DNA of 64,000 bases from Aminobacter sp. HY435 (GTDB taxonomy: Bacteria; Pseudomonadota; Alphaproteobacteria; Rhizobiales; Rhizobiaceae): contig NZ_JANKZL010000015.1 of NCBI RefSeq assembly GCF_027568395.1, forward strand, positions 1 through 64,000. Reading direction: 5' to 3'. The notes beneath the pieces are model-generated. The model was not told the origin of the DNA. It did no database searches and saw only the letters and a list, made by a program, of their open reading frames with translations. A program made the translations under genes and the position numbers. Shown here in pieces: positions 1 to 64,000 of the stretch. Position 1 is the first letter of the stretch. Every line of letters starts with the position of its first letter.

Positions 1-191
1 GCGGTGACCAGGATCAGCTTGCCGTCCTTGTTCTTGCGCGCATTGGCGATGAACTCGGCCGAGACCTTCGCCTTGTCGTGGCCGTAGGGCAAAAGATGCT
101 CGGTCGGAATGCCGATCTTGGCCCCGACCTCCTGGATCGGCTTCTTTTTCGCTCCACGCGCGATTTCGATGTCAGTCTTGAATTCGGCCAT
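1..191 (-). CDS. fhs: Formate-tetrahydrofolate ligase, N-terminal fragment (cut by window edge)
   Basis: Only the first 63 codons are inside the window; the gene runs off the left edge. The N-terminus starts [20 protein letters not shown] and continues with [16 protein letters not shown], which matches the conserved start of formate-tetrahydrofolate ligases (SDIEIA, pathway-like LxPYG, then KV/KI and a GKLILVT stretch that leads to the ATP-binding loop). The enzyme interconverts formate, ATP and THF with 10-formyl-THF. It lies 54 bp downstream of folD on the same strand, so the two probably form one unit. Next to tmm and tdm it is best placed to run towards formate, recovering ATP from demethylated C1 units; the direction is an inference. 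Confidence 0.88.
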
Positions 192-245
192 GACTCTCTT
201 CCCTTGAGTTTGGTTCGATTTCCGCGAAGCCCGAAAGCTTCCAGA

Positions 246-1139
246 TTAGAAGCGTGGCGCTGCCTGGCCGGCAGCGCGGCAGGCAGACACCACCGTATTG
301 GCCATCAGAAGCGCGATCGTCATCGGACCGACGCCGCCAGGCACCGGGGTGATGGCGCCGGCCTGTTCGGCGGCACTTGCGTAGTCGACGTCGCCGACAA
401 GCTTCGCCTTGCCGCCGGCCGTTCCGTCCAGGCGATTGATGCCGACGTCGATCACGGTGGCGCCGGGCTTGACCCAGTCGCCCTTGATCATTTCCGGGCG
501 TCCGACCGCGGCGACCAGGATGTCGGCGCTGCGGCACAGGGCCGGCAGGTCCTTGGTGCGGCTGTGAGCGACAGTGACGGTGGCGTTGGCGTTAAGCAGG
601 AGGTTGGCCATCGGCTTGCCGACGATGTTGGAGCGGCCGACGACGACAGCATTGAGGCCCGACAGGTCGCGGCCGAGCGAGCGTTCGATCAGCAGCATCG
701 AGCCGGCCGGGGTGCACGGCACGAAGGCGGTGTCGAGTTCGCCGGTGCCGAGCTTGCCGACATTGGTGAAATGGAAGCCGTCGACATCCTTGTCGGCCGA
801 GATCGTCTGGATGATCTTGCCGGCGTCGATATGGTCGGGCAGGGGCAACTGGACGAGGATGCCGTGAATCTTGGGGTCGGCGTTGAGCTTCTGTACCAGC
901 GCGACCAGATCGGCTTCCGAGGTATCGGCCGACAGCGCGTGCTCGACCGAATGAAAGCCGCATTCCTTGGCCTTCTTGCCCTTGGAAGAGACATAAACCT
1001 GGCTTGCCGGGTCGTGGCCAACGATGACCACCGCTATGCCGGGAACGACACCGGTCTCGGCGATCAGCTTTTCGGCTGCTATCCGAACCTTTGTCACCAC
1101 ATCGGCGGCAACTGCCTTGCCATCGATTACCGTCGTCAT
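246..1139 (-). CDS. folD: Bifunctional methylene-THF dehydrogenase / methenyl-THF cyclohydrolase, copy 1
   Basis: A 297-residue FolD, full length for the family. It oxidises 5,10-methylene-THF with NADP and hydrolyses the methenyl form to 10-formyl-THF in the cytosol. Visible signatures are the Tyr-x3-Lys catalytic block ([13 protein letters not shown]), the QLPLP loop, DKDVDGFH, the [13 protein letters not shown] nucleotide-binding stretch and the C-terminal [10 protein letters not shown]. The frame stays open for 47 codons upstream, but the family N-terminus ([11 protein letters not shown]) begins here. It lies upstream of fhs and downstream of an APC permease whose own terminator separates them. 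A closely similar second folD lies at 49278-50174. Its position beside tmm/tdm/fhs suggests this copy serves C1 dissimilation. Confidence 0.95.
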
Positions 1140-1360
1140 GCTCTGCCATTCCTCCCAGGCGTGCGCGTGCGATCCTATGGCATAAGCCATCGGTTCCAGC
1201 CCCGGATGCACCATCCGGACAGCTTTTTGCGCTGAATTTTCCCGTCTGAATCTATAGCAGCAGATGGGAGCGAAAGTCAACCTTAATGCAAGAATCTTTC
1301 ATGGAAAGAAATATTGGCCCAGCACTTCTTTCCGTGGGCGTACATCGCCTTGGGGCAGAC

Positions 1361-1387
1361 AAGAAAAGGCCGGCTTGCGCCGGCCTT
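1361..1387 (-). terminator. Rho-independent terminator after the APC permease
   Basis: A 9-bp GC-rich stem, AAGGCCGGC at 1366-1374 and GCCGGCCTT at 1379-1387, surrounds a 4-base loop. Read on the minus strand it is followed by a short T-rich run. It sits 25 bp past the permease stop and should separate permease transcripts from folD-fhs. Confidence 0.7.
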
Positions 1388-1412
1388 GACCCTGGGTTGT
1401 GGGTTCAGCGTG

Positions 1413-3122
1413 TCAGAGCACGAAGAACCAGTTGGCGAGCAGAACCACGGCGAGACCCGCAACCAGCGTGAGGTAGGGCAGGATTCCAGCCTTCTTCACC
1501 TTCAGGTCGCTTTGTGTCAGGCCAAGGTCCTCGAGCATGTGCTCGGGGAACTTGCCGCCGTCCTGGATGTAGTGGCGGAAGCAGAACACCGGGATGATCA
1601 GGGCCGCGGTGAACAGGCCGGCCCACAGGGCCATCGGGTTCCACACCTTGGCGCCGGCGCCCATGAAGATGGCGTTGACGTAGGCAAACAGGGCGCCGAC
1701 CGTGATCAGCCAGGTCGGAGCGCGCCACGGCCGGTTGATGTGGCCGTTGTCCATGCGGTGGATCCAGCCGGAGTTCAGGTTGAGGAAGTTGAAGATGATG
1801 TAGCCGCAGTTCGACACGGCGAGGATGAAGAAGAAGCTCGTCGCATCCGTCGAGGCGATGGCCAGGACGAAGAGGTTGGCGATCAGGTCGGTCCACATGG
1901 CGCGGGTCGGGGCGCCATGCTCGTTGACGTGGCTGAGGTAGCGCGGCAGCCAGCCGTCGACCGAACCCTGGTAAAGCGTCCGCGACGAACCCGCCATTGC
2001 CGTCATGATCGCCAGCAGCAGTGCCAGGATCATCAGCATGACAAGCAGGCTCTTGACCAGCCCGCCACCGCCGACCATGCCGGCCAGCGCGTCGGCAACA
2101 CCGGAACCGTCGACGATCGGGGTTGCCAGCATGCCGTTGAGGCCGAGCACGCCCTGGAAGGTGAAGGGCACGATCATGAACAGCAGCATGCAGAGCAGGC
2201 CGGAGTAGAAGATGGCCTTGAAGGTGTCGGTAGCCGGGTTCTTGAATTCGCGGGTGTAGCAGACCGCGGTTTCAAAGCCGTAGGTCGACCACGCCGCGAT
2301 GAACATGCCACCCAGAACCAGCGTCCAGCCGGCGACGTTCCACGCGCCGGGTTCGGGCGCGTAGGCGGCAGCCAGCGGCACGAAGGGCGAATAATTGTCC
2401 CAGTTGATCTGGCCGGTAAGGATCGGCACCACGCCGACGATCAGCAGCGGCACGATGACCAGCAGGCCGACGACTTTCTGCACGCTTGCCGTGCCGAGAA
2501 TGCCGCGATGCTGGATGGCGAAGGTAATCAGCATCAGCACCGCGCCGATCCAGAAGGTGGCGTTGAGCGAGAAGCCGACCGGGCCAAGCGAGTGGCTGTA
2601 CAGCGTCCAGGTGCGGATGCCTGGCGTTGCCGCTGCGGTCACCGCAGCAACTGCATCGGCCGCACTGGTGCCGACATTGGCCGCCAGATACTGCAACACC
2701 TCAGGCGAGGTTTCGGTGAAGCCCGGGATCGGCGCAAGCGCATTGAGGATGTATGCGGCGGCAATCGAACAGCCGAGCGACAGCACCGGCGACCAGGCGA
2801 ACCAGTTGCACCACACCGAAAGCGGCGCGACGAACTTGGAATAGCGCAGCCATGCGGTCGCGCCGTAGACCGAGGCACCGCCCGACTTGTTCGGGAACAG
2901 GCCGGCGATCTCGGCATAGGTGAAGGACTGGATGAACCCCATCAGCATGGAGAAGATCCAGATTGCGAAGGCGATGTTGCCGGCAGTGCCGGCAATGCCG
3001 CCGATGGAGAACAGGACAAGAGGCGGCACGCCGCTGGCGACCCAGAAGGCACCGCGCCAGTCGATTGTCCTGTGTAGTTGGCCGGCGGTATCCGCCGGAC
3101 TGATGTCCGTAACAGCGCTCAT
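1413..3122 (-). CDS. APC-superfamily amino acid/amine permease
   Basis: A 569-residue integral membrane protein with at least twelve hydrophobic segments. The first segments (VPPLVLFSIGGIAGTAGN, then GFIQSFTYAEIAGLFPNKSGG and ASVYGATAW) have the layout of the amino acid-polyamine-organocation family. Substrate cannot be read from sequence. It is divergent from the LuxR-type regulator at 3565 and upstream of folD-fhs and tmm-tdm. The context suggests uptake of an amine or an N-methylated amino acid, as APC permeases are found beside methylamine genes in other alphaproteobacteria. No tmoXVW-type ABC transporter is present in the window, so this could be the route of entry. Family call is secure; substrate is inference. 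Confidence 0.85.
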   Translation of the reverse strand: MSAVTDISPADTAGQLHRTIDWRGAFWVASGVPPLVLFSIGGIAGTAGNIAFAIWIFSMLMGFIQSFTYAEIAGLFPNKSGGASVYGATAWLRYSKFVAPLSVWCNWFAWSPVLSLGCSIAAAYILNALAPIPGFTETSPEVLQYLAANVGTSAADAVAAVTAAATPGIRTWTLYSHSLGPVGFSLNATFWIGAVLMLITFAIQHRGILGTASVQKVVGLLVIVPLLIVGVVPILTGQINWDNYSPFVPLAAAYAPEPGAWNVAGWTLVLGGMFIAAWSTYGFETAVCYTREFKNPATDTFKAIFYSGLLCMLLFMIVPFTFQGVLGLNGMLATPIVDGSGVADALAGMVGGGGLVKSLLVMLMILALLLAIMTAMAGSSRTLYQGSVDGWLPRYLSHVNEHGAPTRAMWTDLIANLFVLAIASTDATSFFFILAVSNCGYIIFNFLNLNSGWIHRMDNGHINRPWRAPTWLITVGALFAYVNAIFMGAGAKVWNPMALWAGLFTAALIIPVFCFRHYIQDGGKFPEHMLEDLGLTQSDLKVKKAGILPYLTLVAGLAVVLLANWFFVL

Positions 3123-3564
3123 TGGCTCAGTTCCCCATTGATTGAGAATGCCCGTCGCCCAGGCCCGGCATTTCCGGTTGTCATGGCACGGCGGCAGTTT
3201 CCGCTTAGGCTTCTTTTTTTCCTCAAGGTGAAGTTTGTCCGAATTCGAAGCGCCGTCAAGCTATTTTGTCGCAGCACTGGACCAATTTTCGCCACTGGTA
3301 CCCTCGATTGGAAAATTGGGCACGCGAAGATGTCTCTCCGGACAGCGACGACCTACCCGAATGGGTGGGAAGGCAAGCCTTGTCGCCATTTGCCGGCTTG
3401 GTGGCTCATTTCGGCAGCAAAAATGCCGCATCCACTGGAATGAAAAAATCATTCATGATATGAATTGCTTTCAAGGGGTCGGTCTCGGTCAGGACCGGAG
3501 GAGGACCGACCCAGCGCAGGAGACGTCGGCAAGAGGTGCGTGCACGAACATAGGCGGGAGGAAC
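3123..3564. other. 442-bp divergent intergenic region, permease / LuxR regulator
   Basis: No convincing gene is seen. Short open frames here lack conserved features. The stretch is less GC-rich than its neighbours, with T- and A-runs near 3208-3216 and 3440-3450, and must carry the two divergent promoters. A strong GGAGGA ribosome-binding site precedes the regulator's ATG at 3565. No clear palindrome was found. Confidence 0.6.
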
Positions 3565-4266
3565 ATGAACGCCGAGTGGAAAGGTCAGCGCCGGGGCATC
3601 GGGATCGAGGTGATGCCAACGGCCACGGAAAACAGGTTCAAGGTCTTGATTGCCGAGCGCAACCCGTTGGTGGTCGCCGCACTTGGCGACATGATCTCGC
3701 GGGACAGCCGCTTCGAACTGGTTGAGCGCGTGCAGACCGGCAAGGCCTTTCTCGATGCCGCTGCCGCGCAGCAGCCGTCATTCGATCTCGCCGTACTGGG
3801 CTGGAAGCTGTCGGACATGGACAGTGGCGAGGTGCTGGGCGAAATGCAGCGGCGCTCGCTCCACGCGCGCGTCGTGATCTTCTCCAACGACCACGACATT
3901 TCCATCCTCAAGCAATGTGTGCGGCTCGGGGTCCAGGGCTTCTGCTATCAGTTCGACGACCCGGCGATCCTGTTCGACACGCTTGTTGCCGTCGCACATG
4001 GACGCATCTGCATTCCCTATGTCGATGTTTCAAAGATCAACGACACGCCGTTGTCGCGGCTGACCACGCGCGAGCGCGAGCTGCTGGCCGTGCTCGCCGA
4101 TGGTTGGACCAACTTGCAGATCGCCGCGCGCACCGGCATTTCCGAGAACACGGTGAAGTACCACCTCAAGAATCTCTACGACAAACTCGACGTGCGCAAC
4201 CGGGCGATGGCGGTGGCGCTCTATGCCAGCGAGAAGAGCCGCGGCCCGCATCTGAGTTCGCAGTAG
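3565..4266 (+). CDS. LuxR/NarL-type response regulator with degenerate receiver domain
   Basis: A 233-residue two-domain regulator. The N-terminal half (about residues 25-145) has the receiver fold pattern (FKVLIAERNPLVVAAL, then QPSFDLAVLGWKLSDMDSGE). The C-terminal half is a LuxR DNA-binding domain (LTTRERELLAVLADGWTNLQ, then ISENTVKYHLKNLYDKLDVR). The usual phospho-acceptor Asp is replaced by Gly in AVLGWKL, and the acidic pair after the first strand reads ER instead of DD/ED. It is therefore probably not controlled by phosphorylation. The start was chosen for the GGAGGA site 3-8 bases upstream; the frame is open further upstream without a ribosome site. It is divergent from the APC permease and is a candidate regulator of it or of tmm. 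Confidence 0.87.
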   Translation: MNAEWKGQRRGIGIEVMPTATENRFKVLIAERNPLVVAALGDMISRDSRFELVERVQTGKAFLDAAAAQQPSFDLAVLGWKLSDMDSGEVLGEMQRRSLHARVVIFSNDHDISILKQCVRLGVQGFCYQFDDPAILFDTLVAVAHGRICIPYVDVSKINDTPLSRLTTRERELLAVLADGWTNLQIAARTGISENTVKYHLKNLYDKLDVRNRAMAVALYASEKSRGPHLSSQ

Positions 4267-4495
4267 GCGCGTTCCCCGCAAAGAGCCAGTCCGCCGAGGG
4301 GCGGGCGCCGGGTCGATGGACACGCTGGGCGGCCCCCTGCGGGCGTGAGACAGCTTGAAGCTGGCGACTCCCCACGTTCGGTCACCGCCTCGCCACCGCT
4401 CGTGGGGGGAGCAACCCCGGTTCGGCGAGGTCGGACAACACGGCTGGCATTTTCTTTCCCTCACGACGTGCGGGTGAGGTGGTTCGCGCAGCGAT

Positions 4496-4559
4496 CCGGT
4501 GAGGGCATTGAACCCGCGACGTCCGGTCAGCCGATCTCACCTTGAGCTACTAACCCGGC
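4496..4559 (-). pseudogene. tRNA-derived remnant (decayed)
   Basis: Read on the minus strand this has GTAGCTCA, typical of the tRNA A-box/D-arm, and GCGGGTTCAA, typical of the T-arm B-box, in the right order and roughly the right distance. Between them the anticodon arm is shortened (TCGG-CTGA-CCGGA) and leaves no normal seven-base anticodon loop. The acceptor arms do not pair over seven bases. It is therefore more likely a relic than a working tRNA. Confidence 0.45.
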
Positions 4560-4617
4560 AGCCCTCCCGCACAACCCTTCGTCGCCGCTTTGGTCGCCGT
4601 GTCGGCGTCAAAAAACA

Positions 4618-4643
4618 AACGCCGCCCCGGTCGGGGCGGCGTT
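4618..4643 (-). terminator. Rho-independent terminator after tmm
   Basis: A 12-bp stem (AACGCCGCCCCG paired with CGGGGCGGCGTT) with a tight loop. On the minus strand the stem is followed by a T-run (the A-run at 4610-4619 on the plus strand). It lies 40 bp after the tmm stop codon. Confidence 0.8.
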
Positions 4644-4683
4644 TCATGCCACGAAAGTTGGACGGTCTACGTGGTCCGCAATT

Positions 4684-6045
4684 TCACTCCGCCGCTTCGG
4701 CGGTGCTGAGGTAGGATTCGAGCGAGTCGTCGAGCGCATCCTTCCACGGCGTGTGGTGCGCAGGCGCCATCGTGCCTGTGATGACCGACCGGTAGGAGTG
4801 ATTGCGGAACTCCATGATGCCTTTCTTCTTGTGTTCCTTCCACTCGAAGAAAGCCTCGTTGGCGCCATCGACGTCAAAGCTCGGATAGTCGGTCTCGGCG
4901 ATCAGTTCCTTGACGTATTCGCCCTGGTATTCGATCGCGTCATGGGAGTCCTTGCCGGCATCCTCGCGGACAACGCGGTCCTCGACATCGGCGAGCATCT
5001 CCTGCTTGCTGGCTGGAAGCTTGATGCGGTCGAGGATGACGTCGCGCGCCCACCAGGCCTGCGCGTCGAACATGTTGAAGGTGAACCACTGGTCCTGCAT
5101 GCCGAGATAAAACAGCGCCGGATTGTGGACGTAGGCGACGCCCTTGTAGAGGTCGGCGGTCGCCAGCCGGTTGGCGGTCCTGAGACGCAGGTCGTCGGGC
5201 AGGAACGGGAAGTGGTGCTTGTAGCCGGTGCACAGGATGATCGCGTCGATACGCTTGGTCGATCCGTCCTTGAAGGTTGCGGTATTGATCTCGACCTTCT
5301 CCAGCAGCGGCCGCTCTTCCCAGTTTTGAGGCCATTTGAAGCCCATCGGCGCGGTGCGGTAGCAGTTGGTGATCGACTTGGCGCCGTACTTCCAGCACTG
5401 CGAGCCGATGTCCTCGGCCGAATAGCTGGTGCCGACGATCAGGATGTCCTTCCCGGCGAATTCGCGGGCGTCGCGGAAGTCGTGGGCGTGCAGGATGCGG
5501 CCGTTGAAACGGTCGAATCCGGGGAATTCCGGCACGTTCGGGGTCGAGAAATGGCCCGAGGCGACGATGACGTTGTCGAATTCCTCGGAGTAGCAGTGAT
5601 CCTTCGGCAGGTCCTGCACGGTGACGGTGAATTTCCTGGTCTCTTCGTTCCAGGTCACCATGCGCACGGCGGTCTCAAAGCGGATCCACTTGCGCACGCC
5701 GGCCTTGTTCACGCGGCCTTCGATGTAATCGAAGAGAACCGCGCGCGGCGGATATGAGGCGATCTGCTTGCCGAAATGCTCTTCAAAGGAATAGTCCGCG
5801 AACTCGAGACCTTCCTTGGGGCCGTTCGACCAGAGGTAGCGGTACATCGAACCATGTACCGGCTCGCCATATTGGTCGAGGCCGGTGCGCCAGGTGTAGT
5901 TCCACAGGCCGCCCCAGTTGGCCTGCTTTTCGAAGCAGACAATTTCCGGGATATCCGCGCCCTTCGCCGCGGCCGACTGGAATGCCCTCAACTGCGCCAG
6001 ACCCGACGGTCCGGCACCGATCACGGCGACACGCTTGGCTGTCAT
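4684..6045 (-). CDS. tmm: Trimethylamine monooxygenase (flavin-containing)
   Basis: A 453-residue class B flavoprotein that oxidises trimethylamine to trimethylamine N-oxide using NADPH and O2. Visible parts are the FAD-binding GAGPSG near residue 10, the [13 protein letters not shown] block, the monooxygenase signature [11 protein letters not shown], the NADPH-binding [10 protein letters not shown] near residue 200, and the long conserved tail ([20 protein letters not shown], then [13 protein letters not shown]). These blocks follow bacterial Tmm of Methylocella and roseobacters closely, not generic Baeyer-Villiger enzymes. The ATG at 6045 has a very strong AAAGGAGGAAACC leader, so the longer open frame upstream is not used. 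A palindrome overlaps this leader. Other methylated amines may also be oxidised. Confidence 0.92.
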
Positions 6046-6056
6046 GGTTTCCTCCT

Positions 6057-6072
6057 TTTGGTATAGACCAAA
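6057..6072. promoter_or_regulatory. Candidate GntR/FCD operator over the tmm leader
   Basis: A perfect inverted repeat, TTTGGT-ATAG-ACCAAA, ends 11 bp upstream of the tmm ATG. TGGT-N-ACCA palindromes are typical of FadR/FCD-type GntR operators, and a gene of that class is at 7503. A further half-site-like TATACCAA is at 6115-6122. A repressor bound here would cover the ribosome-binding region of tmm. Confidence 0.5.
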
Positions 6073-6206
6073 TTTCTTTATTGGTTCCTCTGGTTCACTT
6101 ATGTTGCCTGCCATTATACCAATTTGTCAACGATGTGTTTCCTGTGAGGAAGGAAAATTTCGCACTGTTGAGATGAAGCACCCTGTTTTTGGTGGTAATC
6201 ACGGAT

Positions 6207-7520
6207 ATGCCGAATTCCAGCTTTGCCCATCGACTCGCGGTTTCCAGCCTCCTGCCCCGGCTGTCTGTCGGCATGCCGGATGCCGTGAACATTGGATTCC
6301 TCGGACCGCTCAGCGGTCAAGTGGAGTCTTGGGGTCTGCCCGGTTTGCATGGCTGCCGCATCTGGGAGGACTGGCTGAACAGGACCGGCGGGTTGCTGAT
6401 CAGCGGGCGCCGCTATCCCATCAGGATCGTCGAGTTCGATTGCGGCTACGATGCCGGGCGGGCCGCGGAGGGTGCGCGTCATCTCATCGAACGGCATGAC
6501 GTCAAGCTGCTGATGATGCTGGGCGGCGATACGATGGCTGAGATCAGGGATTATCTGAGCCAACGCAAGGTCCTGACATCGACCCTGCTGCCAAGCGACC
6601 TGTCGCCTGATACCCCATACCTGATCGCGCCAAGTGAACTGCACCCGATCTTCAATGTGACAGGGGTGGAGTGGTTGGCGCAAGCAAGGCCGGAACTGCG
6701 CACCGTCGCGATCTGCAGCCAGACCGATGCGCTTGGCCTTCCCTCGCTTGCGACCTATCGCGCGGCCTTCAAGGCGGCGAAACTGGGGGTCGCCAAGGAG
6801 ATCCAGTACGACCCCGACACGACCGATGCGGCCGCAATCGTGCAGCCGATGCTGGAGTCGGGTGCCGACATCCTGTGCTGGTGCACCAGCTGCACGCCAA
6901 TGGTCCATGCGATGACCGAGTATGCTCATGCCCAGGGCTTCAAGGGCCAGATCATGTCCTGCACACTGGATTACTACGACCAGCTCGTCGCGCGAACATC
7001 TGTCGAATTCATGGAAGGCTTCGTCTTCCAGTTTCCGGATTTCGACGACGAGAGGCTGAACGACAAGACATTCTTCTTCAATCAGCCGAAGGGCTTCTTC
7101 GACGAGTACAACAGCCGTTTCCCCGGCACCTGGACGGCGGTGAGCTGGGAATATGTCGCCATCCTCGACATCTGGCATGCGGCGGTCGAAAAATCGAACA
7201 GCGTCAATCCCGCATCCGTGTTGGCTGCAATGAAGCAGCTTGGTCACGTCACCCATGCGTTCGGCCCGGCGCATTGGTGGGGTGAGAGTATGTTCGGGAT
7301 CGACAATGCGCTGGTCGGCGACTGGCCGGTGGTGACACTGAAAAACGGCAAGGCGAAGATTGCCGCTTTCGGCTCGATTCCCCGCTGGCTGAAACGCCAT
7401 GGCGGCTTGCTCAAGCGGGAGATGTCGGATCTGGGGCAGCTTTGGGAGCAGCGCCTGCGGGCGAGCGGGAGCGGTACCGCCCTGCAGGCACGAACGCCGG
7501 AATCAATCCTGCAGAAGTAG
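6207..7520 (+). CDS. Leu/Ile/Val-type (Peripla_BP_6) ligand-binding protein, no clear signal peptide
   Basis: About 437 residues of the type I periplasmic-binding-protein fold: an N-lobe opening with VNIGFLGPLSGQVESWGLPG, IWEDWLNRTGGLLISGRRYP, then ligand-site blocks including PSELHPIFNVTG and the unusual CWCTSCTPM. It is nearest to the amide/urea-binding branch (AmiC/UrtA-like). The N-terminus lacks an obvious secretory signal: only a short, weakly hydrophobic LAVSSLLPRL stretch is seen. No ABC permease or ATPase is nearby. It may be an orphan binding protein or a cytosolic ligand sensor like AmiC. It is divergent from tmm and overlaps the GntR gene by 18 bp tail to tail. The start is uncertain: TTG 6189, ATG 6207 or ATG 6273. 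Confidence 0.75.
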   Translation: MPNSSFAHRLAVSSLLPRLSVGMPDAVNIGFLGPLSGQVESWGLPGLHGCRIWEDWLNRTGGLLISGRRYPIRIVEFDCGYDAGRAAEGARHLIERHDVKLLMMLGGDTMAEIRDYLSQRKVLTSTLLPSDLSPDTPYLIAPSELHPIFNVTGVEWLAQARPELRTVAICSQTDALGLPSLATYRAAFKAAKLGVAKEIQYDPDTTDAAAIVQPMLESGADILCWCTSCTPMVHAMTEYAHAQGFKGQIMSCTLDYYDQLVARTSVEFMEGFVFQFPDFDDERLNDKTFFFNQPKGFFDEYNSRFPGTWTAVSWEYVAILDIWHAAVEKSNSVNPASVLAAMKQLGHVTHAFGPAHWWGESMFGIDNALVGDWPVVTLKNGKAKIAAFGSIPRWLKRHGGLLKREMSDLGQLWEQRLRASGSGTALQARTPESILQK

Positions 7521-8243
7521 CTTCTGCTCCTCGACCAGATGCAGCTTGATGAACTCGACAGCGCGCTCGACGTCGCGAGAGGCAATCGCATTGAACAGCG
7601 CGTTGTAGCGCTGCTGGTATTCGAGGATCCGCCTCGGCGACAGGTGCCGGCGCAGCTGCGTGGTGCGGAAGCTCACCCGGCAAGCCTCGATCGCCAGATT
7701 GTAGCACGATGCCAGCAAGGGATTGTGCGTTCCCTCGGCAATCTTGCGGTAGATTTCCTCTTCGCATTTGACGAAGGCGGCAACGTCGGTATGCACGCTT
7801 TCGATCTTGGACATCAGCTGTTCGAGTTCCCAGACCTCGCGCGGGGTCATGTTGACGACCGCGAGGCGAACCATTTCGGGCTCGAGGATGCCGCGCACGA
7901 CGAGATGGTCCAGTGGGCTGGTCTCCAGTGCGACCGAGCTCTCCGCCCGTTCCGGCGCTTCTTCCGAACGGTAGGTGACGAAACTGCCGCTGCCGGGACG
8001 TCGCTTGATGACCTTGCGGTCCTCCAGCACGTCCAGCGCCTCACGCACGGTATTGCGGGCGACCCCCATCTCCGAGGCCAGCGCCCGTTCCGAAGGAAGA
8101 CGCGTGTCCAGCGGGTATTCCTCCGACCTTATCTTGGCGAACAGCCGGTCGAGCACGGTCTGCACCGTCGCTCCCACCGAATAGGAGGCGATGATCTGCG
8201 ATGTGAGTTGGCCGGTTTCAACCTTCATTGCGCGACCTTGCAT
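7503..8243 (-). CDS. GntR-family regulator, FadR/FCD subfamily
   Basis: A 246-residue repressor-type protein. The winged helix (about residues 20-90) shows SEEYPLDTRLPSERALASEM, GVARNTVREALDVLEDRKVI and KRRPGSGSFV. The C-terminal FCD helical domain (about 95-240) includes RGILEPEMVRLAV and a metal/ligand-site His in EGTHNPLL. FCD regulators usually sense carboxylates or small metabolites. It sits between the binding protein (tail-to-tail overlap) and tdm (divergent), which makes it the likely regulator of this cassette. A TTTGGT-N4-ACCAAA palindrome upstream of tmm is its candidate operator. A second possible ATG at 8228 would remove five residues. Confidence 0.9.
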   Translation of the reverse strand: MQGRAMKVETGQLTSQIIASYSVGATVQTVLDRLFAKIRSEEYPLDTRLPSERALASEMGVARNTVREALDVLEDRKVIKRRPGSGSFVTYRSEEAPERAESSVALETSPLDHLVVRGILEPEMVRLAVVNMTPREVWELEQLMSKIESVHTDVAAFVKCEEEIYRKIAEGTHNPLLASCYNLAIEACRVSFRTTQLRRHLSPRRILEYQQRYNALFNAIASRDVERAVEFIKLHLVEEQKLLLQD

Positions 8244-8530
8244 ATCAGTCCTGCCTCATGGCCACGACGCCGGACGAATCCTAGCGCAGTGCAGCCCAAG
8301 TTTGAAATATTTATCGAATCTGGTCCAGTACACGGTCGAACGGGTCGGGACAATCGCTTGGCGGGCAGCTGATTTACGGTCGCTGGCCGCGCCGGGAAGC
8401 TGTCTGCCGGACGGTCAGCTCGCCTCATTTTCCGGCAATGCGACGAAACGAAGCCTTGCAGCGGCGGCAAAATGGGGTATTCTTCACACTGAAATAACTT
8501 TACACACAGGCAAATTTAGACGAGGTGGCG

Positions 8531-10897
8531 ATGACGATTTCAGTCTATCCCGAAATTGCGGCCGGCCCACCGCGTCCGAGCCTGATCCTGCAGCCTGGTC
8601 TGCTGGTGCCTGGCACGGAGCGGTATCACGTACCGGGCGCCGGTGCTGTGCTGATCGACATCGAGGCCGGCGACCGGGTGACTGTGCGCAATCTCGAAGG
8701 CGGGCAGGCGTGCGAGCTCGTCGCGTTTGATACCGCCGGCAAAGCCGATCCGGGCATTCTGGGTGCGCGCTCGAACAGCGATGCATCGGGGCTGAAGGCG
8801 CTGCTTGTCGATGGCGACGACAGCCTGCAGAAGTTCCGTGCCGGGTTGGCGCGCCGCAAGCTCGAGCTTGGCCGGGTCGAAGCGGTGCGCTTCTTCGATG
8901 GCACGACCGCTGCCGGTGTCGAGGAGAGTTTTGTCGTTGCGCGCGCCGGCTCGCTCGTTGTTGCCGCTCCTGCTGCGCCGATGGCAGTCGACAGTCAAGA
9001 CACGGCAACACCGCTGGTCGTCATGGTCAAGCGGGCCAAGGTCCGCACTGCGCCTGGCGGCTTCGATCTGCCAGACCCGCTCGCCGACCCGGTGCTCGAT
9101 CTCAGGGTCAAGTCGAAGACAGCGGAGAGCTACTTCGTCAAGGCCGGCGACTACATCCAGATCATCGATGTCGACGGCCGCCAGTGCACCGACTTCCAGT
9201 GCTTCTCTGCCCGCAAGCTCGACAAGGGCAGGGACCTCGCGCTCGACGTCACAGCTACCCGTTCGCTGATGGGCCATGCCTATCCGATGCCGGGCCTGCA
9301 TGCGAAATATTTCGACCAGGATTTCGAGCCTTTGGTCGAGGTCGTGCAGGACACCTGCGGCCGCCATGACGCGTTTGCGCTTGCTTGTTACGCCAAATAT
9401 TACGACGACATCGGTTATCCCGGCCACATCAACTGCTCGGAGAACTTCAACGGCGCGCTGACACCGCATGGGGTGAATGCCCGCGCCGGCTGGATGGCGG
9501 TCAACTTCTTCTTCAACACCGGCATCGACGCCCATGGCGTGATGTTCTCCGACGAACCCTGGTCGCGGCCGGGCGACTATGTGCTGTTGCGGGCGCTGAC
9601 CGACATCGTCTGCGTCTCCTCGGCCTGCCCTGACGATACCACTCCGGCCAATGGCTGGAACCTCACCGACATCCACGTCCGGACCTATTCCGGGCAGAAC
9701 AAGTTCCAGCGCGCGATCGCCCGACGCACGACCCCGGAGGCCGAACCCAAGATGACCCGCGAGACCGCCTTCCATTCAAGCTTCGCCAAGCACACCCGAA
9801 ACTTCATCGAATACAAGGGCTTCTGGCTGCCGCAGGAATTCGCCAAGGAGGGGCCGATCGAGGAATATTGGGCTTGCCGCCAGAAGGCGGTGGTCATGGA
9901 TCTCTCTGCCCTGCGCAAGTTCGAGGTCACCGGCCCGGATTCCGAAGCGCTGCTGCAGTACACGCTTACCCGCGACGTCAAGAAGCTCGGCGTCGGCCAG
10001 GTCGTCTACACCGCGATGTGTTACGAGCATGGCGGCATGATCGACGATGGCACGCTGCTGCGCCTCGGCAAGGACAATTTCCGCTGGATCTGCGGTGACG
10101 ACTATTCCGGCGTGTGGTTGCGCGAGGTGGCGGAAAAGCTCGGCCTCAAGGTGCTGGTGCGTTCTTCGACCGACCAGATGCACAACATCGCCGTCCAGGG
10201 TCCCAACAGCCGCGACATCCTCAAGGAGATCGTCTGGACGCCGCCGCACCAGCCGGCGCTGTCGGAGCTCGAATGGTTCCGCTTCACCATCGGCCGCATC
10301 GGCGACTCCACAGGCGTGCCGATCGTCGTTTCCCGTACCGGCTACACCGGCGAGCTCGGCTACGAGGTCTGGTGCCATCCGCGCGATGCCGAAAAGGTCT
10401 TCGACGCGGTCTGGGAGGCCGGTCAGCCGCGTGGGCTGAAGCCGATGGGCTTTGCTGCGCTCGACATGGTGCGCATCGAGGCAGGCCTGATCTTCGCCAA
10501 TTATGAGTTCTCCGACCAGACCGATCCGTTCGAGGCAGGCATCGGCTTCACCGTGCCGCTGAAGACCAAGACCGACGACTTCATCGGCCGCGAGGCACTG
10601 ATAAGGCGCAAGGACAACCCGATCCACAAGCTTGTCGGCCTCGACATCGACGCCAATGTCGCCGTCGGCCATGGCGACTGCGTCCATATCGGCCGCGCCC
10701 AGATCGGTGTCGTCACCTCTTCGATGCGCTCGCCGGTGTTGGGCAAGAACATCGCGCTCGCCCGTGTCGACGCAACGCATGCCAATATCGGCACCGAGGT
10801 CGAGGTCGGCAAGCTCGACGGCCAGCAGAAGCGCCTGCCGGCCAAGATCGTTGCCTTCGCTCACTACGATCCGAAGAAGGAACGCCCGAGGTCGTAA
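8531..10897 (+). CDS. tdm: TMAO demethylase-like protein: DUF1989 plus GcvT-type folate-binding domains
   Basis: A 788-residue fusion. Residues 20-400 carry DUF1989-type sequence, apparently in two copies: AGDRVTVRNLEGGQACELVA near 45 and AGDYIQIIDVDGRQCTDFQC near 205. The second copy has Cys/His-rich blocks DTCGRHD and NCSENF that could hold metal. Residues 407-788 are an aminomethyltransferase-like (GcvT_N and C) domain, with GYTGELGYEVW and RIEAGLIF. This architecture is that of Tdm, which splits TMAO into dimethylamine and formaldehyde, the GcvT half binding THF. Location near tmm, folD and fhs supports the call. The ATG at 8531 has GAGG six bases upstream; a GTG two codons earlier is possible. 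Other DUF1989-GcvT fusions exist, so substrate is inferred. Confidence 0.85.
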   Translation: MTISVYPEIAAGPPRPSLILQPGLLVPGTERYHVPGAGAVLIDIEAGDRVTVRNLEGGQACELVAFDTAGKADPGILGARSNSDASGLKALLVDGDDSLQKFRAGLARRKLELGRVEAVRFFDGTTAAGVEESFVVARAGSLVVAAPAAPMAVDSQDTATPLVVMVKRAKVRTAPGGFDLPDPLADPVLDLRVKSKTAESYFVKAGDYIQIIDVDGRQCTDFQCFSARKLDKGRDLALDVTATRSLMGHAYPMPGLHAKYFDQDFEPLVEVVQDTCGRHDAFALACYAKYYDDIGYPGHINCSENFNGALTPHGVNARAGWMAVNFFFNTGIDAHGVMFSDEPWSRPGDYVLLRALTDIVCVSSACPDDTTPANGWNLTDIHVRTYSGQNKFQRAIARRTTPEAEPKMTRETAFHSSFAKHTRNFIEYKGFWLPQEFAKEGPIEEYWACRQKAVVMDLSALRKFEVTGPDSEALLQYTLTRDVKKLGVGQVVYTAMCYEHGGMIDDGTLLRLGKDNFRWICGDDYSGVWLREVAEKLGLKVLVRSSTDQMHNIAVQGPNSRDILKEIVWTPPHQPALSELEWFRFTIGRIGDSTGVPIVVSRTGYTGELGYEVWCHPRDAEKVFDAVWEAGQPRGLKPMGFAALDMVRIEAGLIFANYEFSDQTDPFEAGIGFTVPLKTKTDDFIGREALIRRKDNPIHKLVGLDIDANVAVGHGDCVHIGRAQIGVVTSSMRSPVLGKNIALARVDATHANIGTEVEVGKLDGQQKRLPAKIVAFAHYDPKKERPRS

Positions 10898-10924
10898 ATC
10901 GCCGGCCCGTTCAACCTGTCGCAC

Positions 10925-10950
10925 AAGCCCCCGGTTTCCGGGGGCTTTTT
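10925..10950 (+). terminator. Rho-independent terminator after tdm
   Basis: A 10-bp stem, AAGCCCCCGG and CCGGGGGCTT, with a TTT loop and a following T-run, 27 bp after the tdm stop codon. It closes the methylated-amine block on the right. Confidence 0.85.
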
Positions 10951-11014
10951 GTTTGATGATTGCCGGAATTGGATTATCTACTAGCGCTGTTGCAGCCGCC
11001 AAACAGGTATCGCC

Positions 11015-11758
11015 GTGGACATATTCTCGTGGTCGCCCATTCTGTTGACGCTGCCCTTCATCCTGATCGGTGTGGCGGTCTATTTCCTCGGGGTCTTCTG
11101 CCTGTCGATCTTCGCCAGGCAGGCCAAGCGCAATCCGCTGTCGATACCTGTCGCGACCTTTGTCGGCACCATCACGACGGCCTGGGCCCTGTCGCTCGGC
11201 TTCACGGCAGCTGACGTCTGGTCGGTCAATGCGCGCGCCACCCAAGTGGCCGCCGAAGAGCGCTCTTCGATGATGCGGCTGGCCGGAATGGTGAAACCGG
11301 AGGCGCTCGATTCGGCAGAGCTTGTCACCGGCCTCAAGGCCTACAAGGACGCCAGCGCGGCCGACGAGTGGCACAACGCCAACCTGTCGCCCGCCCGCTC
11401 AGTCGAGCAGGCGCTCCAGCACATTCGCCTCGGGCTGATCGGGCTGTCGAAGGCCGATGTCGCCGACCCGATCATCGGCCAAATGGCTCAGGACTTCGAT
11501 GAACTGCAGGACGCCCGCAACTCGCGCCTGGCGATCGGGGCGGGGTCGGTCAATCAGCTGAAATGGTACCTGGTGCTGTTCTTGACCATGCTGTCGGCGG
11601 TGGTCATCGGTGCGGTCCACGCCGACAAGCCGAAGGCCGGCAGGAAGGCCATCGCCATGTTCGCGGTGACGGCCTGTGTGAGCCTGTGGATACTCGCCTT
11701 GCATACCAACCCGTATGTCGGCGTGGCCCAGGTCACACTGGGCGACGCGCGGATCTGA
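11015..11758 (+). CDS. Bestrophin-like (DUF4239) membrane protein
   Basis: A 247-residue membrane protein. Two hydrophobic segments lie near the N-terminus (PILLTLPFILIGVAVYFLGV and the VGTITTAWALSLGF region) and two near the C-terminus (WYLVLFLTMLSAVVIGAV and AIAMFAVTACVSLWILAL). A soluble helical middle contains WSVNARATQVAAEERSSMM, the conserved pattern of DUF4239/bestrophin-like proteins. Function in bacteria is unclear; some relatives resemble anion channels. The start codon is a GTG with an AGGT leader. It stands alone between the tdm terminator and a convergent small gene. Confidence 0.65.
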   Translation: MDIFSWSPILLTLPFILIGVAVYFLGVFCLSIFARQAKRNPLSIPVATFVGTITTAWALSLGFTAADVWSVNARATQVAAEERSSMMRLAGMVKPEALDSAELVTGLKAYKDASAADEWHNANLSPARSVEQALQHIRLGLIGLSKADVADPIIGQMAQDFDELQDARNSRLAIGAGSVNQLKWYLVLFLTMLSAVVIGAVHADKPKAGRKAIAMFAVTACVSLWILALHTNPYVGVAQVTLGDARI

Positions 11759-11828
11759 CGGCAGGTCTCGGCAAAGCCGCTTTGACGATTCGGTTCGCAG
11801 GCCCGGCCGGCATTTTTTGTCCTGATGG

Positions 11829-11948
11829 TTATCTCTTCGTGCGCTGGGGGCAGGGCGCTGACGTCAGGCAGGCATAGGCCAGCACAATGGCAAAGAATCC
11901 AAAGGCGGCGACAACGCCTGCAACGGTAATGATGGATTCGGTCGGCAT
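11829..11948 (-). CDS. Small single-span membrane protein, 39 residues
   Basis: A short frame with an ATG preceded by GCGGAGAAAACAT, a good ribosome-binding site. The peptide begins MPTESIITVAGVVAAFGFFA, continues with a hydrophobic IVLAYACLTS and ends in a basic QRTKR tail: one transmembrane helix with a positive C-terminus. Tiny membrane proteins of this form occur widely in rhizobia, but no function is known to me. Confidence 0.55.
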   Translation of the reverse strand: MPTESIITVAGVVAAFGFFAIVLAYACLTSAPCPQRTKR

Positions 11949-12141
11949 ATGTTTTCTCCGCTCTGCAATGATGAACATGCTCATCCCCGGATGAATGCAG
12001 CGCTTTGACCTGGATCAAGCGATGAAGAAGATTGCTTGAGATGCGCGGAGGACATCGCCTGCATTCCGGTGATGGCCCGCAGACAGGCGTTTGGCGTAGC
12101 TGGCGGACTTGGTACTCCCGGCATTGGAAGTGCGGTGCCTG

Positions 12142-13170
12142 TCAGGTAGCCAGACTGTCGAGGTGGTCCCAGTGCTGCTCGATGAGCTCGGCCGCGCGGC
12201 GCGTCTGCGACGAGAACGTCAGCGTCCGTGCCAGCGCCTGGCCACGCGCGGCGATGGCCTCTGCCTCGGTGCCGTGGCTGCGAACCCATTCGATTTTTTC
12301 GGCGAAATCCGCCATGTCGGCCGCTACCGGAACGTAATGCTCAAACGGCTTGAGCTCGTCATAATACCATTGCCGGAAGCCGAACTGGGAATCGACCTTC
12401 AGGACACAGCAGCCGTAGAGCATGCGGACCAGCAGATTCGACCAGGTGTTGGTGTAGCCGTCGATATCGATGGCGAACTTGCGCCCCAGCCAGCTCGGCG
12501 CAGCAATCGGAGCCTCGAGCAGGCCTTGCCGCTGCGCCAGAGGGCGGAAGGCGGCAGCGCTTGGATGAATGCCGGAGAAACGGACGTCCGTCCCGGGGAT
12601 TTCCTTGAGCCGCATCACCATCCGCAGCCTTTGCAGCACAGCGGCATCGTCCTGGTCTTCAGGACAAAGGCTGATCCAGCCGTTGCCGTTCATGCCGCCG
12701 CGCCAGACGATTTCATCCGAACGGTCCCGCCAGCGTGGGGCGGACCTGCCGCTCTGCATTTCGGTGCCGAAGCCGTGGCTCTGGAAGAAATGCGGATCGG
12801 GCAGTCCTATGTGCCGGGGGAAGCGTACCGAAGGCGCAAAGCGCGCATTGGAGGTCGTCTCGCCATCAGACGCGTTGACTGTCATGTGCTTCACTTGGGG
12901 CGCGCACTGGCTGAGCCAGAATGCGTTTGCGCTTGCCACCAGCCGCATCGAGCGGGTGAAGCGTCCGATGCCTTCGTCTTCCAGCACGAGCGTCAACCGG
13001 TCGCCGGTGCGCTCGATCCGCAGATCGTACGGTGGATTGCCTGCTTTGACATAGCGTACCCGCACCTTGGGTGGCTTTTCCCCGGCCCGGACGAACTCGC
13101 GTCTGATGTAGCGAGCCACCTTGAGGGCATTGAAGAAACGAGATGAGGCGAGGCTGATCGACTGGGGCAT
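12142..13170 (-). CDS. CAP10/GT90-family glycosyltransferase
   Basis: A 342-residue protein with the CAP10 (GT90, KDELC/POGLUT-like) blocks: IVWRGGMNG in the middle, GRKFAIDIDGYTNTWSNLL followed by GCCVLKVDSQ, and YVPVAADMADFAEKIEWVR near the C-terminus. Such enzymes transfer sugars such as xylose or glucose to glycans or, in bacteria, modify lipopolysaccharide or capsule. No other polysaccharide gene is adjacent; the exopolysaccharide locus lies 27 kb away. Cytosolic or peripheral location is likely since no signal peptide is seen. The acceptor is unknown. Confidence 0.78.
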   Translation of the reverse strand: MPQSISLASSRFFNALKVARYIRREFVRAGEKPPKVRVRYVKAGNPPYDLRIERTGDRLTLVLEDEGIGRFTRSMRLVASANAFWLSQCAPQVKHMTVNASDGETTSNARFAPSVRFPRHIGLPDPHFFQSHGFGTEMQSGRSAPRWRDRSDEIVWRGGMNGNGWISLCPEDQDDAAVLQRLRMVMRLKEIPGTDVRFSGIHPSAAAFRPLAQRQGLLEAPIAAPSWLGRKFAIDIDGYTNTWSNLLVRMLYGCCVLKVDSQFGFRQWYYDELKPFEHYVPVAADMADFAEKIEWVRSHGTEAEAIAARGQALARTLTFSSQTRRAAELIEQHWDHLDSLAT

Positions 13171-13363
13171 GCGGTGCTTTGGCTTTTCGGCGGGAGCGCA
13201 GGATACTCAGAATCCGGGATGGCTTCCACGTGGCGCGCAGTTGGTTTCGGTCCCTGCTACGCAGTGCCGCGGCATCAGTGGTCGAAATTGGAAACCCGCC
13301 GGCTACCCCGTCGGAAAACGAACAAAAATGAAATCGGAGGGGCAGTCTTTCTGGAGAAGAAAG

Positions 13364-13439
13364 TGGTGCCCGGAGGCGGATTCGAACCACCGACACGCGG
13401 ATTTTCAATCCGCTGCTCTACCAACTGAGCTATCCGGGC
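13364..13439 (-). tRNA. tRNA-Phe (anticodon GAA)
   Basis: On the minus strand this 76-base gene has acceptor arm GCCCGGA/TCCGGGC, D-arm AGCTCAGTTGGTAGAGC, anticodon loop TTGAAAA with anticodon GAA, T-arm GGTTCGAATCC and an encoded CCA. Confidence 0.97.
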
Positions 13440-13604
13440 AACCTTCCGGGATCAGGCCATCTGGCTTCGATCCGGAGCTTCTGGCGGTGCGCTGCACCCC
13501 CTGAATGCGGCTGGGTTATAACACGAGATTTTGGCCTGTCCAGCGCCTTGGGATGCTTTTCTCGAAAGAAATCACAGGCCGTAGCGGAAGGTCGAAAACG
13601 TGCC

Positions 13605-13817
13605 TCAACGTTCTTCGCCGGCTGGCGGGCGGCCGTCGGAATCGTCTTCCTCGTCGTCGCGTACCGGAATGGCGTAGCTGCCGGAAAGCCAGCGGTTGAG
13701 ATCGATGGCCTTGCAGCGCGGCGAGCAGAACGGATAGGATTCGCGCGCCGAAGGCTTGCCGCATTCGGGGCACGAAATCTTCGCCCGCAACGGCGTCACC
13801 TTGTCGTTGCCGGTCAT
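13605..13817 (-). CDS. yacG: YacG-type DNA gyrase inhibitor, zinc-binding
   Basis: A 70-residue protein with the four-Cys zinc site CPECGKPS...[17 protein letters not shown] and an acidic tail, the pattern of YacG. The E. coli homologue binds GyrB and inhibits DNA gyrase. The ATG overlaps the maf stop codon by 4 bp (ATGA), so translation is coupled. It is the last gene of the murA-to-yacG series and lies 165 bp from tRNA-Phe. Longer reading upstream would run inside maf and is not used. Confidence 0.93.
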
Positions 13818-14443
13818 GCGTGAATGCCGCTCTGCCAGTTGAGCTGGACATTGTAGCCTTCGCCCGAGAGCAGCGACGTTGTCTCGTAGAGCGGCAGGCC
13901 AACGACGTTGGAATAGGAGCCGACGAGCTTGACCACGAAGGTGCCGGCGAGGCCCTGGATGCCATAGCCGCCGGCCTTGCCGCGCCACTCGCCCGAACCG
14001 AGATAGCTGTCCATGTCCTGGCGCGACAGGCGCTTGAAGCGCACGCGCGTTTCCACCAGCCGCTGGCGCAGCTTGCCGGCAGGGGTGATCAGCGCAATTC
14101 CGGTGTAGACGCGGTGCGAGCGGCCAGACAGCAGCTGCAGGCAGTGGACCGCGTCGTCGGCGGTCTCGGCCTTCGGCAGAATGCGGCGGCCGACGGCCAC
14201 CACGGTGTCGGCGGCGAGAATGAAGCCGGAAGCCGGCTCCGGTTCGCGGCCGAGAATCTCATGCGCCCGCTGCACCTTGGTGACAGACAGCCGCTTGGCG
14301 AGCGAGCGAGGGTGCTCGGCACGCATCGGCCGTTCGTCGACATCGGCCGGAAACAGCCGGTCAGGCTCGATGCCCGCCTGCTGCAACAACTCCACGCGGC
14401 GCGGCGAACCCGAGGCAAGCACAAGCTTTTGCAGATCGCTCAA
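13814..14443 (-). CDS. maf: Maf-family nucleoside triphosphate pyrophosphatase
   Basis: A 209-residue Maf/YhdE-type protein, starting with [19 protein letters not shown] and with the conserved [19 protein letters not shown] and [13 protein letters not shown] motifs. Family members hydrolyse non-canonical or UTP/TTP nucleotides to monophosphates and are linked to septum control and nucleotide-pool cleaning. It follows infA by 51 bp and overlaps yacG by 4 bp. The order infA-maf-yacG is common in Hyphomicrobiales. Confidence 0.94.
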
Positions 14444-14494
14444 TCCAGGATCCTGTCGGTAAAGACGCTCGACACGCTTGGGGGCGGGGCGGTC

Positions 14495-14713
14495 TTACTT
14501 GAAACGGTAGGTGATGCGGCCCTTGGTCAGGTCGTAGGGCGTCATTTCGACGAGGACCTTGTCGCCGGTCAGAACGCGAATGCGGTTCTTGCGCATGCGG
14601 CCGGCGGTATGGGCGATGATTTCGTGTTCATTTTCGAGCTTGACCCGGAACATCGCGTTCGGCAACAATTCCGTCACAACGCCCGGAAACTCGAGGACTT
14701 CTTCCTTCGGCAT
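14495..14713 (-). CDS. infA: Translation initiation factor IF-1
   Basis: A 72-residue S1-fold protein with all family landmarks: [18 protein letters not shown], then [15 protein letters not shown] and [17 protein letters not shown]-1 binds the 30S A site during initiation. One variation from the usual start is MPKEEVLEF where MAKEE is more common. It lies 114 bp after the tyrosine phosphatase gene, a gap large enough for its own promoter. Confidence 0.98.
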
Positions 14714-14827
14714 TCGGTACCTTCGGTTTGGGTGGTTTTCCCGGCGCCTGGCCGGAATTTTCGCGGAACCTATATGATATTCCGCACTTTGTGAACACGC
14801 TTAATCGGCGTCGTTTCAGGTGCCGTA

Positions 14828-15271
14828 TTATGTCGCCCCTGCGCCAAATCTCTCGGCGATCCTCACCTTCAGCCTCTCACGCACGTCGCGATAGGCCGTC
14901 ATGATCTGATCGCGCGTCCCTGTCGCGGCCGTGGGGTCGGCAGTCGGCCAGTACTCGACGTCGATGGCCATCGAGCGGGTGAACTCGAGCGCCGCATGAT
15001 GGGCTTCCGGCGCCAGGGTCACGATCAGGTCGAAATATCCGTCTTCGAGGTCGTCGACGGTGCGTGGCTGGTGTTCGACGAGCGTCATGCCCTCTTCGGC
15101 CAGCACTGCGTCGACGAAGGGATCGCGTTCGCCGGCGCGCACGCCTGCCGAAGCCACGAAGATCGAGGGCGCAAGCCTATGCCGGGCAATGGCTTCGGCC
15201 ATCGGTGAGCGAACCGAATTCATTCGGCACATGAACAGGATAGAGCGCGGCGACCTTTCGTTTCCCGCCAT
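14828..15271 (-). CDS. Low-molecular-weight protein tyrosine phosphatase-like protein
   Basis: A 147-residue protein with the P-loop CRMNSVRSPMAEA near residue 15 (Cys-x5-Arg-Ser) and the general-acid region YWPTADPT, where the family has DPxx. It belongs to the LMW-PTP/arsenate-reductase superfamily. Its genome position between UPF0262 and infA is conserved in Hyphomicrobiales, so it is probably a housekeeping phosphatase, not an arsenic gene. It starts 3 bp after the UPF0262 stop. Confidence 0.88.
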   Translation of the reverse strand: MAGNERSPRSILFMCRMNSVRSPMAEAIARHRLAPSIFVASAGVRAGERDPFVDAVLAEEGMTLVEHQPRTVDDLEDGYFDLIVTLAPEAHHAALEFTRSMAIDVEYWPTADPTAATGTRDQIMTAYRDVRERLKVRIAERFGAGAT

Positions 15272-15274
15272 ATG

Positions 15275-15760
15275 TCATCCGCGCCAGTGCAGGACGCAGA
15301 TCAGCGTGAACAGCCGTCTGGCGGTGTCGAAGTCGATCTCGATCTTGCCGGCGAGGCGGTCTAGCAGGGTTTGCGAGCCCTCGTTGTGCAGGCCGCGCCG
15401 GCCCATGTCGATCGCCTCGATCTGGCTCGGGGTCGATGAGCGGATCGCCTCGTAGTAGCTCTCGCAGATCATGAAATAGTCCTTCACGATGCGGCGGAAG
15501 GGCGTCAGCGACAGGATGTGGGTGACGACCGCGCCGCCATGTTCGCGCGAAATGGCGAACACCAGCCGCGAATCGACCAGCGACAGCTTGAGCCTGTAGG
15601 GGCCGTGGCCGTCGTCGTTGATGGGATGGAAGCTGTTTTCCTCGATCAGGTCGAAGATGGCGACGGCACGCTCATGCTCGACGTCGGGCGTCGAACGGCC
15701 GATCGATTCGTCGAGTTCGACGTCGACCAGGCGGGAGCGTGCGTGACCTTTGTCGGACAT
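15275..15760 (-). CDS. UPF0262 family protein
   Basis: A 161-residue protein of the UPF0262 family, with [32 protein letters not shown] and [20 protein letters not shown]. Function is unknown; the gene is nearly restricted to alphaproteobacteria and nearly always follows hisD. Here it starts 6 bp after hisD and ends 3 bp before the phosphatase gene, so all three share a transcript. Confidence 0.93.
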
Positions 15761-15766
15761 CGCCGC

Positions 15767-17059
15767 CTACATGTTCAATCTGATGGCGACGGAGCGCGCA
15801 TGGGCCTCGAGCCCTTCCGCCCTGGCAAGCGCGATCGCTGCCGGCGCGAGCGCCCGCAACTGGTCCGGGCCGAGCTTGAGCAGCGATGTGCGCTTGACGA
15901 AGTCGAGCACCGACAGCCCCGAAGAGAAGCGCGCCGAACGCGCGGTCGGCAGGACGTGATTCGACCCGCCGACATAGTCGCCGATGACTTCAGGCGTATG
16001 GCGGCCGATGAAGATCGCACCTGCATTGCGCACGCGGTCCAGGAGAGCCTCGGGGTTGGCCACCGCAAGTTCGAGGTGTTCGGCGGCGATTCGGTTGACC
16101 AGCGGGATGGCGGCGTCGAAATCGTCGACCAGGATCACCGCGCCGAAATCGCGCCAGCTCGCGGCGGCCGTCTCGCCGCGCGGCAGATGCCTGATCTGGC
16201 GTTCGACCGCCGCTTGCACGGCCTTGCCGAAATCGGCGTCGTTGGTGATCAGGATCGATTGCGCCGAGACGTCGTGTTCGGCCTGGGCGAGCAGGTCGGC
16301 GGCGATCCAGTCGGGATCGTTGTCCTTGTCGGCGACAACCAGCACTTCCGACGGTCCCGCGATCATGTCGATGCCTACGGTCCCGAAAACCTGGCGCTTG
16401 GCAGCCGCCACATAGGCGTTGCCCGGGCCGACGATCTTGGCCACCGGGGCGATCGTCGCCGTGCCATAGGCGAGCGCTGCAACCGCCTGCGCGCCGCCGA
16501 CGCGGTAGATTTCGGAGACGCCGGCGATGTCTGCGGCGACCAGCACCAGCGGATTTATGACGCCGCCGGAAGCCGGCACCACGATGACGATGCGCTCCAC
16601 GCCGGCGACCTGGGCGGGAATCGCGTTCATCAGCACCGAGCTCGGATAGCTGGCCGTGCCGCCGGGCACATAGAGACCGACGGCCTCGACCGCCGTCCAG
16701 CGCGAGCCCAGTTCGACGCCGATCGGGTCGACATAGCGGTCGTCCTTCGGCAACTGGCGTTCATGGTGCGAGCGGATGCGGTCGCGGGCGAAACGCAGGG
16801 CCTCGACGGTTTCCGGATCGGCTTCCTTGTAGGCCTGGTCGAGGTCGGCGCGGGTGACGGCGATGCCGAGCGCGGCAAGGTCGGCGCGGTCGAACTTCAA
16901 GGTGTAGTCGACAAGCGCGTCGTCGCCGCGGCTGCGCACGTCGTCGATGATGGTGCGCACCGTCGCCTCGACATCGGGCGACACCTCGCGCTTGGTCGTC
17001 AGGAAGGCCGAAAAACGCTTCTCGAAGTCGGCGTCTGATTGGCGAAGGGTGATGGCCAT
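15767..17059 (-). CDS. hisD: Histidinol dehydrogenase
   Basis: A 430-residue enzyme of normal length, carrying out the last two oxidations of histidine biosynthesis (histidinol to histidine, NAD and Zn dependent). Characteristic blocks are VPGGTASYPSSVLMNAIPAQ, AGPSEVLVVAD, the QAEHD segment with a zinc-binding Gln/His, and GSNHVLPTARSARF. It starts 13 bp after the DUF2948 gene within the murA-UPF0262 series. Confidence 0.97.
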   Translation of the reverse strand: MAITLRQSDADFEKRFSAFLTTKREVSPDVEATVRTIIDDVRSRGDDALVDYTLKFDRADLAALGIAVTRADLDQAYKEADPETVEALRFARDRIRSHHERQLPKDDRYVDPIGVELGSRWTAVEAVGLYVPGGTASYPSSVLMNAIPAQVAGVERIVIVVPASGGVINPLVLVAADIAGVSEIYRVGGAQAVAALAYGTATIAPVAKIVGPGNAYVAAAKRQVFGTVGIDMIAGPSEVLVVADKDNDPDWIAADLLAQAEHDVSAQSILITNDADFGKAVQAAVERQIRHLPRGETAAASWRDFGAVILVDDFDAAIPLVNRIAAEHLELAVANPEALLDRVRNAGAIFIGRHTPEVIGDYVGGSNHVLPTARSARFSSGLSVLDFVKRTSLLKLGPDQLRALAPAAIALARAEGLEAHARSVAIRLNM

Positions 17060-17072
17060 GGTCGAAAAATGC

Positions 17073-17507
17073 TCAAGTCTTGTGGATGGGACGGGACGAG
17101 GCCTGCCACGATGCGCCGGTGTCGGTCAGGCGCGCCTCGATGCACTCGACTTCGAGGCGGATGGCGGCGTCGCCTGAAAACAGAAGCTCGATCTCGCCGG
17201 CCGGATCCTCGCCCTGGGCAAAGCCGATCGCCAGCAGTTCGAGGACGTCTTCGGTCTTGGCGCGCGAAATGCCGGACAGCTTGACCGACAGAACCCGGTC
17301 GAAATGCAGGATCGACCTGCGGCGCTCATACTTTGGCCGGAAGAAACCCTTCTTGGTTTCCCAGGCGAAGCGGTTCATCGCCAGCGCAAAACGCTTCGCC
17401 GGCGCATCAAATGCGATGTCGCCGACCTTGATCACCGCATCCTGCACATGCGCCGAGATGATCTCCAGGTCCTCTTCGTCGAGGGCGACTAGCTTCAGCT
17501 GGTTCAT
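17073..17507 (-). CDS. DUF2948 family protein
   Basis: A 144-residue protein starting MNQLKLVALDEEDLEIISAH, with FRPKYERRRSILHFDRV and LELLAIGF, the features of DUF2948. No biochemical role is known. It is found between murA and hisD in most Hyphomicrobiales, as here. The frame is open 38 codons further upstream, but that part falls in the intergenic hairpin and is not conserved-looking. Confidence 0.92.
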   Translation of the reverse strand: MNQLKLVALDEEDLEIISAHVQDAVIKVGDIAFDAPAKRFALAMNRFAWETKKGFFRPKYERRRSILHFDRVLSVKLSGISRAKTEDVLELLAIGFAQGEDPAGEIELLFSGDAAIRLEVECIEARLTDTGASWQASSRPIHKT

Positions 17508-17577
17508 GTCAGTTCGGCTGCCTGCGTGGAGACGTTGCGTTTCCAGTCTTGTTAGGCGGTCTTGGTGCCAAAGGGAA

Positions 17578-17651
17578 GGCAGTAAGGGAGTAGGGCACCA
17601 GGGCAGTAGCGAAACCAACATGCTGCCTTACTGCCCTATTCCCTCATTGCC
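17578..17651. repeat. Long imperfect hairpin between murA and DUF2948 gene
   Basis: A 29-base arm at 17578-17606 (begins GGCAGTAAGGGAGTAGGGCA) can pair with 17623-17651 around a 16-base loop, with only a few mismatches, mostly G-T pairs. Both arms carry the same short repeated words (GGCAGTA, TAGGGCA). It looks like a mobile intergenic palindromic unit rather than a terminator, since no T-run follows. Confidence 0.65.
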
Positions 17652-17656
17652 CTAAC

Positions 17657-18946
17657 TCAGCCGCTGATGCGTTCGATCACCGCGCCGCAGCGCGACAGCT
17701 TCTCTTCGAGGCGCTCGAAGCCGCGGTCGAGATGGTAGACGCGGTTGACCACCGTCTCGCCTTCGGCGGCCAGGCCGGCGATGACCAGCGACACCGAGGC
17801 GCGCAGGTCGGTCGCCATGACGGGCGCGCCCTTGAGCTTGGAAACGCCCTCGACGATCGCCGTCTGGCCCGACAGCGTGATATGGGCACCGAGGCGGGCG
17901 AGTTCCTGCACATGCATGAAGCGGTTCTCGAAGATCGTCTCGGTGATCTTCGCCTTGCCCTTGGACATGGTCATCAGGCCCATGAACTGCGCCTGCAGGT
18001 CGGTGGGGAAGCCGGGGAAGGGCTCGGTGACGACGTCGACCGGCGAGATGCCCGAGCCGTTGCGGGTGACGCGGATGCCGGAATTGGTCTGGATGATCTC
18101 CGCGCCCGTCTGCGACACCACGTCGAGCGCGCCCTGCAGCAGGTCGGCGCGCGCGCCTTCGAGCAGGACGTCGCCGCCGGTCATTGCCACCGCCATGGCG
18201 TAGGTTCCGGTCTCGATCCGGTCGGGAATGACGCGATGGCGTGCCCCCGACAGCGAATCGACGCCTTCGATGGTGATGGTCGAAGTGCCTTGGCCCGTGA
18301 TCCTTGCGCCCATGGCGTTGAGGCATTCGGCGAGGTTGACGACTTCAGGCTCGCGGGCGGCGTTTTCGAGCACGGTCTCGCCGCGCGCGAGCGTCGCCGC
18401 CATCATCAGCACATGGGTGGCGCCGACGGAAATCTTCGGGAAGACGTAGCGGTTGCCGGTGAGGCGGTTCTTCGCCGAAGCCAGGATATAGCCGTTCTCG
18501 ACTTCGATCTTGGCGCCCAGGGCCTGCAGGCCGTCGATGAACAGGTCGACAGGCCGCGTGCCGATGGCGCAGCCACCCGGCAGCGACACCTTGGCTTCGC
18601 CCATGCGGGCGAGCAGCGGGCCGATGACCCAGAAGCTGGCGCGCATCTTGGAGACCAGCTCGTATGGGGCGGTCGTGTCGACGATGTTGCGCGCGGTGAA
18701 AGAGATGGTGCGCGAATAACCTTCGCCCTGCCGCTCGCGGCGCCCCGAAACGGCGTAGTCGACGCCATGGTTGCCGAGGATGCGGATCAGCTGTTCGACG
18801 TCGGCCAGGTGCGGCACGTTCTCGAGCGTCAGCGTGTCGTCGGTCAGCAGCGAGGCGATCATCAGGGGCAGGGCGGCGTTTTTCGCGCCCGAGATCGGGA
18901 TGATTCCGGTCAGCTCGTTGCCGCCGACAATTCTGATGCGATCCAT
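17657..18946 (-). CDS. murA: UDP-N-acetylglucosamine 1-carboxyvinyltransferase
   Basis: A 429-residue MurA, the first committed enzyme of peptidoglycan synthesis, transferring enolpyruvate from PEP to UDP-GlcNAc in the cytosol. It shows [20 protein letters not shown] at the start, the active-site loop [14 protein letters not shown] with the Cys that fosfomycin attacks, and the [19 protein letters not shown] tail. It heads the downstream series of housekeeping genes, separated from DUF2948 by a hairpin repeat. Confidence 0.98.
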
Positions 18947-19075
18947 TGGTCGTCGTTTCTCCGGGGAATTCCCGGTTCTGGCGAGAAATTTTCTTGCCGC
19001 CGTCTAGACTATCGCGTCACCCGGTTCAAGAATCAGGCGTTGCAGTCATGTGCGCCAAGCGCCTGCCGTCGCCGG

Positions 19076-19264
19076 TCAGGCTTTCTCGGGGTTGTCCTTG
19101 TCGTCCCCGGCGGCTGCGAGGCCTTCCGGCCGGCTGTCTGCCTCGCCTGTGCGCCGCGAGCGCGCCTGCGCTTTGCGTTTCATCAGGTTGGCGCGCAGCT
19201 CGGCCGCGAGGCGCGCCTTGCGCCGATCGGCCTCGCTCGAGGGCGTATTTGGCTTCGACGACAT
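19076..19264 (-). CDS. Small basic hypothetical protein upstream of murA
   Basis: A 62-residue charged protein (MSSKPNTPSSEADRRKARLA, then ELRANLMKRKAQARSRR). It is predicted mostly helical, rich in Arg, Lys, Ala and Glu, with no signal or membrane segment. A GGGGA ribosome site lies 8 bases upstream of the ATG. Short proteins of this pattern commonly precede murA in rhizobia; function is unknown. It ends 129 bp before murA. Confidence 0.7.
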   Translation of the reverse strand: MSSKPNTPSSEADRRKARLAAELRANLMKRKAQARSRRTGEADSRPEGLAAAGDDKDNPEKA

Positions 19265-19422
19265 GTGGTGGTCCCCGCTTGTCTGTCGTTCATAGCGGCT
19301 TGGCAATGGAAATGGCCAGTATTGTGGCGCAAACGGGCCTGTGGAAAATCTTGCGCGATTTGGTTCAACTCTCAACTTGCGCTTCCGGGAATCATGTGGC
19401 ACAAGCCGCCCCGTTCACGGTC

Positions 19423-19497
<75 letters not shown>

Positions 19498-20140
19498 TTC
19501 TCCCCTTTAATAACAAGGGGATCATTTCTGACTACTCCCCGTTCCCCATAGATCAAACCCTGAACATTCCTCGACTTTCCCCCAATTATCTGGGGGCAAT
19601 CCGGGGAAATGGTTCATGTATCGTTCGCGTCGGTCGAGGAAGGGACGTCCAGAAACTAGTCGCGGACAGCGTCGCAAGCACGTCCTTTGCCCATGATGGA
19701 TACGTGTGGGCAGCGCATTCTCAAGAATCGTATTGCAGCAAGCTCGGGGTTTCCCGAGCGACCCTACGGCGCTGGATCGGAAGAAGCCATTCGTGCGGGC
19801 TCGTGCAAAGGTCGAAGGAAAGATCACGACGCTACTCCGGCAGGGGGCTCCAGGTCCCCAGACGAAAAAGCACGCGCAGAACATCCTTGCTGCGATCTGG
19901 CGAAAGAAGATCGGCAGGGGCATATCCCCAAAGGGTTACGGCCTTCCGTGTCCTTTACGCGCAGCGTCTGGATAGTGGCGACCGCGACGCGGCAGTTCGA
20001 GCGCAGATCATGCGGCAGCACCTGCGTGAAATCGCCGATGTCGAACACTCGCACGCGACCGGTGAAGGTTCAATATTCTTGTGCCTGCGGATTAGGCAGC
20101 TGTTGAAGGCGTAATATACGCCATCAACAGCTGCTTGATC
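19498..20140. other. 643-bp decayed region after tRNA-Thr
   Basis: No intact gene is seen. Reading frames are interrupted and the coding-like pieces jump frame. One frame holds a helix-turn-helix-like SKLGVSRATLRRWIG near 19740; a second frame continues with KVEGKITTLLRQGAPGPQT and KKHAQNILAAIWRKKIGRG (19800-19920). A third piece, DRDAAVRAQIMRQHLREIAD (19980-20040), recalls the end of FCD regulators. These are best taken as gene remnants. Their position directly 3' of a tRNA gene fits an old integration site. Confidence 0.5.
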
Positions 20141-23100
20141 TTACCACTTTATGCGCAGGCCAAGCTGAGCCTTGAGCACGTAGCTGTCGCCAAAATTGTT
20201 CAGGCTCGTGTTGAAGAGACCTTCGCCAAAGAGCGAATATTTATCGTCGTCCCAGTTGTATGAGCCACCGAGGCCGACTCCTCCCCACAAACGGTCATTC
20301 CTGCTGGCAAAACTTACGCCATCCACGTCGATCCTGGTTCCATCAAGGAACTCATAGTAGAGATTGGCGATCCCGTAGACATGGGTCCGGTTCAACAGGC
20401 CCTTGTCGTTCTGCCAGGATTTCTCGCGATCGAGCGTCACGCCGAGGCGGCCCTGCAGGCTCGATCCGCGATCGAGGCTGACCGGGGCGCCGAAGACATC
20501 GGCAAAATCATCGAACCTCACGTCCGAATAGACCAGTTGGGCCTGCGGGGTGATCGACCATTCGGGATCAATGGCAATGCGCTTGCCGCTCTCAAGCGAC
20601 AGGGCATAGCCGAAGCCGCTGTTGCCGTCTGTCAGCTTGCCTCCCGTCAGCTTTGAACTCAGATCGCTGTCATACCAGGTCACCTGACCCTGGCCGTCAA
20701 GGTAGAAGCCGTTGTCGCCATACCAGGTAAGGGTTCCGCCAAAGCCATAACCATCGGTGCTGATCTCGCCATCGCCATGGACGGAACTCGTCCTGGTCTG
20801 GCCGTGCGTGTAGTGAACCGTAATCCCTCCGATCAGCACGCCGTTTTCATTCTCGGAAAGCAACCCGTCAACGCCGGCTTGCAGCTTGAGAATGTTTTGC
20901 CTGTAGTCGGTGCCGGAGGTTGAGAGACGCGGCTCCATCCGGTTGTGCGCGCCTTCGATGCGGCCCCATATGCCGTTGCTGTCAACGGTTGGTCCGGCCC
21001 CTTCCAGGGCCGGTGCGGCCATGCCCACAATGTCCGCTCCTTGTCCGATAACGCCATTGCCATTGCCGGCCCAGAAGCGATTGCCTATACGCTGCTGCAA
21101 GGTGGGCAGGCCGTTCAGGCCAAGCAGGGCTTGCGGATAGGCTTCATAACTCGGAACGCCGGTCTGATAGAGGGGTTCGTCCGGTATCAATTCGGAACGC
21201 AGATACCAGTTCTTGGTTTCCGATCCCGTCCTGTTGCCCTTGTAAAGCTGATAGGCGTAGGCACCACCGACAACAGCCGGCTTGCCGTTCAAATCATAGG
21301 ACCCCACAAGCTCGAAATTGCCGTTCGACAAATCGGCCACGGTGATGATCTCGATACCCTCATCGGTCTGGGCGCCGCCACCGCCCGCATTTGTAACGCT
21401 GACAAAGGATGAGCCGTCCGTATTGCCGGCAATGTTCACCTTGTCTGTCACTGAAGCGTCGTCGCCGAGGACCGTATCGAGTTCGATCGTCCCGCCATCG
21501 CCTGTGTAATTTCTTTCGATGTTGATGACATCTCCGGCATGCCCGTCCCGGGACGAGATCAGCCCGGCATTGGTGACGAACCCGCTGATGGAATAGACGC
21601 CGGTTCCGCCTCCCCTGGCAATGAAAGATGAACTTGCGTCAATGTCGAGATTGCCGTCGAGCGCGAGGCTGCCCATGCCGTTGAGCGTAGAGCCATTGGT
21701 GAGGAATACGCCCGTGCTCGGCTCGTTGGATTTGCCGACCTTCCACGCTCCATCGTCTATGATCAGGGTTGCGCCGTCGAGGGTGACGATCTCCCAGTTG
21801 ACGATCTTGCTGCCATTGGATGTCGCATTGGTGCCCTTGAAGGTCAGTTGGTCGATCATGTGATCGACACCGGAAGTGTCATCGCCGCCGTCGAGAATTT
21901 GCGAGCCGTCATAGGTGGCGGCGCTTATCAGCGCCGTATCGGACCCGTCCTGACCATAGAGGCCACCAGCAAGCGTTCCGCCGGACCAGTTGAACGTGTC
22001 GTCGCCTTCGTGGTTGACCAGGCCATCATCGCTTTGCGGATCGTCGCGGTCGTCGCCATAGATGTTGCCGGTGTAGCTTCCGCCGGTCAGGTTGAACGTA
22101 TCGTCGCCGAGGCCGAGAATGGCATCGCCGGTGACCGTGCCCGCGCTGTTGACGATCGCATTGCCGCCGAAACCATCCGTCGCTTCATCGGCAAAAGCGC
22201 CATCCCTGATCGCTGTGCCGGAACCGGAGCTGACAATGGCCGTTGCGCCGATATTGATGGTGGCGCCATTGGCGGCGGTCGTGTGCAGCGCGGCGCCCGT
22301 CGCGCTGGTGACCGTGCCGTTGACCGTCATCATTGTCGTGCCGGTGCCGAAATTCACCGCATGGATGGCGTCGAACCCGGCATTGATCGTGCCGCCCGAT
22401 TGCGTCACCGAGACATTCTGGGTGGCCAACCCGTTGTTATAGGCCTGCACGCCATAGGCGCCAGCCGCCGTGGCCGTGACGGCACCGGCAAGCGACACCG
22501 TCGTCGAGCCTGTGCCGTTGTTCTGGGCCGAGATGCCCGTTCCTGCGCTGGTAACGCTGCCTGCCTTCTGGGTGACACTGAGATCGGTGGTCGTGGCAGA
22601 AAAATTGACTGCAAATATGCCGGTGCTGCCGACATCGTTGGAGATAACGGTTCCCGACGTCGTCACCGACGTGGAGCCGGTGCCCTGGTTTTGAACATTG
22701 ATGCCTGTGACGCCGCCGGTAATCGTGCCGGCCGACTGGGTCAGGGTTATATTGGTGGGTGTCGAACCTATATTGCCGATATAGACGCCGTTGTCGTTTC
22801 GGCCGGTTATGTCGCCGGCAACCGTGGCGATAACGTCGCCGATTCCGAGATTCTGGATGAAAAGTCCGCCCAACCCGCCGTCGATCACGCCAGCGGTCTG
22901 ATTGAACACGACGCCGGCGGAGGCAAAGCCGCTATTGATCCGCAGTCCCTCTTGTTCCGATCCGCCGTGGAGAACCGTGCGGATTTCCCCTGCCGTCGTT
23001 ACGGTCGTCAGGCCGATGCCATCATTGTTGACGATGGCGCCATTTTCGCCGCTGATCGAACTTCCAGATTGCTGGTTGAATATCAGGTTGGTGCCACCCG

Positions 23101-23374
23101 GCGAAACCTGTAGGTTCAATCCGGCACCGCCGGGAGTTGTATTGTCGACGGTGTAAGTACTGTCTGCGGTTACGTCGAGGGAGGGACCGACGATTGTCTC
23201 GGGTGTTGATGGGGCGGAGCAAAGATAGGAACCGCCACCCAGTGGAGCGCACCCCGCCCATGCGGCATCGGCAATTCCCGTCAATTTTGCCGGGACGAAT
23301 GCCGGAGCGGCGACCATACCAAGGATAAGAGCCAGGATAGAGGCGGAATTCCTCGACGTACGAAACGACTTCAT
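20141..23374 (-). CDS. Autotransporter with beta-helical passenger and outer-membrane beta-barrel
   Basis: A 1077-residue protein. It starts with a signal-like SILALILGMVAAPAFVPA. The passenger (about residues 60-780) consists of glycine/threonine-rich repeats of about 40 residues with recurrent GTGSTTV, NVSVTQ and GINVQNQ words, as in right-handed beta-helices. The last 285 residues form a pertactin-type barrel starting at GIWGRIEGAHNR and ending in the aromatic LGLRIKW. It should be exported to the cell surface; adhesion is the usual role but is not proven by sequence. Thirty further codons are open upstream (to 23464), so the start is uncertain. Its Asn/Thr/Ser-rich make-up and neighbouring decayed sequence hint at acquisition. 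Confidence 0.88.
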   Translation of the reverse strand: MKSFRTSRNSASILALILGMVAAPAFVPAKLTGIADAAWAGCAPLGGGSYLCSAPSTPETIVGPSLDVTADSTYTVDNTTPGGAGLNLQVSPGGTNLIFNQQSGSSISGENGAIVNNDGIGLTTVTTAGEIRTVLHGGSEQEGLRINSGFASAGVVFNQTAGVIDGGLGGLFIQNLGIGDVIATVAGDITGRNDNGVYIGNIGSTPTNITLTQSAGTITGGVTGINVQNQGTGSTSVTTSGTVISNDVGSTGIFAVNFSATTTDLSVTQKAGSVTSAGTGISAQNNGTGSTTVSLAGAVTATAAGAYGVQAYNNGLATQNVSVTQSGGTINAGFDAIHAVNFGTGTTMMTVNGTVTSATGAALHTTAANGATINIGATAIVSSGSGTAIRDGAFADEATDGFGGNAIVNSAGTVTGDAILGLGDDTFNLTGGSYTGNIYGDDRDDPQSDDGLVNHEGDDTFNWSGGTLAGGLYGQDGSDTALISAATYDGSQILDGGDDTSGVDHMIDQLTFKGTNATSNGSKIVNWEIVTLDGATLIIDDGAWKVGKSNEPSTGVFLTNGSTLNGMGSLALDGNLDIDASSSFIARGGGTGVYSISGFVTNAGLISSRDGHAGDVINIERNYTGDGGTIELDTVLGDDASVTDKVNIAGNTDGSSFVSVTNAGGGGAQTDEGIEIITVADLSNGNFELVGSYDLNGKPAVVGGAYAYQLYKGNRTGSETKNWYLRSELIPDEPLYQTGVPSYEAYPQALLGLNGLPTLQQRIGNRFWAGNGNGVIGQGADIVGMAAPALEGAGPTVDSNGIWGRIEGAHNRMEPRLSTSGTDYRQNILKLQAGVDGLLSENENGVLIGGITVHYTHGQTRTSSVHGDGEISTDGYGFGGTLTWYGDNGFYLDGQGQVTWYDSDLSSKLTGGKLTDGNSGFGYALSLESGKRIAIDPEWSITPQAQLVYSDVRFDDFADVFGAPVSLDRGSSLQGRLGVTLDREKSWQNDKGLLNRTHVYGIANLYYEFLDGTRIDVDGVSFASRNDRLWGGVGLGGSYNWDDDKYSLFGEGLFNTSLNNFGDSYVLKAQLGLRIKW

Positions 23375-23806
23375 TGTGGCAGAGGATGATGCTACCCTCG
23401 CCGCGATGTGTTTCACCTCACGGCCATCGCGATGGCGCCCGAGAATACTTCCGCGAACTGCCATCCCTCAAATGTCTCCATCTTGAGCCGGCTAATGAAG
23501 CGAACCTATCAACAAGTAGTCTCTGAATATTCCAGATATAAGCTATCATAATTGACGTAAGGTCAATGGCCAAGACGCTCAGTGAAATGGAGACCGGCAG
23601 CTTCTCCCGATGCTGTATGGGCAGAACGTGCAGAACTGCTCGAATGGGATTTCGGAGTTGCTTTTGACAACATAGCCAAGCCTACGGAGCGAGGCAGATC
23701 GCCTCGCCGAACGGTGCCTTAGACGCTAGCACATCAACGCGATCGCCACGGCCATAGGCCGCCCAGATCACCGGCGCAGCTCGCGCCTGGCCGAAGTCGT
23801 GCACCT
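23375..23806. other. 432-bp region between autotransporter and AI-2E transporter genes
   Basis: The first 90 bp may be autotransporter leader. Then comes an AT-rich segment (23480-23560), the best promoter region for the autotransporter. From 23630 to 23806 short coding-like bits appear on both strands (for example AELLEWDFGVAFDNI on the plus strand) without starts or stops that make a gene. I see no supported gene here. Confidence 0.5.
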
Positions 23807-25774
23807 CTAGGTCGGTGAACTGGCAGCCTTGCGCTTTGCCGCGCTCGGGCGGCGAACCATGCGCTTGGTCGCCTTCAGTGGCACGGCGGGTGTGTCGGCC
23901 AAAGCCGCGGTTGCAGCGCCGGCCAGGTCGAAGGCGACGAAATCGGCGTTCAGCTCCTGGGCCAGGCTTTCGCCGCCGCGCGTGGGGAGAGCGTCGCTCC
24001 ACAGCACGATTCCCACCCGCAGCGCGGGCTTGGCACGCTTCAGGCGGCGCACCAGGAAACGGCCGTGGTTGAGCGAATCGGCATTGAGGAACCCGACAAC
24101 GGCCGTATCGATCTTGCCGAGCGGCAAATCGCGGATTCTGCCCGGCTCGACGTCGAGATGCCCCGCCGTCGATGCTTCGGCGCCCTGCACCGTCAGCACC
24201 TGGGCGAGCATGCTGGCGGCGGCGTTGTCGAGTTCGCCGCGGCCGCCGATGCACAAAACCGAACGCCCGGTGCCATCGGGCAGGTCGATGCCGTCGTCAA
24301 GGTCGCTGGTGGCGCCGGTGGGGTCGTCGTCTTCGTCCTCTTCTTCGGCTTCCTCGTCGGCGATTTCCTGGAGATTGGAGACGAGCGTCGCCACGCTCGT
24401 CGCCATGCGCTGCTTCTGGTCCTCCGTCATCGCGCCGCGGGCCCGGTCGTGTTCGCCGAGCAGCAGCGCCGGGATCGCGACCTTCGAATAGAAATCGGCG
24501 AGGTAGATGGTTTCCAGCATCTCTTCGGCCTGATCGGTCGGCTCGTCGGCGTCTCCTGACAGCAGCCGCTGGTAGAGCCGTTCCTTGGGATCGAGCACCG
24601 GCTCGTTGCCGAACAGCACCTCGAGGAATTCGAACTGCGGCACATGCTTGCCCAGCACGACCAGGCAGACGGTCAGCGGCGTCGACAGGACCAGGCCGAC
24701 GGGCCCCCACAGCCACGTCCAGAAGATGGCCGCGACGATGATCGCCAGCGGCGACAGGCCGGTCTTGGAGCCGTACAGCCACGGCTCGACGACGTTGTTG
24801 ATGACCAGTTCCATCACCAGGAACAGGGCTGCCGCCCACAGCACCAGAGACCAGCCGGGCGATACCGCCAAGGCCAGGAACAGCGGCAGGATCATCGCGA
24901 TCGCCGGGCCGATATAGGGTACGAACCGCAGCACGATCGCCAGCAGGCCCCACAGCATGGCGTTGGGAATGCCCAGCACCCAAAGGCCGATGGCGATCGG
25001 CACGCCATAGGTGACATTCACCACCAGTTGCATCAGCAGATACTGGCCGACGCGCTCGCCGGCATCCTGCAGCGCCTGGGTCGTGCGGTTGAGGTCGCCA
25101 TAGCCGACCAGCCGGATGAAGCGGTCGCGCAGGTTCTCCCGCTCGAGAAGCATGAAGATCACCACCACGACGACCAGGCCTGCGGTGGCGAGCGGCCCGA
25201 TCAACGGCGTGATCAGGTTCTTGAGCAGTTCTATCGGCTTCTCTGACGAGACGATCTCGACCGGCATCGGCTCGGGCCGGGAAGGCTTGGCTTCCGGCGA
25301 TGTCGTGCTCGGGACGATTGGCCTGGTTTCGGGACGTTCGATTTCCTGTCCGATGCGTTCGATGGTGGCGCTGATCCGGTCGACGATACCGTTGCCATCG
25401 CCCGCATCCTTCAGCGAGCGGACCTTTTCCAGGAGATTGGCCTGATAGGTCGGTACATTCTGCGCGACCTGGCCGATCTGCGTGGCGACGATGAAGCTGA
25501 ACATGGCAAGTACCGCGAAGGCCGACAGCACGCAGGCGATTACGGCGGCGAGCCTGGGAACGCCCAGGCGCCGCAGCGTCGCCACGAGTGGCGCAAGCGC
25601 AAAAGTCAGCAGCACGGCGATCGCCAGCGGCAGCAGGATGTCGCGTGCGAAGTAAAGGATGGCGACAACGGCCGCCGTTGCGGCGAAATTCGGCAATGCC
25701 GTGCGCTGGCTTGGCTGCAAGGGAAGCCGCCCCGCCAAATCCGGCTCCTGACCCTTGGGGCTAACCGCAACCAC
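23807..25774 (-). CDS. AI-2E-family transporter with extra C-terminal cytosolic domain
   Basis: A 655-residue membrane protein. The first 400 residues follow the AI-2E/PerM family: a hydrophobic pair at the start (YFARDILLPLAIAVLLTFAL, then PLVATLRRLGVPRL), a periplasmic-type amphipathic stretch, and the family core PNAMLWGLLAIVLRFVPYIG, LSPLAIIVAAIFWTWLWGP, VGLVLSTPLTVCLVVL. After this comes a helical part, an acidic linker near residue 500 (EEAEEEDEDDD) and about 120 residues resembling an alpha/beta nucleotide- or B12-binding-like fold (RSVLCIGGRGELDNAAASML). Family members export autoinducer-2 or act as ion antiporters; the substrate here is unknown. GTG start with AGAGG. Confidence 0.85.
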   Translation of the reverse strand: MVAVSPKGQEPDLAGRLPLQPSQRTALPNFAATAAVVAILYFARDILLPLAIAVLLTFALAPLVATLRRLGVPRLAAVIACVLSAFAVLAMFSFIVATQIGQVAQNVPTYQANLLEKVRSLKDAGDGNGIVDRISATIERIGQEIERPETRPIVPSTTSPEAKPSRPEPMPVEIVSSEKPIELLKNLITPLIGPLATAGLVVVVVIFMLLERENLRDRFIRLVGYGDLNRTTQALQDAGERVGQYLLMQLVVNVTYGVPIAIGLWVLGIPNAMLWGLLAIVLRFVPYIGPAIAMILPLFLALAVSPGWSLVLWAAALFLVMELVINNVVEPWLYGSKTGLSPLAIIVAAIFWTWLWGPVGLVLSTPLTVCLVVLGKHVPQFEFLEVLFGNEPVLDPKERLYQRLLSGDADEPTDQAEEMLETIYLADFYSKVAIPALLLGEHDRARGAMTEDQKQRMATSVATLVSNLQEIADEEAEEEDEDDDPTGATSDLDDGIDLPDGTGRSVLCIGGRGELDNAAASMLAQVLTVQGAEASTAGHLDVEPGRIRDLPLGKIDTAVVGFLNADSLNHGRFLVRRLKRAKPALRVGIVLWSDALPTRGGESLAQELNADFVAFDLAGAATAALADTPAVPLKATKRMVRRPSAAKRKAASSPT

Positions 25775-25903
25775 ATGTCACCTCTTGATTTCCCGCAATG
25801 CTGCCTGGGCTAAAGCAAGTGTTGGCCTTTTCGTTCCCGCGGCCCGTCAGATACGCCATGAGCCGGTCCGGACAAGCCGGCGTACGAAGCATCGCAGTCA
25901 GGC

Positions 25904-27451
25904 TCAAAGCTGCGATTCTATCGGCAGGTAGCTGATCAGTCTGGCGATGAAACGGCGCCTCAGGCTGGCGTTCGGCTCATGCGTGAGCTGACGGGGGGCG
26001 CCGGCGACGGTGTCGTTCCAGTGCAGTTTGCCGTCCACCAGGTCGAGCTTGTAGCTCGCATGCGGCGACGTCTGCGCGGCGATGACCGCCTCGACTTCGC
26101 GGGCCAGCTCTTCGTGCCGGAACAGCACGCCCATTTCCGTGTTGAGCGATGCCGAGCGCGGGTCGAAATTGAACGATCCGACGAAGCCGGCCGCATTGTC
26201 GGCAACAAACGCCTTGGTGTGGAGGCTGGCGCCCTTCGAGCCGAACAGTGACATGTCGGTGCGGTCGTCGTCGGGTTTGAGCTCGAATATCTCGATGCCT
26301 TCGGCCAGCAGCAGCTTGCGGTAGCGGACATAGGCGCCGTGGACGGCGGCGACATCGGTGGCGGCCAGCGAATTGGTGAGTACGGAAACGTCGACGCCCT
26401 TTTCGGCAAGCGTCTTGAGAAGGCGCGTGCCGCTGTCGCCCGGAATGAAGTAGGGCGAAACGATCGTCAGCGCCGACGTTGCCGATTTGAGCAGCGGCTC
26501 GATGCTGGTGATCAGCCAGCCGTCCTCGCCAATGCCCATCGCCTTTTCCGGCGGGTCGGAAACGACGTTTGCCTCGCTGGTCCAGCGCAACTGCCCAAGC
26601 GACGTCTCCTGGCGGCTCTCTTCGGTGACCCGCTGGACGTAGGGCGCCGCGCGGCCGGTGGTTGCGGTGTGTTCGATGCGCTGGCGCAATGCCGGAAGGT
26701 TGCCCCGTCTGCGCCCCAGGATCTTGCGGATCGGCAACACGGCTTCGCTGTTCCAGAACAGGTCGAAAACCAGCTCTGCCTGCTCCACCGCAGGGCCGAC
26801 CAGCAGCAAGTCCATGTCGCGGAAGTTGGCTTCCTCCTCGGCGGCGTCGAAATAGGCGTCGCCGACATTCCTGCCGCCGACGATCGCCAGGCGCCCGTCG
26901 GCGATCCAGGCCTTGTTGTGCATGCGCCGCGTGGTGCGGACGGCGCGCAGAAGCAATTCCAGTCCGCGCTGCAGGCCGAAGGCGCGCGCCCAGCTCGGGT
27001 TGAACAACCGGATCTCGATGTTGGGATGGCTGTCGAGAGCGAGGTTGTGCTTGTCGTTGCCACGGCTGTTGATGTCGTCGAGCATCATCCGCACGCGCAC
27101 GCCCCGGTCGGCGGCGGCGAGGATTTCGCGCGCCAGCAGCCGCCCGGTCAGGTCGTCGCGCCAGTAGTAATATTGCAGGTCGAGGCTACGCTCGGCGTAG
27201 CGGGCGGCATAGGCGCGCACGGCAAAGGCCTGAAGATTGCCCGAGCATAGTGCAAGCCCGCTTTCGCCCGGATGCCGGGCCAGCAGCGGCTCGACAAGCG
27301 CGTCGAAGCGCGTTGGCGGCCCATCCTTCGGCAGGGCATGCGACGGCGCGCCACGTGCGCGCTTGGCGAAGCGGCCATAGGCGTAGACCGCGACCACCGA
27401 GGCCAGCACCAGTGTTCCGACGGCAGCGATGACGATGACGAGCAAGGTCAT
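25904..27451 (-). CDS. Phospholipase D / cardiolipin synthase-like protein
   Basis: A 515-residue protein with an N-terminal membrane anchor (LLVIVIAAVGTLVLASVVAV) and two HKD motifs: MHNKAWIADGRLAIVGGRN and LHTKAFVADNAAGFVGSFNF, the paired active-site halves of the PLD superfamily. Between them lie LQYYYWRDDLTGRLL and MMLDDINSRG blocks typical of bacterial cardiolipin-synthase-like members. It probably acts on phospholipids at the inner membrane. It is divergent from an EEP-family gene 168 bp away, echoing the clsB-ybhP pairing of E. coli. TTG or GTG starts near 27502 are possible. Confidence 0.85.
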   Translation of the reverse strand: MTLLVIVIAAVGTLVLASVVAVYAYGRFAKRARGAPSHALPKDGPPTRFDALVEPLLARHPGESGLALCSGNLQAFAVRAYAARYAERSLDLQYYYWRDDLTGRLLAREILAAADRGVRVRMMLDDINSRGNDKHNLALDSHPNIEIRLFNPSWARAFGLQRGLELLLRAVRTTRRMHNKAWIADGRLAIVGGRNVGDAYFDAAEEEANFRDMDLLLVGPAVEQAELVFDLFWNSEAVLPIRKILGRRRGNLPALRQRIEHTATTGRAAPYVQRVTEESRQETSLGQLRWTSEANVVSDPPEKAMGIGEDGWLITSIEPLLKSATSALTIVSPYFIPGDSGTRLLKTLAEKGVDVSVLTNSLAATDVAAVHGAYVRYRKLLLAEGIEIFELKPDDDRTDMSLFGSKGASLHTKAFVADNAAGFVGSFNFDPRSASLNTEMGVLFRHEELAREVEAVIAAQTSPHASYKLDLVDGKLHWNDTVAGAPRQLTHEPNASLRRRFIARLISYLPIESQL

Positions 27452-27619
27452 GCGCACCGCCAGTCGTCGCAAGCCGGCAATGCGCCATATTGACGACACC
27501 AATACGGTGGACGGCTATCGGGACGGATGTGGAAAATCTCGAACACCTCGACCATATAGGCTACTGTGACAACGCCTACCGCAAGTGAACACGAATTTCC
27601 CAGAGATTCCAGACGAGTG

Positions 27620-28459
27620 ATGGCTGACAAACAGGACTTGGACGTTTCCGCAGATGCAGGCAACCGCGCCGTCGCCGAGGCCCGCAGGGCAGGGCAGGCG
27701 GCGGAGCACCCAAGGCACAGCGAGATCGTCGTTGCGTCCTACAACGTCCACAAGTGTGTCGGTATCGACCGTCGCTTCGATCCGGGCCGGATCATGGAGG
27801 TCATTTCCGAGATCGGCGCCGACGTCATCGCCCTGCAGGAGGCCGACCAGCGCTTTGGTGACCGCGCCGGCCTGCTCGATCTCCATGCCATCGAACGCGA
27901 GACCGGCCTGGTGCCGGTCCAGCTTGCCGGGCGCAGCAAGAGCCATGGCTGGCATGGCAACGTCGTGCTGTTCCGCAAGGGCACCGTCACTTCGGCCAGG
28001 CAACTGGTGCTGCCGGGTGCGGAGCCGCGCGGCGCGGTCATCGTCGACCTCGATCTCGAGGCCGGCCCGATGCGGCTCATCGCTGCGCATTTCGGCCTTC
28101 TCAAGCATTCGCGCAAGCTGCAGGCCGGAACGCTGCTGTCGGCCGCCGAGTTGCACAGCGACAAGCCGACGGTGCTGGTCGGCGACCTCAACGAGTGGCG
28201 GCTGGGCAAGCGTTCATCGTTGCGTAGCCTGACGCCGGCCTTCGGCCCGGCGCATGCGCTGGTGCCAAGCTTCCCGTCGCGCTTCCCGGTGCTGGCGCTC
28301 GACCGCGTCATGGTTCGTCCGCCGAGCCTGCTCACCGATATCGAGGCTCACGACACCGAGCTTGCGCGCGTCGCATCGGATCACCTTCCGATCAAGGCGA
28401 TCATTCGCCTGCGTTCGTCACTCAACGGGGCGGACGCCGGCAGATCGGCCGCAGCGTAA
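27620..28459 (+). CDS. Endonuclease/exonuclease/phosphatase (EEP) family protein
   Basis: About 279 residues. Motifs of the EEP fold are seen in order: VASYNVHKCVGIDRR, VIALQEADQR (metal-binding Glu), HGWHGNVVLFRKG, AAHFGLLKHSRKLQ, VLVGDLNEW (catalytic Asp-x-Asn) and ASDHLPIKAII (catalytic Asp-His). Such proteins cleave phosphodiesters in nucleic acids or lipids. Pairing with a PLD-family gene, as in the ybhP-clsB region of enterobacteria, points to a membrane-lipid role, but no signal peptide is visible. The frame is open to a GTG at 27566, so the start is uncertain. Confidence 0.85.
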   Translation: MADKQDLDVSADAGNRAVAEARRAGQAAEHPRHSEIVVASYNVHKCVGIDRRFDPGRIMEVISEIGADVIALQEADQRFGDRAGLLDLHAIERETGLVPVQLAGRSKSHGWHGNVVLFRKGTVTSARQLVLPGAEPRGAVIVDLDLEAGPMRLIAAHFGLLKHSRKLQAGTLLSAAELHSDKPTVLVGDLNEWRLGKRSSLRSLTPAFGPAHALVPSFPSRFPVLALDRVMVRPPSLLTDIEAHDTELARVASDHLPIKAIIRLRSSLNGADAGRSAAA

Positions 28460-28541
28460 CCCTGCCGCGTCACCTTCTCCTCTTGCAAGTTGGGCCCGAT
28501 ACCGTATCTGGTGGCCCAATGGGATGGAGCCAGGCATTTGA

Positions 28542-30101
<1,560 letters not shown>

Positions 30102-30875
30102 CTACTGGACGACGAAGAAGTCGCTGATCCGCTCGGCCGTTTGCCTGAGGATCGGCAGGATTTCCGTCTCCATCTCCGCCGGCGAATGACGTGTCGACTG
30201 TGTCGACACGTTGATCGCCGCAGCGATCGTGCCGGAGCGGTCGCGCAACGGCACGGCGATCGAGCGCAAGCCGATTTCCAGCTCTTCGTCGACGATCGCG
30301 TAGCCATTGGCACGGACGGTCCTGACGATCTCGACGAGTTCGGCCCTTCCGGTAATTGTCTTCGGCGTGCGCTGGACGATTCTCGCCCGCGACATGAACG
30401 CTTGCAAATCCGCATCCGTCAGTCCGGAAAGCAGCACGCGGCCCATCGCCGTGCAATGCGCCGGCAGGTGCGCGCCGACCTGCAGGTCGACTGCGATTAT
30501 GCGCGGTCCCGGCACGCGCGCGACATAGACCATGTCTTCGCCAGAAAGCGTCGCGGCCGAACAGGACTCGTGCAGCCGGGCGGCCGTGTCGCGCATAAAG
30601 GGCTCGGCGAAAGTCCACAGCGGCACGCCGTGCAGCCAGATGCGAGCCTGCGCCAAAAGCCTGGGTGACAACGAAAAATTCCGCCCTGTCTGGACCGCGT
30701 AACCGGTCGCAACAAGCGTCAGCAGAAATCGGCGCGCGCCGGCGCGGGTCAGGCCTGCCTTTTCCGCGGTTTCGGTCAGGGTCAGGCCCGCAGGATTGGC
30801 CGCCAGTATCTCCAGCACGCAAAGGCCGCGCTCCAGCGACGTGACGTGATCGCGGCCGGTGTCTTGGTCACTCAT
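30102..30875 (-). CDS. IclR-family regulator of the pca genes (PcaR/PcaU/PobR type)
   Basis: A 257-residue regulator. The N-terminal winged helix has SLERGLCVLEILAANPAGLT and GLTRAGARRFLLTLVATGYA; the latter is characteristic of the PcaR/PcaU branch. The C-terminal ligand-binding domain carries HLPAHCTAMGRVLLSG, NGYAIVDEELEIGLRSIAVP and the closing RDRSGTIAAAINVS. Family members respond to protocatechuate or 3-oxoadipate. It is divergent from pcaI, and the 142-bp gap holds two inverted repeats. The start MSDQDTG was preferred over a frame open 12 codons upstream. Confidence 0.9.
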   Translation of the reverse strand: MSDQDTGRDHVTSLERGLCVLEILAANPAGLTLTETAEKAGLTRAGARRFLLTLVATGYAVQTGRNFSLSPRLLAQARIWLHGVPLWTFAEPFMRDTAARLHESCSAATLSGEDMVYVARVPGPRIIAVDLQVGAHLPAHCTAMGRVLLSGLTDADLQAFMSRARIVQRTPKTITGRAELVEIVRTVRANGYAIVDEELEIGLRSIAVPLRDRSGTIAAAINVSTQSTRHSPAEMETEILPILRQTAERISDFFVVQ

Positions 30876-30945
30876 GGCACTGTTCCGACTTCCAAGGCCC
30901 AGCCGAGCCAAATCATTTGACTCTTGAAGCGTCCTGTATCAGAAA

Positions 30946-30981
30946 TGTATCGCATATAATACAAATGTTCGCAATACGAAC
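30946..30981. promoter_or_regulatory. pcaI promoter/operator region
   Basis: Two neighbouring inverted repeats lie between the IclR gene and pcaI: TGTAT-N8-ATACA at 30946-30963 and GTTCG-CAATA-CGAAC at 30967-30981. The second resembles the GTTCG-type half-sites used by PcaU/PobR-class IclR regulators. A TATAAT at 30955-30960 would serve as -10 for pcaI, so the second palindrome would cover the transcription start. Confidence 0.6.
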
Positions 30982-31017
30982 TTCCAGGCGGACTTTGGCC
31001 AACCGGGACGAAACGCG

Positions 31018-31875
31018 ATGACCAAATTTCTCCCCCTGTCGCAGGCGGTCGCCGAAAATCTCAACAACGGCGACACCGTGGCCTTCGAGGGGTTCACGCA
31101 CCTCATTCCAACCGCCGCCGCGCATGAGGCGATCCGACAGGGCTTCAAGGACCTGACGCTGGTCCGCATGACGCCCGACCTGGTCTACGACCAGATGATC
31201 GGCATGGGCATGGCCAGGAAGGCGATCTTCTCCTACGCCGGCAATCCGGGCGTCGGCCTGCTGCGCCGCCTGCGCGACGCGGTCGAGAACGGTTTCCCGC
31301 ATACGCTGGAGATCGAGGAACACAGCCACGCCGCCATGGCCAACGCTTATGAGGCGGGTGCCGCCGGGCTACCTTGCGCTGTCTTCCGCGGCTATCGTGG
31401 CGCCGAGCTCGCCAGGGTCAATCCGAATATCAAGTCGGTAACCTGCCCGTTCACTGGCGAGGTGCTGGCCGCTGTTCCATCGGTTCGTCCCGATGTCACC
31501 TTCATTCACGCCCAGAAGGCCAACAGGCGCGGCGACGTGCTTGTAGAAGGCATCATCGGCATCCAGAAGGAAGCAGCCCTTGCCGCCAAGCGTGCCGTCG
31601 TCACGGTCGAGGAGGTGGTTGACAATTTCGACGACCTGCACCCCAACCTGACCGTGCTGCCGAACTGGTCGGTGACGGCGATTTCAGTCGTTCCCGGCGG
31701 GGCGCACCCATCCTACGCCCATGGCTACTATGTCAGAGACAACGCGGCCTATCTCGAGTGGGATGAGATCGCCGCCGACCGCGACCGCTTCCGCGAGTGG
31801 ATGCAGAAGAACGTGCTTGAGAAGACCGCTGACGATTTCGCGTCCCGCGTCGAACACCTGAGGAACGTGGCATGA
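31018..31875 (+). CDS. pcaI: 3-oxoadipate CoA-transferase, subunit A
   Basis: A 285-residue alpha subunit of a class I CoA-transferase. It begins with NNGDTVAFEGFTHLIPTAAA and includes AIFSYAGNPGVGLLRRLRD and NVRRG-like KANRRGDVLVEG, matching the longer PcaI/CatI type. With subunit B it transfers CoA from succinyl-CoA to 3-oxoadipate in aromatic catabolism. The stop overlaps the next ATG (ATGA), as expected for a heterodimer. Divergent IclR regulator and downstream thiolase support the role. Confidence 0.92.
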   Translation: MTKFLPLSQAVAENLNNGDTVAFEGFTHLIPTAAAHEAIRQGFKDLTLVRMTPDLVYDQMIGMGMARKAIFSYAGNPGVGLLRRLRDAVENGFPHTLEIEEHSHAAMANAYEAGAAGLPCAVFRGYRGAELARVNPNIKSVTCPFTGEVLAAVPSVRPDVTFIHAQKANRRGDVLVEGIIGIQKEAALAAKRAVVTVEEVVDNFDDLHPNLTVLPNWSVTAISVVPGGAHPSYAHGYYVRDNAAYLEWDEIAADRDRFREWMQKNVLEKTADDFASRVEHLRNVA

Positions 31876-32681
31876 GCGAACTCGGCTTTACCCCCAACGA
31901 AATGATGACGATCGCCGCCTCGCGCGCCCTCAAGGGCGACGACGTCTGCTTCGTCGGCATCGGCGCGCCGTCGGCTGCCTGCAACGTGGCGCGGCTGACC
32001 CATGCGCCCGACATCACGCTGATCTACGAATCCGGCACCATCGGCACCGCACCCGACGTGCTGCCGCTGTCGATCGGCGACGGCGAACTGTGCGACACTG
32101 CCGTCACCACCGTCTCTGTGCCGGAGATGTTCCGCTACTGGCTGCAGGGCGGCCGTATTTCCATCGGCTTCCTCGGCGCTGCCCAGCTCGACAAGTTCGG
32201 CAATATCAACACGACCGTCATCGGCGACTACGACCATCCCAAGACCCGCTTGCCCGGCGGCGGTGGCGCACCCGAGATCGCGACGTCGTCGAAGGAAATC
32301 TACATCACCATGGCGCAGACCAAGCGCGGCATGGTCGAAAAGATCGATTTCTACACTTCGTTCGGCCACGGCGAGGGCGGCGACCATCGCCAGCGCCTCG
32401 GCATCGACACCAAGGGGCCGACCCTTCTGATCACCGATCTGGCGATCTGGAAGCCGGATCCTGTCACCAAGGAATTCACGGTGGTTTCGCTGCACCCCGG
32501 CGTCACCCGCGACAAGGTCCAGGAGACCTGTGGCTGGGCGGTGAAATTCGCCGACATCTTGGACGAAACTCCTGCGCCAACCGAGTTGGAATTGCAGACG
32601 CTGCGTGATCTAAAGGCGCGCACCGACGCTGCCCACAAGGGCGAGGCGGTCTCCGCGAAAAGAGGATCGAAGGATGGCTGA
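31872..32681 (+). CDS. pcaJ: 3-oxoadipate CoA-transferase, subunit B
   Basis: A 269-residue beta subunit. The catalytic Glu lies in LIYESGTIG, and PLSIGDGELCDTA and GFLGAAQLDKFGNINTTVIG are the expected downstream blocks. It completes the heterodimer with the preceding gene (4-bp overlap) and overlaps the thiolase gene by 8 bp, so the three are translated together. Confidence 0.92.
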   Translation: MSELGFTPNEMMTIAASRALKGDDVCFVGIGAPSAACNVARLTHAPDITLIYESGTIGTAPDVLPLSIGDGELCDTAVTTVSVPEMFRYWLQGGRISIGFLGAAQLDKFGNINTTVIGDYDHPKTRLPGGGGAPEIATSSKEIYITMAQTKRGMVEKIDFYTSFGHGEGGDHRQRLGIDTKGPTLLITDLAIWKPDPVTKEFTVVSLHPGVTRDKVQETCGWAVKFADILDETPAPTELELQTLRDLKARTDAAHKGEAVSAKRGSKDG

Positions 32682-33879
32682 GGCCTATATCTGCGACTAC
32701 ATCCGCACCCCCATTGGCCGATTTGGCGGTTCGCTGTCGTCGGTCAGGGCCGATGACCTCGGCGCAGTCCCGCTCAAGGCCTTGATGGAACGCAACGCTT
32801 CGCTCGACTGGGCCGCGGTCGACGACGTCATCTATGGCTGCGCCAACCAGGCCGGGGAAGACAACCGAAACGTCGCGCGCATGTCGCTGCTGCTGGCTGG
32901 CCTGCCGGAGCAGGTGTCCGGCACGACGATCAATCGTCTTTGCGGCTCCGGCATGGATGCCCTGATCGCCGCTGCCCGCGCTATCAAGGCCGGCGAAGCC
33001 GAACTGATGATCGCAGGCGGCGTCGAGAGCATGAGCCGTGCGCCCTTCGTCATGCCCAAGGCGGATGCGGCATTCTCGCGTCATGCCGAAATCCATGACA
33101 CCACCATCGGCTGGCGCTTCGTCAATCCGCTGATGAAGAAACAGTACGGCATCGATTCGATGCCCGAGACCGGTGAGAACGTCGCCGAAGACTTCTCCGT
33201 CTCGCGCGCCGATCAGGACGCCTTTGCCGTGCGCAGCCAGAACAAGGCGGTCGCAGCGCAGGAAAATGGCCGTCTCGGCAAGGAGATCACGCCGGTGACG
33301 ATCCCGCAGCGCAAGGGCGATCCGATCGTTGTTGCCAAGGACGAACATCCGCGTGCCGGCACGACCATCGAAACCCTGGCCAAGCTGCCGACGCCGTTCC
33401 GCCAGGGCGGCACGGTGACCGCCGGCAACGCCTCGGGCGTCAATGACGGGGCGGCTGCGCTGATCGTCGCCTCGGAATCTGCGGTGAAGAAATACGGCCT
33501 GACGCCGATCGCGCGTGTGGTCGGCGGCGCTGCCGCCGGTGTTGCGCCGCGCATCATGGGCATCGGTCCCGCGCCGGCGACCAGGAAGCTGTGCGCCCGT
33601 CTTGGCATTTCGCCTGCAGACTTCGACGTCATCGAACTGAATGAAGCCTTCGCCTCCCAAGGCATTGCCGTGCTCCGTGACCTTGGCATCGCCGAGGACG
33701 CGGAGCACGTGAACCCGAATGGCGGGGCCATTGCACTGGGCCATCCGCTTGGCATGTCGGGCGCCCGCATCGCCGGTACCGCGGCGCTGGAGCTCGGCCT
33801 GCGCGGTGGCAAGCTGGCGCTTGCCACCATGTGCATCGGCGTCGGGCAGGGCATCGCGGTCGCGCTCGGGCGCGCCTGA
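32674..33879 (+). CDS. pcaF: 3-oxoadipyl-CoA thiolase
   Basis: A 401-residue thiolase with the acyl-enzyme Cys in INRLCGSGMDAL, the NEAFASQG block, the His in NPNGGAIALGHPLGMSGAR and the second Cys in MCIGVGQG. It splits 3-oxoadipyl-CoA into succinyl-CoA and acetyl-CoA, finishing protocatechuate/catechol breakdown. The RAPFVMPKA segment fits the PcaF branch; general acetyl-CoA acyltransferases are similar, so the context of pcaIJ decides the name. A strong terminator follows. Confidence 0.93.
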   Translation: MAEAYICDYIRTPIGRFGGSLSSVRADDLGAVPLKALMERNASLDWAAVDDVIYGCANQAGEDNRNVARMSLLLAGLPEQVSGTTINRLCGSGMDALIAAARAIKAGEAELMIAGGVESMSRAPFVMPKADAAFSRHAEIHDTTIGWRFVNPLMKKQYGIDSMPETGENVAEDFSVSRADQDAFAVRSQNKAVAAQENGRLGKEITPVTIPQRKGDPIVVAKDEHPRAGTTIETLAKLPTPFRQGGTVTAGNASGVNDGAAALIVASESAVKKYGLTPIARVVGGAAAGVAPRIMGIGPAPATRKLCARLGISPADFDVIELNEAFASQGIAVLRDLGIAEDAEHVNPNGGAIALGHPLGMSGARIAGTAALELGLRGGKLALATMCIGVGQGIAVALGRA

Positions 33880-33901
33880 TCCCTTCTCGACCTCGAAAAT
33901 G

Positions 33902-33927
33902 AAACGCCCGGCACTGCCGGGCGTTTT
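33902..33927. terminator. Bidirectional terminator between pcaF and TauE/SafE gene
   Basis: A stem AAACGCCCGGC paired with GCCGGGCGTTT around a short ACT loop, with T-runs in both directions. It lies between two convergent genes and can serve both. Confidence 0.85.
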
Positions 33928-33948
33928 GGTTTGATGCGTCAGGTTTGC

Positions 33949-34800
33949 TCAGTCGAACAGGCTGAACAGGAAGCGTACGCTGATCAAAAGCAGGAAGATG
34001 CCGAAGGCGATTTCCAGCTTCCGCTTGGACAGCGCGTGCGCGAGCCGCGCGCCCAGCGGTGCGGTCAGCACGCTCGTCGGCACGAACAGGATCAGGCCGA
34101 CCAGCGAGACATAACCCAGCGACAGCGGAAACTGCAGCGCGGGTACGTCGGGATACTCGGCGGCGCGCGGCCAGCCGGCATAGATGTAGCCGAGCGCGCC
34201 GGGGATCGAGATCAACACGCCGAGACCTGACGAGGTTGCCACCGCCTGATGGATCGGGCGACCGTAGAATGTCATGAACAGGTTGGAGAGCTGGCCGCCG
34301 CCGATGCCCATCAGGCTGGAGAGCACACCGATGATCCAGCCGTAGATGTTCATGACCAGCTTGCCCGGCATATCGAGGCCGAGGCGCCATGAATCCCTGC
34401 CGAACAGGAGACGGATTGCCGAGACGCCGGCAACGACCACGAACACGGCCTTGAACAGGTCCGCCGGGGCATAGCGGGCAATGACACTGCCCATGACGAC
34501 GCCTGCGACGACCGGTACGGCCCACTGCTTCAGGATCGCCATGTCTACCGCCCCTTTGGCGCGGTGGGCGTTGAACGAGCGTATCGAGGTCGGAATGATG
34601 ATGGCGAGCGAGGTGCCGACGCATAGCGGCATGCGCACTTGCTCCGGAACGCCGACGGCTTGGAACAGCTCGTAGAGTACCGGCACGATGACGGCGCCGC
34701 CGCCGACGCCGAAGACGCCGGCCAGCAGGCCGGTAATCGCGCCAGCGCCCAAAAGGGCGATCGCGAGCCAGATGATTTCGTAGGTGGATATGCCGGACAT
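33949..34800 (-). CDS. TauE/SafE-family anion permease
   Basis: A 283-residue membrane protein with about eight segments and the two family repeats: GLLAGVFGVGGGAVIVPVLY near the start and LSSLMGIGGGQLSNLFM in the middle. Such proteins move sulfite, sulfoacetate or other small anions. It is divergent from modA with a ModE-like palindrome in the gap, so a link to molybdate or sulfite metabolism is possible but unproven. The frame is open 37 codons further; MSGISTYEII was chosen since it directly precedes the first membrane helix. Confidence 0.88.
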   Translation of the reverse strand: MSGISTYEIIWLAIALLGAGAITGLLAGVFGVGGGAVIVPVLYELFQAVGVPEQVRMPLCVGTSLAIIIPTSIRSFNAHRAKGAVDMAILKQWAVPVVAGVVMGSVIARYAPADLFKAVFVVVAGVSAIRLLFGRDSWRLGLDMPGKLVMNIYGWIIGVLSSLMGIGGGQLSNLFMTFYGRPIHQAVATSSGLGVLISIPGALGYIYAGWPRAAEYPDVPALQFPLSLGYVSLVGLILFVPTSVLTAPLGARLAHALSKRKLEIAFGIFLLLISVRFLFSLFD

Positions 34801-35000
34801 CAGGAGAAACTCTTGCAGTGTGATGGCGAAGTTGGTCCGGGCAGGCACGCACAATGCTCTGACCATTCCCCAAAGGTTTACGGCGCGACATATGCCACGA
34901 AGCGACGGCACAGTCTCCCCCGGATTGCAGGGCCAGAAGTCCGTCCGATTTTCAATGATGGCGGGTTGAAAACCGCCTGGGAGGGAGTTGCCTGTGGATT

Positions 35001-35022
35001 GTTATATTCGTATGAATATAAC
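35001..35022. promoter_or_regulatory. ModE-box-like palindrome upstream of modA
   Basis: GTTATATTC at 35001-35009 and GAATATAAC at 35014-35022 are perfect 9-base arms around GTAT. The half-site TTATAT and the overall symmetry match known ModE operators (CGTTATAT-spacer-ATATAACG). It lies 50 bp before the modA start, and a ModE-type gene ends the operon, so molybdate-dependent repression of modABC is likely. Confidence 0.78.
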
Positions 35023-35071
35023 GAATCGTGAGCCTGACGAGAGGCTCGCGCAGTGGTGGAGGAATTCGCAG

Positions 35072-35878
35072 ATGTTCACGCGCAGGGGCTTTGGAGTGCG
35101 GCTTGCCGCAATGGCTTGTGGCGTCGCCGCCGTCATGGCGCTTGGCTTACCGTCGGCGCGCGCCGATGGTGAAGTTGTCGTATTTGCTGCCGCCAGCCTC
35201 AAGAACGCGCTCGATGCCGTCGATGCTGCCTGGCAGGCCGAAAGTGGCAAGCAGGTGAAAGCTTCCTATGCCGCCAGCTCGGCGCTCGCCAAGCAGATCG
35301 AGGAGGGCGCTCCGGCCGACGTCTTCATTTCCGCCGACCTCGACTGGATGAAGTACCTGTCCGACAAGAGGCTGACCAACGCCGACAGCGAGGTCAAGCT
35401 GCTTGGCAACCGCATCGTGCTCGTCGCGCCGGAGGACTCGGCTGCCACCGCCGACATCGCGCCGAACTTCGACCTCGCCAAGCTGCTCGGCGACGGACGT
35501 CTGGCCATGGGCGACGTCAAGGCCGTTCCGGCCGGCAAGTACGGCAAGGCAGCGCTCGAGAAGCTCGGCGTCTGGGCCTCGGTCGAAGGCAAGATCGCCC
35601 AGGCCGAGAACGTCCGCGCGGCGCTCAAGCTGGTTTCGACCGGCGAAGCGCCGCTCGGCATCGTCTATCAGACCGACGCCACGGCCGAGCCTGGCGTCAA
35701 GATCGTTGGAACCTTCCCGGAAGAGACGCATCCTCCCATCGTCTATCCGGTCGCCGTGACGGCGGGCTCGAAGAATGCGGACGCAGCCGCGTACGTCAAA
35801 TATCTTCAGTCCGCCAAGGCGAAGGAGCTTTTCGAAGCGCAAGGTTTCACTATGCTTGCGCCGGCGGCATCGAACTGA
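35072..35878 (+). CDS. modA: Molybdate ABC transporter, periplasmic binding protein
   Basis: A 268-residue exported protein. A signal peptide (FTRRGFGVRLAAMACGVAAV, ending near PSARA) precedes the mature ModA fold, which shows VVVFAAASLKNALDAV, YAASSALAKQIEEGAPADVF, ISADLDWMKYL and the later PLGIVYQTDA. These Ser/Ala/Tyr positions bind the molybdate or tungstate oxyanion. The start has GGAGGA about 8 bases upstream; the frame is open to 34988 but that part contains the operator. Confidence 0.95.
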   Translation: MFTRRGFGVRLAAMACGVAAVMALGLPSARADGEVVVFAAASLKNALDAVDAAWQAESGKQVKASYAASSALAKQIEEGAPADVFISADLDWMKYLSDKRLTNADSEVKLLGNRIVLVAPEDSAATADIAPNFDLAKLLGDGRLAMGDVKAVPAGKYGKAALEKLGVWASVEGKIAQAENVRAALKLVSTGEAPLGIVYQTDATAEPGVKIVGTFPEETHPPIVYPVAVTAGSKNADAAAYVKYLQSAKAKELFEAQGFTMLAPAASN

Positions 35879-35958
35879 CGCAAGCAACATGAAGTGCTGG
35901 AGCGTCGTTCCTGTGCCTGAACAGATGAACGGCGCTCTGGCGGAAATGCGATTCGGAA

Positions 35959-36660
35959 ATGAGCTGGCTGGACCTCAGTCCTGACGAATGGAATGCGGTC
36001 CACCTGTCCATAAAGGTCGGGCTGTGGGCGATGGCCGGCAGCCTGCCTTTCGGCATTCTTGTGGCGCTGCTTCTGGCGCGCACCGAGTTCTGGGGCAAGT
36101 CGCTGGTCAACGGCGTTGTCCACCTGCCGTTGGTGCTGCCGCCGGTGGTCACCGGCTATCTCCTGTTGCTGAGTTTCGGCCGGCGCGGTCCGATCGGCTC
36201 CTTCCTCGACGAGTATTTCGGCATTGTCTTTTCCTTCCGTTGGACCGGTGCCGCGCTCGCCTGCGCTGTCATGGGCTTCCCGCTCCTGGTCCGTGCCATC
36301 AGGCTCTCCATCGAGGCGGTCGACCGCAGGCTTGAATCCGCCGCCGGCACGCTCGGCGCGAGCCCGCTGTGGGTCTTCTTCACCGTTACGCTGCCGCTGA
36401 TCCTGCCCGGCATCGTCGCCGGCATGATCCTGTGCTTTGCCAAGGCAATGGGCGAGTTCGGCGCCACCATCACCTTCGTCTCCAATATTCCCGGCGAAAC
36501 CCAGACGCTGCCGTCGGCAATCTACACCTTCACCCAGGTGCCCGGCGGCGATGCCGGTGCGATGCGGCTGACGCTGATTTCGATCGCCATATCGATGGCC
36601 GCGCTCGTTGTTTCCGAAGCATTTGCCCGCCGCATCGACCGGCGCATGGTTGTCGAATGA
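35959..36660 (+). CDS. modB: Molybdate ABC transporter, permease
   Basis: A 233-residue inner-membrane permease with five or six segments and the ABC coupling loop SAAGTLGASPLWVFFTVTLP, LILPGIVAGMI, then CFAKAMGEFGATITFVSNIP, which is diagnostic for ModB. It works with ModA and ModC. Its stop overlaps modC (ATGA). Confidence 0.96.
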   Translation: MSWLDLSPDEWNAVHLSIKVGLWAMAGSLPFGILVALLLARTEFWGKSLVNGVVHLPLVLPPVVTGYLLLLSFGRRGPIGSFLDEYFGIVFSFRWTGAALACAVMGFPLLVRAIRLSIEAVDRRLESAAGTLGASPLWVFFTVTLPLILPGIVAGMILCFAKAMGEFGATITFVSNIPGETQTLPSAIYTFTQVPGGDAGAMRLTLISIAISMAALVVSEAFARRIDRRMVVE

Positions 36661-37769
36661 CCCTGGAGATCGATATCCGTCACCGCCTTGGCGCGCTGCA
36701 ACTCGAGGCCAGCTTCGCGAGCCGCGGGCGTCTCACGGCGCTGTTCGGACCATCGGGCTCAGGCAAGACCTCGGTCATCAACATCATCGCCGGGCTGATC
36801 CGTCCGGATGCCGGGCGCATCGTTGCCGGCGACCGTGTCCTGGTCGACATCGGCGCGGGAAAGTACCTGCCGGCCCACAAACGCCGGATCGGCTTTGTCT
36901 TTCAGGATGCGCGCCTGTTTCCGCATCTCAGCGTGCGCTCCAACCTGGTCTATGGCCGCTGGTTCACGCCGCGTGGGGAGCGTTACGCCAATTTCGATCG
37001 GGTCGTGGAGATGCTCGGCATCGGCCATCTGCTCGACCGCAGGCCGAACCTGTTGTCGGGTGGCGAAAGGCAACGCGTCGCCATCGGTCGGGCCTTGCTC
37101 GCCAGTCCCAGGCTTTTGCTGATGGACGAGCCTCTGGCGTCGCTCGACGACGCCCGCAAGTCGGAAATCATGCCTTATCTCGAGCGGTTGCGCGACGAAA
37201 CGAAGATACCGATCGTCTATGTCAGCCACTCGATCGCCGAAGTCGCCCGCCTTGCCACTGACATCGTTGTCATGGCCAACGGCAAGATTACCGCCGCTGG
37301 TCCGACCACGGACATCATGCAGCGCCTGGAACTGCTGCCGCCGGAAGAGGTGGGCGAAGGCGGCGCCGTGCTCGACATGACGGTGACCGGCCACGATGCG
37401 GCATACGCGATGTCCGTGTTGGGTGCCGCCGCTGGCGAGATCCGCGTTCCCGACACTGCTCTTGCCATCGGCGCGAAGGTTCGCGTCCGTATCCGCGCCC
37501 GCGATGTCATGATCGCCACCGAAAGGCCAACGGGTTTGAGTGCGCTCAACATCCTGCCCGGGCGGATCGCCGAGATTGTCGAGGTCAATGCGGCGCAAGT
37601 GGATATTCGCCTGGACTGCCATGGCGACAAGCTGGTGTCGCGCATCACGCGCCAGTCGTTCGAGGCGCTGCACCTTGCCCTGGGGCGCGAAGTCTTTGCC
37701 GTCATCAAGACCGTTGCATTCGATCGCGCAAATCTTTCTCCGGGGGCTTCGCTTGTGCTAACCAGCTGA
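36657..37769 (+). CDS. modC: Molybdate ABC transporter, ATP-binding protein
   Basis: A 370-residue ATPase. The nucleotide-binding domain has Walker A GPSGSGKTS, a Q-loop FVFQDARLFPHLSV, signature LLSGGERQRVAIGRALLASP, Walker B LLLMDEPLASLD and switch His VYVSHS. The C-terminal TOBE/molybdopterin-like domain (about 290-370) contains GLSALNILPGRIAEIVEV, involved in oxyanion-dependent regulation. Translation is coupled to modB by a 4-bp overlap. The frame is open far upstream inside modB, which is not used. Confidence 0.96.
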   Translation: MTLEIDIRHRLGALQLEASFASRGRLTALFGPSGSGKTSVINIIAGLIRPDAGRIVAGDRVLVDIGAGKYLPAHKRRIGFVFQDARLFPHLSVRSNLVYGRWFTPRGERYANFDRVVEMLGIGHLLDRRPNLLSGGERQRVAIGRALLASPRLLLMDEPLASLDDARKSEIMPYLERLRDETKIPIVYVSHSIAEVARLATDIVVMANGKITAAGPTTDIMQRLELLPPEEVGEGGAVLDMTVTGHDAAYAMSVLGAAAGEIRVPDTALAIGAKVRVRIRARDVMIATERPTGLSALNILPGRIAEIVEVNAAQVDIRLDCHGDKLVSRITRQSFEALHLALGREVFAVIKTVAFDRANLSPGASLVLTS

Positions 37770-37784
37770 TGACTGGAGTAGCCG

Positions 37785-38126
37785 ATGCCATCCCTGACCT
37801 TGCGCTTGTATCTCGATCCGAAGGGTCGTCTTGGCCCGGGCAAGATCGAGCTGCTCGAACAGATCGCCGCCACCGGCTCGATTTCGGCTGCGGCGCGCGC
37901 GATGGAAATGTCCTACAAACGCGCCTGGGATCTGGTCGAAGAGCTCAAGGACATGTTCGGCAAGCCGCTTGTGGCTGCAAAAACCGGCGGCAAGCATGGC
38001 GGAGGTGCCGAGCTGACGACGGTCGGCGAAGAGGTCATCCGCCAGTTCCGCGACATGGAGCGCGCCGTCTACGAGGCGGCAGCGCCCCACATCAAGGCGC
38101 TGCAGGGCGAGGCCGATAGGCGCTAG
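37785..38126 (+). CDS. modE: ModE-type winged-helix regulator lacking the molybdate-binding domain
   Basis: A 113-residue protein matching only the N-terminal DNA-binding domain of ModE: GPGKIELLEQIAATGSISAA, ARAMEMSYKRAWDLVEEL and GGKHGGGAELTTVGEEVI. The two C-terminal TOBE (Mop) modules of full ModE (about 260 residues) are absent. It lies 15 bp after modC and stops immediately before convergent proC. It is the likely ligand of the palindrome at 35001-35022; molybdate may be sensed elsewhere, possibly through the ModC TOBE domain. Confidence 0.88.
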   Translation: MPSLTLRLYLDPKGRLGPGKIELLEQIAATGSISAAARAMEMSYKRAWDLVEELKDMFGKPLVAAKTGGKHGGGAELTTVGEEVIRQFRDMERAVYEAAAPHIKALQGEADRR

Positions 38127-38942
38127 TTACTTTCCGAGTTCGATTGAACGTACCCGTGCGGCTTCGACTGCTTCGGTGACAAGGGTCTGCAGCCGGTTCT
38201 CGCCCATCAGCACATTGAGGGCGGCGGCGGTCGTTCCGTTCGGGCTGGTCACCTGCTTGCGCAGCACGGCCGGGTCTTCGCGGCTTTCCGCAGCCAGGCT
38301 GGCGGCGCCGTAGACGGTCTGCATGGCAAGCAGCGATGCCGTCTTGGGCGGCAGGCCGGCATGTTCGGCAGCTGCTGTCAGGCATTCGATGAAATGGAAG
38401 ATGTAGGCCGGTCCCGAGCCGGAAACGGCTGTCACCGCGTCCATCAGGCCCTCGTCGGCAATGGTTGCGACCTCGCCGCTGGCCGAGAGCAGGTCGCCGA
38501 CCAGGTTGCGCGCCCTTTCGCTGACGTGCTCGTTGGCATAGACCACCATCATGCCCTTGCCGATGGCGGCGGGCGTGTTGGGCATGCAACGCATGATCGG
38601 CGTTTGCGATCCGAGGATTTCGGCGAATGTGCCGACCGCCGTGCCGGCGGCGACGCTGACGAAGGTCGTCCGGCCATTGCCGAAGCGACGATAGTCGGCG
38701 GTGACTTCGCGGATGACTTGTGGCTTGACCGCAATGACGACGATCTCGGGCGAGGCATCCGCCGGGATGCCGCCGCTTTCGGAGGCCACCCGGCTGCCCA
38801 GTTCAGCGGCGCGGGCGCGCAACTCGGCGTTCGGCTCGACCACGAAAGTCTCCGATGGAGCAAGCTTGCCCGAATTCAGCCAGCCCCTGAGCATTGCGTA
38901 GCCCATGTTGCCGCAACCGGCGAGGATAAGTCTGATCGTCAT
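38127..38942 (-). CDS. proC: Pyrroline-5-carboxylate reductase
   Basis: A 271-residue NAD(P)H-dependent enzyme for the last step of proline synthesis. It shows the dinucleotide loop LILAGCGNMGYAMLRGWL, IAVKPQ, SVAAGTAVG, MRCMPNTPA and the C-terminal signature AVSGSGPAYIFHFIE with QVTSPNGTTAAAL. All are standard. The start was chosen at MTIRLIL, 50 codons inside a longer open frame, because the Rossmann strand begins there. Confidence 0.96.
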   Translation of the reverse strand: MTIRLILAGCGNMGYAMLRGWLNSGKLAPSETFVVEPNAELRARAAELGSRVASESGGIPADASPEIVVIAVKPQVIREVTADYRRFGNGRTTFVSVAAGTAVGTFAEILGSQTPIMRCMPNTPAAIGKGMMVVYANEHVSERARNLVGDLLSASGEVATIADEGLMDAVTAVSGSGPAYIFHFIECLTAAAEHAGLPPKTASLLAMQTVYGAASLAAESREDPAVLRKQVTSPNGTTAAALNVLMGENRLQTLVTEAVEAARVRSIELGK

Positions 38943-39003
38943 GAAATGCCTCCGAACCTGTCTGACATAGACCGTCTTGCGGTCGTACGGAAGTGGCCGA
39001 AAA

Positions 39004-40128
39004 TCACCTTCTGGGTGTGCCGGCCAATCTTTTGGAAAAGGCCTTGGTGAAGGTGATTGCGCCCAGCCTATCGGTCTCGGCCAACACCACATCCATGAAC
39101 TGGTCGGTGACGCGGACGATGGCGAAGCCGCCCTTGAACGCGGCCATCGGCTTGAAGAGGTCCAATCCGTTGCTGTTGTAGATCATCGGCGTATCGTGTT
39201 CATGGCCGTGGAAGACGCCGATCACGTTGTAGCCCGATATGGCCGCAAGCAGTGCGGCCCGCTCGTCGTCGCTCCACCAGTGGGCCTGGCCGATGCCGCG
39301 GTCGTCGAAATGGCGCACTGCCGGATCCCAGGTTTCGAGGGAAAACGGGTCCCAGCCGTAGTGCTGGAACAGGATCACCGGCCGTCCGTCGCTTGCGTAG
39401 GTTCTGAGATCGCGCTTCAGCCAGGCGAGACCGCTGATGGCGCCCTTGGCGGTGTCGCCGGCGAAGCGATGCGTCTGGATCAGGTGCAGGCCGCCCCAGT
39501 CCCATGAATAGCAATCCGACGCTTCGTCATAGCTGGTCGCCGGGACCGGCGGCTTGAAGAAAACGCTCGGCTTGTGGCTGATCTCGACATAGTCGCGCAT
39601 CTCGCGTCGGTACCAGTCGACGTCGGGCGGGGCGCCGTCCTGGTCGAGGTCGTGATTGCCGAGGCCGACATAGACGGGCATGTGAACGCGGTCCGGACCG
39701 CTGCCTTGTTGGTAGCGCTGGCTGAACTGCAGCAGTTGCGTGCCTTCTTGCGGCTTCGTGACCTGCCCGCCGCCATCGTCGGTCATGTCGCCGCCAATGA
39801 CCAGGCCGAGCAAGGCGCCGATCGGGCGTCCGGCGCCTGCCAGGCCGCTGGCCTGGCCGGAAACGGTGCCCGGCCAAATCTGCTGGTCGACAGTGTTCAG
39901 CGCCGTGATGTGCCGACGCAGGTTTTCGTCCGTCTTGCCCTGGGCTATGCATTGCGCGTTGAAACCGCTCGCCATGCGGCAGGCATGGATGTCGGCCGCG
40001 AACAGGAAGGTTGCGTCGACCGCTGGCCAGGAGGGGCCGGCGCGGGAGGTGTCGGTTCCCAGCAACGAGACGATGCCAAGTGCTGCCGTGTTGGCGATCA
40101 GCTGCCGCCGCGATGGTCGATACTCCAT
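39004..40128 (-). CDS. Exported calcineurin-like metallophosphoesterase
   Basis: A 374-residue protein. The N-terminus (SRRQLIANTAALGIVSLLG, then TSRAG) looks like a Tat-type or Sec signal peptide. The dimetal phosphoesterase motifs follow in order: FAADIHACR, VIGGDMTDDGGG, VGLGNHDLDQDG, ILFQHYGWD and GVFHGHEHD. It should act in the periplasm on phosphomonoesters or diesters; substrate is unknown. It follows proC on the same strand with a 61-bp gap. Confidence 0.87.
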   Translation of the reverse strand: MEYRPSRRQLIANTAALGIVSLLGTDTSRAGPSWPAVDATFLFAADIHACRMASGFNAQCIAQGKTDENLRRHITALNTVDQQIWPGTVSGQASGLAGAGRPIGALLGLVIGGDMTDDGGGQVTKPQEGTQLLQFSQRYQQGSGPDRVHMPVYVGLGNHDLDQDGAPPDVDWYRREMRDYVEISHKPSVFFKPPVPATSYDEASDCYSWDWGGLHLIQTHRFAGDTAKGAISGLAWLKRDLRTYASDGRPVILFQHYGWDPFSLETWDPAVRHFDDRGIGQAHWWSDDERAALLAAISGYNVIGVFHGHEHDTPMIYNSNGLDLFKPMAAFKGGFAIVRVTDQFMDVVLAETDRLGAITFTKAFSKRLAGTPRR

Positions 40129-40159
40129 GACAGCAGAATGGAGCGCGCGTCAGCGACGA

Positions 40160-41494
40160 TCAAGCCTTGCCCAGCGGGTGGCCCTTGGCGATGACCACGC
40201 GCGAGACGAGCCTCAAGCCGAGCACGCCGAAGACGAAGAACATCCACACCGGATCGGCGCGCCGGAAGAAGAAGCTTTCAAGGAAGGCGTTGAGCGTGGT
40301 GAAGAACAGGATCATCATGAAGAAATCGCCGAGGAATACGTTTTCCTTGAGCAGCGGTATCCTCATGTAGTCGCGCATCGGCGCAAGCAGAAACACGTAG
40401 AGCGCCACGACGAGCGCCGGCAGCCCCATGGTCACGGCGAGATCGATGTAGCCATTGTGGCCGTGCACGATGCCGGTGATGTCCCAGTCCTGGTCGAAGG
40501 CCTTGTCGGTATTCGTCACCACCGGCATGCCCCAGAAGCTTTCGTAGCCATAGCCGAGCCATGGCCGCCCTCCGATCATCTCCCCGGCAAAGGCCCAGAT
40601 CGTGGTGCGGCCGGTGTAGGTGAGATCTGGGAAGAGCTGTGCCGCAAGTTGCTTCAGCGGGTCGATGAAGACGATGCCCAGCGTGGCGAGTCCGGTTCCG
40701 ACGATGGCGATCGCAAACAACAGCGGGGTCAACAGCCGCATTCCGATCAATCCGGGCAGGACGACGAAGACGATCGACAACGGCACCAGTCCGGCGGTGG
40801 TCTTGGATCCGGTATGGGCGACGAAAACCATGGTGGCGAAAAACAGGATGACGCCCGAACGTCGCCAGCCGCGGCGGAACAGATAGATGCCGGCAAAGCT
40901 GAAGCAGGCCATGACAGGCCCGGCGATGTTCTTGTGGGTGAACGCGCCGCGCCAGAGCCCGGCGTGTTCGGGTTCGAAACCGCCGGCGTCATGGATCGCC
41001 ACGCTGGGATAGAGCAGCACGCCGGCGTAGGACAGGCCGACGACAGCCAGGCCGGCGAATGCGAGCACCCGCGAAAAGCTCTCGCCGTCGCGCGGCAACG
41101 CCAGAACGCTGGCCATGGCGATCACGCCGATCAGGGTGAAGGAGGCGGCGCGGAACGCCGCGGCCGGGTCAGCTGCCGTTACCACCGACAGCATGAAAAA
41201 ACCCATCAACAGCGCCCAGGCGGGGCTTGCCAGCGCCCTGATTTTCGCCGGCTCGGCAAGCGTCAGCAGCGCAAAGGCCGACAATCCCCCCAGCGTGCCG
41301 AAACCGAGCTGATTGACGATGTCGCCGCCGTTTGCGGCCGCGTTTTCAGCACCCGCCGGCTGGAACGGCCGGAACGAGACGATGACGACCGAAAGCAGCA
41401 CCGTCGCAATCGCCATGGCGACACCCGCCGGCGTGAACGCCGACGAAAGCTGCGCCGCCGCGTCAGTTCTTCTCAGGCTGCCGGTATTGCTCAT
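40160..41494 (-). CDS. O-antigen ligase/polymerase-like membrane protein (Wzy/ExoQ type)
   Basis: A 444-residue protein with ten or more hydrophobic segments and a large periplasmic loop (about residues 270-345) carrying LTYTGRTTIWAFAGEMIGGR, WLGYGYESFWG and HGHNGYIDLAVTMGLPALV, as in the Wzy_C/O-antigen ligase family. The LWRGAFTHKNIAGPVM stretch is typical of ExoQ-like polymerases. It joins exopolysaccharide repeat units in the periplasm. It overlaps the GT2 gene upstream by 32 bp and starts the exopolysaccharide locus. Confidence 0.88.
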   Translation of the reverse strand: MSNTGSLRRTDAAAQLSSAFTPAGVAMAIATVLLSVVIVSFRPFQPAGAENAAANGGDIVNQLGFGTLGGLSAFALLTLAEPAKIRALASPAWALLMGFFMLSVVTAADPAAAFRAASFTLIGVIAMASVLALPRDGESFSRVLAFAGLAVVGLSYAGVLLYPSVAIHDAGGFEPEHAGLWRGAFTHKNIAGPVMACFSFAGIYLFRRGWRRSGVILFFATMVFVAHTGSKTTAGLVPLSIVFVVLPGLIGMRLLTPLLFAIAIVGTGLATLGIVFIDPLKQLAAQLFPDLTYTGRTTIWAFAGEMIGGRPWLGYGYESFWGMPVVTNTDKAFDQDWDITGIVHGHNGYIDLAVTMGLPALVVALYVFLLAPMRDYMRIPLLKENVFLGDFFMMILFFTTLNAFLESFFFRRADPVWMFFVFGVLGLRLVSRVVIAKGHPLGKA

Positions 41495-42461
41495 TGGCGT
41501 AACCGAATTCGGCGAGCACGCGGCCCAGCGCGACGTGAATGGGATAGACGGCGACCGATGGCGAGCCGGTGGCGATCAGCCGCTTCAGCGCCCGCAGCGG
41601 CGAGGCGCCAAGCAGCGCCAGGCTTTTCAGGAACACGCGTGTGTTGGCGAAGGGCGTGCCGGCGTATTTCTTCTTTGCGACGAGTGTCGAGATGACGCCG
41701 TTGCGCAGGCCGCGCGCGCGAACCCAGTCAGCTTCGGTGCGACGCGCGGGAACAGTCTCGTAGAGCTTGGCCTCGGCGCACCAGCCGAGCGTGAAGCCCT
41801 TTTGCCTGGAGCGGCTGAGAAAATCCGAATCGCCGCCACCCATGAAGTTGAAGCGCAGGTCGAGAAAGGGTGGCCCCATTTCCAGAAGGACGTTGCGGCC
41901 GAGCAGGAGATTACCAGATGAATAGAGTGCGGGCACAAGTCCCGAGACGGAGTAGGGCGGCGCGAAGACCGGGTGGGTGGCCCAGACCTGATGTGCCGGT
42001 TCGGCAAAGACCGGCACCTGCGGGCCGCCAACGATGTCGGCGCCAAGCGATTCGGCGGCGCGGCACATGGTCTCCAGCCACAATGGGTCGGCGATCTCGT
42101 CGTCGTCGATCACCAGCAGTCGCGAAAAGTTCGGGAACTCCAGCAAGGCCGTATGCCATCCGGCATTGTAGGCGCTGCAGTTGCCACGCTCATGCGCGAC
42201 GATGACAAGGCCTGCCATCCTGCCGTTCTCAAACAGCGGTAGGGCCGCGCGAACGCCCTCGCCGCCCTCGGCGTCGTTTTCCATGACGATGACGGCGAAT
42301 CGACGGGCGGTTTCTTGCCTGGCAAGTGATTCGAGCGTCGTCATCACCTGCTGCGGCCGCCTGAACGTCGGCAAGGTCACCACGACTTCCACGCTCTCGG
42401 CAACGAGCGCGGGCGAGCGGCCGGCGATGGTCACGGTTTGGGGAAGCGGGATCACATTCAT
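41463..42461 (-). CDS. Family 2 glycosyltransferase
   Basis: A 332-residue GT-A enzyme. VEVVVTLPTFRRPQQVMTTL forms the first strand, RLLVIDDDEIADPLWLE gives the metal-binding DxD, and FNFMGGGDSDFLSR with its acidic GD.D gives the later catalytic region. No membrane segment of note. It probably adds a sugar to the lipid-linked repeat unit. It overlaps the polymerase gene and is divergent from the GT4 gene. Confidence 0.9.
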   Translation of the reverse strand: MNVIPLPQTVTIAGRSPALVAESVEVVVTLPTFRRPQQVMTTLESLARQETARRFAVIVMENDAEGGEGVRAALPLFENGRMAGLVIVAHERGNCSAYNAGWHTALLEFPNFSRLLVIDDDEIADPLWLETMCRAAESLGADIVGGPQVPVFAEPAHQVWATHPVFAPPYSVSGLVPALYSSGNLLLGRNVLLEMGPPFLDLRFNFMGGGDSDFLSRSRQKGFTLGWCAEAKLYETVPARRTEADWVRARGLRNGVISTLVAKKKYAGTPFANTRVFLKSLALLGASPLRALKRLIATGSPSVAVYPIHVALGRVLAEFGYANEQYRQPEKN

Positions 42462-42628
42462 CCAGGGAAAGCCGGTTTTTCGAACCTGTCCCCTATCAAA
42501 GCGGCGATAACGGGGGGTTAAGCCAGGCCCTTCATGGCGTAACCATGGTCCGCGTGACCCAACTGCGCTGCAAGTTGCTTAATGAAGACTTCACTCCACC
42601 CTGCTAGGCCATGGGCAGGATCTTTGTA

Positions 42629-43804
42629 ATGCATCTGCTTTTCGCAACTTCCATCGTGCCGGACGGCGCTTTGTCATCAGGCTACGAGATCGCCAACCAG
42701 GCGATCATCGATGCGTTGCGCCGTAACGGCGTGCGAGTGACGGTGCTGGGCTTCGCTTGGCCCGGCAAGGCGCCATCGGATCCAGGCAACACCATCGTGC
42801 TTGGCTCCGTCGATGTGCGAACCGACACGGCGCCCCTTCCGCGCAAGCTCGCCTGGCTTGCAAGCGCCATGGCGTCCGGCATGACATTCGCCTCGGCAAA
42901 GTTGCGGGTCGTCTCCGACGGCGACGTCCGCAAGGCGATTTCCAGTGCCGGCCCGATCGACGGCTACATTCTCAATTCGGTGCAGATGGCGGCCGCTTTC
43001 GAGGGCGTGTTCAAGGACCAGCCTTCGATTTTTGTCGCGCACAATGTCGAGCACCGGTCGGCCGCGGAGAATGCCCACGCCGCCAATGGTGCGTTCCAGC
43101 GCGCGCTGTTCCGCCGCGAAGCGCGGCTCTTGGAGGGTGTCGAAAAACGGCTTTGCGGCAATGCGCGCTTTGTCTTCACGCTGGCCGAGGAAGACCGTGC
43201 CGAGTTGGGCGTCGCGTCGAATTCGCGTTCCGTCGCCCTGCCGCTGGTCACGCGTTCACAGCTTCCGCCGGCAGGTGGTGAACGCCGTGTCGGATGCGAC
43301 GCGGCGTTGATCGGCACATGGACATGGGAGCCGAACCGCATCGGCCTTGACTGGTTCCTCAGCAGGGTCGTGCCGCACCTGCGCCAGGATTTCCGCATCG
43401 ACATCGCCGGCAGTGTGCCTTCGGGCGTCGCTTCTGCCCATCCCGGCGTGCGTTTCCTCGGACGCGTGCCCGACGCGCAGGCCTTTGTGCGCGGCGGCGC
43501 AGTGGTTCCGCTGGTCAGCACATCGGGCAGTGGCGTGCAGCTGAAGACCATCGAGACATTCGAGCTCGGGTTGCCGTCCGTGGCGACGGCGCATTCCCTG
43601 CGCGGCATTGCCTACAAGCCGCCCAACTGCACAATGACAGACGACCCCGTCGAATTCGCGCGCGCACTTGAACGAACGGTCGACCAGAAGGTATCAGACG
43701 TCGACGGCAGCGATTTCCACCGCAGGCAGATTGCCGCGCTGGACAAGGCAGTGGCGGTCGGGCTTGGCAAGCTCACCGGGCCTGCGCGCGAGGTGGCGGC
43801 GTGA
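42629..43804 (+). CDS. Family 4-like (GT-B) glycosyltransferase
   Basis: A 391-residue GT-B protein. The N-lobe starts MHLLFATSIVPDGALSSGYE; the C-lobe has ALIGTWTWEPNRIGLDWFLS, VRFLGRVPDAQAFVRGGAVV and PLVSTSGSGVQLKTIETFEL, the donor-binding region of group 1 transferases (the usual E-x7-E is in the last block). A GCAGGA site precedes this ATG; another ATG is six codons upstream. The stop overlaps the next gene by 4 bp. Confidence 0.88.
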   Translation: MHLLFATSIVPDGALSSGYEIANQAIIDALRRNGVRVTVLGFAWPGKAPSDPGNTIVLGSVDVRTDTAPLPRKLAWLASAMASGMTFASAKLRVVSDGDVRKAISSAGPIDGYILNSVQMAAAFEGVFKDQPSIFVAHNVEHRSAAENAHAANGAFQRALFRREARLLEGVEKRLCGNARFVFTLAEEDRAELGVASNSRSVALPLVTRSQLPPAGGERRVGCDAALIGTWTWEPNRIGLDWFLSRVVPHLRQDFRIDIAGSVPSGVASAHPGVRFLGRVPDAQAFVRGGAVVPLVSTSGSGVQLKTIETFELGLPSVATAHSLRGIAYKPPNCTMTDDPVEFARALERTVDQKVSDVDGSDFHRRQIAALDKAVAVGLGKLTGPAREVAA

Positions 43805-44589
43805 ACATGGTCAAGGCCGTCGGGCCGTTTCGGAAAATCAGCTTTCGCCGTATTCTCGGCATCGACGTTGCGAGCGCATCCCGCCAGCAGGCGCTGGCCC
43901 TGCTCTCCGGGCTGATTGCCAGCAAGACCTTCGCCAAGGTCAGCTTTCTCAATGCCCACAACGCCAACATCGCATGTTCCGACAGCGAGTTTGCCGCCGC
44001 GCTATCGCACTTTCTCGTGCTGGCCGATGGCATCGGCGTCGATATCGCATCGCGCCTCCTGTATGGCGCGCCGTTCCCCGACAATCTCAATGGCACGGAT
44101 TTCGTGCCGGCCTTGCTGCGCAGCTCCGACCAGCCGCTGACCGTAGCGTTGCTGGGCGCCAAGCAGGCTCACGCCGATCACGCCGCCGACCGCTTGGCCG
44201 AACTTGCGCCGCAGCATCGTTACATTGTCGTTCATGACGGCTATTTCACCGCCGAGGAAGAGCCTGCGATCGTCGCCGAGATCGGGTCGCTCAGGCCAGA
44301 CATTTTGCTCGTCGCGATGGGCGTGCCGCGCCAGGAACTGTGGATCGAGCGCAACATCCGCGCCGAACATTGCACGTTGCCGATCGCGGTTGGCGCACTT
44401 CTCGATTTCCTCAGCGGGTCGGTGCCGCGCGCGCCGCTTTGGATGCGCCGCCTGCGTCTCGAATGGCTGTTCCGGCTGATGTTGGAGCCCGGTCGTTTGT
44501 GGCGACGTTACGTTGTCGGCAATCCGCTGTTTCTCTTGCGCGTGCTACGCCAGAAATTTGCGGCGCGTAGCGGGGAGGGGCGGCCTTGA
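43801..44589 (+). CDS. WecG/TagA/CpsF-family (GT26) glycosyltransferase
   Basis: A 262-residue GT26 enzyme: VSFLNAHNANIACSDSEFAA, VLADGIGVDIASRLLYG, the Asp/Thr region NLNGTDFVPALL, and VAMGVPRQELWIERNI followed by VGALLDFLSGSVPRAPLWMR. The C-terminal basic-hydrophobic tail (RLRLEWLFRLMLEPGRLWRR) anchors these proteins to the membrane. It adds ManNAcA, glucuronate or similar to the lipid-linked acceptor. GTG start overlapping the previous stop; an ATG two codons later is possible. Confidence 0.92.
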   Translation: MNMVKAVGPFRKISFRRILGIDVASASRQQALALLSGLIASKTFAKVSFLNAHNANIACSDSEFAAALSHFLVLADGIGVDIASRLLYGAPFPDNLNGTDFVPALLRSSDQPLTVALLGAKQAHADHAADRLAELAPQHRYIVVHDGYFTAEEEPAIVAEIGSLRPDILLVAMGVPRQELWIERNIRAEHCTLPIAVGALLDFLSGSVPRAPLWMRRLRLEWLFRLMLEPGRLWRRYVVGNPLFLLRVLRQKFAARSGEGRP

Positions 44590-45476
44590 ACGCCAGCAAC
44601 GCAGGGGGCGTACCCGACGCAGCCCTTCTGACGGCAAGCTACGCCGCCGACTTCGAGCGTTGCCGGCTGCTGTGCGAGACGGTCGATCGCCATGTCAGCG
44701 GCGCTTCGCATCACTATTTGCTCGTCGAGCATCGCGATGTAGCGATGTTTCGCGAACTCGAGGGTCCGGGCCGGACAGTCGTCGACGAACGCGACATCCT
44801 GCCGTCCTGGCTGCGCGACATTCCGGACCCGGCGAGCCTGTTTCGACGCCGCATCTGGCTGAGTCTGAAGGCGCCGCCCCTGCGCGGTTGGCACGTGCAG
44901 CAATTGCGGCGCATGGCGATAGCTCGACACATCCATCAGGAGACGCTCGTCTACGTCGATTCCGACGTCGCCTTCCTCAAGCACTTCGATTGTGCGCGGT
45001 TCTGGCGTGGCGGCAAGCTCCGGCTTTTCCGTCGCGATGACGTGCTGCTCTCCCCCGGCCATGACGAACATCTGGTTTGGTCGCAGAACGCGGCCAAGGT
45101 GCTTGGCATCAAGTCTCCCGGGGTGGCGTCACACGACTACATCTCGACGCTGATCGCATGGCGCCGCTCAAGCGTGCTCGAAATGCTCGAGCGCATCGAG
45201 GAGGCAAGCGGACGCTATTGGGCCGAGGCCGTGTGCGCGCGACGCAAGTTTTCCGAGTGCATGATCTACGGCCGCTACGTTGACGAGGTCGTTGGCGGTG
45301 CAGGTCACTACCACGGCTCGGAGGAGTTCTGCCGGGTGCATTGGACCGGCACGCCGATGTCTGATGCCCAGTTCGAGGCGTTCGTGGCCACGATGGCGAA
45401 AGATCAGGTCGCCATAGGCATGCAGTCGTTCATCGGCACCGATCTCGGTCGCATCCGCAGGCTTGTCGCCGCCTAG
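44586..45476 (+). CDS. DUF6492-family putative glycosyltransferase
   Basis: A 296-residue protein recognised as DUF6492: LLTASYAADFERCRLLCETV at the start, SHHYLLVEHRDVAMFREL, RGWHVQQLRRMAIAR and a DxD in TLVYVDSDVAFLKHFD. The arrangement resembles GT-A transferases, and the gene is coupled to the GT26 gene by a TTGA overlap (TTG start). It probably adds another sugar to the same repeat unit; activity has not been shown for the family to my knowledge. Confidence 0.8.
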   Translation: MNASNAGGVPDAALLTASYAADFERCRLLCETVDRHVSGASHHYLLVEHRDVAMFRELEGPGRTVVDERDILPSWLRDIPDPASLFRRRIWLSLKAPPLRGWHVQQLRRMAIARHIHQETLVYVDSDVAFLKHFDCARFWRGGKLRLFRRDDVLLSPGHDEHLVWSQNAAKVLGIKSPGVASHDYISTLIAWRRSSVLEMLERIEEASGRYWAEAVCARRKFSECMIYGRYVDEVVGGAGHYHGSEEFCRVHWTGTPMSDAQFEAFVATMAKDQVAIGMQSFIGTDLGRIRRLVAA

Positions 45477-46768
45477 ATCGCTTTCGCTGGTCGCCGCAAC
45501 GACGCGTACGTGACCGCCGCCGAAGCCAGGTAGATCAGCGCGAACATGCCGTTCAGCGACCAGATCAGCATTGCGGTGTCATGGGCCGCGATCAGCAGCA
45601 GCGACAGGAGTCCCGCCTTGATGCCGGCCAGCAACGCCAGGTTGGCGGCGCGGATCAGCGTCTGGCCACGCGCGAACAGCAACTCGGCGTGATACTCGAC
45701 AAGATTGCGCAAGGCCGGGACCAGCAGTGCGAGCCCTACCAGGGGCGCTGCCTCGGCGACATTCCGGCCCAGTATGTTCGGGAAGAAGTGCAGCACCACC
45801 GCCAGGAACAGCAAGGCGCTGGTCGAGACGATGAAGATGCCGGCTTCGATACCGACCTTGATCTTCAGGCGCGACAGCATCTGCGGCGCCCGCATCATTT
45901 TCTGCACGAGCATCATCGAGAAAGTACGGATCGGGATGGCGGTGAGATCCACCAGTCGCATGACGATGGCGTAAATGCCGGCAAGGTGCGGTCCTCCCAT
46001 GGCCAGCACCAGCAGCTTGTCGAACTCCATCTGCAGATAAAACAGCACTTCGGCGCCGGCGACGTAGATCGAATCGGACAATCGCCGCCAGTACAGATCT
46101 GGCGTCAGCCGCAATCGCTGGCGCGGATAGAACAGCCCGAAAGCGACAGCGAGCGAGACGAGGTTGCACCCGACGTAGAAGGCGGCCCATGCCTCGATCG
46201 TCGAGTTTGGCCACAGCACGAACAGCGCGGCGGCGGCCGCCTTGATCGCCGAGGTCAGGATGGCCAGCATGGCCGCGCGTCCAAAGCGCCCGAGGCCGTT
46301 ATTGACGATCATCGCCACTTCCACCGGCCGCCACAGCAGCGCTTCGGCGAAGATCACCGTGGCGAAGATCGCCGGCGACAGCGTGCCGGAGAAGAACAGG
46401 AACCATGTCAGCGCCGATGCGGCTGCCAGGAGGGGCAGCGACAACAGCCCCAGCATCAGGAACCCGGCGGTATAGCTGCCGATCAGTCGCGGACGGATCG
46501 TCGCCGTGCGGTAAAGCGCCGAGATGAAACCGAAGGCGAGCGTTCGCGACAGCATGACGCCTGCCGCCGATGCTGTGGCGAACAGGCCGAAATCGGCGAT
46601 CGACAAGGTGTTCGCCAGCGCGACGAAATAGACCAGCGAAAAGACCAGTCGGCCGGCCGAACCGCTGACCGCCGAAAAATAGGCGCGCAGAAGCACGCGC
46701 TGTTCAGACAGGAAACTGCCGATCCTGCCGCGCAGCGATATGCGCGGTATGTCGTTGGCCTGGGTCAT
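45473..46768 (-). CDS. Wzx-type lipid-linked oligosaccharide flippase
   Basis: A 431-residue membrane protein with about twelve hydrophobic segments and the polysaccharide-synthesis flippase layout: RLVFSLVYFVALANTLSIAD near the start followed by FGLFATASAAG. It should move undecaprenyl-linked units across the inner membrane for Wzy polymerisation. Its 3' end overlaps the DUF6492 gene tail to tail by 4 bp, and it is divergent from the GumC-like gene. Confidence 0.87.
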   Translation of the reverse strand: MTQANDIPRISLRGRIGSFLSEQRVLLRAYFSAVSGSAGRLVFSLVYFVALANTLSIADFGLFATASAAGVMLSRTLAFGFISALYRTATIRPRLIGSYTAGFLMLGLLSLPLLAAASALTWFLFFSGTLSPAIFATVIFAEALLWRPVEVAMIVNNGLGRFGRAAMLAILTSAIKAAAAALFVLWPNSTIEAWAAFYVGCNLVSLAVAFGLFYPRQRLRLTPDLYWRRLSDSIYVAGAEVLFYLQMEFDKLLVLAMGGPHLAGIYAIVMRLVDLTAIPIRTFSMMLVQKMMRAPQMLSRLKIKVGIEAGIFIVSTSALLFLAVVLHFFPNILGRNVAEAAPLVGLALLVPALRNLVEYHAELLFARGQTLIRAANLALLAGIKAGLLSLLLIAAHDTAMLIWSLNGMFALIYLASAAVTYASLRRPAKAI

Positions 46769-46933
46769 GATCCAGGTGAAGGATAGGGAGCAAAGCTTAA
46801 TGCTGGGTTCCGAAAGGCATCGTGCAGCCAGAGCTTGCCTGGGGCATTAACCTTTTGTTTTCCATGCTTGCTTAGCTTGCGTTAACGACCGGACGCTTGA
46901 TCCGTCAACGTGCATTGGAAGAAACCCAGAACC

Positions 46934-49153
46934 ATGGCCGAATCTGGAAACCGCGACGACTGGAGGCGCAAGCGCTCGCTGCTCGCGCTGGCCCGGGATG
47001 ATGCGGCCGCGAAACGGCGGGGCGGTTCGTTGCTGTCCATGGCCGACGAAAACGAACAGGACGCGCCGCGACCGGCTGTCGAGGATGCTGCTGCCCGTCA
47101 CAGGCAGGCGCGCTACCGCCGCGAGGCCGAGCGTGCCGAGCAGGAAGCCCGTGAGGCGCAGCCCGTCGCCGCCGGCGAGGCTTTGCAGACTGCTGCTGCC
47201 GAGCCGGGCCGGAAAACATCGCAGCGCGGCTCGATCTTCGATCGCTGGCGCCGCGGCAGGGAGGAACCTGAACAGGCAGCTGCCGCGGCCATGCCCTTGC
47301 CTTCGCCTGATGTTGGCGACCCCCGTGCAATACCCGAAGATGCCCGGTGGAAGCCTCTGATCGACCCGATGAAGATCATTGGCGGCATAACCCGTTCGAA
47401 GCTGCTGATAGCTTCGACCACGCTTGCCGGGGCGCTGATCGGCGTGGCCATCGCGCTGTCGACGCCAAAAATGTACCAGGCGTGGACCGAGATGATCGTC
47501 GATCCGCGCAATCTCAAGCTGACCGATCGCGAACTGACGGAAGGCGGGCTGCCGTCGGATGCGACCCTGGCGATTGTCGAAAACCAGATGCGCGTACTGA
47601 CCTCTGGCACGGTGCTGACCAAGGTCGTCGACAAATTGCATCTCTATGACGATCCCGAATTCAACGGAACGGCAGGCGGAGGCTTCAGCCTGCGCGAAGC
47701 CATCCGTTCGCTGTTTTCGCGCAACGATGCTGCCGGCGGCGACGCTGCAGCGCGCCGGCACACGCTTGCCACCAGTCATCTCTACGACGCGTTGAGTATC
47801 GAACGCGGCGGCAAGACCTTTGTCGTGTCGATCGGCGCCAAGACGGAGGACGCCGACAAGTCGGCGCTCATCGCCAACACCATGACCGAAGTGTTCATGC
47901 AGACCTATGGCGAACTGCAGTCGGGGTCCGCGGGGCGGGCGACCGACGAACTCAGCGGGCGCCTGGACGAAATGCGCAAGGCGGTGGAAGCGGCCGAACG
48001 CAAGGTCGAGACCTTCAAGGCAGAAAATGAACTGATCGACCCGCAAGGCCGCCTGATCACCGACGACGAGATCCAGCGCGTCAACGATCAGCTGACGGCG
48101 GCGCGGGCGCGCACGCTCGAACTCAACGCGCGCGCGGCATCAACCCGCAACGTCGGCGTCGACGCGGTCCTGTCAGGTGCCTTGCCCGAAGCGATCAACT
48201 CGCCGTCGATCACCGAATTGCGGGCGCAGTATGCGGCGCTGACACAGGAGGCCGACAGGGCTTCGGTGCGTCTTGGCCCGCGCCATCCCGAGCGACTCGC
48301 GCTTGACGCGCAGCTTGCCGGCGCGCGCGAACGCATAGCCACCGAACTGCGCCGTGTCGCGGCCTCGATCCAGGTCGAGCTCAAGCGTGCCGTGCAGACC
48401 GAACAGGAGCTGTCATCGCGGCTTGCCCAGCTCAAGGTGCGTCAGGGCTCCGTCGCCAGCGAACTGGTCACCCTGCGCGAACTCGAACGCGACGTCACCG
48501 CCAAGCGCGCCGTTTACGAGCAATATCTGCTTCGCGCCCGCGAGACCGGCGAACAGCGCGACATCAATTCCGCCAATGTCAGCATCATTTCGGTGGCGAC
48601 GCCGCCGCTCGAATCGACCGGTCCGTCGCGTTCGATGATCGTGCTTGTCGGGGCATTCCTGGGCTTTGCGGCCGGTATCGGCATCGGCGGCCTTCGCGGC
48701 GCACTCGAAAGCCTGCGCGACACGCAGCGACTGCGCGGCAAGCCGTCGCCGCGTCGGGTGGAGCCGGCTTCCGCGCCGCTGACAGTCGGGCCCGACCGGA
48801 AGTTGGACCCAAGCCACGCTGCCGCGCCGGCACCGGCTCGCGGGCCTGCATCACAGTCCGAACAGCCGCCTTCGGCAGCTGCGCCCTATCCACCCTATCC
48901 GCATCCCGGCTATGGACTTGCACTGTCCCCTGCCAGCTACGGTGCGCCGCACCCCTATCCGCCCGCATATCCGCAGCAGGCACCGGCGGCAGCGTACTAT
49001 CCATGGCCGCCAGTGCCGCCGCAGGTTTCCCAGCCGGTGCAGCCGGAGCGTCTGGCCCCGCAAAACCAGATCGATGAAATCAGCGAAAGCCTGCGCGAGG
49101 TGCGCAACGAACTCAACCAGCTGCGCGAGCGGCGCACCCGTCGCTACTTCTGA
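46934..49153 (+). CDS. GumC/Wzz-family polysaccharide chain-length and export protein
   Basis: A 739-residue protein. An N-terminal charged tail of about 150 residues leads to a first membrane helix (LLIASTTLAGALIGVAIAL), then a Wzz domain (PKMYQAWTEMIVDPRNLKLT), a long coiled-coil (about 330-560, many Glu/Arg/Ala heptads) and a second helix with the family Pro/Gly region (SRSMIVLVGAFLGFAAGIGI). A Pro/Tyr/Ala-rich cytosolic tail (about 640-715) follows. No Walker-type tyrosine-kinase domain is present, so it is GumC-like, not full Wzc. It controls polymer length and bridges to the exporter. Confidence 0.88.
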   Translation: MAESGNRDDWRRKRSLLALARDDAAAKRRGGSLLSMADENEQDAPRPAVEDAAARHRQARYRREAERAEQEAREAQPVAAGEALQTAAAEPGRKTSQRGSIFDRWRRGREEPEQAAAAAMPLPSPDVGDPRAIPEDARWKPLIDPMKIIGGITRSKLLIASTTLAGALIGVAIALSTPKMYQAWTEMIVDPRNLKLTDRELTEGGLPSDATLAIVENQMRVLTSGTVLTKVVDKLHLYDDPEFNGTAGGGFSLREAIRSLFSRNDAAGGDAAARRHTLATSHLYDALSIERGGKTFVVSIGAKTEDADKSALIANTMTEVFMQTYGELQSGSAGRATDELSGRLDEMRKAVEAAERKVETFKAENELIDPQGRLITDDEIQRVNDQLTAARARTLELNARAASTRNVGVDAVLSGALPEAINSPSITELRAQYAALTQEADRASVRLGPRHPERLALDAQLAGARERIATELRRVAASIQVELKRAVQTEQELSSRLAQLKVRQGSVASELVTLRELERDVTAKRAVYEQYLLRARETGEQRDINSANVSIISVATPPLESTGPSRSMIVLVGAFLGFAAGIGIGGLRGALESLRDTQRLRGKPSPRRVEPASAPLTVGPDRKLDPSHAAAPAPARGPASQSEQPPSAAAPYPPYPHPGYGLALSPASYGAPHPYPPAYPQQAPAAAYYPWPPVPPQVSQPVQPERLAPQNQIDEISESLREVRNELNQLRERRTRRYF

Positions 49154-49277
49154 AAAATCGTCGCTGCAGTTTCGAGTTTACGGCACCGGACGCCGCAATG
49201 GCGAGGTTGCGGATTGAAAATTTGATGACAATGCCGCACCTGGGACCGCATATGAGCGCCTGCAGACGGAGTGTACC

Positions 49278-50174
49278 ATGGCCGAAATCATCGACGGAAA
49301 ACGTGTCGCGGCCGAGGTCGTCGAAGGCGTCAAGCAGTCAGCCGCGTCGCTGGCCGCGCATGGCGTGAAACCCGGTCTGGCGGTCGTCATCGTCGGCGAG
49401 GATCCGGCCAGCCAGGTCTATGTCGCCAACAAGTCGCGGACGGCCAAGGAATGCGGCTTCCATTCGGTGCAGCACACGTTGCCTGCCGAAACGCCTGAAA
49501 CCGAACTCGTGGCCCTGGTCGAAAAGCTCAATGGCGATCCCGCCATTCACGGCATCCTGGTGCAGCTGCCGCTGCCTGCTCACATCGACGCCAGCAAGAT
49601 CATCCAGACGATTGCGCCCGACAAGGACGTCGACGGTTTCCATTTCACCAATGTCGGCAAGCTTGGAACCGGCGAACTCGACAGCGCCCTGGTGCCATGC
49701 ACCCCGTTCGGCTCGATGCTTTTGATCGAGCGCCGCCACGGCAAGGACCTGTCGGGTCTTAGCGCCGTGGTCGTTGGCCGTTCAAACATTGTCGGCAAGC
49801 CGATGGCCAATCTGCTGCTCTCAGCCAATGCCACTGTGACGATCGCCCATAGCCGCACCAGGGACCTGCCGGCGCTATGCCGGACCGCCGACATTCTTGT
49901 CGCCGCCGTCGGCCGCCCGGAAATGGTCAAGGGCGACTGGGTCAAACCAGGCGCCACCGTCATCGACGTCGGCATCAACCGCATTCCCGCACCGGAAAAG
50001 GGCGAGGGCAAGTCGCGCCTCGTCGGCGACGTCGAGTTCGCCTCGGCCGAAAAGAATGCCGGCGCCATCACCCCGGTTCCCGGCGGGGTTGGGCCGATGA
50101 CCATCGCCATGCTGATGGCCAATACGCTGGTGTCGGCCTATCGCCACGCCGGCCTCGAACACAAGGGGTTTTGA
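49278..50174 (+). CDS. folD: Bifunctional methylene-THF dehydrogenase / methenyl-THF cyclohydrolase, copy 2
   Basis: A 298-residue FolD closely similar to copy 1 at 246-1139: [13 protein letters not shown] with the Tyr-x3-Lys pair, [37 protein letters not shown] and [10 protein letters not shown]. The main difference is a short PEKGEG insertion after the GINR motif. An ACGGAG site precedes the ATG. It is followed by a GlxA/GbdR-like regulator. This may be the general folate-cycle copy or serve glycine-betaine/sarcosine C1 units; sequence alone does not decide. Confidence 0.95.
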
Positions 50175-50245
50175 GTGCAAGCGGCGTTGTCTGGACCAGC
50201 GCCGCTTCCTTGCCCGCCTCGGCGCTTTCTGTAGATTTGGCCCCC

Positions 50246-51208
50246 ATGTCGGATCCCAACGCCACCGGTCGCCAGCTCGCCTTCCTGCTGGTCGACAAGT
50301 TCTCGATGTTCTCGCTTGTCGCCGCCATCGACACCTGTCGGTCGGCCAACCGCCTGCTGGGGCGCGACGTTTACACCTGGACCACGGTCTCGCCCGACGG
50401 CGAGGCGGTGATCGCGTCGAACGGCTTGCCGCTCAAGGTCGACTACAGCGTCGCCGACGTGCCGCCGGTCGACATCCTGTTTGTCTGCGTCGGCGTTGCC
50501 ACCGAATTCCCGGGCAAGAGCAAGGTCCTGGCGGCACTGCGCGCCTGGGGTCGGCGCGGTGGCGCCCTCGGCGCGCTTTCGGTGGGGTCGTACCTCCTGG
50601 CCGAAGCCGGCCAGCTCGACGGATATCGCTGCACCATCCATTGGGAAAACCGGGCGGGGTTCATCGAGAAGTTCCCCGACATCGAGTGCACCAACAACGT
50701 CTTCGAGATCGACCGCAAGCGCTACACCTGCGCCGGCGTGACGACGTCGATCGACCTGATGCTCGAGATCATCAGGCGCGATTTCGGCGCCAATCTTGCC
50801 AACGAGGTCGCCAACCAGTTCCAGCACGAGCGTATCCGCTCGGCCGGCGACCGCCAGCGCGTCGGCCCCGAACGCGACCTCACCGGCAAGTCCGACAAGC
50901 TCAAGCGCATCGTCGAGCTGATGGCCGACCACCTCGACGAGCCGCTGTCGGCGGTTCAACTCGCCAAGGCGGCCGGGCTTTCGGTACGCCAGGTCGAGCG
51001 CCTGTTCCTGCGCCATCTCAACGTCACCCCGGGGCGCTACTACATGCGGCTCAGGCTCGAACGCGCGCGCGAGCTCTTGCGCCAGACCAACATGCCGATC
51101 CTCGACGTCGCGATCGCCACCGGCTTCACGTCGCATTCCTATTTCGCGCAGAGCTATCGCCTGCAGTTCGGCCGTCCGCCGAGCGAGGAGCGACGGACGA
51201 CCTATTGA
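50246..51208 (+). CDS. GlxA/GbdR-like AraC-family regulator with DJ-1/PfpI N-domain
   Basis: A 320-residue protein. The first 190 residues follow the DJ-1/PfpI-like amidotransferase fold (LAFLLVDKFSMFSLVAAIDT, then GALGALSVGSYLLAEAGQL). The catalytic-Cys position of true class I amidotransferases reads Ser here (SVGSYLLAE). The last 100 residues are an AraC DNA-binding domain (LSAVQLAKAAGLSVRQVERL and DVAIATGFTSHSYFAQSYRL). This form includes GbdR, SouR and CdhR, regulators of betaine, sarcosine and carnitine catabolism. Start chosen at MSDPNATGRQ; the longer frame runs into folD. Confidence 0.9.
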   Translation: MSDPNATGRQLAFLLVDKFSMFSLVAAIDTCRSANRLLGRDVYTWTTVSPDGEAVIASNGLPLKVDYSVADVPPVDILFVCVGVATEFPGKSKVLAALRAWGRRGGALGALSVGSYLLAEAGQLDGYRCTIHWENRAGFIEKFPDIECTNNVFEIDRKRYTCAGVTTSIDLMLEIIRRDFGANLANEVANQFQHERIRSAGDRQRVGPERDLTGKSDKLKRIVELMADHLDEPLSAVQLAKAAGLSVRQVERLFLRHLNVTPGRYYMRLRLERARELLRQTNMPILDVAIATGFTSHSYFAQSYRLQFGRPPSEERRTTY

Positions 51209-51283
51209 TCGGCCGAAGGGTTGTCAGCGGCAGGTCCCAAGTCTAGCCTCGCGGCATCCAGATCTGAATCGGCGAGGGGCAGC

Positions 51284-52933
51284 ATGAAGGCGTTTTCACG
51301 AACCATCCTGGCGTCCTTGCTGATGCTTTCGGCGGCAGGCGCGGCAAGTGCTGCCGACCGCACCATCATCGTGCTCGACGCGTCCGGCTCGATGTGGGGC
51401 CAGATCGAGGGCAAGCCGAAGCTGGAGATTGCGCGCCAGGCCCTGCGCACGGTGCTGACGACCGTGCCTGCCGATGCCGAGCTTGGCCTGATGGCCTACG
51501 GTCATCGCGAGAAGGGCAGCTGCAGCGACATCCAGTTGGTGGTGCCTCCGGCGGCCGGTTCGGCGAGCGCCATCACCGCCGCCGCCGACAGCATGAAGTT
51601 CCTCGGCAAGACGCCGCTGTCCGCGGCGGTCAAGCAGGCCGCCGAAGATTTGAAATACACCGAAGACAAGGCCACCGTCATTCTCATCACCGACGGCCTC
51701 GAGACCTGCAACGCCGACCCGTGCGCGCTCGGCAAGGAGCTCGAACAGGCGGGCGTCGATTTCACAGCGCATGTCGTCGGCTTCGGTCTCACCGCGGAAG
51801 AGGGCAAGCAGGTCGCCTGCCTGGCGGAGAATACAGGCGGCAAATACATGCAGGCGTCAGACGCCAAGGGGCTGGAGCAAGCGCTGGCGCAGACCGTCGC
51901 CGCACCTGCGCCGGCTCCCACGCCGACGCCAGCGGCCGAGCCGGCGAAGCCCGAATTCAACTTTGTCCCCGAATTGACGATGGCTCAGGGCAGCGATCCG
52001 CTCAAGGACGCCGGCAACGCCTGGGAAATCTACAAGGCCAACGCGGACGGCGCCAAGGGCGAGCGCATCGCCACCGAATACAACAACTACAAGGGATCGC
52101 TTGAGCCGGGCGCCTACGTCATCCGCGCCACGCTTGGCGAGGCAGAGGTCGAGCAGCCGCTCAAGGTCGAGGCCGGCAAGGTCTACAAGCCGACCTTCGT
52201 GCTCAACGCCGGCACGCTGGTCATCCGCCCGCGCCCGAGCGAGGGCGGCGACATCAACACGGGTGCTGCGGTGGTGTTCGACTTCCCCGGCGCCGACCAT
52301 CCGGCGACCTACTATGGCGAGACCAAGCTGGTGCTACCAGCCGGCGAGCAGAAGGTGAAGATCACCATCGGCCAGGGTGAAGCCAACGAGACCATTCAGC
52401 TGGCTGCCGGCCAGACCATCGAAAAGGATATCGTCGCCGGCGTCGGCCGGGTGGTGGTCAACGCACTGTACGCGCCCGGCGGCGACAAGGTCGATGCCGG
52501 CGGCCTTGACGTCAAGATCTACAAGGCCAAGAAGAAGATCGACGGCACGCGCGACCAGGTGACCTACGGCTTCGGCCCGGACAACAGGTTCGACCTGCCG
52601 GCGGGTGACTACGTCGCCGTGGTGCGCATGGACCAGGCTGAAATCGAACAGCCCTTCAACACGCGTGTCGGCGAAGCAAGTGACGTGACCGCCGTGCTCG
52701 GCGCCGGCGTCCTGGCGATCGATGCGCCGGGCGCCAAGGAGATCCGGGTCTATGGAGCCAAGAAGGACATCCAGGGCAATCGCAAGGATTTCGGCTACGG
52801 CTACGACCAGAAGCACCAGACGACACTTCCGGCAGGCGACTATGTCGTCGAAGTCGATCGCGGCGAAGGCGGCAAGAAGGAAGGCGCGGCAACCGTCAAG
52901 GCGGGCGAGCGCGTGGAGCTGATCGTACAGTAA
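51284..52933 (+). CDS. Exported VWA-domain protein with C-terminal repeats
   Basis: A 549-residue protein with signal peptide (RTILASLLMLSAAGAASAAD) and a von Willebrand A domain (about 25-210) holding the MIDAS VLDASGSMWG and ILITDGLETC. A Pro/Ala hinge follows (near 215), then four modules of 75-90 residues with the recurrent PAGDYV or PGAYV and V.AG...-like ends, resembling immunoglobulin-like or carboxypeptidase-regulatory folds. Likely periplasmic and metal-dependent in binding partners; function unknown. GAGGGG ribosome site. Confidence 0.85.
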   Translation: MKAFSRTILASLLMLSAAGAASAADRTIIVLDASGSMWGQIEGKPKLEIARQALRTVLTTVPADAELGLMAYGHREKGSCSDIQLVVPPAAGSASAITAAADSMKFLGKTPLSAAVKQAAEDLKYTEDKATVILITDGLETCNADPCALGKELEQAGVDFTAHVVGFGLTAEEGKQVACLAENTGGKYMQASDAKGLEQALAQTVAAPAPAPTPTPAAEPAKPEFNFVPELTMAQGSDPLKDAGNAWEIYKANADGAKGERIATEYNNYKGSLEPGAYVIRATLGEAEVEQPLKVEAGKVYKPTFVLNAGTLVIRPRPSEGGDINTGAAVVFDFPGADHPATYYGETKLVLPAGEQKVKITIGQGEANETIQLAAGQTIEKDIVAGVGRVVVNALYAPGGDKVDAGGLDVKIYKAKKKIDGTRDQVTYGFGPDNRFDLPAGDYVAVVRMDQAEIEQPFNTRVGEASDVTAVLGAGVLAIDAPGAKEIRVYGAKKDIQGNRKDFGYGYDQKHQTTLPAGDYVVEVDRGEGGKKEGAATVKAGERVELIVQ

Positions 52934-53227
52934 GATTGCCTCGAACCGCCGTTGCGGTTATGAAAGCAGCGCAACTCGAACTTGAAAGGAGGGCTGCGTG
53001 TACACGTTTTTTCGTCATCATCGTCAGCGCGGCCCCGTCCACGCCCTGCAAATGCGTTTGCAGGGCTGACCACAGACGAAGCGCCTGGCGCATTTATCTC
53101 TCGGTCTGCCCCCGTGGCGATGCGGTGCTGAGCATATAGCTCGCCCGCATCCGGATAATTCTTCGGGCCTGCCCTCCATATTTCCGTTGAAACGGCGAGG
53201 CGGCTCCGGACAGACCAGAGAACGAAA
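52934..53227. other. 294-bp gap with a perfect hairpin
   Basis: No gene is supported. GCCCTGCAAA at 53043-53052 pairs with TTTGCAGGGC at 53057-53066 around TGCG, and CGTGTACACG followed by six T lies at 52997-53012. Either could end the VWA transcript. The remainder presumably holds the promoter of the ABC-F gene. Confidence 0.5.
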
Positions 53228-54757
<1,530 letters not shown>

Positions 54758-54766
54758 GGTCTCTAC

Positions 54767-54800
54767 GGACATGCCTGCCGCAGCTTCGGCAGGCATGTCC
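54767..54800. terminator. Perfect 14-bp hairpin after the ABC-F gene
   Basis: GGACATGCCTGCCG pairs exactly with CGGCAGGCATGTCC around a CAGCTT loop, 9 bp after the stop codon. No T-run follows, so it may be a processing or pausing structure, or a terminator assisted by other factors. Confidence 0.55.
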
Positions 54801-54837
54801 GGCGTGCTATCGTTCACGCCTATCAATGGAGATTGTC

Positions 54838-55188
54838 ATGCGCTCGATCTTTTCCGCATTCATGCTCATGGCTGCCACTGGCGTTGCAACGGCGTCGACG
54901 GTGACCCTGGAGCTACCGGGAAACGCTCCGGTCGAGCGCAATGCGGTCAGCTACCAGTGCGGCGACAGGGCCGTGAAGGCGGAATACATCAATACGGACG
55001 GCAACTCGCTCGCGGTTCTGACGCTTGGCGACGAGACGGTGGTTTTCGTCAGCGTCCTGAGCGCCAGCGGCGCGAAATATGCCGGCCAGCAATTTGTCTG
55101 GTGGACCAAGGGCGACAACACCGATCTCTATGACCTGACCAAGGGCGAGGACGCGCCGCCGGTGCTGTCGTGCGAGGCGGTGAAGTAG
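54838..55188 (+). CDS. MliC-like lysozyme inhibitor domain protein
   Basis: A 116-residue exported protein. After a signal peptide (RSIFSAFMLMAATGVATA) comes a small beta-barrel-like domain: VSYQCGDRAVKAEYINTDGN, then VFVSVLSASGAKYAGQQFVW and LSCEA at the end, which match MliC/PliC (C-type lysozyme inhibitors) with two Cys likely bridged. It has no lipobox, so it should be free periplasmic. GGAG six bases upstream selects this ATG over one four codons earlier. Confidence 0.8.
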   Translation: MRSIFSAFMLMAATGVATASTVTLELPGNAPVERNAVSYQCGDRAVKAEYINTDGNSLAVLTLGDETVVFVSVLSASGAKYAGQQFVWWTKGDNTDLYDLTKGEDAPPVLSCEAVK

Positions 55189-55215
55189 CGACGGCCGGTT
55201 CCCGGAGGTTGGTGA

Positions 55216-55623
55216 CTAATCGGTTCGGCCCTTGAGCAGGGTCACCGGCCTTCCTTCCGCGGCCAGAAGCCGGGCAGCATTCTTGTCGAATGTCGTGAAC
55301 TGTTCTGCGCCAGCCCTGTAGCCCTCGTCTGCCATGGCCGCGTCAGCGAAGTCGCCACCAGCCCGCAAGTGAGCAAGGCCGGCTGCCACGGCCGCATGAT
55401 CGGCGGCGACTTGGCGTGAACTCAACAAGCCCTCGATTCCTTGGGCGATCTCCGAGCGCTCTATTCGCAGGCTTCCCAGAACCCAGACAAGCTCGCAGAA
55501 GGTGACCAGGGGAATGACGATCAGTTCGGCATCGGCCAACAGAGCCTGTGCAACCCGGGTCTGGCCGGGATCGTCAGCGAGCATGGCGCGGGCGAGCACA
55601 TTGGTATCGACCGCGACTTTCAC
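55216..55623 (-). CDS. vapC: PIN-domain toxin (VapC type)
   Basis: About 135 residues of the PIN ribonuclease fold, with acidic positions in VAVDTNVLARAML, FCELVWVLG (Glu), and the final GGDFADAAMADEG and TTFDKNAARL. Such toxins cleave tRNA or rRNA when free of antitoxin. A GTG start at 55623 overlaps the antitoxin stop (GTGA), the usual arrangement; an ATG five codons upstream is also open. The antitoxin gene lies directly upstream. Confidence 0.9.
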   Translation of the reverse strand: MKVAVDTNVLARAMLADDPGQTRVAQALLADAELIVIPLVTFCELVWVLGSLRIERSEIAQGIEGLLSSRQVAADHAAVAAGLAHLRAGGDFADAAMADEGYRAGAEQFTTFDKNAARLLAAEGRPVTLLKGRTD

Positions 55624-55874
55624 CGCTTGGCGGCCCAAGCGTCCGCAATGACCTTGTTCATCTCCTCAATGGTCACAGGTGCTCGGTTGGGATCATGCAG
55701 AATACCGAATATGGCCTCGATCCCGTGTCGCTTCTGTGGGGCAGCCTTGAGCACGACGTTGCCGTCCGGCGCAAGATCGAGAAGGATCTTGTCGCCAGGC
55801 TTGACGCCGAGGTGCTTCAGCACCTCCTTTTTCACCGTAATCTGGCCCTTCGACGTTACCGTCAGTGTTTGCAT
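55620..55874 (-). CDS. vapB: AbrB/SpoVT-family antitoxin (VapB type)
   Basis: An 84-residue protein with the swapped-hairpin DNA-binding N-terminus LTVTSKGQITVKKEVLKHLG, VKPGDKILLDL and a C-terminal half (IEEMNKVIADAWAAK) that would wrap around the toxin. It should neutralise the PIN toxin and repress its own promoter. The palindrome at 55892-55919 lies 17 bp upstream of its ATG. Confidence 0.9.
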   Translation of the reverse strand: MQTLTVTSKGQITVKKEVLKHLGVKPGDKILLDLAPDGNVVLKAAPQKRHGIEAIFGILHDPNRAPVTIEEMNKVIADAWAAKR

Positions 55875-55891
55875 GGCACACCTCTGACCCG

Positions 55892-55919
55892 GAAAGTAAG
55901 GCAGAACTGCCTTACTTTC
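55892..55919. promoter_or_regulatory. 28-bp perfect palindrome upstream of the toxin-antitoxin pair
   Basis: GAAAGTAAGGCAG at 55892-55904 and CTGCCTTACTTTC at 55907-55919 are exact reverse complements around AA. Its position just before the antitoxin start fits an autorepression operator; it also sits 9 bp after the edd stop and could end that transcript. Confidence 0.7.
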
Positions 55920-55928
55920 AAGCCGAGA

Positions 55929-57752
55929 TCAGGCCGTGCCAAACGCGCTTGCGCCATGGTCGGCGCGGCCGACCATCTGGCGGAAGCCGGCGAACAGGTC
56001 GCGGCCCATTCCGTGCTCGTTCTCTGAAAGGTCGCAGGCCGGGGCAGGGCGCAGCGCCAGGTCGCCGGCCGGCACCAGGACCTCCAGCGTGCCCGCTTCG
56101 GCGTCCAGTCGGACAATGTCGCCGTCGTGGACGCGGCCGATCGGCCCACCTTCGAAGGCCTCCGGCGTGACATGGATCGCCGCCGGCACCTTGCCCGAGG
56201 CGCCAGACATGCGGCCGTCGGTGACGAGCGCGACCTTGTGGCCGCGGTCCTGCAGGATGCCTAGTACCGTCGTCAGCTTGTGCAGTTCCGGCATGCCGTT
56301 GGCCTTGGGGCCCTGGAAGCGGATGACGGCGACGAAGTCGCGGTCGAGCAGGCCGGCCTTGAAGGCATCGTTGAGGCCTTGCTGGCTGTCGAACACCAGC
56401 GCCGGCGCCTCGATGATGCGGCGCTCGGGCTTGACCGCCGAGGTCTTGATGATGGCATGGCCGAGATTGCCGCCAAGCACCTTGAGGCCGCCTGTCGGTT
56501 GGAACGCCTTGGTGGCGGGCGCCAGCACCTTGTCGTCGCCGCTTTGGCTGGGGGCCGCTTCGCGTACGACGGAGCCGTCGGCGCCGAGCTTGGCTTCAAC
56601 GGCGTAAGGGCGCAGGCCTTGGCCCCACACTGTCTGCACGTCTTCATGCAGCAGGCCGGCATCGAGCAGTTCGCGGATCAGGAAGCCCATGCCGCCCGCT
56701 GCCTGGAAGTGGTTCACGTCGGAAAGCCCGTTCGGATAGACGCGGGCGAGCAGCGGCACGGCATCCGACAGGTCGGAAATATCCTGCCAGGTCAGGCGGA
56801 TGCCGGCGGCAGCCGCCATGGCGATCAGGTGGATGGTGTGGTTGGTCGATCCGCCGGTAGCGTGCAGGCCGACGACGCCGTTGACCACCGAACGCTCGTC
56901 GATCATGCGGCCGGCCGGCGTGTAGGCGTTGCCGAGATGGGTGATGGCAAGCGCCCGCCTGGTCGCCTCGCGGGTCAGGGCGTCGCGCAGCGGCGTGCCC
57001 GGATTGACGAAGGAAGCACCCGGCGTGTGCAGGCCCATGATCTCCATCAGCATCTGGTTCGAGTTGGCCGTGCCGTAAAACGTGCAGGTGCCCGGGCCGT
57101 GATAGGACTTTGACTCGGCCTCCAGCAACTCGGCGCGGCCGACCTTGCCCTCGGCATAGAGCTGGCGGATTTTTGCCTTTTCATCGTTGGGCAGGCCCGA
57201 GGTCATCGGACCGGCCGGCACGAACACCGCCGGCAGGTGGCCGAAGGTCAGTGCCGCGATCACCAGGCCAGGCACGATCTTGTCGCAGACGCCGAGATAG
57301 ACGGCGGCGTCGAACATGTTGTGACTGAGGCCGATGGCCGCTGCCATGGCGATCACATCGCGGGAGAACAGCGACAGCTCCATGCCCGGCTGTCCTTGCG
57401 TGACACCGTCGCACATGGCAGGCACGCCACCGGCCACCTGGGCGATGCCGCCGGCCTCGCGCGCCGCGTCCTTGATCAACCGCGGATAGGTCTCGAATGG
57501 CTGATGCGCCGAGAGCATGTCGTTGTAGGAGGTGATGATGCCGAGATTTGGCACCTTGTCGCCGCCGAGCGCGACCTTTTCGGAAGGGCTGCAGACGGCA
57601 AAGCCATGAGCGAGGTTGCCGCAGGACAGCACGCCGCGGTTGGCGGTCTTGCCGGCTGCCGCATCGACGCGATCGAGATAGATCTCGCGACTGACCTTCG
57701 AACGCTCGCGAATGCGCTCCGTGATGGCTTGGATGTCTTTCCTGGCGGTCAT
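55929..57752 (-). CDS. edd: Phosphogluconate dehydratase
   Basis: A 607-residue [4Fe-4S] dehydratase of the IlvD/Edd family, converting 6-phosphogluconate to KDPG in the Entner-Doudoroff pathway. Cluster-binding Cys and conserved blocks are visible in [29 protein letters not shown] and [20 protein letters not shown]; the tail has [20 protein letters not shown]. The Edd-type [12 protein letters not shown] separates it from IlvD. It is 160 bp downstream of pgl on the same strand. Eda (KDPG aldolase) is not in the window. Confidence 0.96.
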
Positions 57753-57912
57753 GGTCTCAGTCCTTTCAACCCGGTGCCCGAATTGGGAGGAGGTTCGGGC
57801 TGGACGCATGGACCGGAAGGCGGCGCAGCCGAATGCGCCGGACCATGCTCTATTTCGGCATTCGGTGCGTCGCAGATCCTTGGGGGGACGGGCGACGCGT
57901 GGAGGCGTCCTG

Positions 57913-58608
57913 TCAGGGCGCCCAGAAGATTTCGGCGCCGCGGGGCGCGCGGTCGATCACGGCGCGGATCGGCAGCGCCTTTTCGGCAGCAAGTGCCGCC
58001 TCGATGACGCTGCGCTTTTCAGCGCCTTCGATATGCACCGCCAGCAATCCGGCATTGACCAATGCAGGCAACGTCAGCGTCAGGCGATCTTCGCCGGCGC
58101 TTTCGGAGTGCACGGGCATGACGAGCCGGGGCGATGCCGCGTCGAGCAGGGCGCTGAGCTCTTGCGCATCCGGGAAGAACGAGGCCGTGTGGCCATCTGC
58201 GCCCATGCCGAGGATCGCGGCGTCGAGCGGCCAGGGCAGGGACCCAAGCTCGACATCGGCAAGATCGGCACCTTGCTCGACGGATGCGGCGTCATGGAAC
58301 AGTGGCGCAAAACCCGCCGCCGCTGCCTCGTTCTGCAGCAGGTTGGCCTTGGCAAGTGCCGCGTTGGAACGCGGCGAACTCTCCGGTACGAAGCGCTCGT
58401 CGACCAGCGTCACAGTGACCTTGCTCCAGTCGAGCACTTCTTTCGACAGGGCAGCGAAGAAGCGGCCCGGCGTTGTGCCGCCCGAAACGGCGAGGAATGC
58501 CGCGCCGCGGCGGGCAATGGCCGTCTTCAGCGTCTCGGCGACCTTGGCGGCAAGGGCTGCCGCCAGCTCGTCGCGTGTCCCGAACTCGTTCCAGCGTGGC
58601 GCGGTCAT
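57913..58608 (-). CDS. pgl: 6-phosphogluconolactonase
   Basis: A 231-residue lactonase of the NagB-like fold: [34 protein letters not shown] and [13 protein letters not shown], the last with the conserved His. It hydrolyses 6-phosphogluconolactone between Zwf and Edd. It starts 4 bp after the zwf stop, so it is co-transcribed. Confidence 0.95.
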
Positions 58609-58612
58609 GGCG

Positions 58613-60082
58613 TCAATTGCTCTCGTGCCAGGTGCGGCCGTCGCGCTCGATCAGTGCGATCGACGCCGACGGACCCCAGGTGCCGGCGGTGTAGCCCTGG
58701 GCTTCCTGGCGGCTGCCGTCCCAGGCGTTCTGGATCGGATCGATCCATTTCCACGCGGCCTCGACTTCGTCGCGGCGCATGAACAGGGTCTGGTTGCCGC
58801 GCACCACGTCCATGATCAGGCGCTCGTAGGCATCTGGCGCACGGCCGTCGAACGACTGCGCGAAGCTCATGTCGAGCGGTATCTGGCGCAGGCGCATGCC
58901 GCCCGGACCCGGGTCCTTGATCATGATGTACTGCTTCACGCCCTCGTCGGGCTGCAGCCGGATGACCAGCTGGTTGTTGAAGATCGGCCCCGCGCTTTCG
59001 CCGAAGATCGAATGCGGGATCGGCTTGAACTCGATGACGATCTCGGAAACGCGCGAGGCCAGCCGCTTGCCGGTGCGCAGGTAGAACGGCACGCCGGCCC
59101 AGCGCCAGTTGGCGATCTCGGCCTTGATGGCGACGAAGGTCTCGGTGTTGCTGTCGGCGCCGAGTTCCTCGACGTAACCCTTGACGGGACCGCCGGCGGA
59201 TGCGCCGGCGCGGTACTGGCCGCGCACCGTCTGCTTTGGCGCCTCATTGCCGTTGACGCGCTTCAGCGCATTCAAGACCTTCAGCTTTTCGTCGCGCACC
59301 GCATTGGCCTCCATCGAGGCAGGCGCCTCCATGGCGACGAGGCACAGCAACTGCAGCATGTGGTTCTGCACCATGTCGCGCAGCGCGCCGGCCTTGTCGT
59401 AGTAGGTGACGCGGTCCTCTAGGCCGACCGTCTCGGCAACCGTGATCTGCACGTGGTCGATATGGGCCGAGTTCCACAGCGGCTCGTAGAGCGCGTTGGC
59501 AAAGCGCAGCGCCATCAGGTTCTGCACCGTCTCCTTGCCGAGATAGTGATCGATACGGAAAATCTGATGTTCGCCGAAATCGTCACCGATAATGTCGTTC
59601 AGCGCCCTGGCCGACTCCAGGTCGCGGCCGATCGGCTTCTCGACGACGATGCGCGAGTCGGTCGTAACCAGCTTGTGCGCCTTGAGATTGTCCGAGATGT
59701 CGCCGAACAGGCTCGGTGCGACCGCCAGGTAGAAGACGCGAATGCGCTTGCTGTCGGCCAGCGACTTCTTGAGCGCCTCGAAGCCGTCGCCCGACTTTGC
59801 GTCAATGGTCACGTAGCTCATCCGGTCGAGGAAGGTCGCGAGTTCCTTCTCCTCGATGTATTCAGGCTTCACGTGGTCCGAGATCGCCTTCTTGGCGAAG
59901 GCGCGGAATTCCTTGTCGTCCATCTTGGTGCGCGATGCCCCGATGATGCGGGTCGGCTCGGAAAACTGGTGGTCGCGCTGGCGGTGGTAGAGTGCCGGCA
60001 GGAGTTTGCGTTCCGACAGATCGCCGGTGCCCCCGAAAATGATGAAGTCGAAGGGATCGACAGGAATGATCTGGCTCGTCAT
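58613..60082 (-). CDS. zwf: Glucose-6-phosphate 1-dehydrogenase
   Basis: A 489-residue enzyme of usual length. It has the nucleotide loop FIIFGGTGDLSERKLLPALY, the active-site RIDHYLGKETVQN, EKPIGRDLESA and the C-terminal GTWGPSASIALIERDGR. It oxidises glucose-6-phosphate with NADP or NAD. It heads the zwf-pgl-edd unit. The frame is open 70 codons upstream across the promoter region and is not used. Confidence 0.97.
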   Translation of the reverse strand: MTSQIIPVDPFDFIIFGGTGDLSERKLLPALYHRQRDHQFSEPTRIIGASRTKMDDKEFRAFAKKAISDHVKPEYIEEKELATFLDRMSYVTIDAKSGDGFEALKKSLADSKRIRVFYLAVAPSLFGDISDNLKAHKLVTTDSRIVVEKPIGRDLESARALNDIIGDDFGEHQIFRIDHYLGKETVQNLMALRFANALYEPLWNSAHIDHVQITVAETVGLEDRVTYYDKAGALRDMVQNHMLQLLCLVAMEAPASMEANAVRDEKLKVLNALKRVNGNEAPKQTVRGQYRAGASAGGPVKGYVEELGADSNTETFVAIKAEIANWRWAGVPFYLRTGKRLASRVSEIVIEFKPIPHSIFGESAGPIFNNQLVIRLQPDEGVKQYIMIKDPGPGGMRLRQIPLDMSFAQSFDGRAPDAYERLIMDVVRGNQTLFMRRDEVEAAWKWIDPIQNAWDGSRQEAQGYTAGTWGPSASIALIERDGRTWHESN

Positions 60083-60349
60083 GTTGTTTCCGTTTCCAAG
60101 ACGGTAGTCGTGTTGCCGACTGCTATATTCTAATCGATTTAAAAATGCCAGCCCGAATGCCGGCGCCACTGTGTCACAGTTTCGTTTTTCCGGGCCGCTG
60201 CCCTGTGCTGGCAGCATAAGGCCACAACGGCCTGAATTCCAAAGGGATGCATCTGGCACGACGATTGGGCAGAGCTGCCCGGAGGCGGGCATTGCCGCGC
60301 CGTGCGCCGCGGGCTAGACCGGTGACCACGAAAGACAGGGCGGAAGACG

Positions 60350-61096
60350 ATGCGACTCAAGGACAAGGTAGCGATCATCACCGGTGCTGCGGCCGGTTTC
60401 GGCGAGGGCATGGCCAGGCGCTTCGCCGAGGAAGGCGCCAAGATCGTCGTCGCCGATCTGAACGCCAGGGAAGCCGAGCGGGTCGCGGCCGAGATCGGCA
60501 ACGGCGCGATCGCTGTGACCACCGACGTCTCCCTCAGGTCCGAGTTCGATGAGCTGGTCTATGCCGCCATCAGCGCCTTCGGCCGCATCGACATCATGGT
60601 CAACAATGCCGGCTACACCCATCGCAATGGAGATCTTGTCGATGTCGAAGAAGATGTCTTCGACCTGATTACCGCCGTCAACATGAAGGCGGTCTACCAT
60701 TCCGCGCGCGCCGTGGTGCCGATCATGGAGCGGCAGGGCGGCGGCGCTATCCTGACGACCGCTTCGACGGCCGGCCTCCGGCCGCGCCCGGGCCTGACCT
60801 GGTATAACGCCTCCAAGGGTTGGGCGATCACCGCCACCAAGTCGATGGCCGTCGAGCTTGCGCCCAGGAACATCCGCGTCAACTGCCTCTGCCCTGTCGC
60901 CGGCGAAACCGGCATGCTGGAAAAATTCATGGGCAAGGACACGCCCGAGATCCGCGAGAAGTTCCGGGCGTCGATCCCGCTCGGCCGCTTCTCGACGCCG
61001 CTGGACATCGCCAATGCCGCACTGTTCCTCGTCTCGGACGAAGCTTCGCTGATCACCGGCGTCGCCATGGAAGTGGACGGCGGGCGCTGCATTTGA
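60350..61096 (+). CDS. Short-chain dehydrogenase/reductase
   Basis: A 248-residue classical SDR: TGAAAGFGEGMARRFAEEGA for the NAD(P) loop, NNAGYTHRN, a Ser/Thr in TTASTAG, catalytic YNASKGW (Tyr-x3-Lys) and a tail GVAMEVDGGRCI. It resembles FabG and glucose-dehydrogenase-like SDRs. Substrate is not known. It is divergent from zwf and 108 bp upstream of a KAS III-like gene on the same strand, so a role in a ketoacyl or small-molecule pathway is possible. Confidence 0.88.
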   Translation: MRLKDKVAIITGAAAGFGEGMARRFAEEGAKIVVADLNAREAERVAAEIGNGAIAVTTDVSLRSEFDELVYAAISAFGRIDIMVNNAGYTHRNGDLVDVEEDVFDLITAVNMKAVYHSARAVVPIMERQGGGAILTTASTAGLRPRPGLTWYNASKGWAITATKSMAVELAPRNIRVNCLCPVAGETGMLEKFMGKDTPEIREKFRASIPLGRFSTPLDIANAALFLVSDEASLITGVAMEVDGGRCI

Positions 61097-61204
61097 CCGC
61101 TTCTGCCGTGAGGTAACCGCGGTTTCGGCTTGAAATCGGGGCCTGGCGCTTGACCGGCGGGCCTCAAACCCTATTCCAATGGCGCAAAACCAATGGGAAA
61201 CGCC

Positions 61205-62329
61205 ATGCACAGGGTTGCGATCAGCGGTACCGGCATCTTCACGCCGGAGGAAGTCATCACCAACGCCGAGCTGGTGGCCTCGTACAACGAATATGCGCAT
61301 CGCCAGAACAAGCTGCACGCTGACGTCATCGAGGCCGGCGAGCGCGAGCCGATGGCGATGTCGTCGGAAGAGTTCATCGTAAAAGCGTCGGGCATCGAGC
61401 GCCGCCATGTGATCTCCAAATCTGGCATCCTCGATCCCGGCATCATGCATCCAGTGCTGCCCGAGCGCGCCGAGGACGAGTTGTCGCTGATGGCCGAAAT
61501 CTCGGTCAAGGCGGCGGACAAGGCGATGAAGAAGGCAGGGCTTACCGCAGCAGACATCAACGCGGTCATCTGTGCTGCCTCCAACCATGAGCGCGCCTAT
61601 CCGGCGATCGCCATCGAGGTGCAGCAGGCGCTCGGCATCAAGGGTTTTGCCTTCGACATGAACGTCGCCTGTTCCTCGGCGACCTTCGGCATCCAGCTTG
61701 CAGCGGACATGATCCGCACCGGCTCGGCGCGGGCGATCCTGATGGTCAATCCCGAGGTCACGTCCGGCCACCAGGAATGGCGCGACCGCGATTGCCACTT
61801 CATCTTCGGCGATGTCTGCACGGCGGTCGTCTTGCAGCGCGCTGACGAGGTGAAGTCGGACAACGCCTACGAAGTGCTGACCACCCGCTGCCTCACCGAG
61901 TTCTCCAACAACATCCGCAATAACAACGGCTTCCTGCGCCGCACGCGTGAAGGCCACATGGCCGATCGCCGCGACATGCAGTTTCACCAGGAGGGCCGCA
62001 AGGTCTTCAAGCAGGTCGTGCCGATGGTGGCCGAACTGATGTTGAGCCATCTCGAAGACCAGGGCATCGAGCCCCAGAGTCTGTCTCGGCTGTGGCTGCA
62101 CCAGGCCAACAAGGGCATGAACGACCTGATCGGCTCAAGGGTCCTTGGCCGCGAGCCGAGCCGCGAAGAGCAGCCCAATGTGCTGCAGGACTACGCCAAC
62201 ACCTCATCGGCCGGCTCGATTATCGCGTTTTCGAAATTCTCCGACGACCTGCCTTCGGGGAGCCTCGGCGTCATCTGCTCCTTCGGCGCCGGCTACTCCG
62301 CCGGCAGCGTCATCGTCAGGAAGATGTGA
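61205..62329 (+). CDS. Beta-ketoacyl-ACP synthase III-like (FabH family) enzyme
   Basis: A 374-residue thiolase-fold enzyme. The triad is recognisable: Cys in NVACSSATFGIQ, His in LWLHQANKGMND and Asn in YANTSSAGSIIAF. It is longer than housekeeping FabH (about 320) with extra sequence near residues 40-75 and 210-260, placing it in the divergent FabH-like group. It could start acyl chains from unusual primers. The ATG at 61193, four codons earlier, is possible. It converges with the sigma-factor gene, 6 bp apart. Confidence 0.88.
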   Translation: MHRVAISGTGIFTPEEVITNAELVASYNEYAHRQNKLHADVIEAGEREPMAMSSEEFIVKASGIERRHVISKSGILDPGIMHPVLPERAEDELSLMAEISVKAADKAMKKAGLTAADINAVICAASNHERAYPAIAIEVQQALGIKGFAFDMNVACSSATFGIQLAADMIRTGSARAILMVNPEVTSGHQEWRDRDCHFIFGDVCTAVVLQRADEVKSDNAYEVLTTRCLTEFSNNIRNNNGFLRRTREGHMADRRDMQFHQEGRKVFKQVVPMVAELMLSHLEDQGIEPQSLSRLWLHQANKGMNDLIGSRVLGREPSREEQPNVLQDYANTSSAGSIIAFSKFSDDLPSGSLGVICSFGAGYSAGSVIVRKM

Positions 62330-62335
62330 CCGGCG

Positions 62336-63028
62336 TTACTGACCGCGCAGCCGCTCGATCACCCGGTCGGCCATGCGTTCGCAGCGCCAGCCGTTGAACG
62401 GAAACAGCTCTGCAAAGCCCGCCGACAGTCGTCTTTCTATCGCAGTGCGCATCAGCCGGCGCGCGCGAAACAGGCGCGTCTTGACGGTCTCGGGCTTGAG
62501 CGAAAGCTGGGTCGCGGCCTCGTCTATGCTCATCTCTTCGACATCGCGAAGGATGAAGACGATGCGGAAGATTTCGGGCAGTTCGTCGATTGCCTGCTCA
62601 AGCAGTTCGCGTGCCTGCCCGCGACCGAGTTCCGTATCGGCGCCGGGAGGCGTCAGCGAAGTCGGAAACATGATCACCTGGCCTCCGTTGGCTGCAGTAT
62701 CCAGTTCGTCCAGACCAGCGACCAGCCGCCGCTTGCGAACCCGGGTAAGCGCTTCGTTGAGTGCGATGCGGGTGAGCCAGGTCGAAAACAGCGCATCGCC
62801 CTTGAATGTGTCGAGCCGCGTGAAGGCACGGACATAGGCCTCTTGCACCACGTCCTCGGCCTCGGAGTCGTTTCGCACGACCGCGCGGGCGACGCGGAAC
62901 AGGCGCTGGTTGTTGCGTTTGATGAGCGCGCGGATGGCGGTCTCGCCGCCCTGGCGCGCGAGTGCCACCAGTTCTTCGTCGCGAAGGCCATCAACATCGA
63001 CCTGGTGGTGCAAGATTGCCGGTTGCAT
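62336..63028 (-). CDS. ECF-type RNA polymerase sigma factor
   Basis: About 230 residues. Sigma region 2 (LRDEELVALARQGGETAIRA, then DAEDVVQEAYVRAF-like SEAEDVVQEAYVRAFTRLD) and region 4 (ELPEIFRIVFILRDVEEMSI, EAATQLSLKPETVKTRLFRA) are clear; regions 1 and 3 are absent, as in ECF factors. The ATG at 63028 has GGAG eight bases upstream; a GTG at 63061 overlapping the cupredoxin stop is the alternative and would couple translation. No anti-sigma gene follows; the next gene downstream is convergent. Confidence 0.9.
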   Translation of the reverse strand: MQPAILHHQVDVDGLRDEELVALARQGGETAIRALIKRNNQRLFRVARAVVRNDSEAEDVVQEAYVRAFTRLDTFKGDALFSTWLTRIALNEALTRVRKRRLVAGLDELDTAANGGQVIMFPTSLTPPGADTELGRGQARELLEQAIDELPEIFRIVFILRDVEEMSIDEAATQLSLKPETVKTRLFRARRLMRTAIERRLSAGFAELFPFNGWRCERMADRVIERLRGQ

Positions 63029-63057
63029 GGCTTCGTCTCCATTGTTGTGCCCGTCGT

Positions 63058-63579
63058 TCACGTGTGGCGGACGATGCCCTTGGCGATGATCTCGTCCACC
63101 GGTGGAAACCCGTTCAGCGCGACATCAGGCAACGGCGTCAGTGAAGCGTCCGTTGCACTTGGCGTCATCGGCTGTGGCGTTCCAACGACGATGCGCCCGA
63201 CCATGCCGGCGTGCTCGTGCGGCACGCAGTAGTAGTCATACACCCCCGGCACCGTCAGCGTCACCGAGAAGGATTGGCCCGGCAGCAGATAGTCGGAATC
63301 CCAGGGTTTGGCGTGCTGGGGAATGCGCAGCGGCCGGTCGAAGACGTCAGGGTGATAGGCTGTCACCGTGTGCGAATTGCCGGGGTCGCGATTGGTCCAG
63401 CGGATAGTCTGGCCAGGCCTGATGTGGATGCCCAGGGGGTCGAACCAGACATGCGCGCCATCGTCCTTGCCGCGCATCTCGACTTCGATGGTTTCGGCTG
63501 CCGACGCATTGCGGGGCAGAAGCGCGGCGAGGAATATTCCCCCGCCGGCCTCGATCAGTCGCCTGCGCGTGACGATCAT
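63058..63579 (-). CDS. Exported cupredoxin (plastocyanin-like copper protein)
   Basis: A 173-residue protein with an N-terminal signal (TRRRLIEAGGGIFLAALLPR) that resembles a Tat-type leader, and a blue-copper domain whose ligands are visible: His in NSHTVTAYHPD and the Cys-His-Met set in YYCVPHEHAGM. It would carry electrons or bind copper in the periplasm. Its ATG overlaps the preceding gene (ATGA) and its stop overlaps the possible GTG of the sigma gene. Confidence 0.9.
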   Translation of the reverse strand: MIVTRRRLIEAGGGIFLAALLPRNASAAETIEVEMRGKDDGAHVWFDPLGIHIRPGQTIRWTNRDPGNSHTVTAYHPDVFDRPLRIPQHAKPWDSDYLLPGQSFSVTLTVPGVYDYYCVPHEHAGMVGRIVVGTPQPMTPSATDASLTPLPDVALNGFPPVDEIIAKGIVRHT

Positions 63580-64000
63580 TTCGCCACCCGTGCCTCATCG
63601 GCCTTGGCCACATGCCACAGCACGACATGGGCATGCGGCTCTTCTACCCCGGGGTGGCCGGCATTGTAGTAGACGCTGACATGGTCGACGTTACCGCCCG
63701 GTGCTGCGAGATCGTCGAAGCGCTTGTCTGGATTGAGGTCCTTGATCGGCAACATGTAGATGGTGCTGACCAGCTTGCCATCATGGTCGTAGGCAAGGAA
63801 CGGTCCTGCCGGCAAAGTGGCGGGATCGACGAAGAGCTGCCCCATGCCGGGCAGGAAGTCGGGCAGCTTGACCAGGCTGCTTACGGCTTTGAACGCGCCG
63901 GCCGGCGGTGACTTTGCAACATCGGCGGGAACATCGTGGGCGAGTGCGGGCAGGGAGCTGGCGAGCACAAGGGAAAGTGCAGCGGTTGCCATGTTCATTG
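63576..64000 (-). CDS. TTHB210-like (DUF5602) periplasmic protein, 5' end possibly outside window
   Basis: At least 140 residues. After a hydrophobic leader (MATAALSLVLASSLPALA) comes DFLPGMGQLFVDPATLPAGP and NVDHVSVYYNAGHPG...EPHAHVVLW, His-rich blocks that recall the TTHB210/DUF5602 family, known in Thermus beside an ECF sigma/anti-sigma pair. The leader lacks the basic start expected of a signal peptide, so the true start is probably upstream of 64000. It is translationally coupled to the cupredoxin gene. Confidence 0.65.
   Translation of the reverse strand, partial: MNMATAALSLVLASSLPALAHDVPADVAKSPPAGAFKAVSSLVKLPDFLPGMGQLFVDPATLPAGPFLAYDHDGKLVSTIYMLPIKDLNPDKRFDDLAAPGGNVDHVSVYYNAGHPGVEEPHAHVVLWHVAKADEARVAK

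Follow-up and report, generated by a model that had tools for sequence, protein, structure and literature searches.

The flux from trimethylamine (TMA) through TMAO to DMA is established knowledge, and a TMA/TMAO island with the genes tmm, tdm, tmoP and dmm is described for Methylocella silvestris and Aminobacter. According to passages of a 2021 paper, tmm, tmd, tmoP and dmmDABC were already catalogued in Aminobacter (PMC8235418), and tmoP is named as the TMAO permease in a passage of PMC5520151 and credited as such to Zhu et al. 2014 in one of PMC4543880. Control of tmm is described for Ruegeria pomeroyi (TmoR/TmaR), in which tmm is repressed by TmoR; in passages of that 2026 study, the TmoR gene is placed near tmm, "usually separated by a gene of unknown function", DMA and TMAO are assigned as TmoR effectors from mutants, and the DNA assays reported are of the TmoR DNA-binding domain only, ligand binding not being among them (PMC13390433).

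The trimethylamine island of the window and its left flank

The window analyzed here is a stretch of 64,000 nucleotides from Aminobacter sp. HY435, the same genus as in the passages of the 2021 description, and its cassette comprises the following features:

1..191, minus strand: fhs fragment (formate-tetrahydrofolate ligase), N-terminal 63 codons (PF01268 positions 1-60, E 2.3e-13)
246..1139, minus strand: folD, methylene-THF dehydrogenase/cyclohydrolase (NF010785, 481.5 bits, cut-off 396)
1413..3122, minus strand: tmoP, TMAO permease of the APC family (NF053774 equivalog, 891 bits, cut-off 690)
3565..4266, plus strand: LuxR-type regulator with a degenerate receiver, divergent from tmoP (PF00196, PF00072)
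4684..6045, minus strand: tmm, trimethylamine monooxygenase (NF058570 equivalog, 845 bits, cut-off 675; 829 bits to PDB 5iq4)
6058..6071, no strand: palindrome TTGGTATAGACCAA immediately upstream of the ribosome-binding site of tmm, putative TmoR operator (TGGTN4ACCA pattern)
6207..7520, plus strand: signal-less solute-binding protein (SBP), Peripla_BP_6, candidate cytoplasmic sensor (PF13458; tail 6207-6275)
7503..8243, minus strand: tmoR-like GntR/FCD repressor gene (PF00392, PF07729), its 3' end overlapping the SBP 3' end
8525..10897, plus strand: tdm, TMAO demethylase, DUF1989-GCV_T-GCV_T_C (NF053776 equivalog, 1266 bits, cut-off 1100; 1216 bits to PDB 9q59); an ATG start is possible at 8531

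Pfam and NCBIfam matches of the cassette genes were far above chance, and Tmm, Tdm and TmoP all exceeded the curated NCBIfam equivalog cut-offs. The region is near certainly the known Methylocella/Aminobacter-type island, sharing its enzymes and permease by curated models, on which the enzyme names rest. No substantive enzyme difference was found, while the regulators and the signal-less SBP go unmentioned in the passages of that description. Tmm would convert TMA to TMAO, which TmoP would take up; Tdm would split TMAO into DMA and a C1 unit on THF, to be handled by FolD and Fhs, and dmm, a very probable continuation of the cassette, would convert DMA to MMA.

The novelty that a first-pass annotation had claimed for the cassette is mostly not upheld, its enzymes and permease being the described set. 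Within the Tmm-Tdm-FolD-Fhs chain that it placed in 11 kb, the metabolic chain stands by family matches, but Fhs is incomplete, only the 63-codon fragment being present because the window begins at a contig end (base 1 of contig C5). Four contig ends (C5, C23, C24 and C29) each carry a piece of fhs. At the end of C24, dmmD-, DmmA-, reductase- and HODM-like genes lie downstream of the fhs C-terminus in fitting orientation, and fhs and dmmD are contiguous in three relatives (G001, G002 and G007); therefore, the cassette very probably continues leftward into dmm. C29 was rejected as the leftward continuation: none of the ORFs in its last 12.7 kb was recognised as a methylamine gene, as opposed to dmm at C24.

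Regulators and the putative operator

Both regulators had been placed outside the described set. This holds for the LuxR-type gene, absent from the passages of the descriptions consulted, but not for the GntR/FCD gene, which is probably orthologous to the gene for TmoR, described in the literature as repressor of tmm. Its product is 64% identical to that of the gene in the same position in Ruegeria atlantica (L108), and, as in R. pomeroyi, the gene lies one gene away from tmm, both in the window and in 69/80 loci with the order tmm-SBP-tmoR. These loci are the best 80 of 443 relatives and include five from Aminobacter, of which at least two (L054 and L055) match contigs of genomes also found among the 201 relatives considered below. 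Compared with the R. pomeroyi description, the intervening gene is here identified as a signal-less SBP tied to TmoR. By analogy with R. pomeroyi, the TmoR-like protein would repress tmm in Aminobacter.

The canonical FCD metal site consists of an Asp and three His. In the TmoR-like protein of the window, the metal-ligand columns (taken from an alignment to 2di3) are instead occupied by E161, Y165, Y213 and H235. The same columns across 71 TmoR rows held Glu in 71/71, Tyr in 70, Tyr/Phe in 71 and His in 70; the alignment had 72 rows, L069, truncated by an early in-frame stop, giving no FCD residues; L084, with a match to the C-terminal third only (80 residues), was left out. The full ligand set was found in none of 71 + 8 TmoR-like proteins, yet one histidine lost in the window is still present in 4/8 plasmid TmoR-like proteins. 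Among other FCD proteins of the same genome (14 controls, L148 being left out as unreadable), the two middle His were kept in 12 and 13 of the 13 readable sequences.

The palindrome follows TmoR. TGGTN4ACCA was perfect in 54 of 75 tmm-SBP intergenic regions, versus a mean of 0.3 in mono- and dinucleotide shuffles, and occurred in 0/25 tmm promoters of genomes without TmoR. Where tmoR lies beside tmm and the SBP elsewhere, it was perfect before tmm in 4/4 loci and was not found before the unlinked SBP; nor was it found before the SBP in Paracoccus aminovorans plasmid IV (3 mismatches) or Ponticoccus (2 mismatches). TTGGTN4ACCAA is probably the site of TmoR repression of tmm, a putative assignment.

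The canonical receiver carries an acidic pair, a phospho-acceptor and a Lys. In 7/7 Aminobacter copies of the LuxR-type protein, ER stands in place of the acidic pair, VLGW in the phospho-acceptor region and YQF in the region where the Lys is usually found, in agreement with the degenerate receiver noted at first pass. Among the best 80 of 443 loci, only the 5 from Aminobacter carry the gene, apart from a partial match (49%) in L096.

The signal-less binding protein and its association with TmoR

In 80/80 loci (best 80 of 443), the SBP has a conserved N-terminal tail and lacks the twin-arginine (RR) motif by which an export signal was judged, as against an RR (Tat) motif in 30/30 sisters ~50% identical to it; judged by this motif, the export signal of ABC substrate-binding proteins is missing from the whole signal-less set. 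The tail spans ~23 residues, with F6 and P17 invariant in 81/81 sequences, S5 in 80 and G22 in 79, and its conservation is 0.70 versus 0.79 for the body. In hydropathy, tails and Tat signals overlap, with maxima over 14 residues of 0.27-1.36 and 1.04-1.97, respectively. After QxWxQ, the C-terminal extra residues most often numbered 18 in the signal-less form versus 2 in the sisters, and the mature parts of the two split on one branch (97/94) in a tree built from alternate rows of the 80 signal-less sequences and the 28/30 sisters longer than 360 residues.

The sisters are Liv/Urt-type ABC substrate-binding proteins (L045, L061-L063, L067 and others), in which the mature domain is ~50% identical to the SBP; unlike it, they have Tat signals, and BPD_transp_2 permease genes adjoin them in the two loci examined. 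In the window, no permease or ATPase genes adjoin the SBP. A model-based fold search returned mainly transport proteins as neighbours, with AmiC (1qnl) at rank 46. In AmiC/AmiR of Pseudomonas aeruginosa, a binding-protein sensor is coupled to an ANTAR antiterminator. Like AmiC, the SBP is predicted to have a type I binding-protein fold without an export signal, and ligand sensing for a regulator is proposed for it; the partner AmiR is, however, an ANTAR antiterminator, whereas the constant companion of the SBP is a GntR/FCD repressor.

The SBP and TmoR occur together and are absent together. Among 37 tmm-bearing relatives, 13 had both, 24 neither and none just one; over the 201 relatives, all 13 TmoR genomes carried the signal-less form, and the 24 tmm genomes without TmoR carried none, 9 of the 13 being Aminobacter, so that these counts lean on relatives. 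Of the genomes with the signal-less form, all 79 that could be tested had a TmoR match (in one case a partial match only), including 8 in which tmoR was non-adjacent; one 84%-complete draft (G129) had the signal-less form without a TmoR match. One Aminobacter genome (G009) lacks the SBP, TmoR and the putative operator and keeps luxR, no SBP being found between tmm and tdm, nor genome-wide at E 1e-40. The two proteins also diverge in parallel, with correlations of distances of r 0.77 for SBP-TmoR and 0.49 for SBP-Tmm, and a partial correlation of 0.72.

The SBP was adjacent and divergent to tmm in 74/80 loci (best 80 of 443). In L082, L087, L091 and L100, the signal-less gene adjoins an exported sister and not tmm, and four loci have the SBP away from tmm and without the palindrome, TmoR still being present. 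At a locus without tmm annotated nearby, the SBP is paired with a 38%-identical FCD gene. In the G358 family (12 genomes only), one genome has a cluster of tmm, a 72% SBP and TmoR. TmoR is absent from three further tmm-bearing genomes, of which two carry a 51-52% SBP unsorted by signal. Among 289 class genomes, SBP matches were found in 13, of which 11 were 43-52% identical and likewise unsorted by signal. Plasmid matches numbered 17, of which 10 were examined; among these, the match from Rhizobium NZLR1 (39%) lies with permease and ATPase genes and has no FCD gene annotated near.

A candidate cytoplasmic sensor and the alternatives

We propose, with a probability of about 0.5, that the SBP senses a ligand in the cytoplasm and acts through TmoR. 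Its lineage is sister to Tat-exported ABC substrate-binding proteins; since the twin-arginine signal is missing and the ~23-residue tail is conserved, the SBP would be expected to remain cytoplasmic. Its ligand would be a methylated amine, DMA or TMAO, the two effectors assigned to TmoR from mutants, and the SBP would act either by freeing TmoR from the operator or by keeping it bound; location, ligand, physical contact with TmoR and direction of effect are what we infer. The chance appears roughly even that the pair represents a widespread two-protein repressor, in which an exported lineage became a cytoplasmic sensor giving ligand control to a GntR/FCD repressor with a decayed metal site. 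No description of an SBP sensor paired with such a repressor was found among the open-licence literature matches listed. If true, the initial reaction of aerobic trimethylamine degradation would be under the control of this pair in roseobacters, Paracoccus, Aminobacter and Ensifer, the "gene of unknown function" that separates tmm from tmoR would be explained, and the pair would have been re-used at a non-TMA locus in P. aminovorans; a gene annotated as a transporter part would then regulate tmm, with which aerobic TMA oxidation begins.

It is possible, although rather unlikely, that a cytoplasmic SBP, instead of being the sensor of TmoR, buffers or carries a ligand or assists Tmm, and merely shares the regulon and inheritance of TmoR. 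The divergent arrangement with tmm, with the palindrome in the common promoter region, is consistent with this role; against it, the signal-less form is absent from the 24 tmm genomes without TmoR, its divergence tracks TmoR more than Tmm, and TmoR accompanies it at the four loci away from tmm and the palindrome. More doubtful is an ordinary transport binding protein that is exported although it lacks a recognised signal, and that works with a distant permease. The fold, the identity to exported sisters and the annotation as "ABC transporter substrate-binding protein" in 16/17 plasmid records (the other being unannotated) point in that direction, and the signal-less genes beside an exported sister would also fit it; yet the RR motif is missing throughout, the tail is conserved although unlike a signal, no permease genes adjoin the SBP in the window, and it stays with TmoR even where unlinked. 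On present evidence, the orphan binding protein, initially listed as a transport-type gene, is not an uptake gene.

Compared with the sensor acting through TmoR, an AmiC/AmiR-like pair would have the SBP control the LuxR-type protein. Both genes lie within the Aminobacter cluster, and AmiR has an unphosphorylated receiver-like domain; however, luxR was found in 5 Aminobacter loci and one partial match of 80, the SBP in all 80, and G009 retains luxR with no SBP found at E 1e-40. As luxR does not track the SBP, an AmiR-like role is largely refuted by distribution and very improbable. That the cassette is a new, terrestrial form of the pathway in which uptake is non-standard, as first suggested, is hardly tenable. 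No tmoXVW-like (ProX/V/W-like ABC importer) genes were seen in the cluster ORFs of the window or the 12.7 kb probable left flank, as that version would have it, and the one ABC importer examined in this flank has an SBP_bac_3 binding protein. The APC permease, considered as a new uptake route and rejected, is nevertheless the known TmoP by its curated model, already reported for Aminobacter in passages of PMC8235418, and the related tmm-SBP-tmoR loci come mostly from marine Rhodobacterales (best 80 of 443). Judging by sequence matches, TmoP also occurs outside soil bacteria: in two Roseovarius genomes (L172 and L176), partial tmoP matches (67%) were detected ~6 kb away from tmm, at the margin of the stretches examined.

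A known trimethylamine cassette

The window covers the initial 64 kb of contig C5; the genome amounts to 4.6 Mb in 29 contigs. The genes listed in the first-pass annotation were found in it, except that fhs is cut down to 63 codons by the end of the contig. The features considered here are:

1413-3122, minus strand, tmoP, TMAO permease gene
3565-4266, plus strand, LuxR-type gene
4684-6045, minus strand, tmm, trimethylamine monooxygenase gene
6058-6071, window copy of a palindrome, putative TmoR operator, TTGGTATAGACCAA
6207-7520, plus strand, solute-binding protein (SBP) gene
7503-8243, minus strand, GntR/FCD gene, tmoR-like
8525-10897, plus strand, tdm, TMAO demethylase gene

Tmm, Tdm and the APC permease each scored above the cut-off of the curated NCBIfam equivalog for their function (trimethylamine monooxygenase, TMAO demethylase and TMAO permease, respectively); Tmm was close to the solved flavin monooxygenase 5iq4 (829 bits), and Tdm to 9q59, an entry that bears the name trimethylamine N-oxide demethylase (1216 bits). 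Non-standard uptake through an APC permease, as previously proposed, could not be maintained, since this protein scored above the TMAO permease cut-off and is therefore TmoP, which PMC5520151 gives as a TMAO permease and PMC4543880 attributes to Zhu et al. 2014. Nor is this a new terrestrial or rhizobial variant: the pathway is known, and the available part of the 2021 genus paper (PMC8235418) already lists tmm, tmd, tmoP and dmmDABC of Aminobacter. The cassette is a known pathway, one that earlier work had described for this genus, and its interest lies in an SBP without twin-arginine (Tat) signal ("signal-less") and the tie of this protein to TmoR.

The same gene set was recovered in relatives: genomes G001 and G002 each carry tdm-gntR-SBP-tmm-luxR-tmoP-folD-fhs-dmmD on a single contig, and G007 shows this order from a cut tdm onwards, with further dmm genes. 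Pieces of fhs, two N-terminal and two C-terminal, lie at four contig ends (window 1-191 and the ends of L008, L009 and L010); the genome has two fhs copies, where the assembly is broken, and both C-terminal pieces had identical scores. At the end of contig C24, dmmD-, DmmA-, reductase- and HODM-like genes lie downstream of an fhs C-terminus in fitting orientation, and C24 likely joins C5, the fhs fragment continuing into the dmm side.

Some Aminobacter genomes carry a tandem tmoP pair (L037, L038, L039, L149), the second copy being 79-83% identical to that of the window, and L034 has a single tmoP with an adjoining 43-residue remnant (L034:15506-15634). Next after tdm comes a bestrophin-like gene (PF14023, 11015-11758), which has kept this place in the Aminobacter relatives whose sequence was followed to this point (76-79% identity). 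The LuxR-type gene, divergent from tmoP, may regulate it; its distribution does not track the SBP. In the luxR-tmm gap, the minus strand at about 4490-4590 looks tRNA-like by eye, with a GGTTCAA motif; ARAGORN reported no tRNA there, and the stretch is possibly a remnant.

The signal-less binding protein

The SBP matched PF13458 and no NCBIfam family; its gene is divergent from tmm and shares 18 bases at its 3' end with the end of the GntR/FCD gene. Two kinds of relatives were seen, about 50% identical to each other: exported forms with RRxFL-type Tat signals, and signal-less forms starting with a tail of the type (M)xxSSFAHRLAVSSALPRLSVGM. The start codon is uncertain, because the residue aligned with it had no matched Met in 7 of the best 80 of 443 relatives. 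The RR motif, scored by sequence motif, occurred in 0/80 signal-less sequences (best 80 of 443) versus 30/30 exported sisters; hydropathy maxima over 14 residues overlapped (0.27-1.36 in signal-less tails, 1.04-1.97 in the sisters' signals). An ungapped alignment matched the tail to the last part of the signal region in the exported forms (L072: FPRLSVGMNEPVKIGF versus LPSIALAAGETVKIGF), which suggests a former signal peptide. Within it, F6 and P17 were invariant in 81/81 sequences, S5 was kept in 80 and G22 in 79; mean majority frequency was 0.70 in the tail versus 0.79 in the body. In a tree of mature parts, one branch (support 97/94) split 45 signal-less from 36 exported rows, and the window SBP clustered with A. 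ciceronei and A. carboxidus. Structure modelling predicted a type I binding-protein fold (mean pLDDT 86) with low-confidence tail residues 1-19; Foldseek ranked UrtA and other transport proteins on top and AmiC (1qnl) 46th.

Association with TmoR

The SBP occurs together with TmoR. In Ruegeria pomeroyi, TmoR is a tmm repressor encoded near tmm and "usually separated by a gene of unknown function" (PMC13390433), and the window GntR/FCD gene occupies the place given for TmoR in that paper. From its gene numbering and the R. atlantica locus L108, we infer that SPO1552 of R. pomeroyi is a signal-less SBP gene. The order tmm, SBP, tmoR was found in 69 of 80 named loci (best 80 of 443); in the remaining 11, the SBP adjoined only tmm (5), only tmoR (2) or neither (4). 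Of the adjacent tmoR copies, that of L084 matched over the last 80 residues only, and that of L069 carries a stop near the start. For the nine loci lacking an adjacent tmoR, a 59-70% TmoR was present elsewhere in the genome in all eight searched (all but L129), 2 kb away in L071; L089 was covered by this search in addition.

Among 201 related genomes, tmm was detected in 37, TmoR in 13 (E up to 1e-35) and an SBP match in 19, of which 14 were sorted as signal-less by their tail. These 14 included all 13 TmoR genomes; the remaining one, G129, is a draft of 84% completeness with no TmoR or tmm match. None of the 24 genomes with tmm and without TmoR had a signal-less SBP, and three of them (G116, G180, G197) had an exported sister. 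Since nine of the 13 TmoR genomes belong to one genus, independent lineages number about five. In the Aminobacter genome G009, tmm (97%) and luxR are present, SBP, TmoR and palindrome are all missing, and tmm and tdm directly face each other.

SBP divergence follows TmoR rather than Tmm: across the 69 loci with all three, pairwise-distance correlations were 0.77 (SBP-TmoR), 0.49 (SBP-Tmm) and 0.40 (TmoR-Tmm), and the partial SBP-TmoR correlation given Tmm was 0.72. Sinorhizobium L058 and Ensifer L060 share 87-89% identity with the window in SBP and TmoR, versus 71-76% in Tmm and 57-65% in Tdm. In eight of ten plasmid records examined, the SBP was divergent from a 75-79% identical Tmm, and an FCD or GntR gene directly followed it in seven of these eight (two genes intervene in Thioclava).

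A putative operator and the possible role of the SBP

The palindrome TGGTN4ACCA was perfect in 54 of 75 tmm-SBP intergenic regions, versus means of 0.3 and 0.275 (maximum 1) after mononucleotide and dinucleotide shuffling, respectively. Among 25 tmm promoters of the 24 TmoR-less genomes it was perfect in none and had one mismatch in one. Four loci with tmoR beside tmm and the SBP elsewhere all had a perfect copy before tmm, and the 250 bases before their unlinked SBP (L082, L087, L091, L100) held only matches with 2-3 mismatches. More distant TmoR genomes had weak copies (one mismatch in L045 and L048/L178, two in L046); before the eight plasmid SBPs, mismatches numbered 0 in three, 1 in three, 2 in one and 3 in one. 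The palindrome thus goes with TmoR, and so does the SBP, even in loci where it is not under the palindrome, which favours a partner of TmoR over a mere member of its regulon.

Canonical FCD domains bind metal through one Asp and three His. At these positions, located by alignment to 2di3, 71 TmoR sequences including that of the window had Glu (71), Tyr (70), Tyr/Phe (71) and His (70). Of the other FCD proteins encoded in the genome, 13 were readable, and the two middle His were kept in 12 and 13 of them. In the eight plasmid FCD proteins examined, the first position was Glu in all 8, and the second, third and fourth were His in 4, 2 and 1, respectively; none had a complete set. These residues are consistent with a site no longer kept for metal, and would also be compatible with sensing by other means.

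We give about even odds that the SBP is a ligand sensor acting on TmoR. A cytoplasmic SBP would bind DMA or TMAO and would alter the hold of TmoR on the tmm operator, perhaps via the tails; it could act as a co-repressor in the ligand-free state or as an anti-repressor in the ligand-bound state. Such a tie would be a new variant of an idea known from AmiC.

Plasmid IV of P. aminovorans JCM7685 (L184:5986-8018) carries a signal-less SBP gene that overlaps an FCD gene of 38% identity; the annotation shows no tmm for about 6 kb around, and this pair may have been re-used for another pathway. Its neighbours are an NCS1 symporter gene and a gene of the Asp/Glu racemase family. The tenth plasmid record, Rhizobium NZLR1, has a 39% SBP relative adjoining transporter genes. 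In genome G163, tmm and tmoR are separated by about 90 kb from a 52% signal-less relative, which adjoins a GGDEF/EAL gene and one whose product has no Pfam match (L047:10021-11301 and 8245-9825). Of the 80 named loci (best 80 of 443), 30 encode a Tat-exported relative no more than 10 kb away from the signal-less gene (e.g. L045:5617-8950, L061:4848-6107, L067:12596-13801), beside Liv-type permease genes in both loci examined (L045, L082); together these are a possible unstudied importer for methylated amines.
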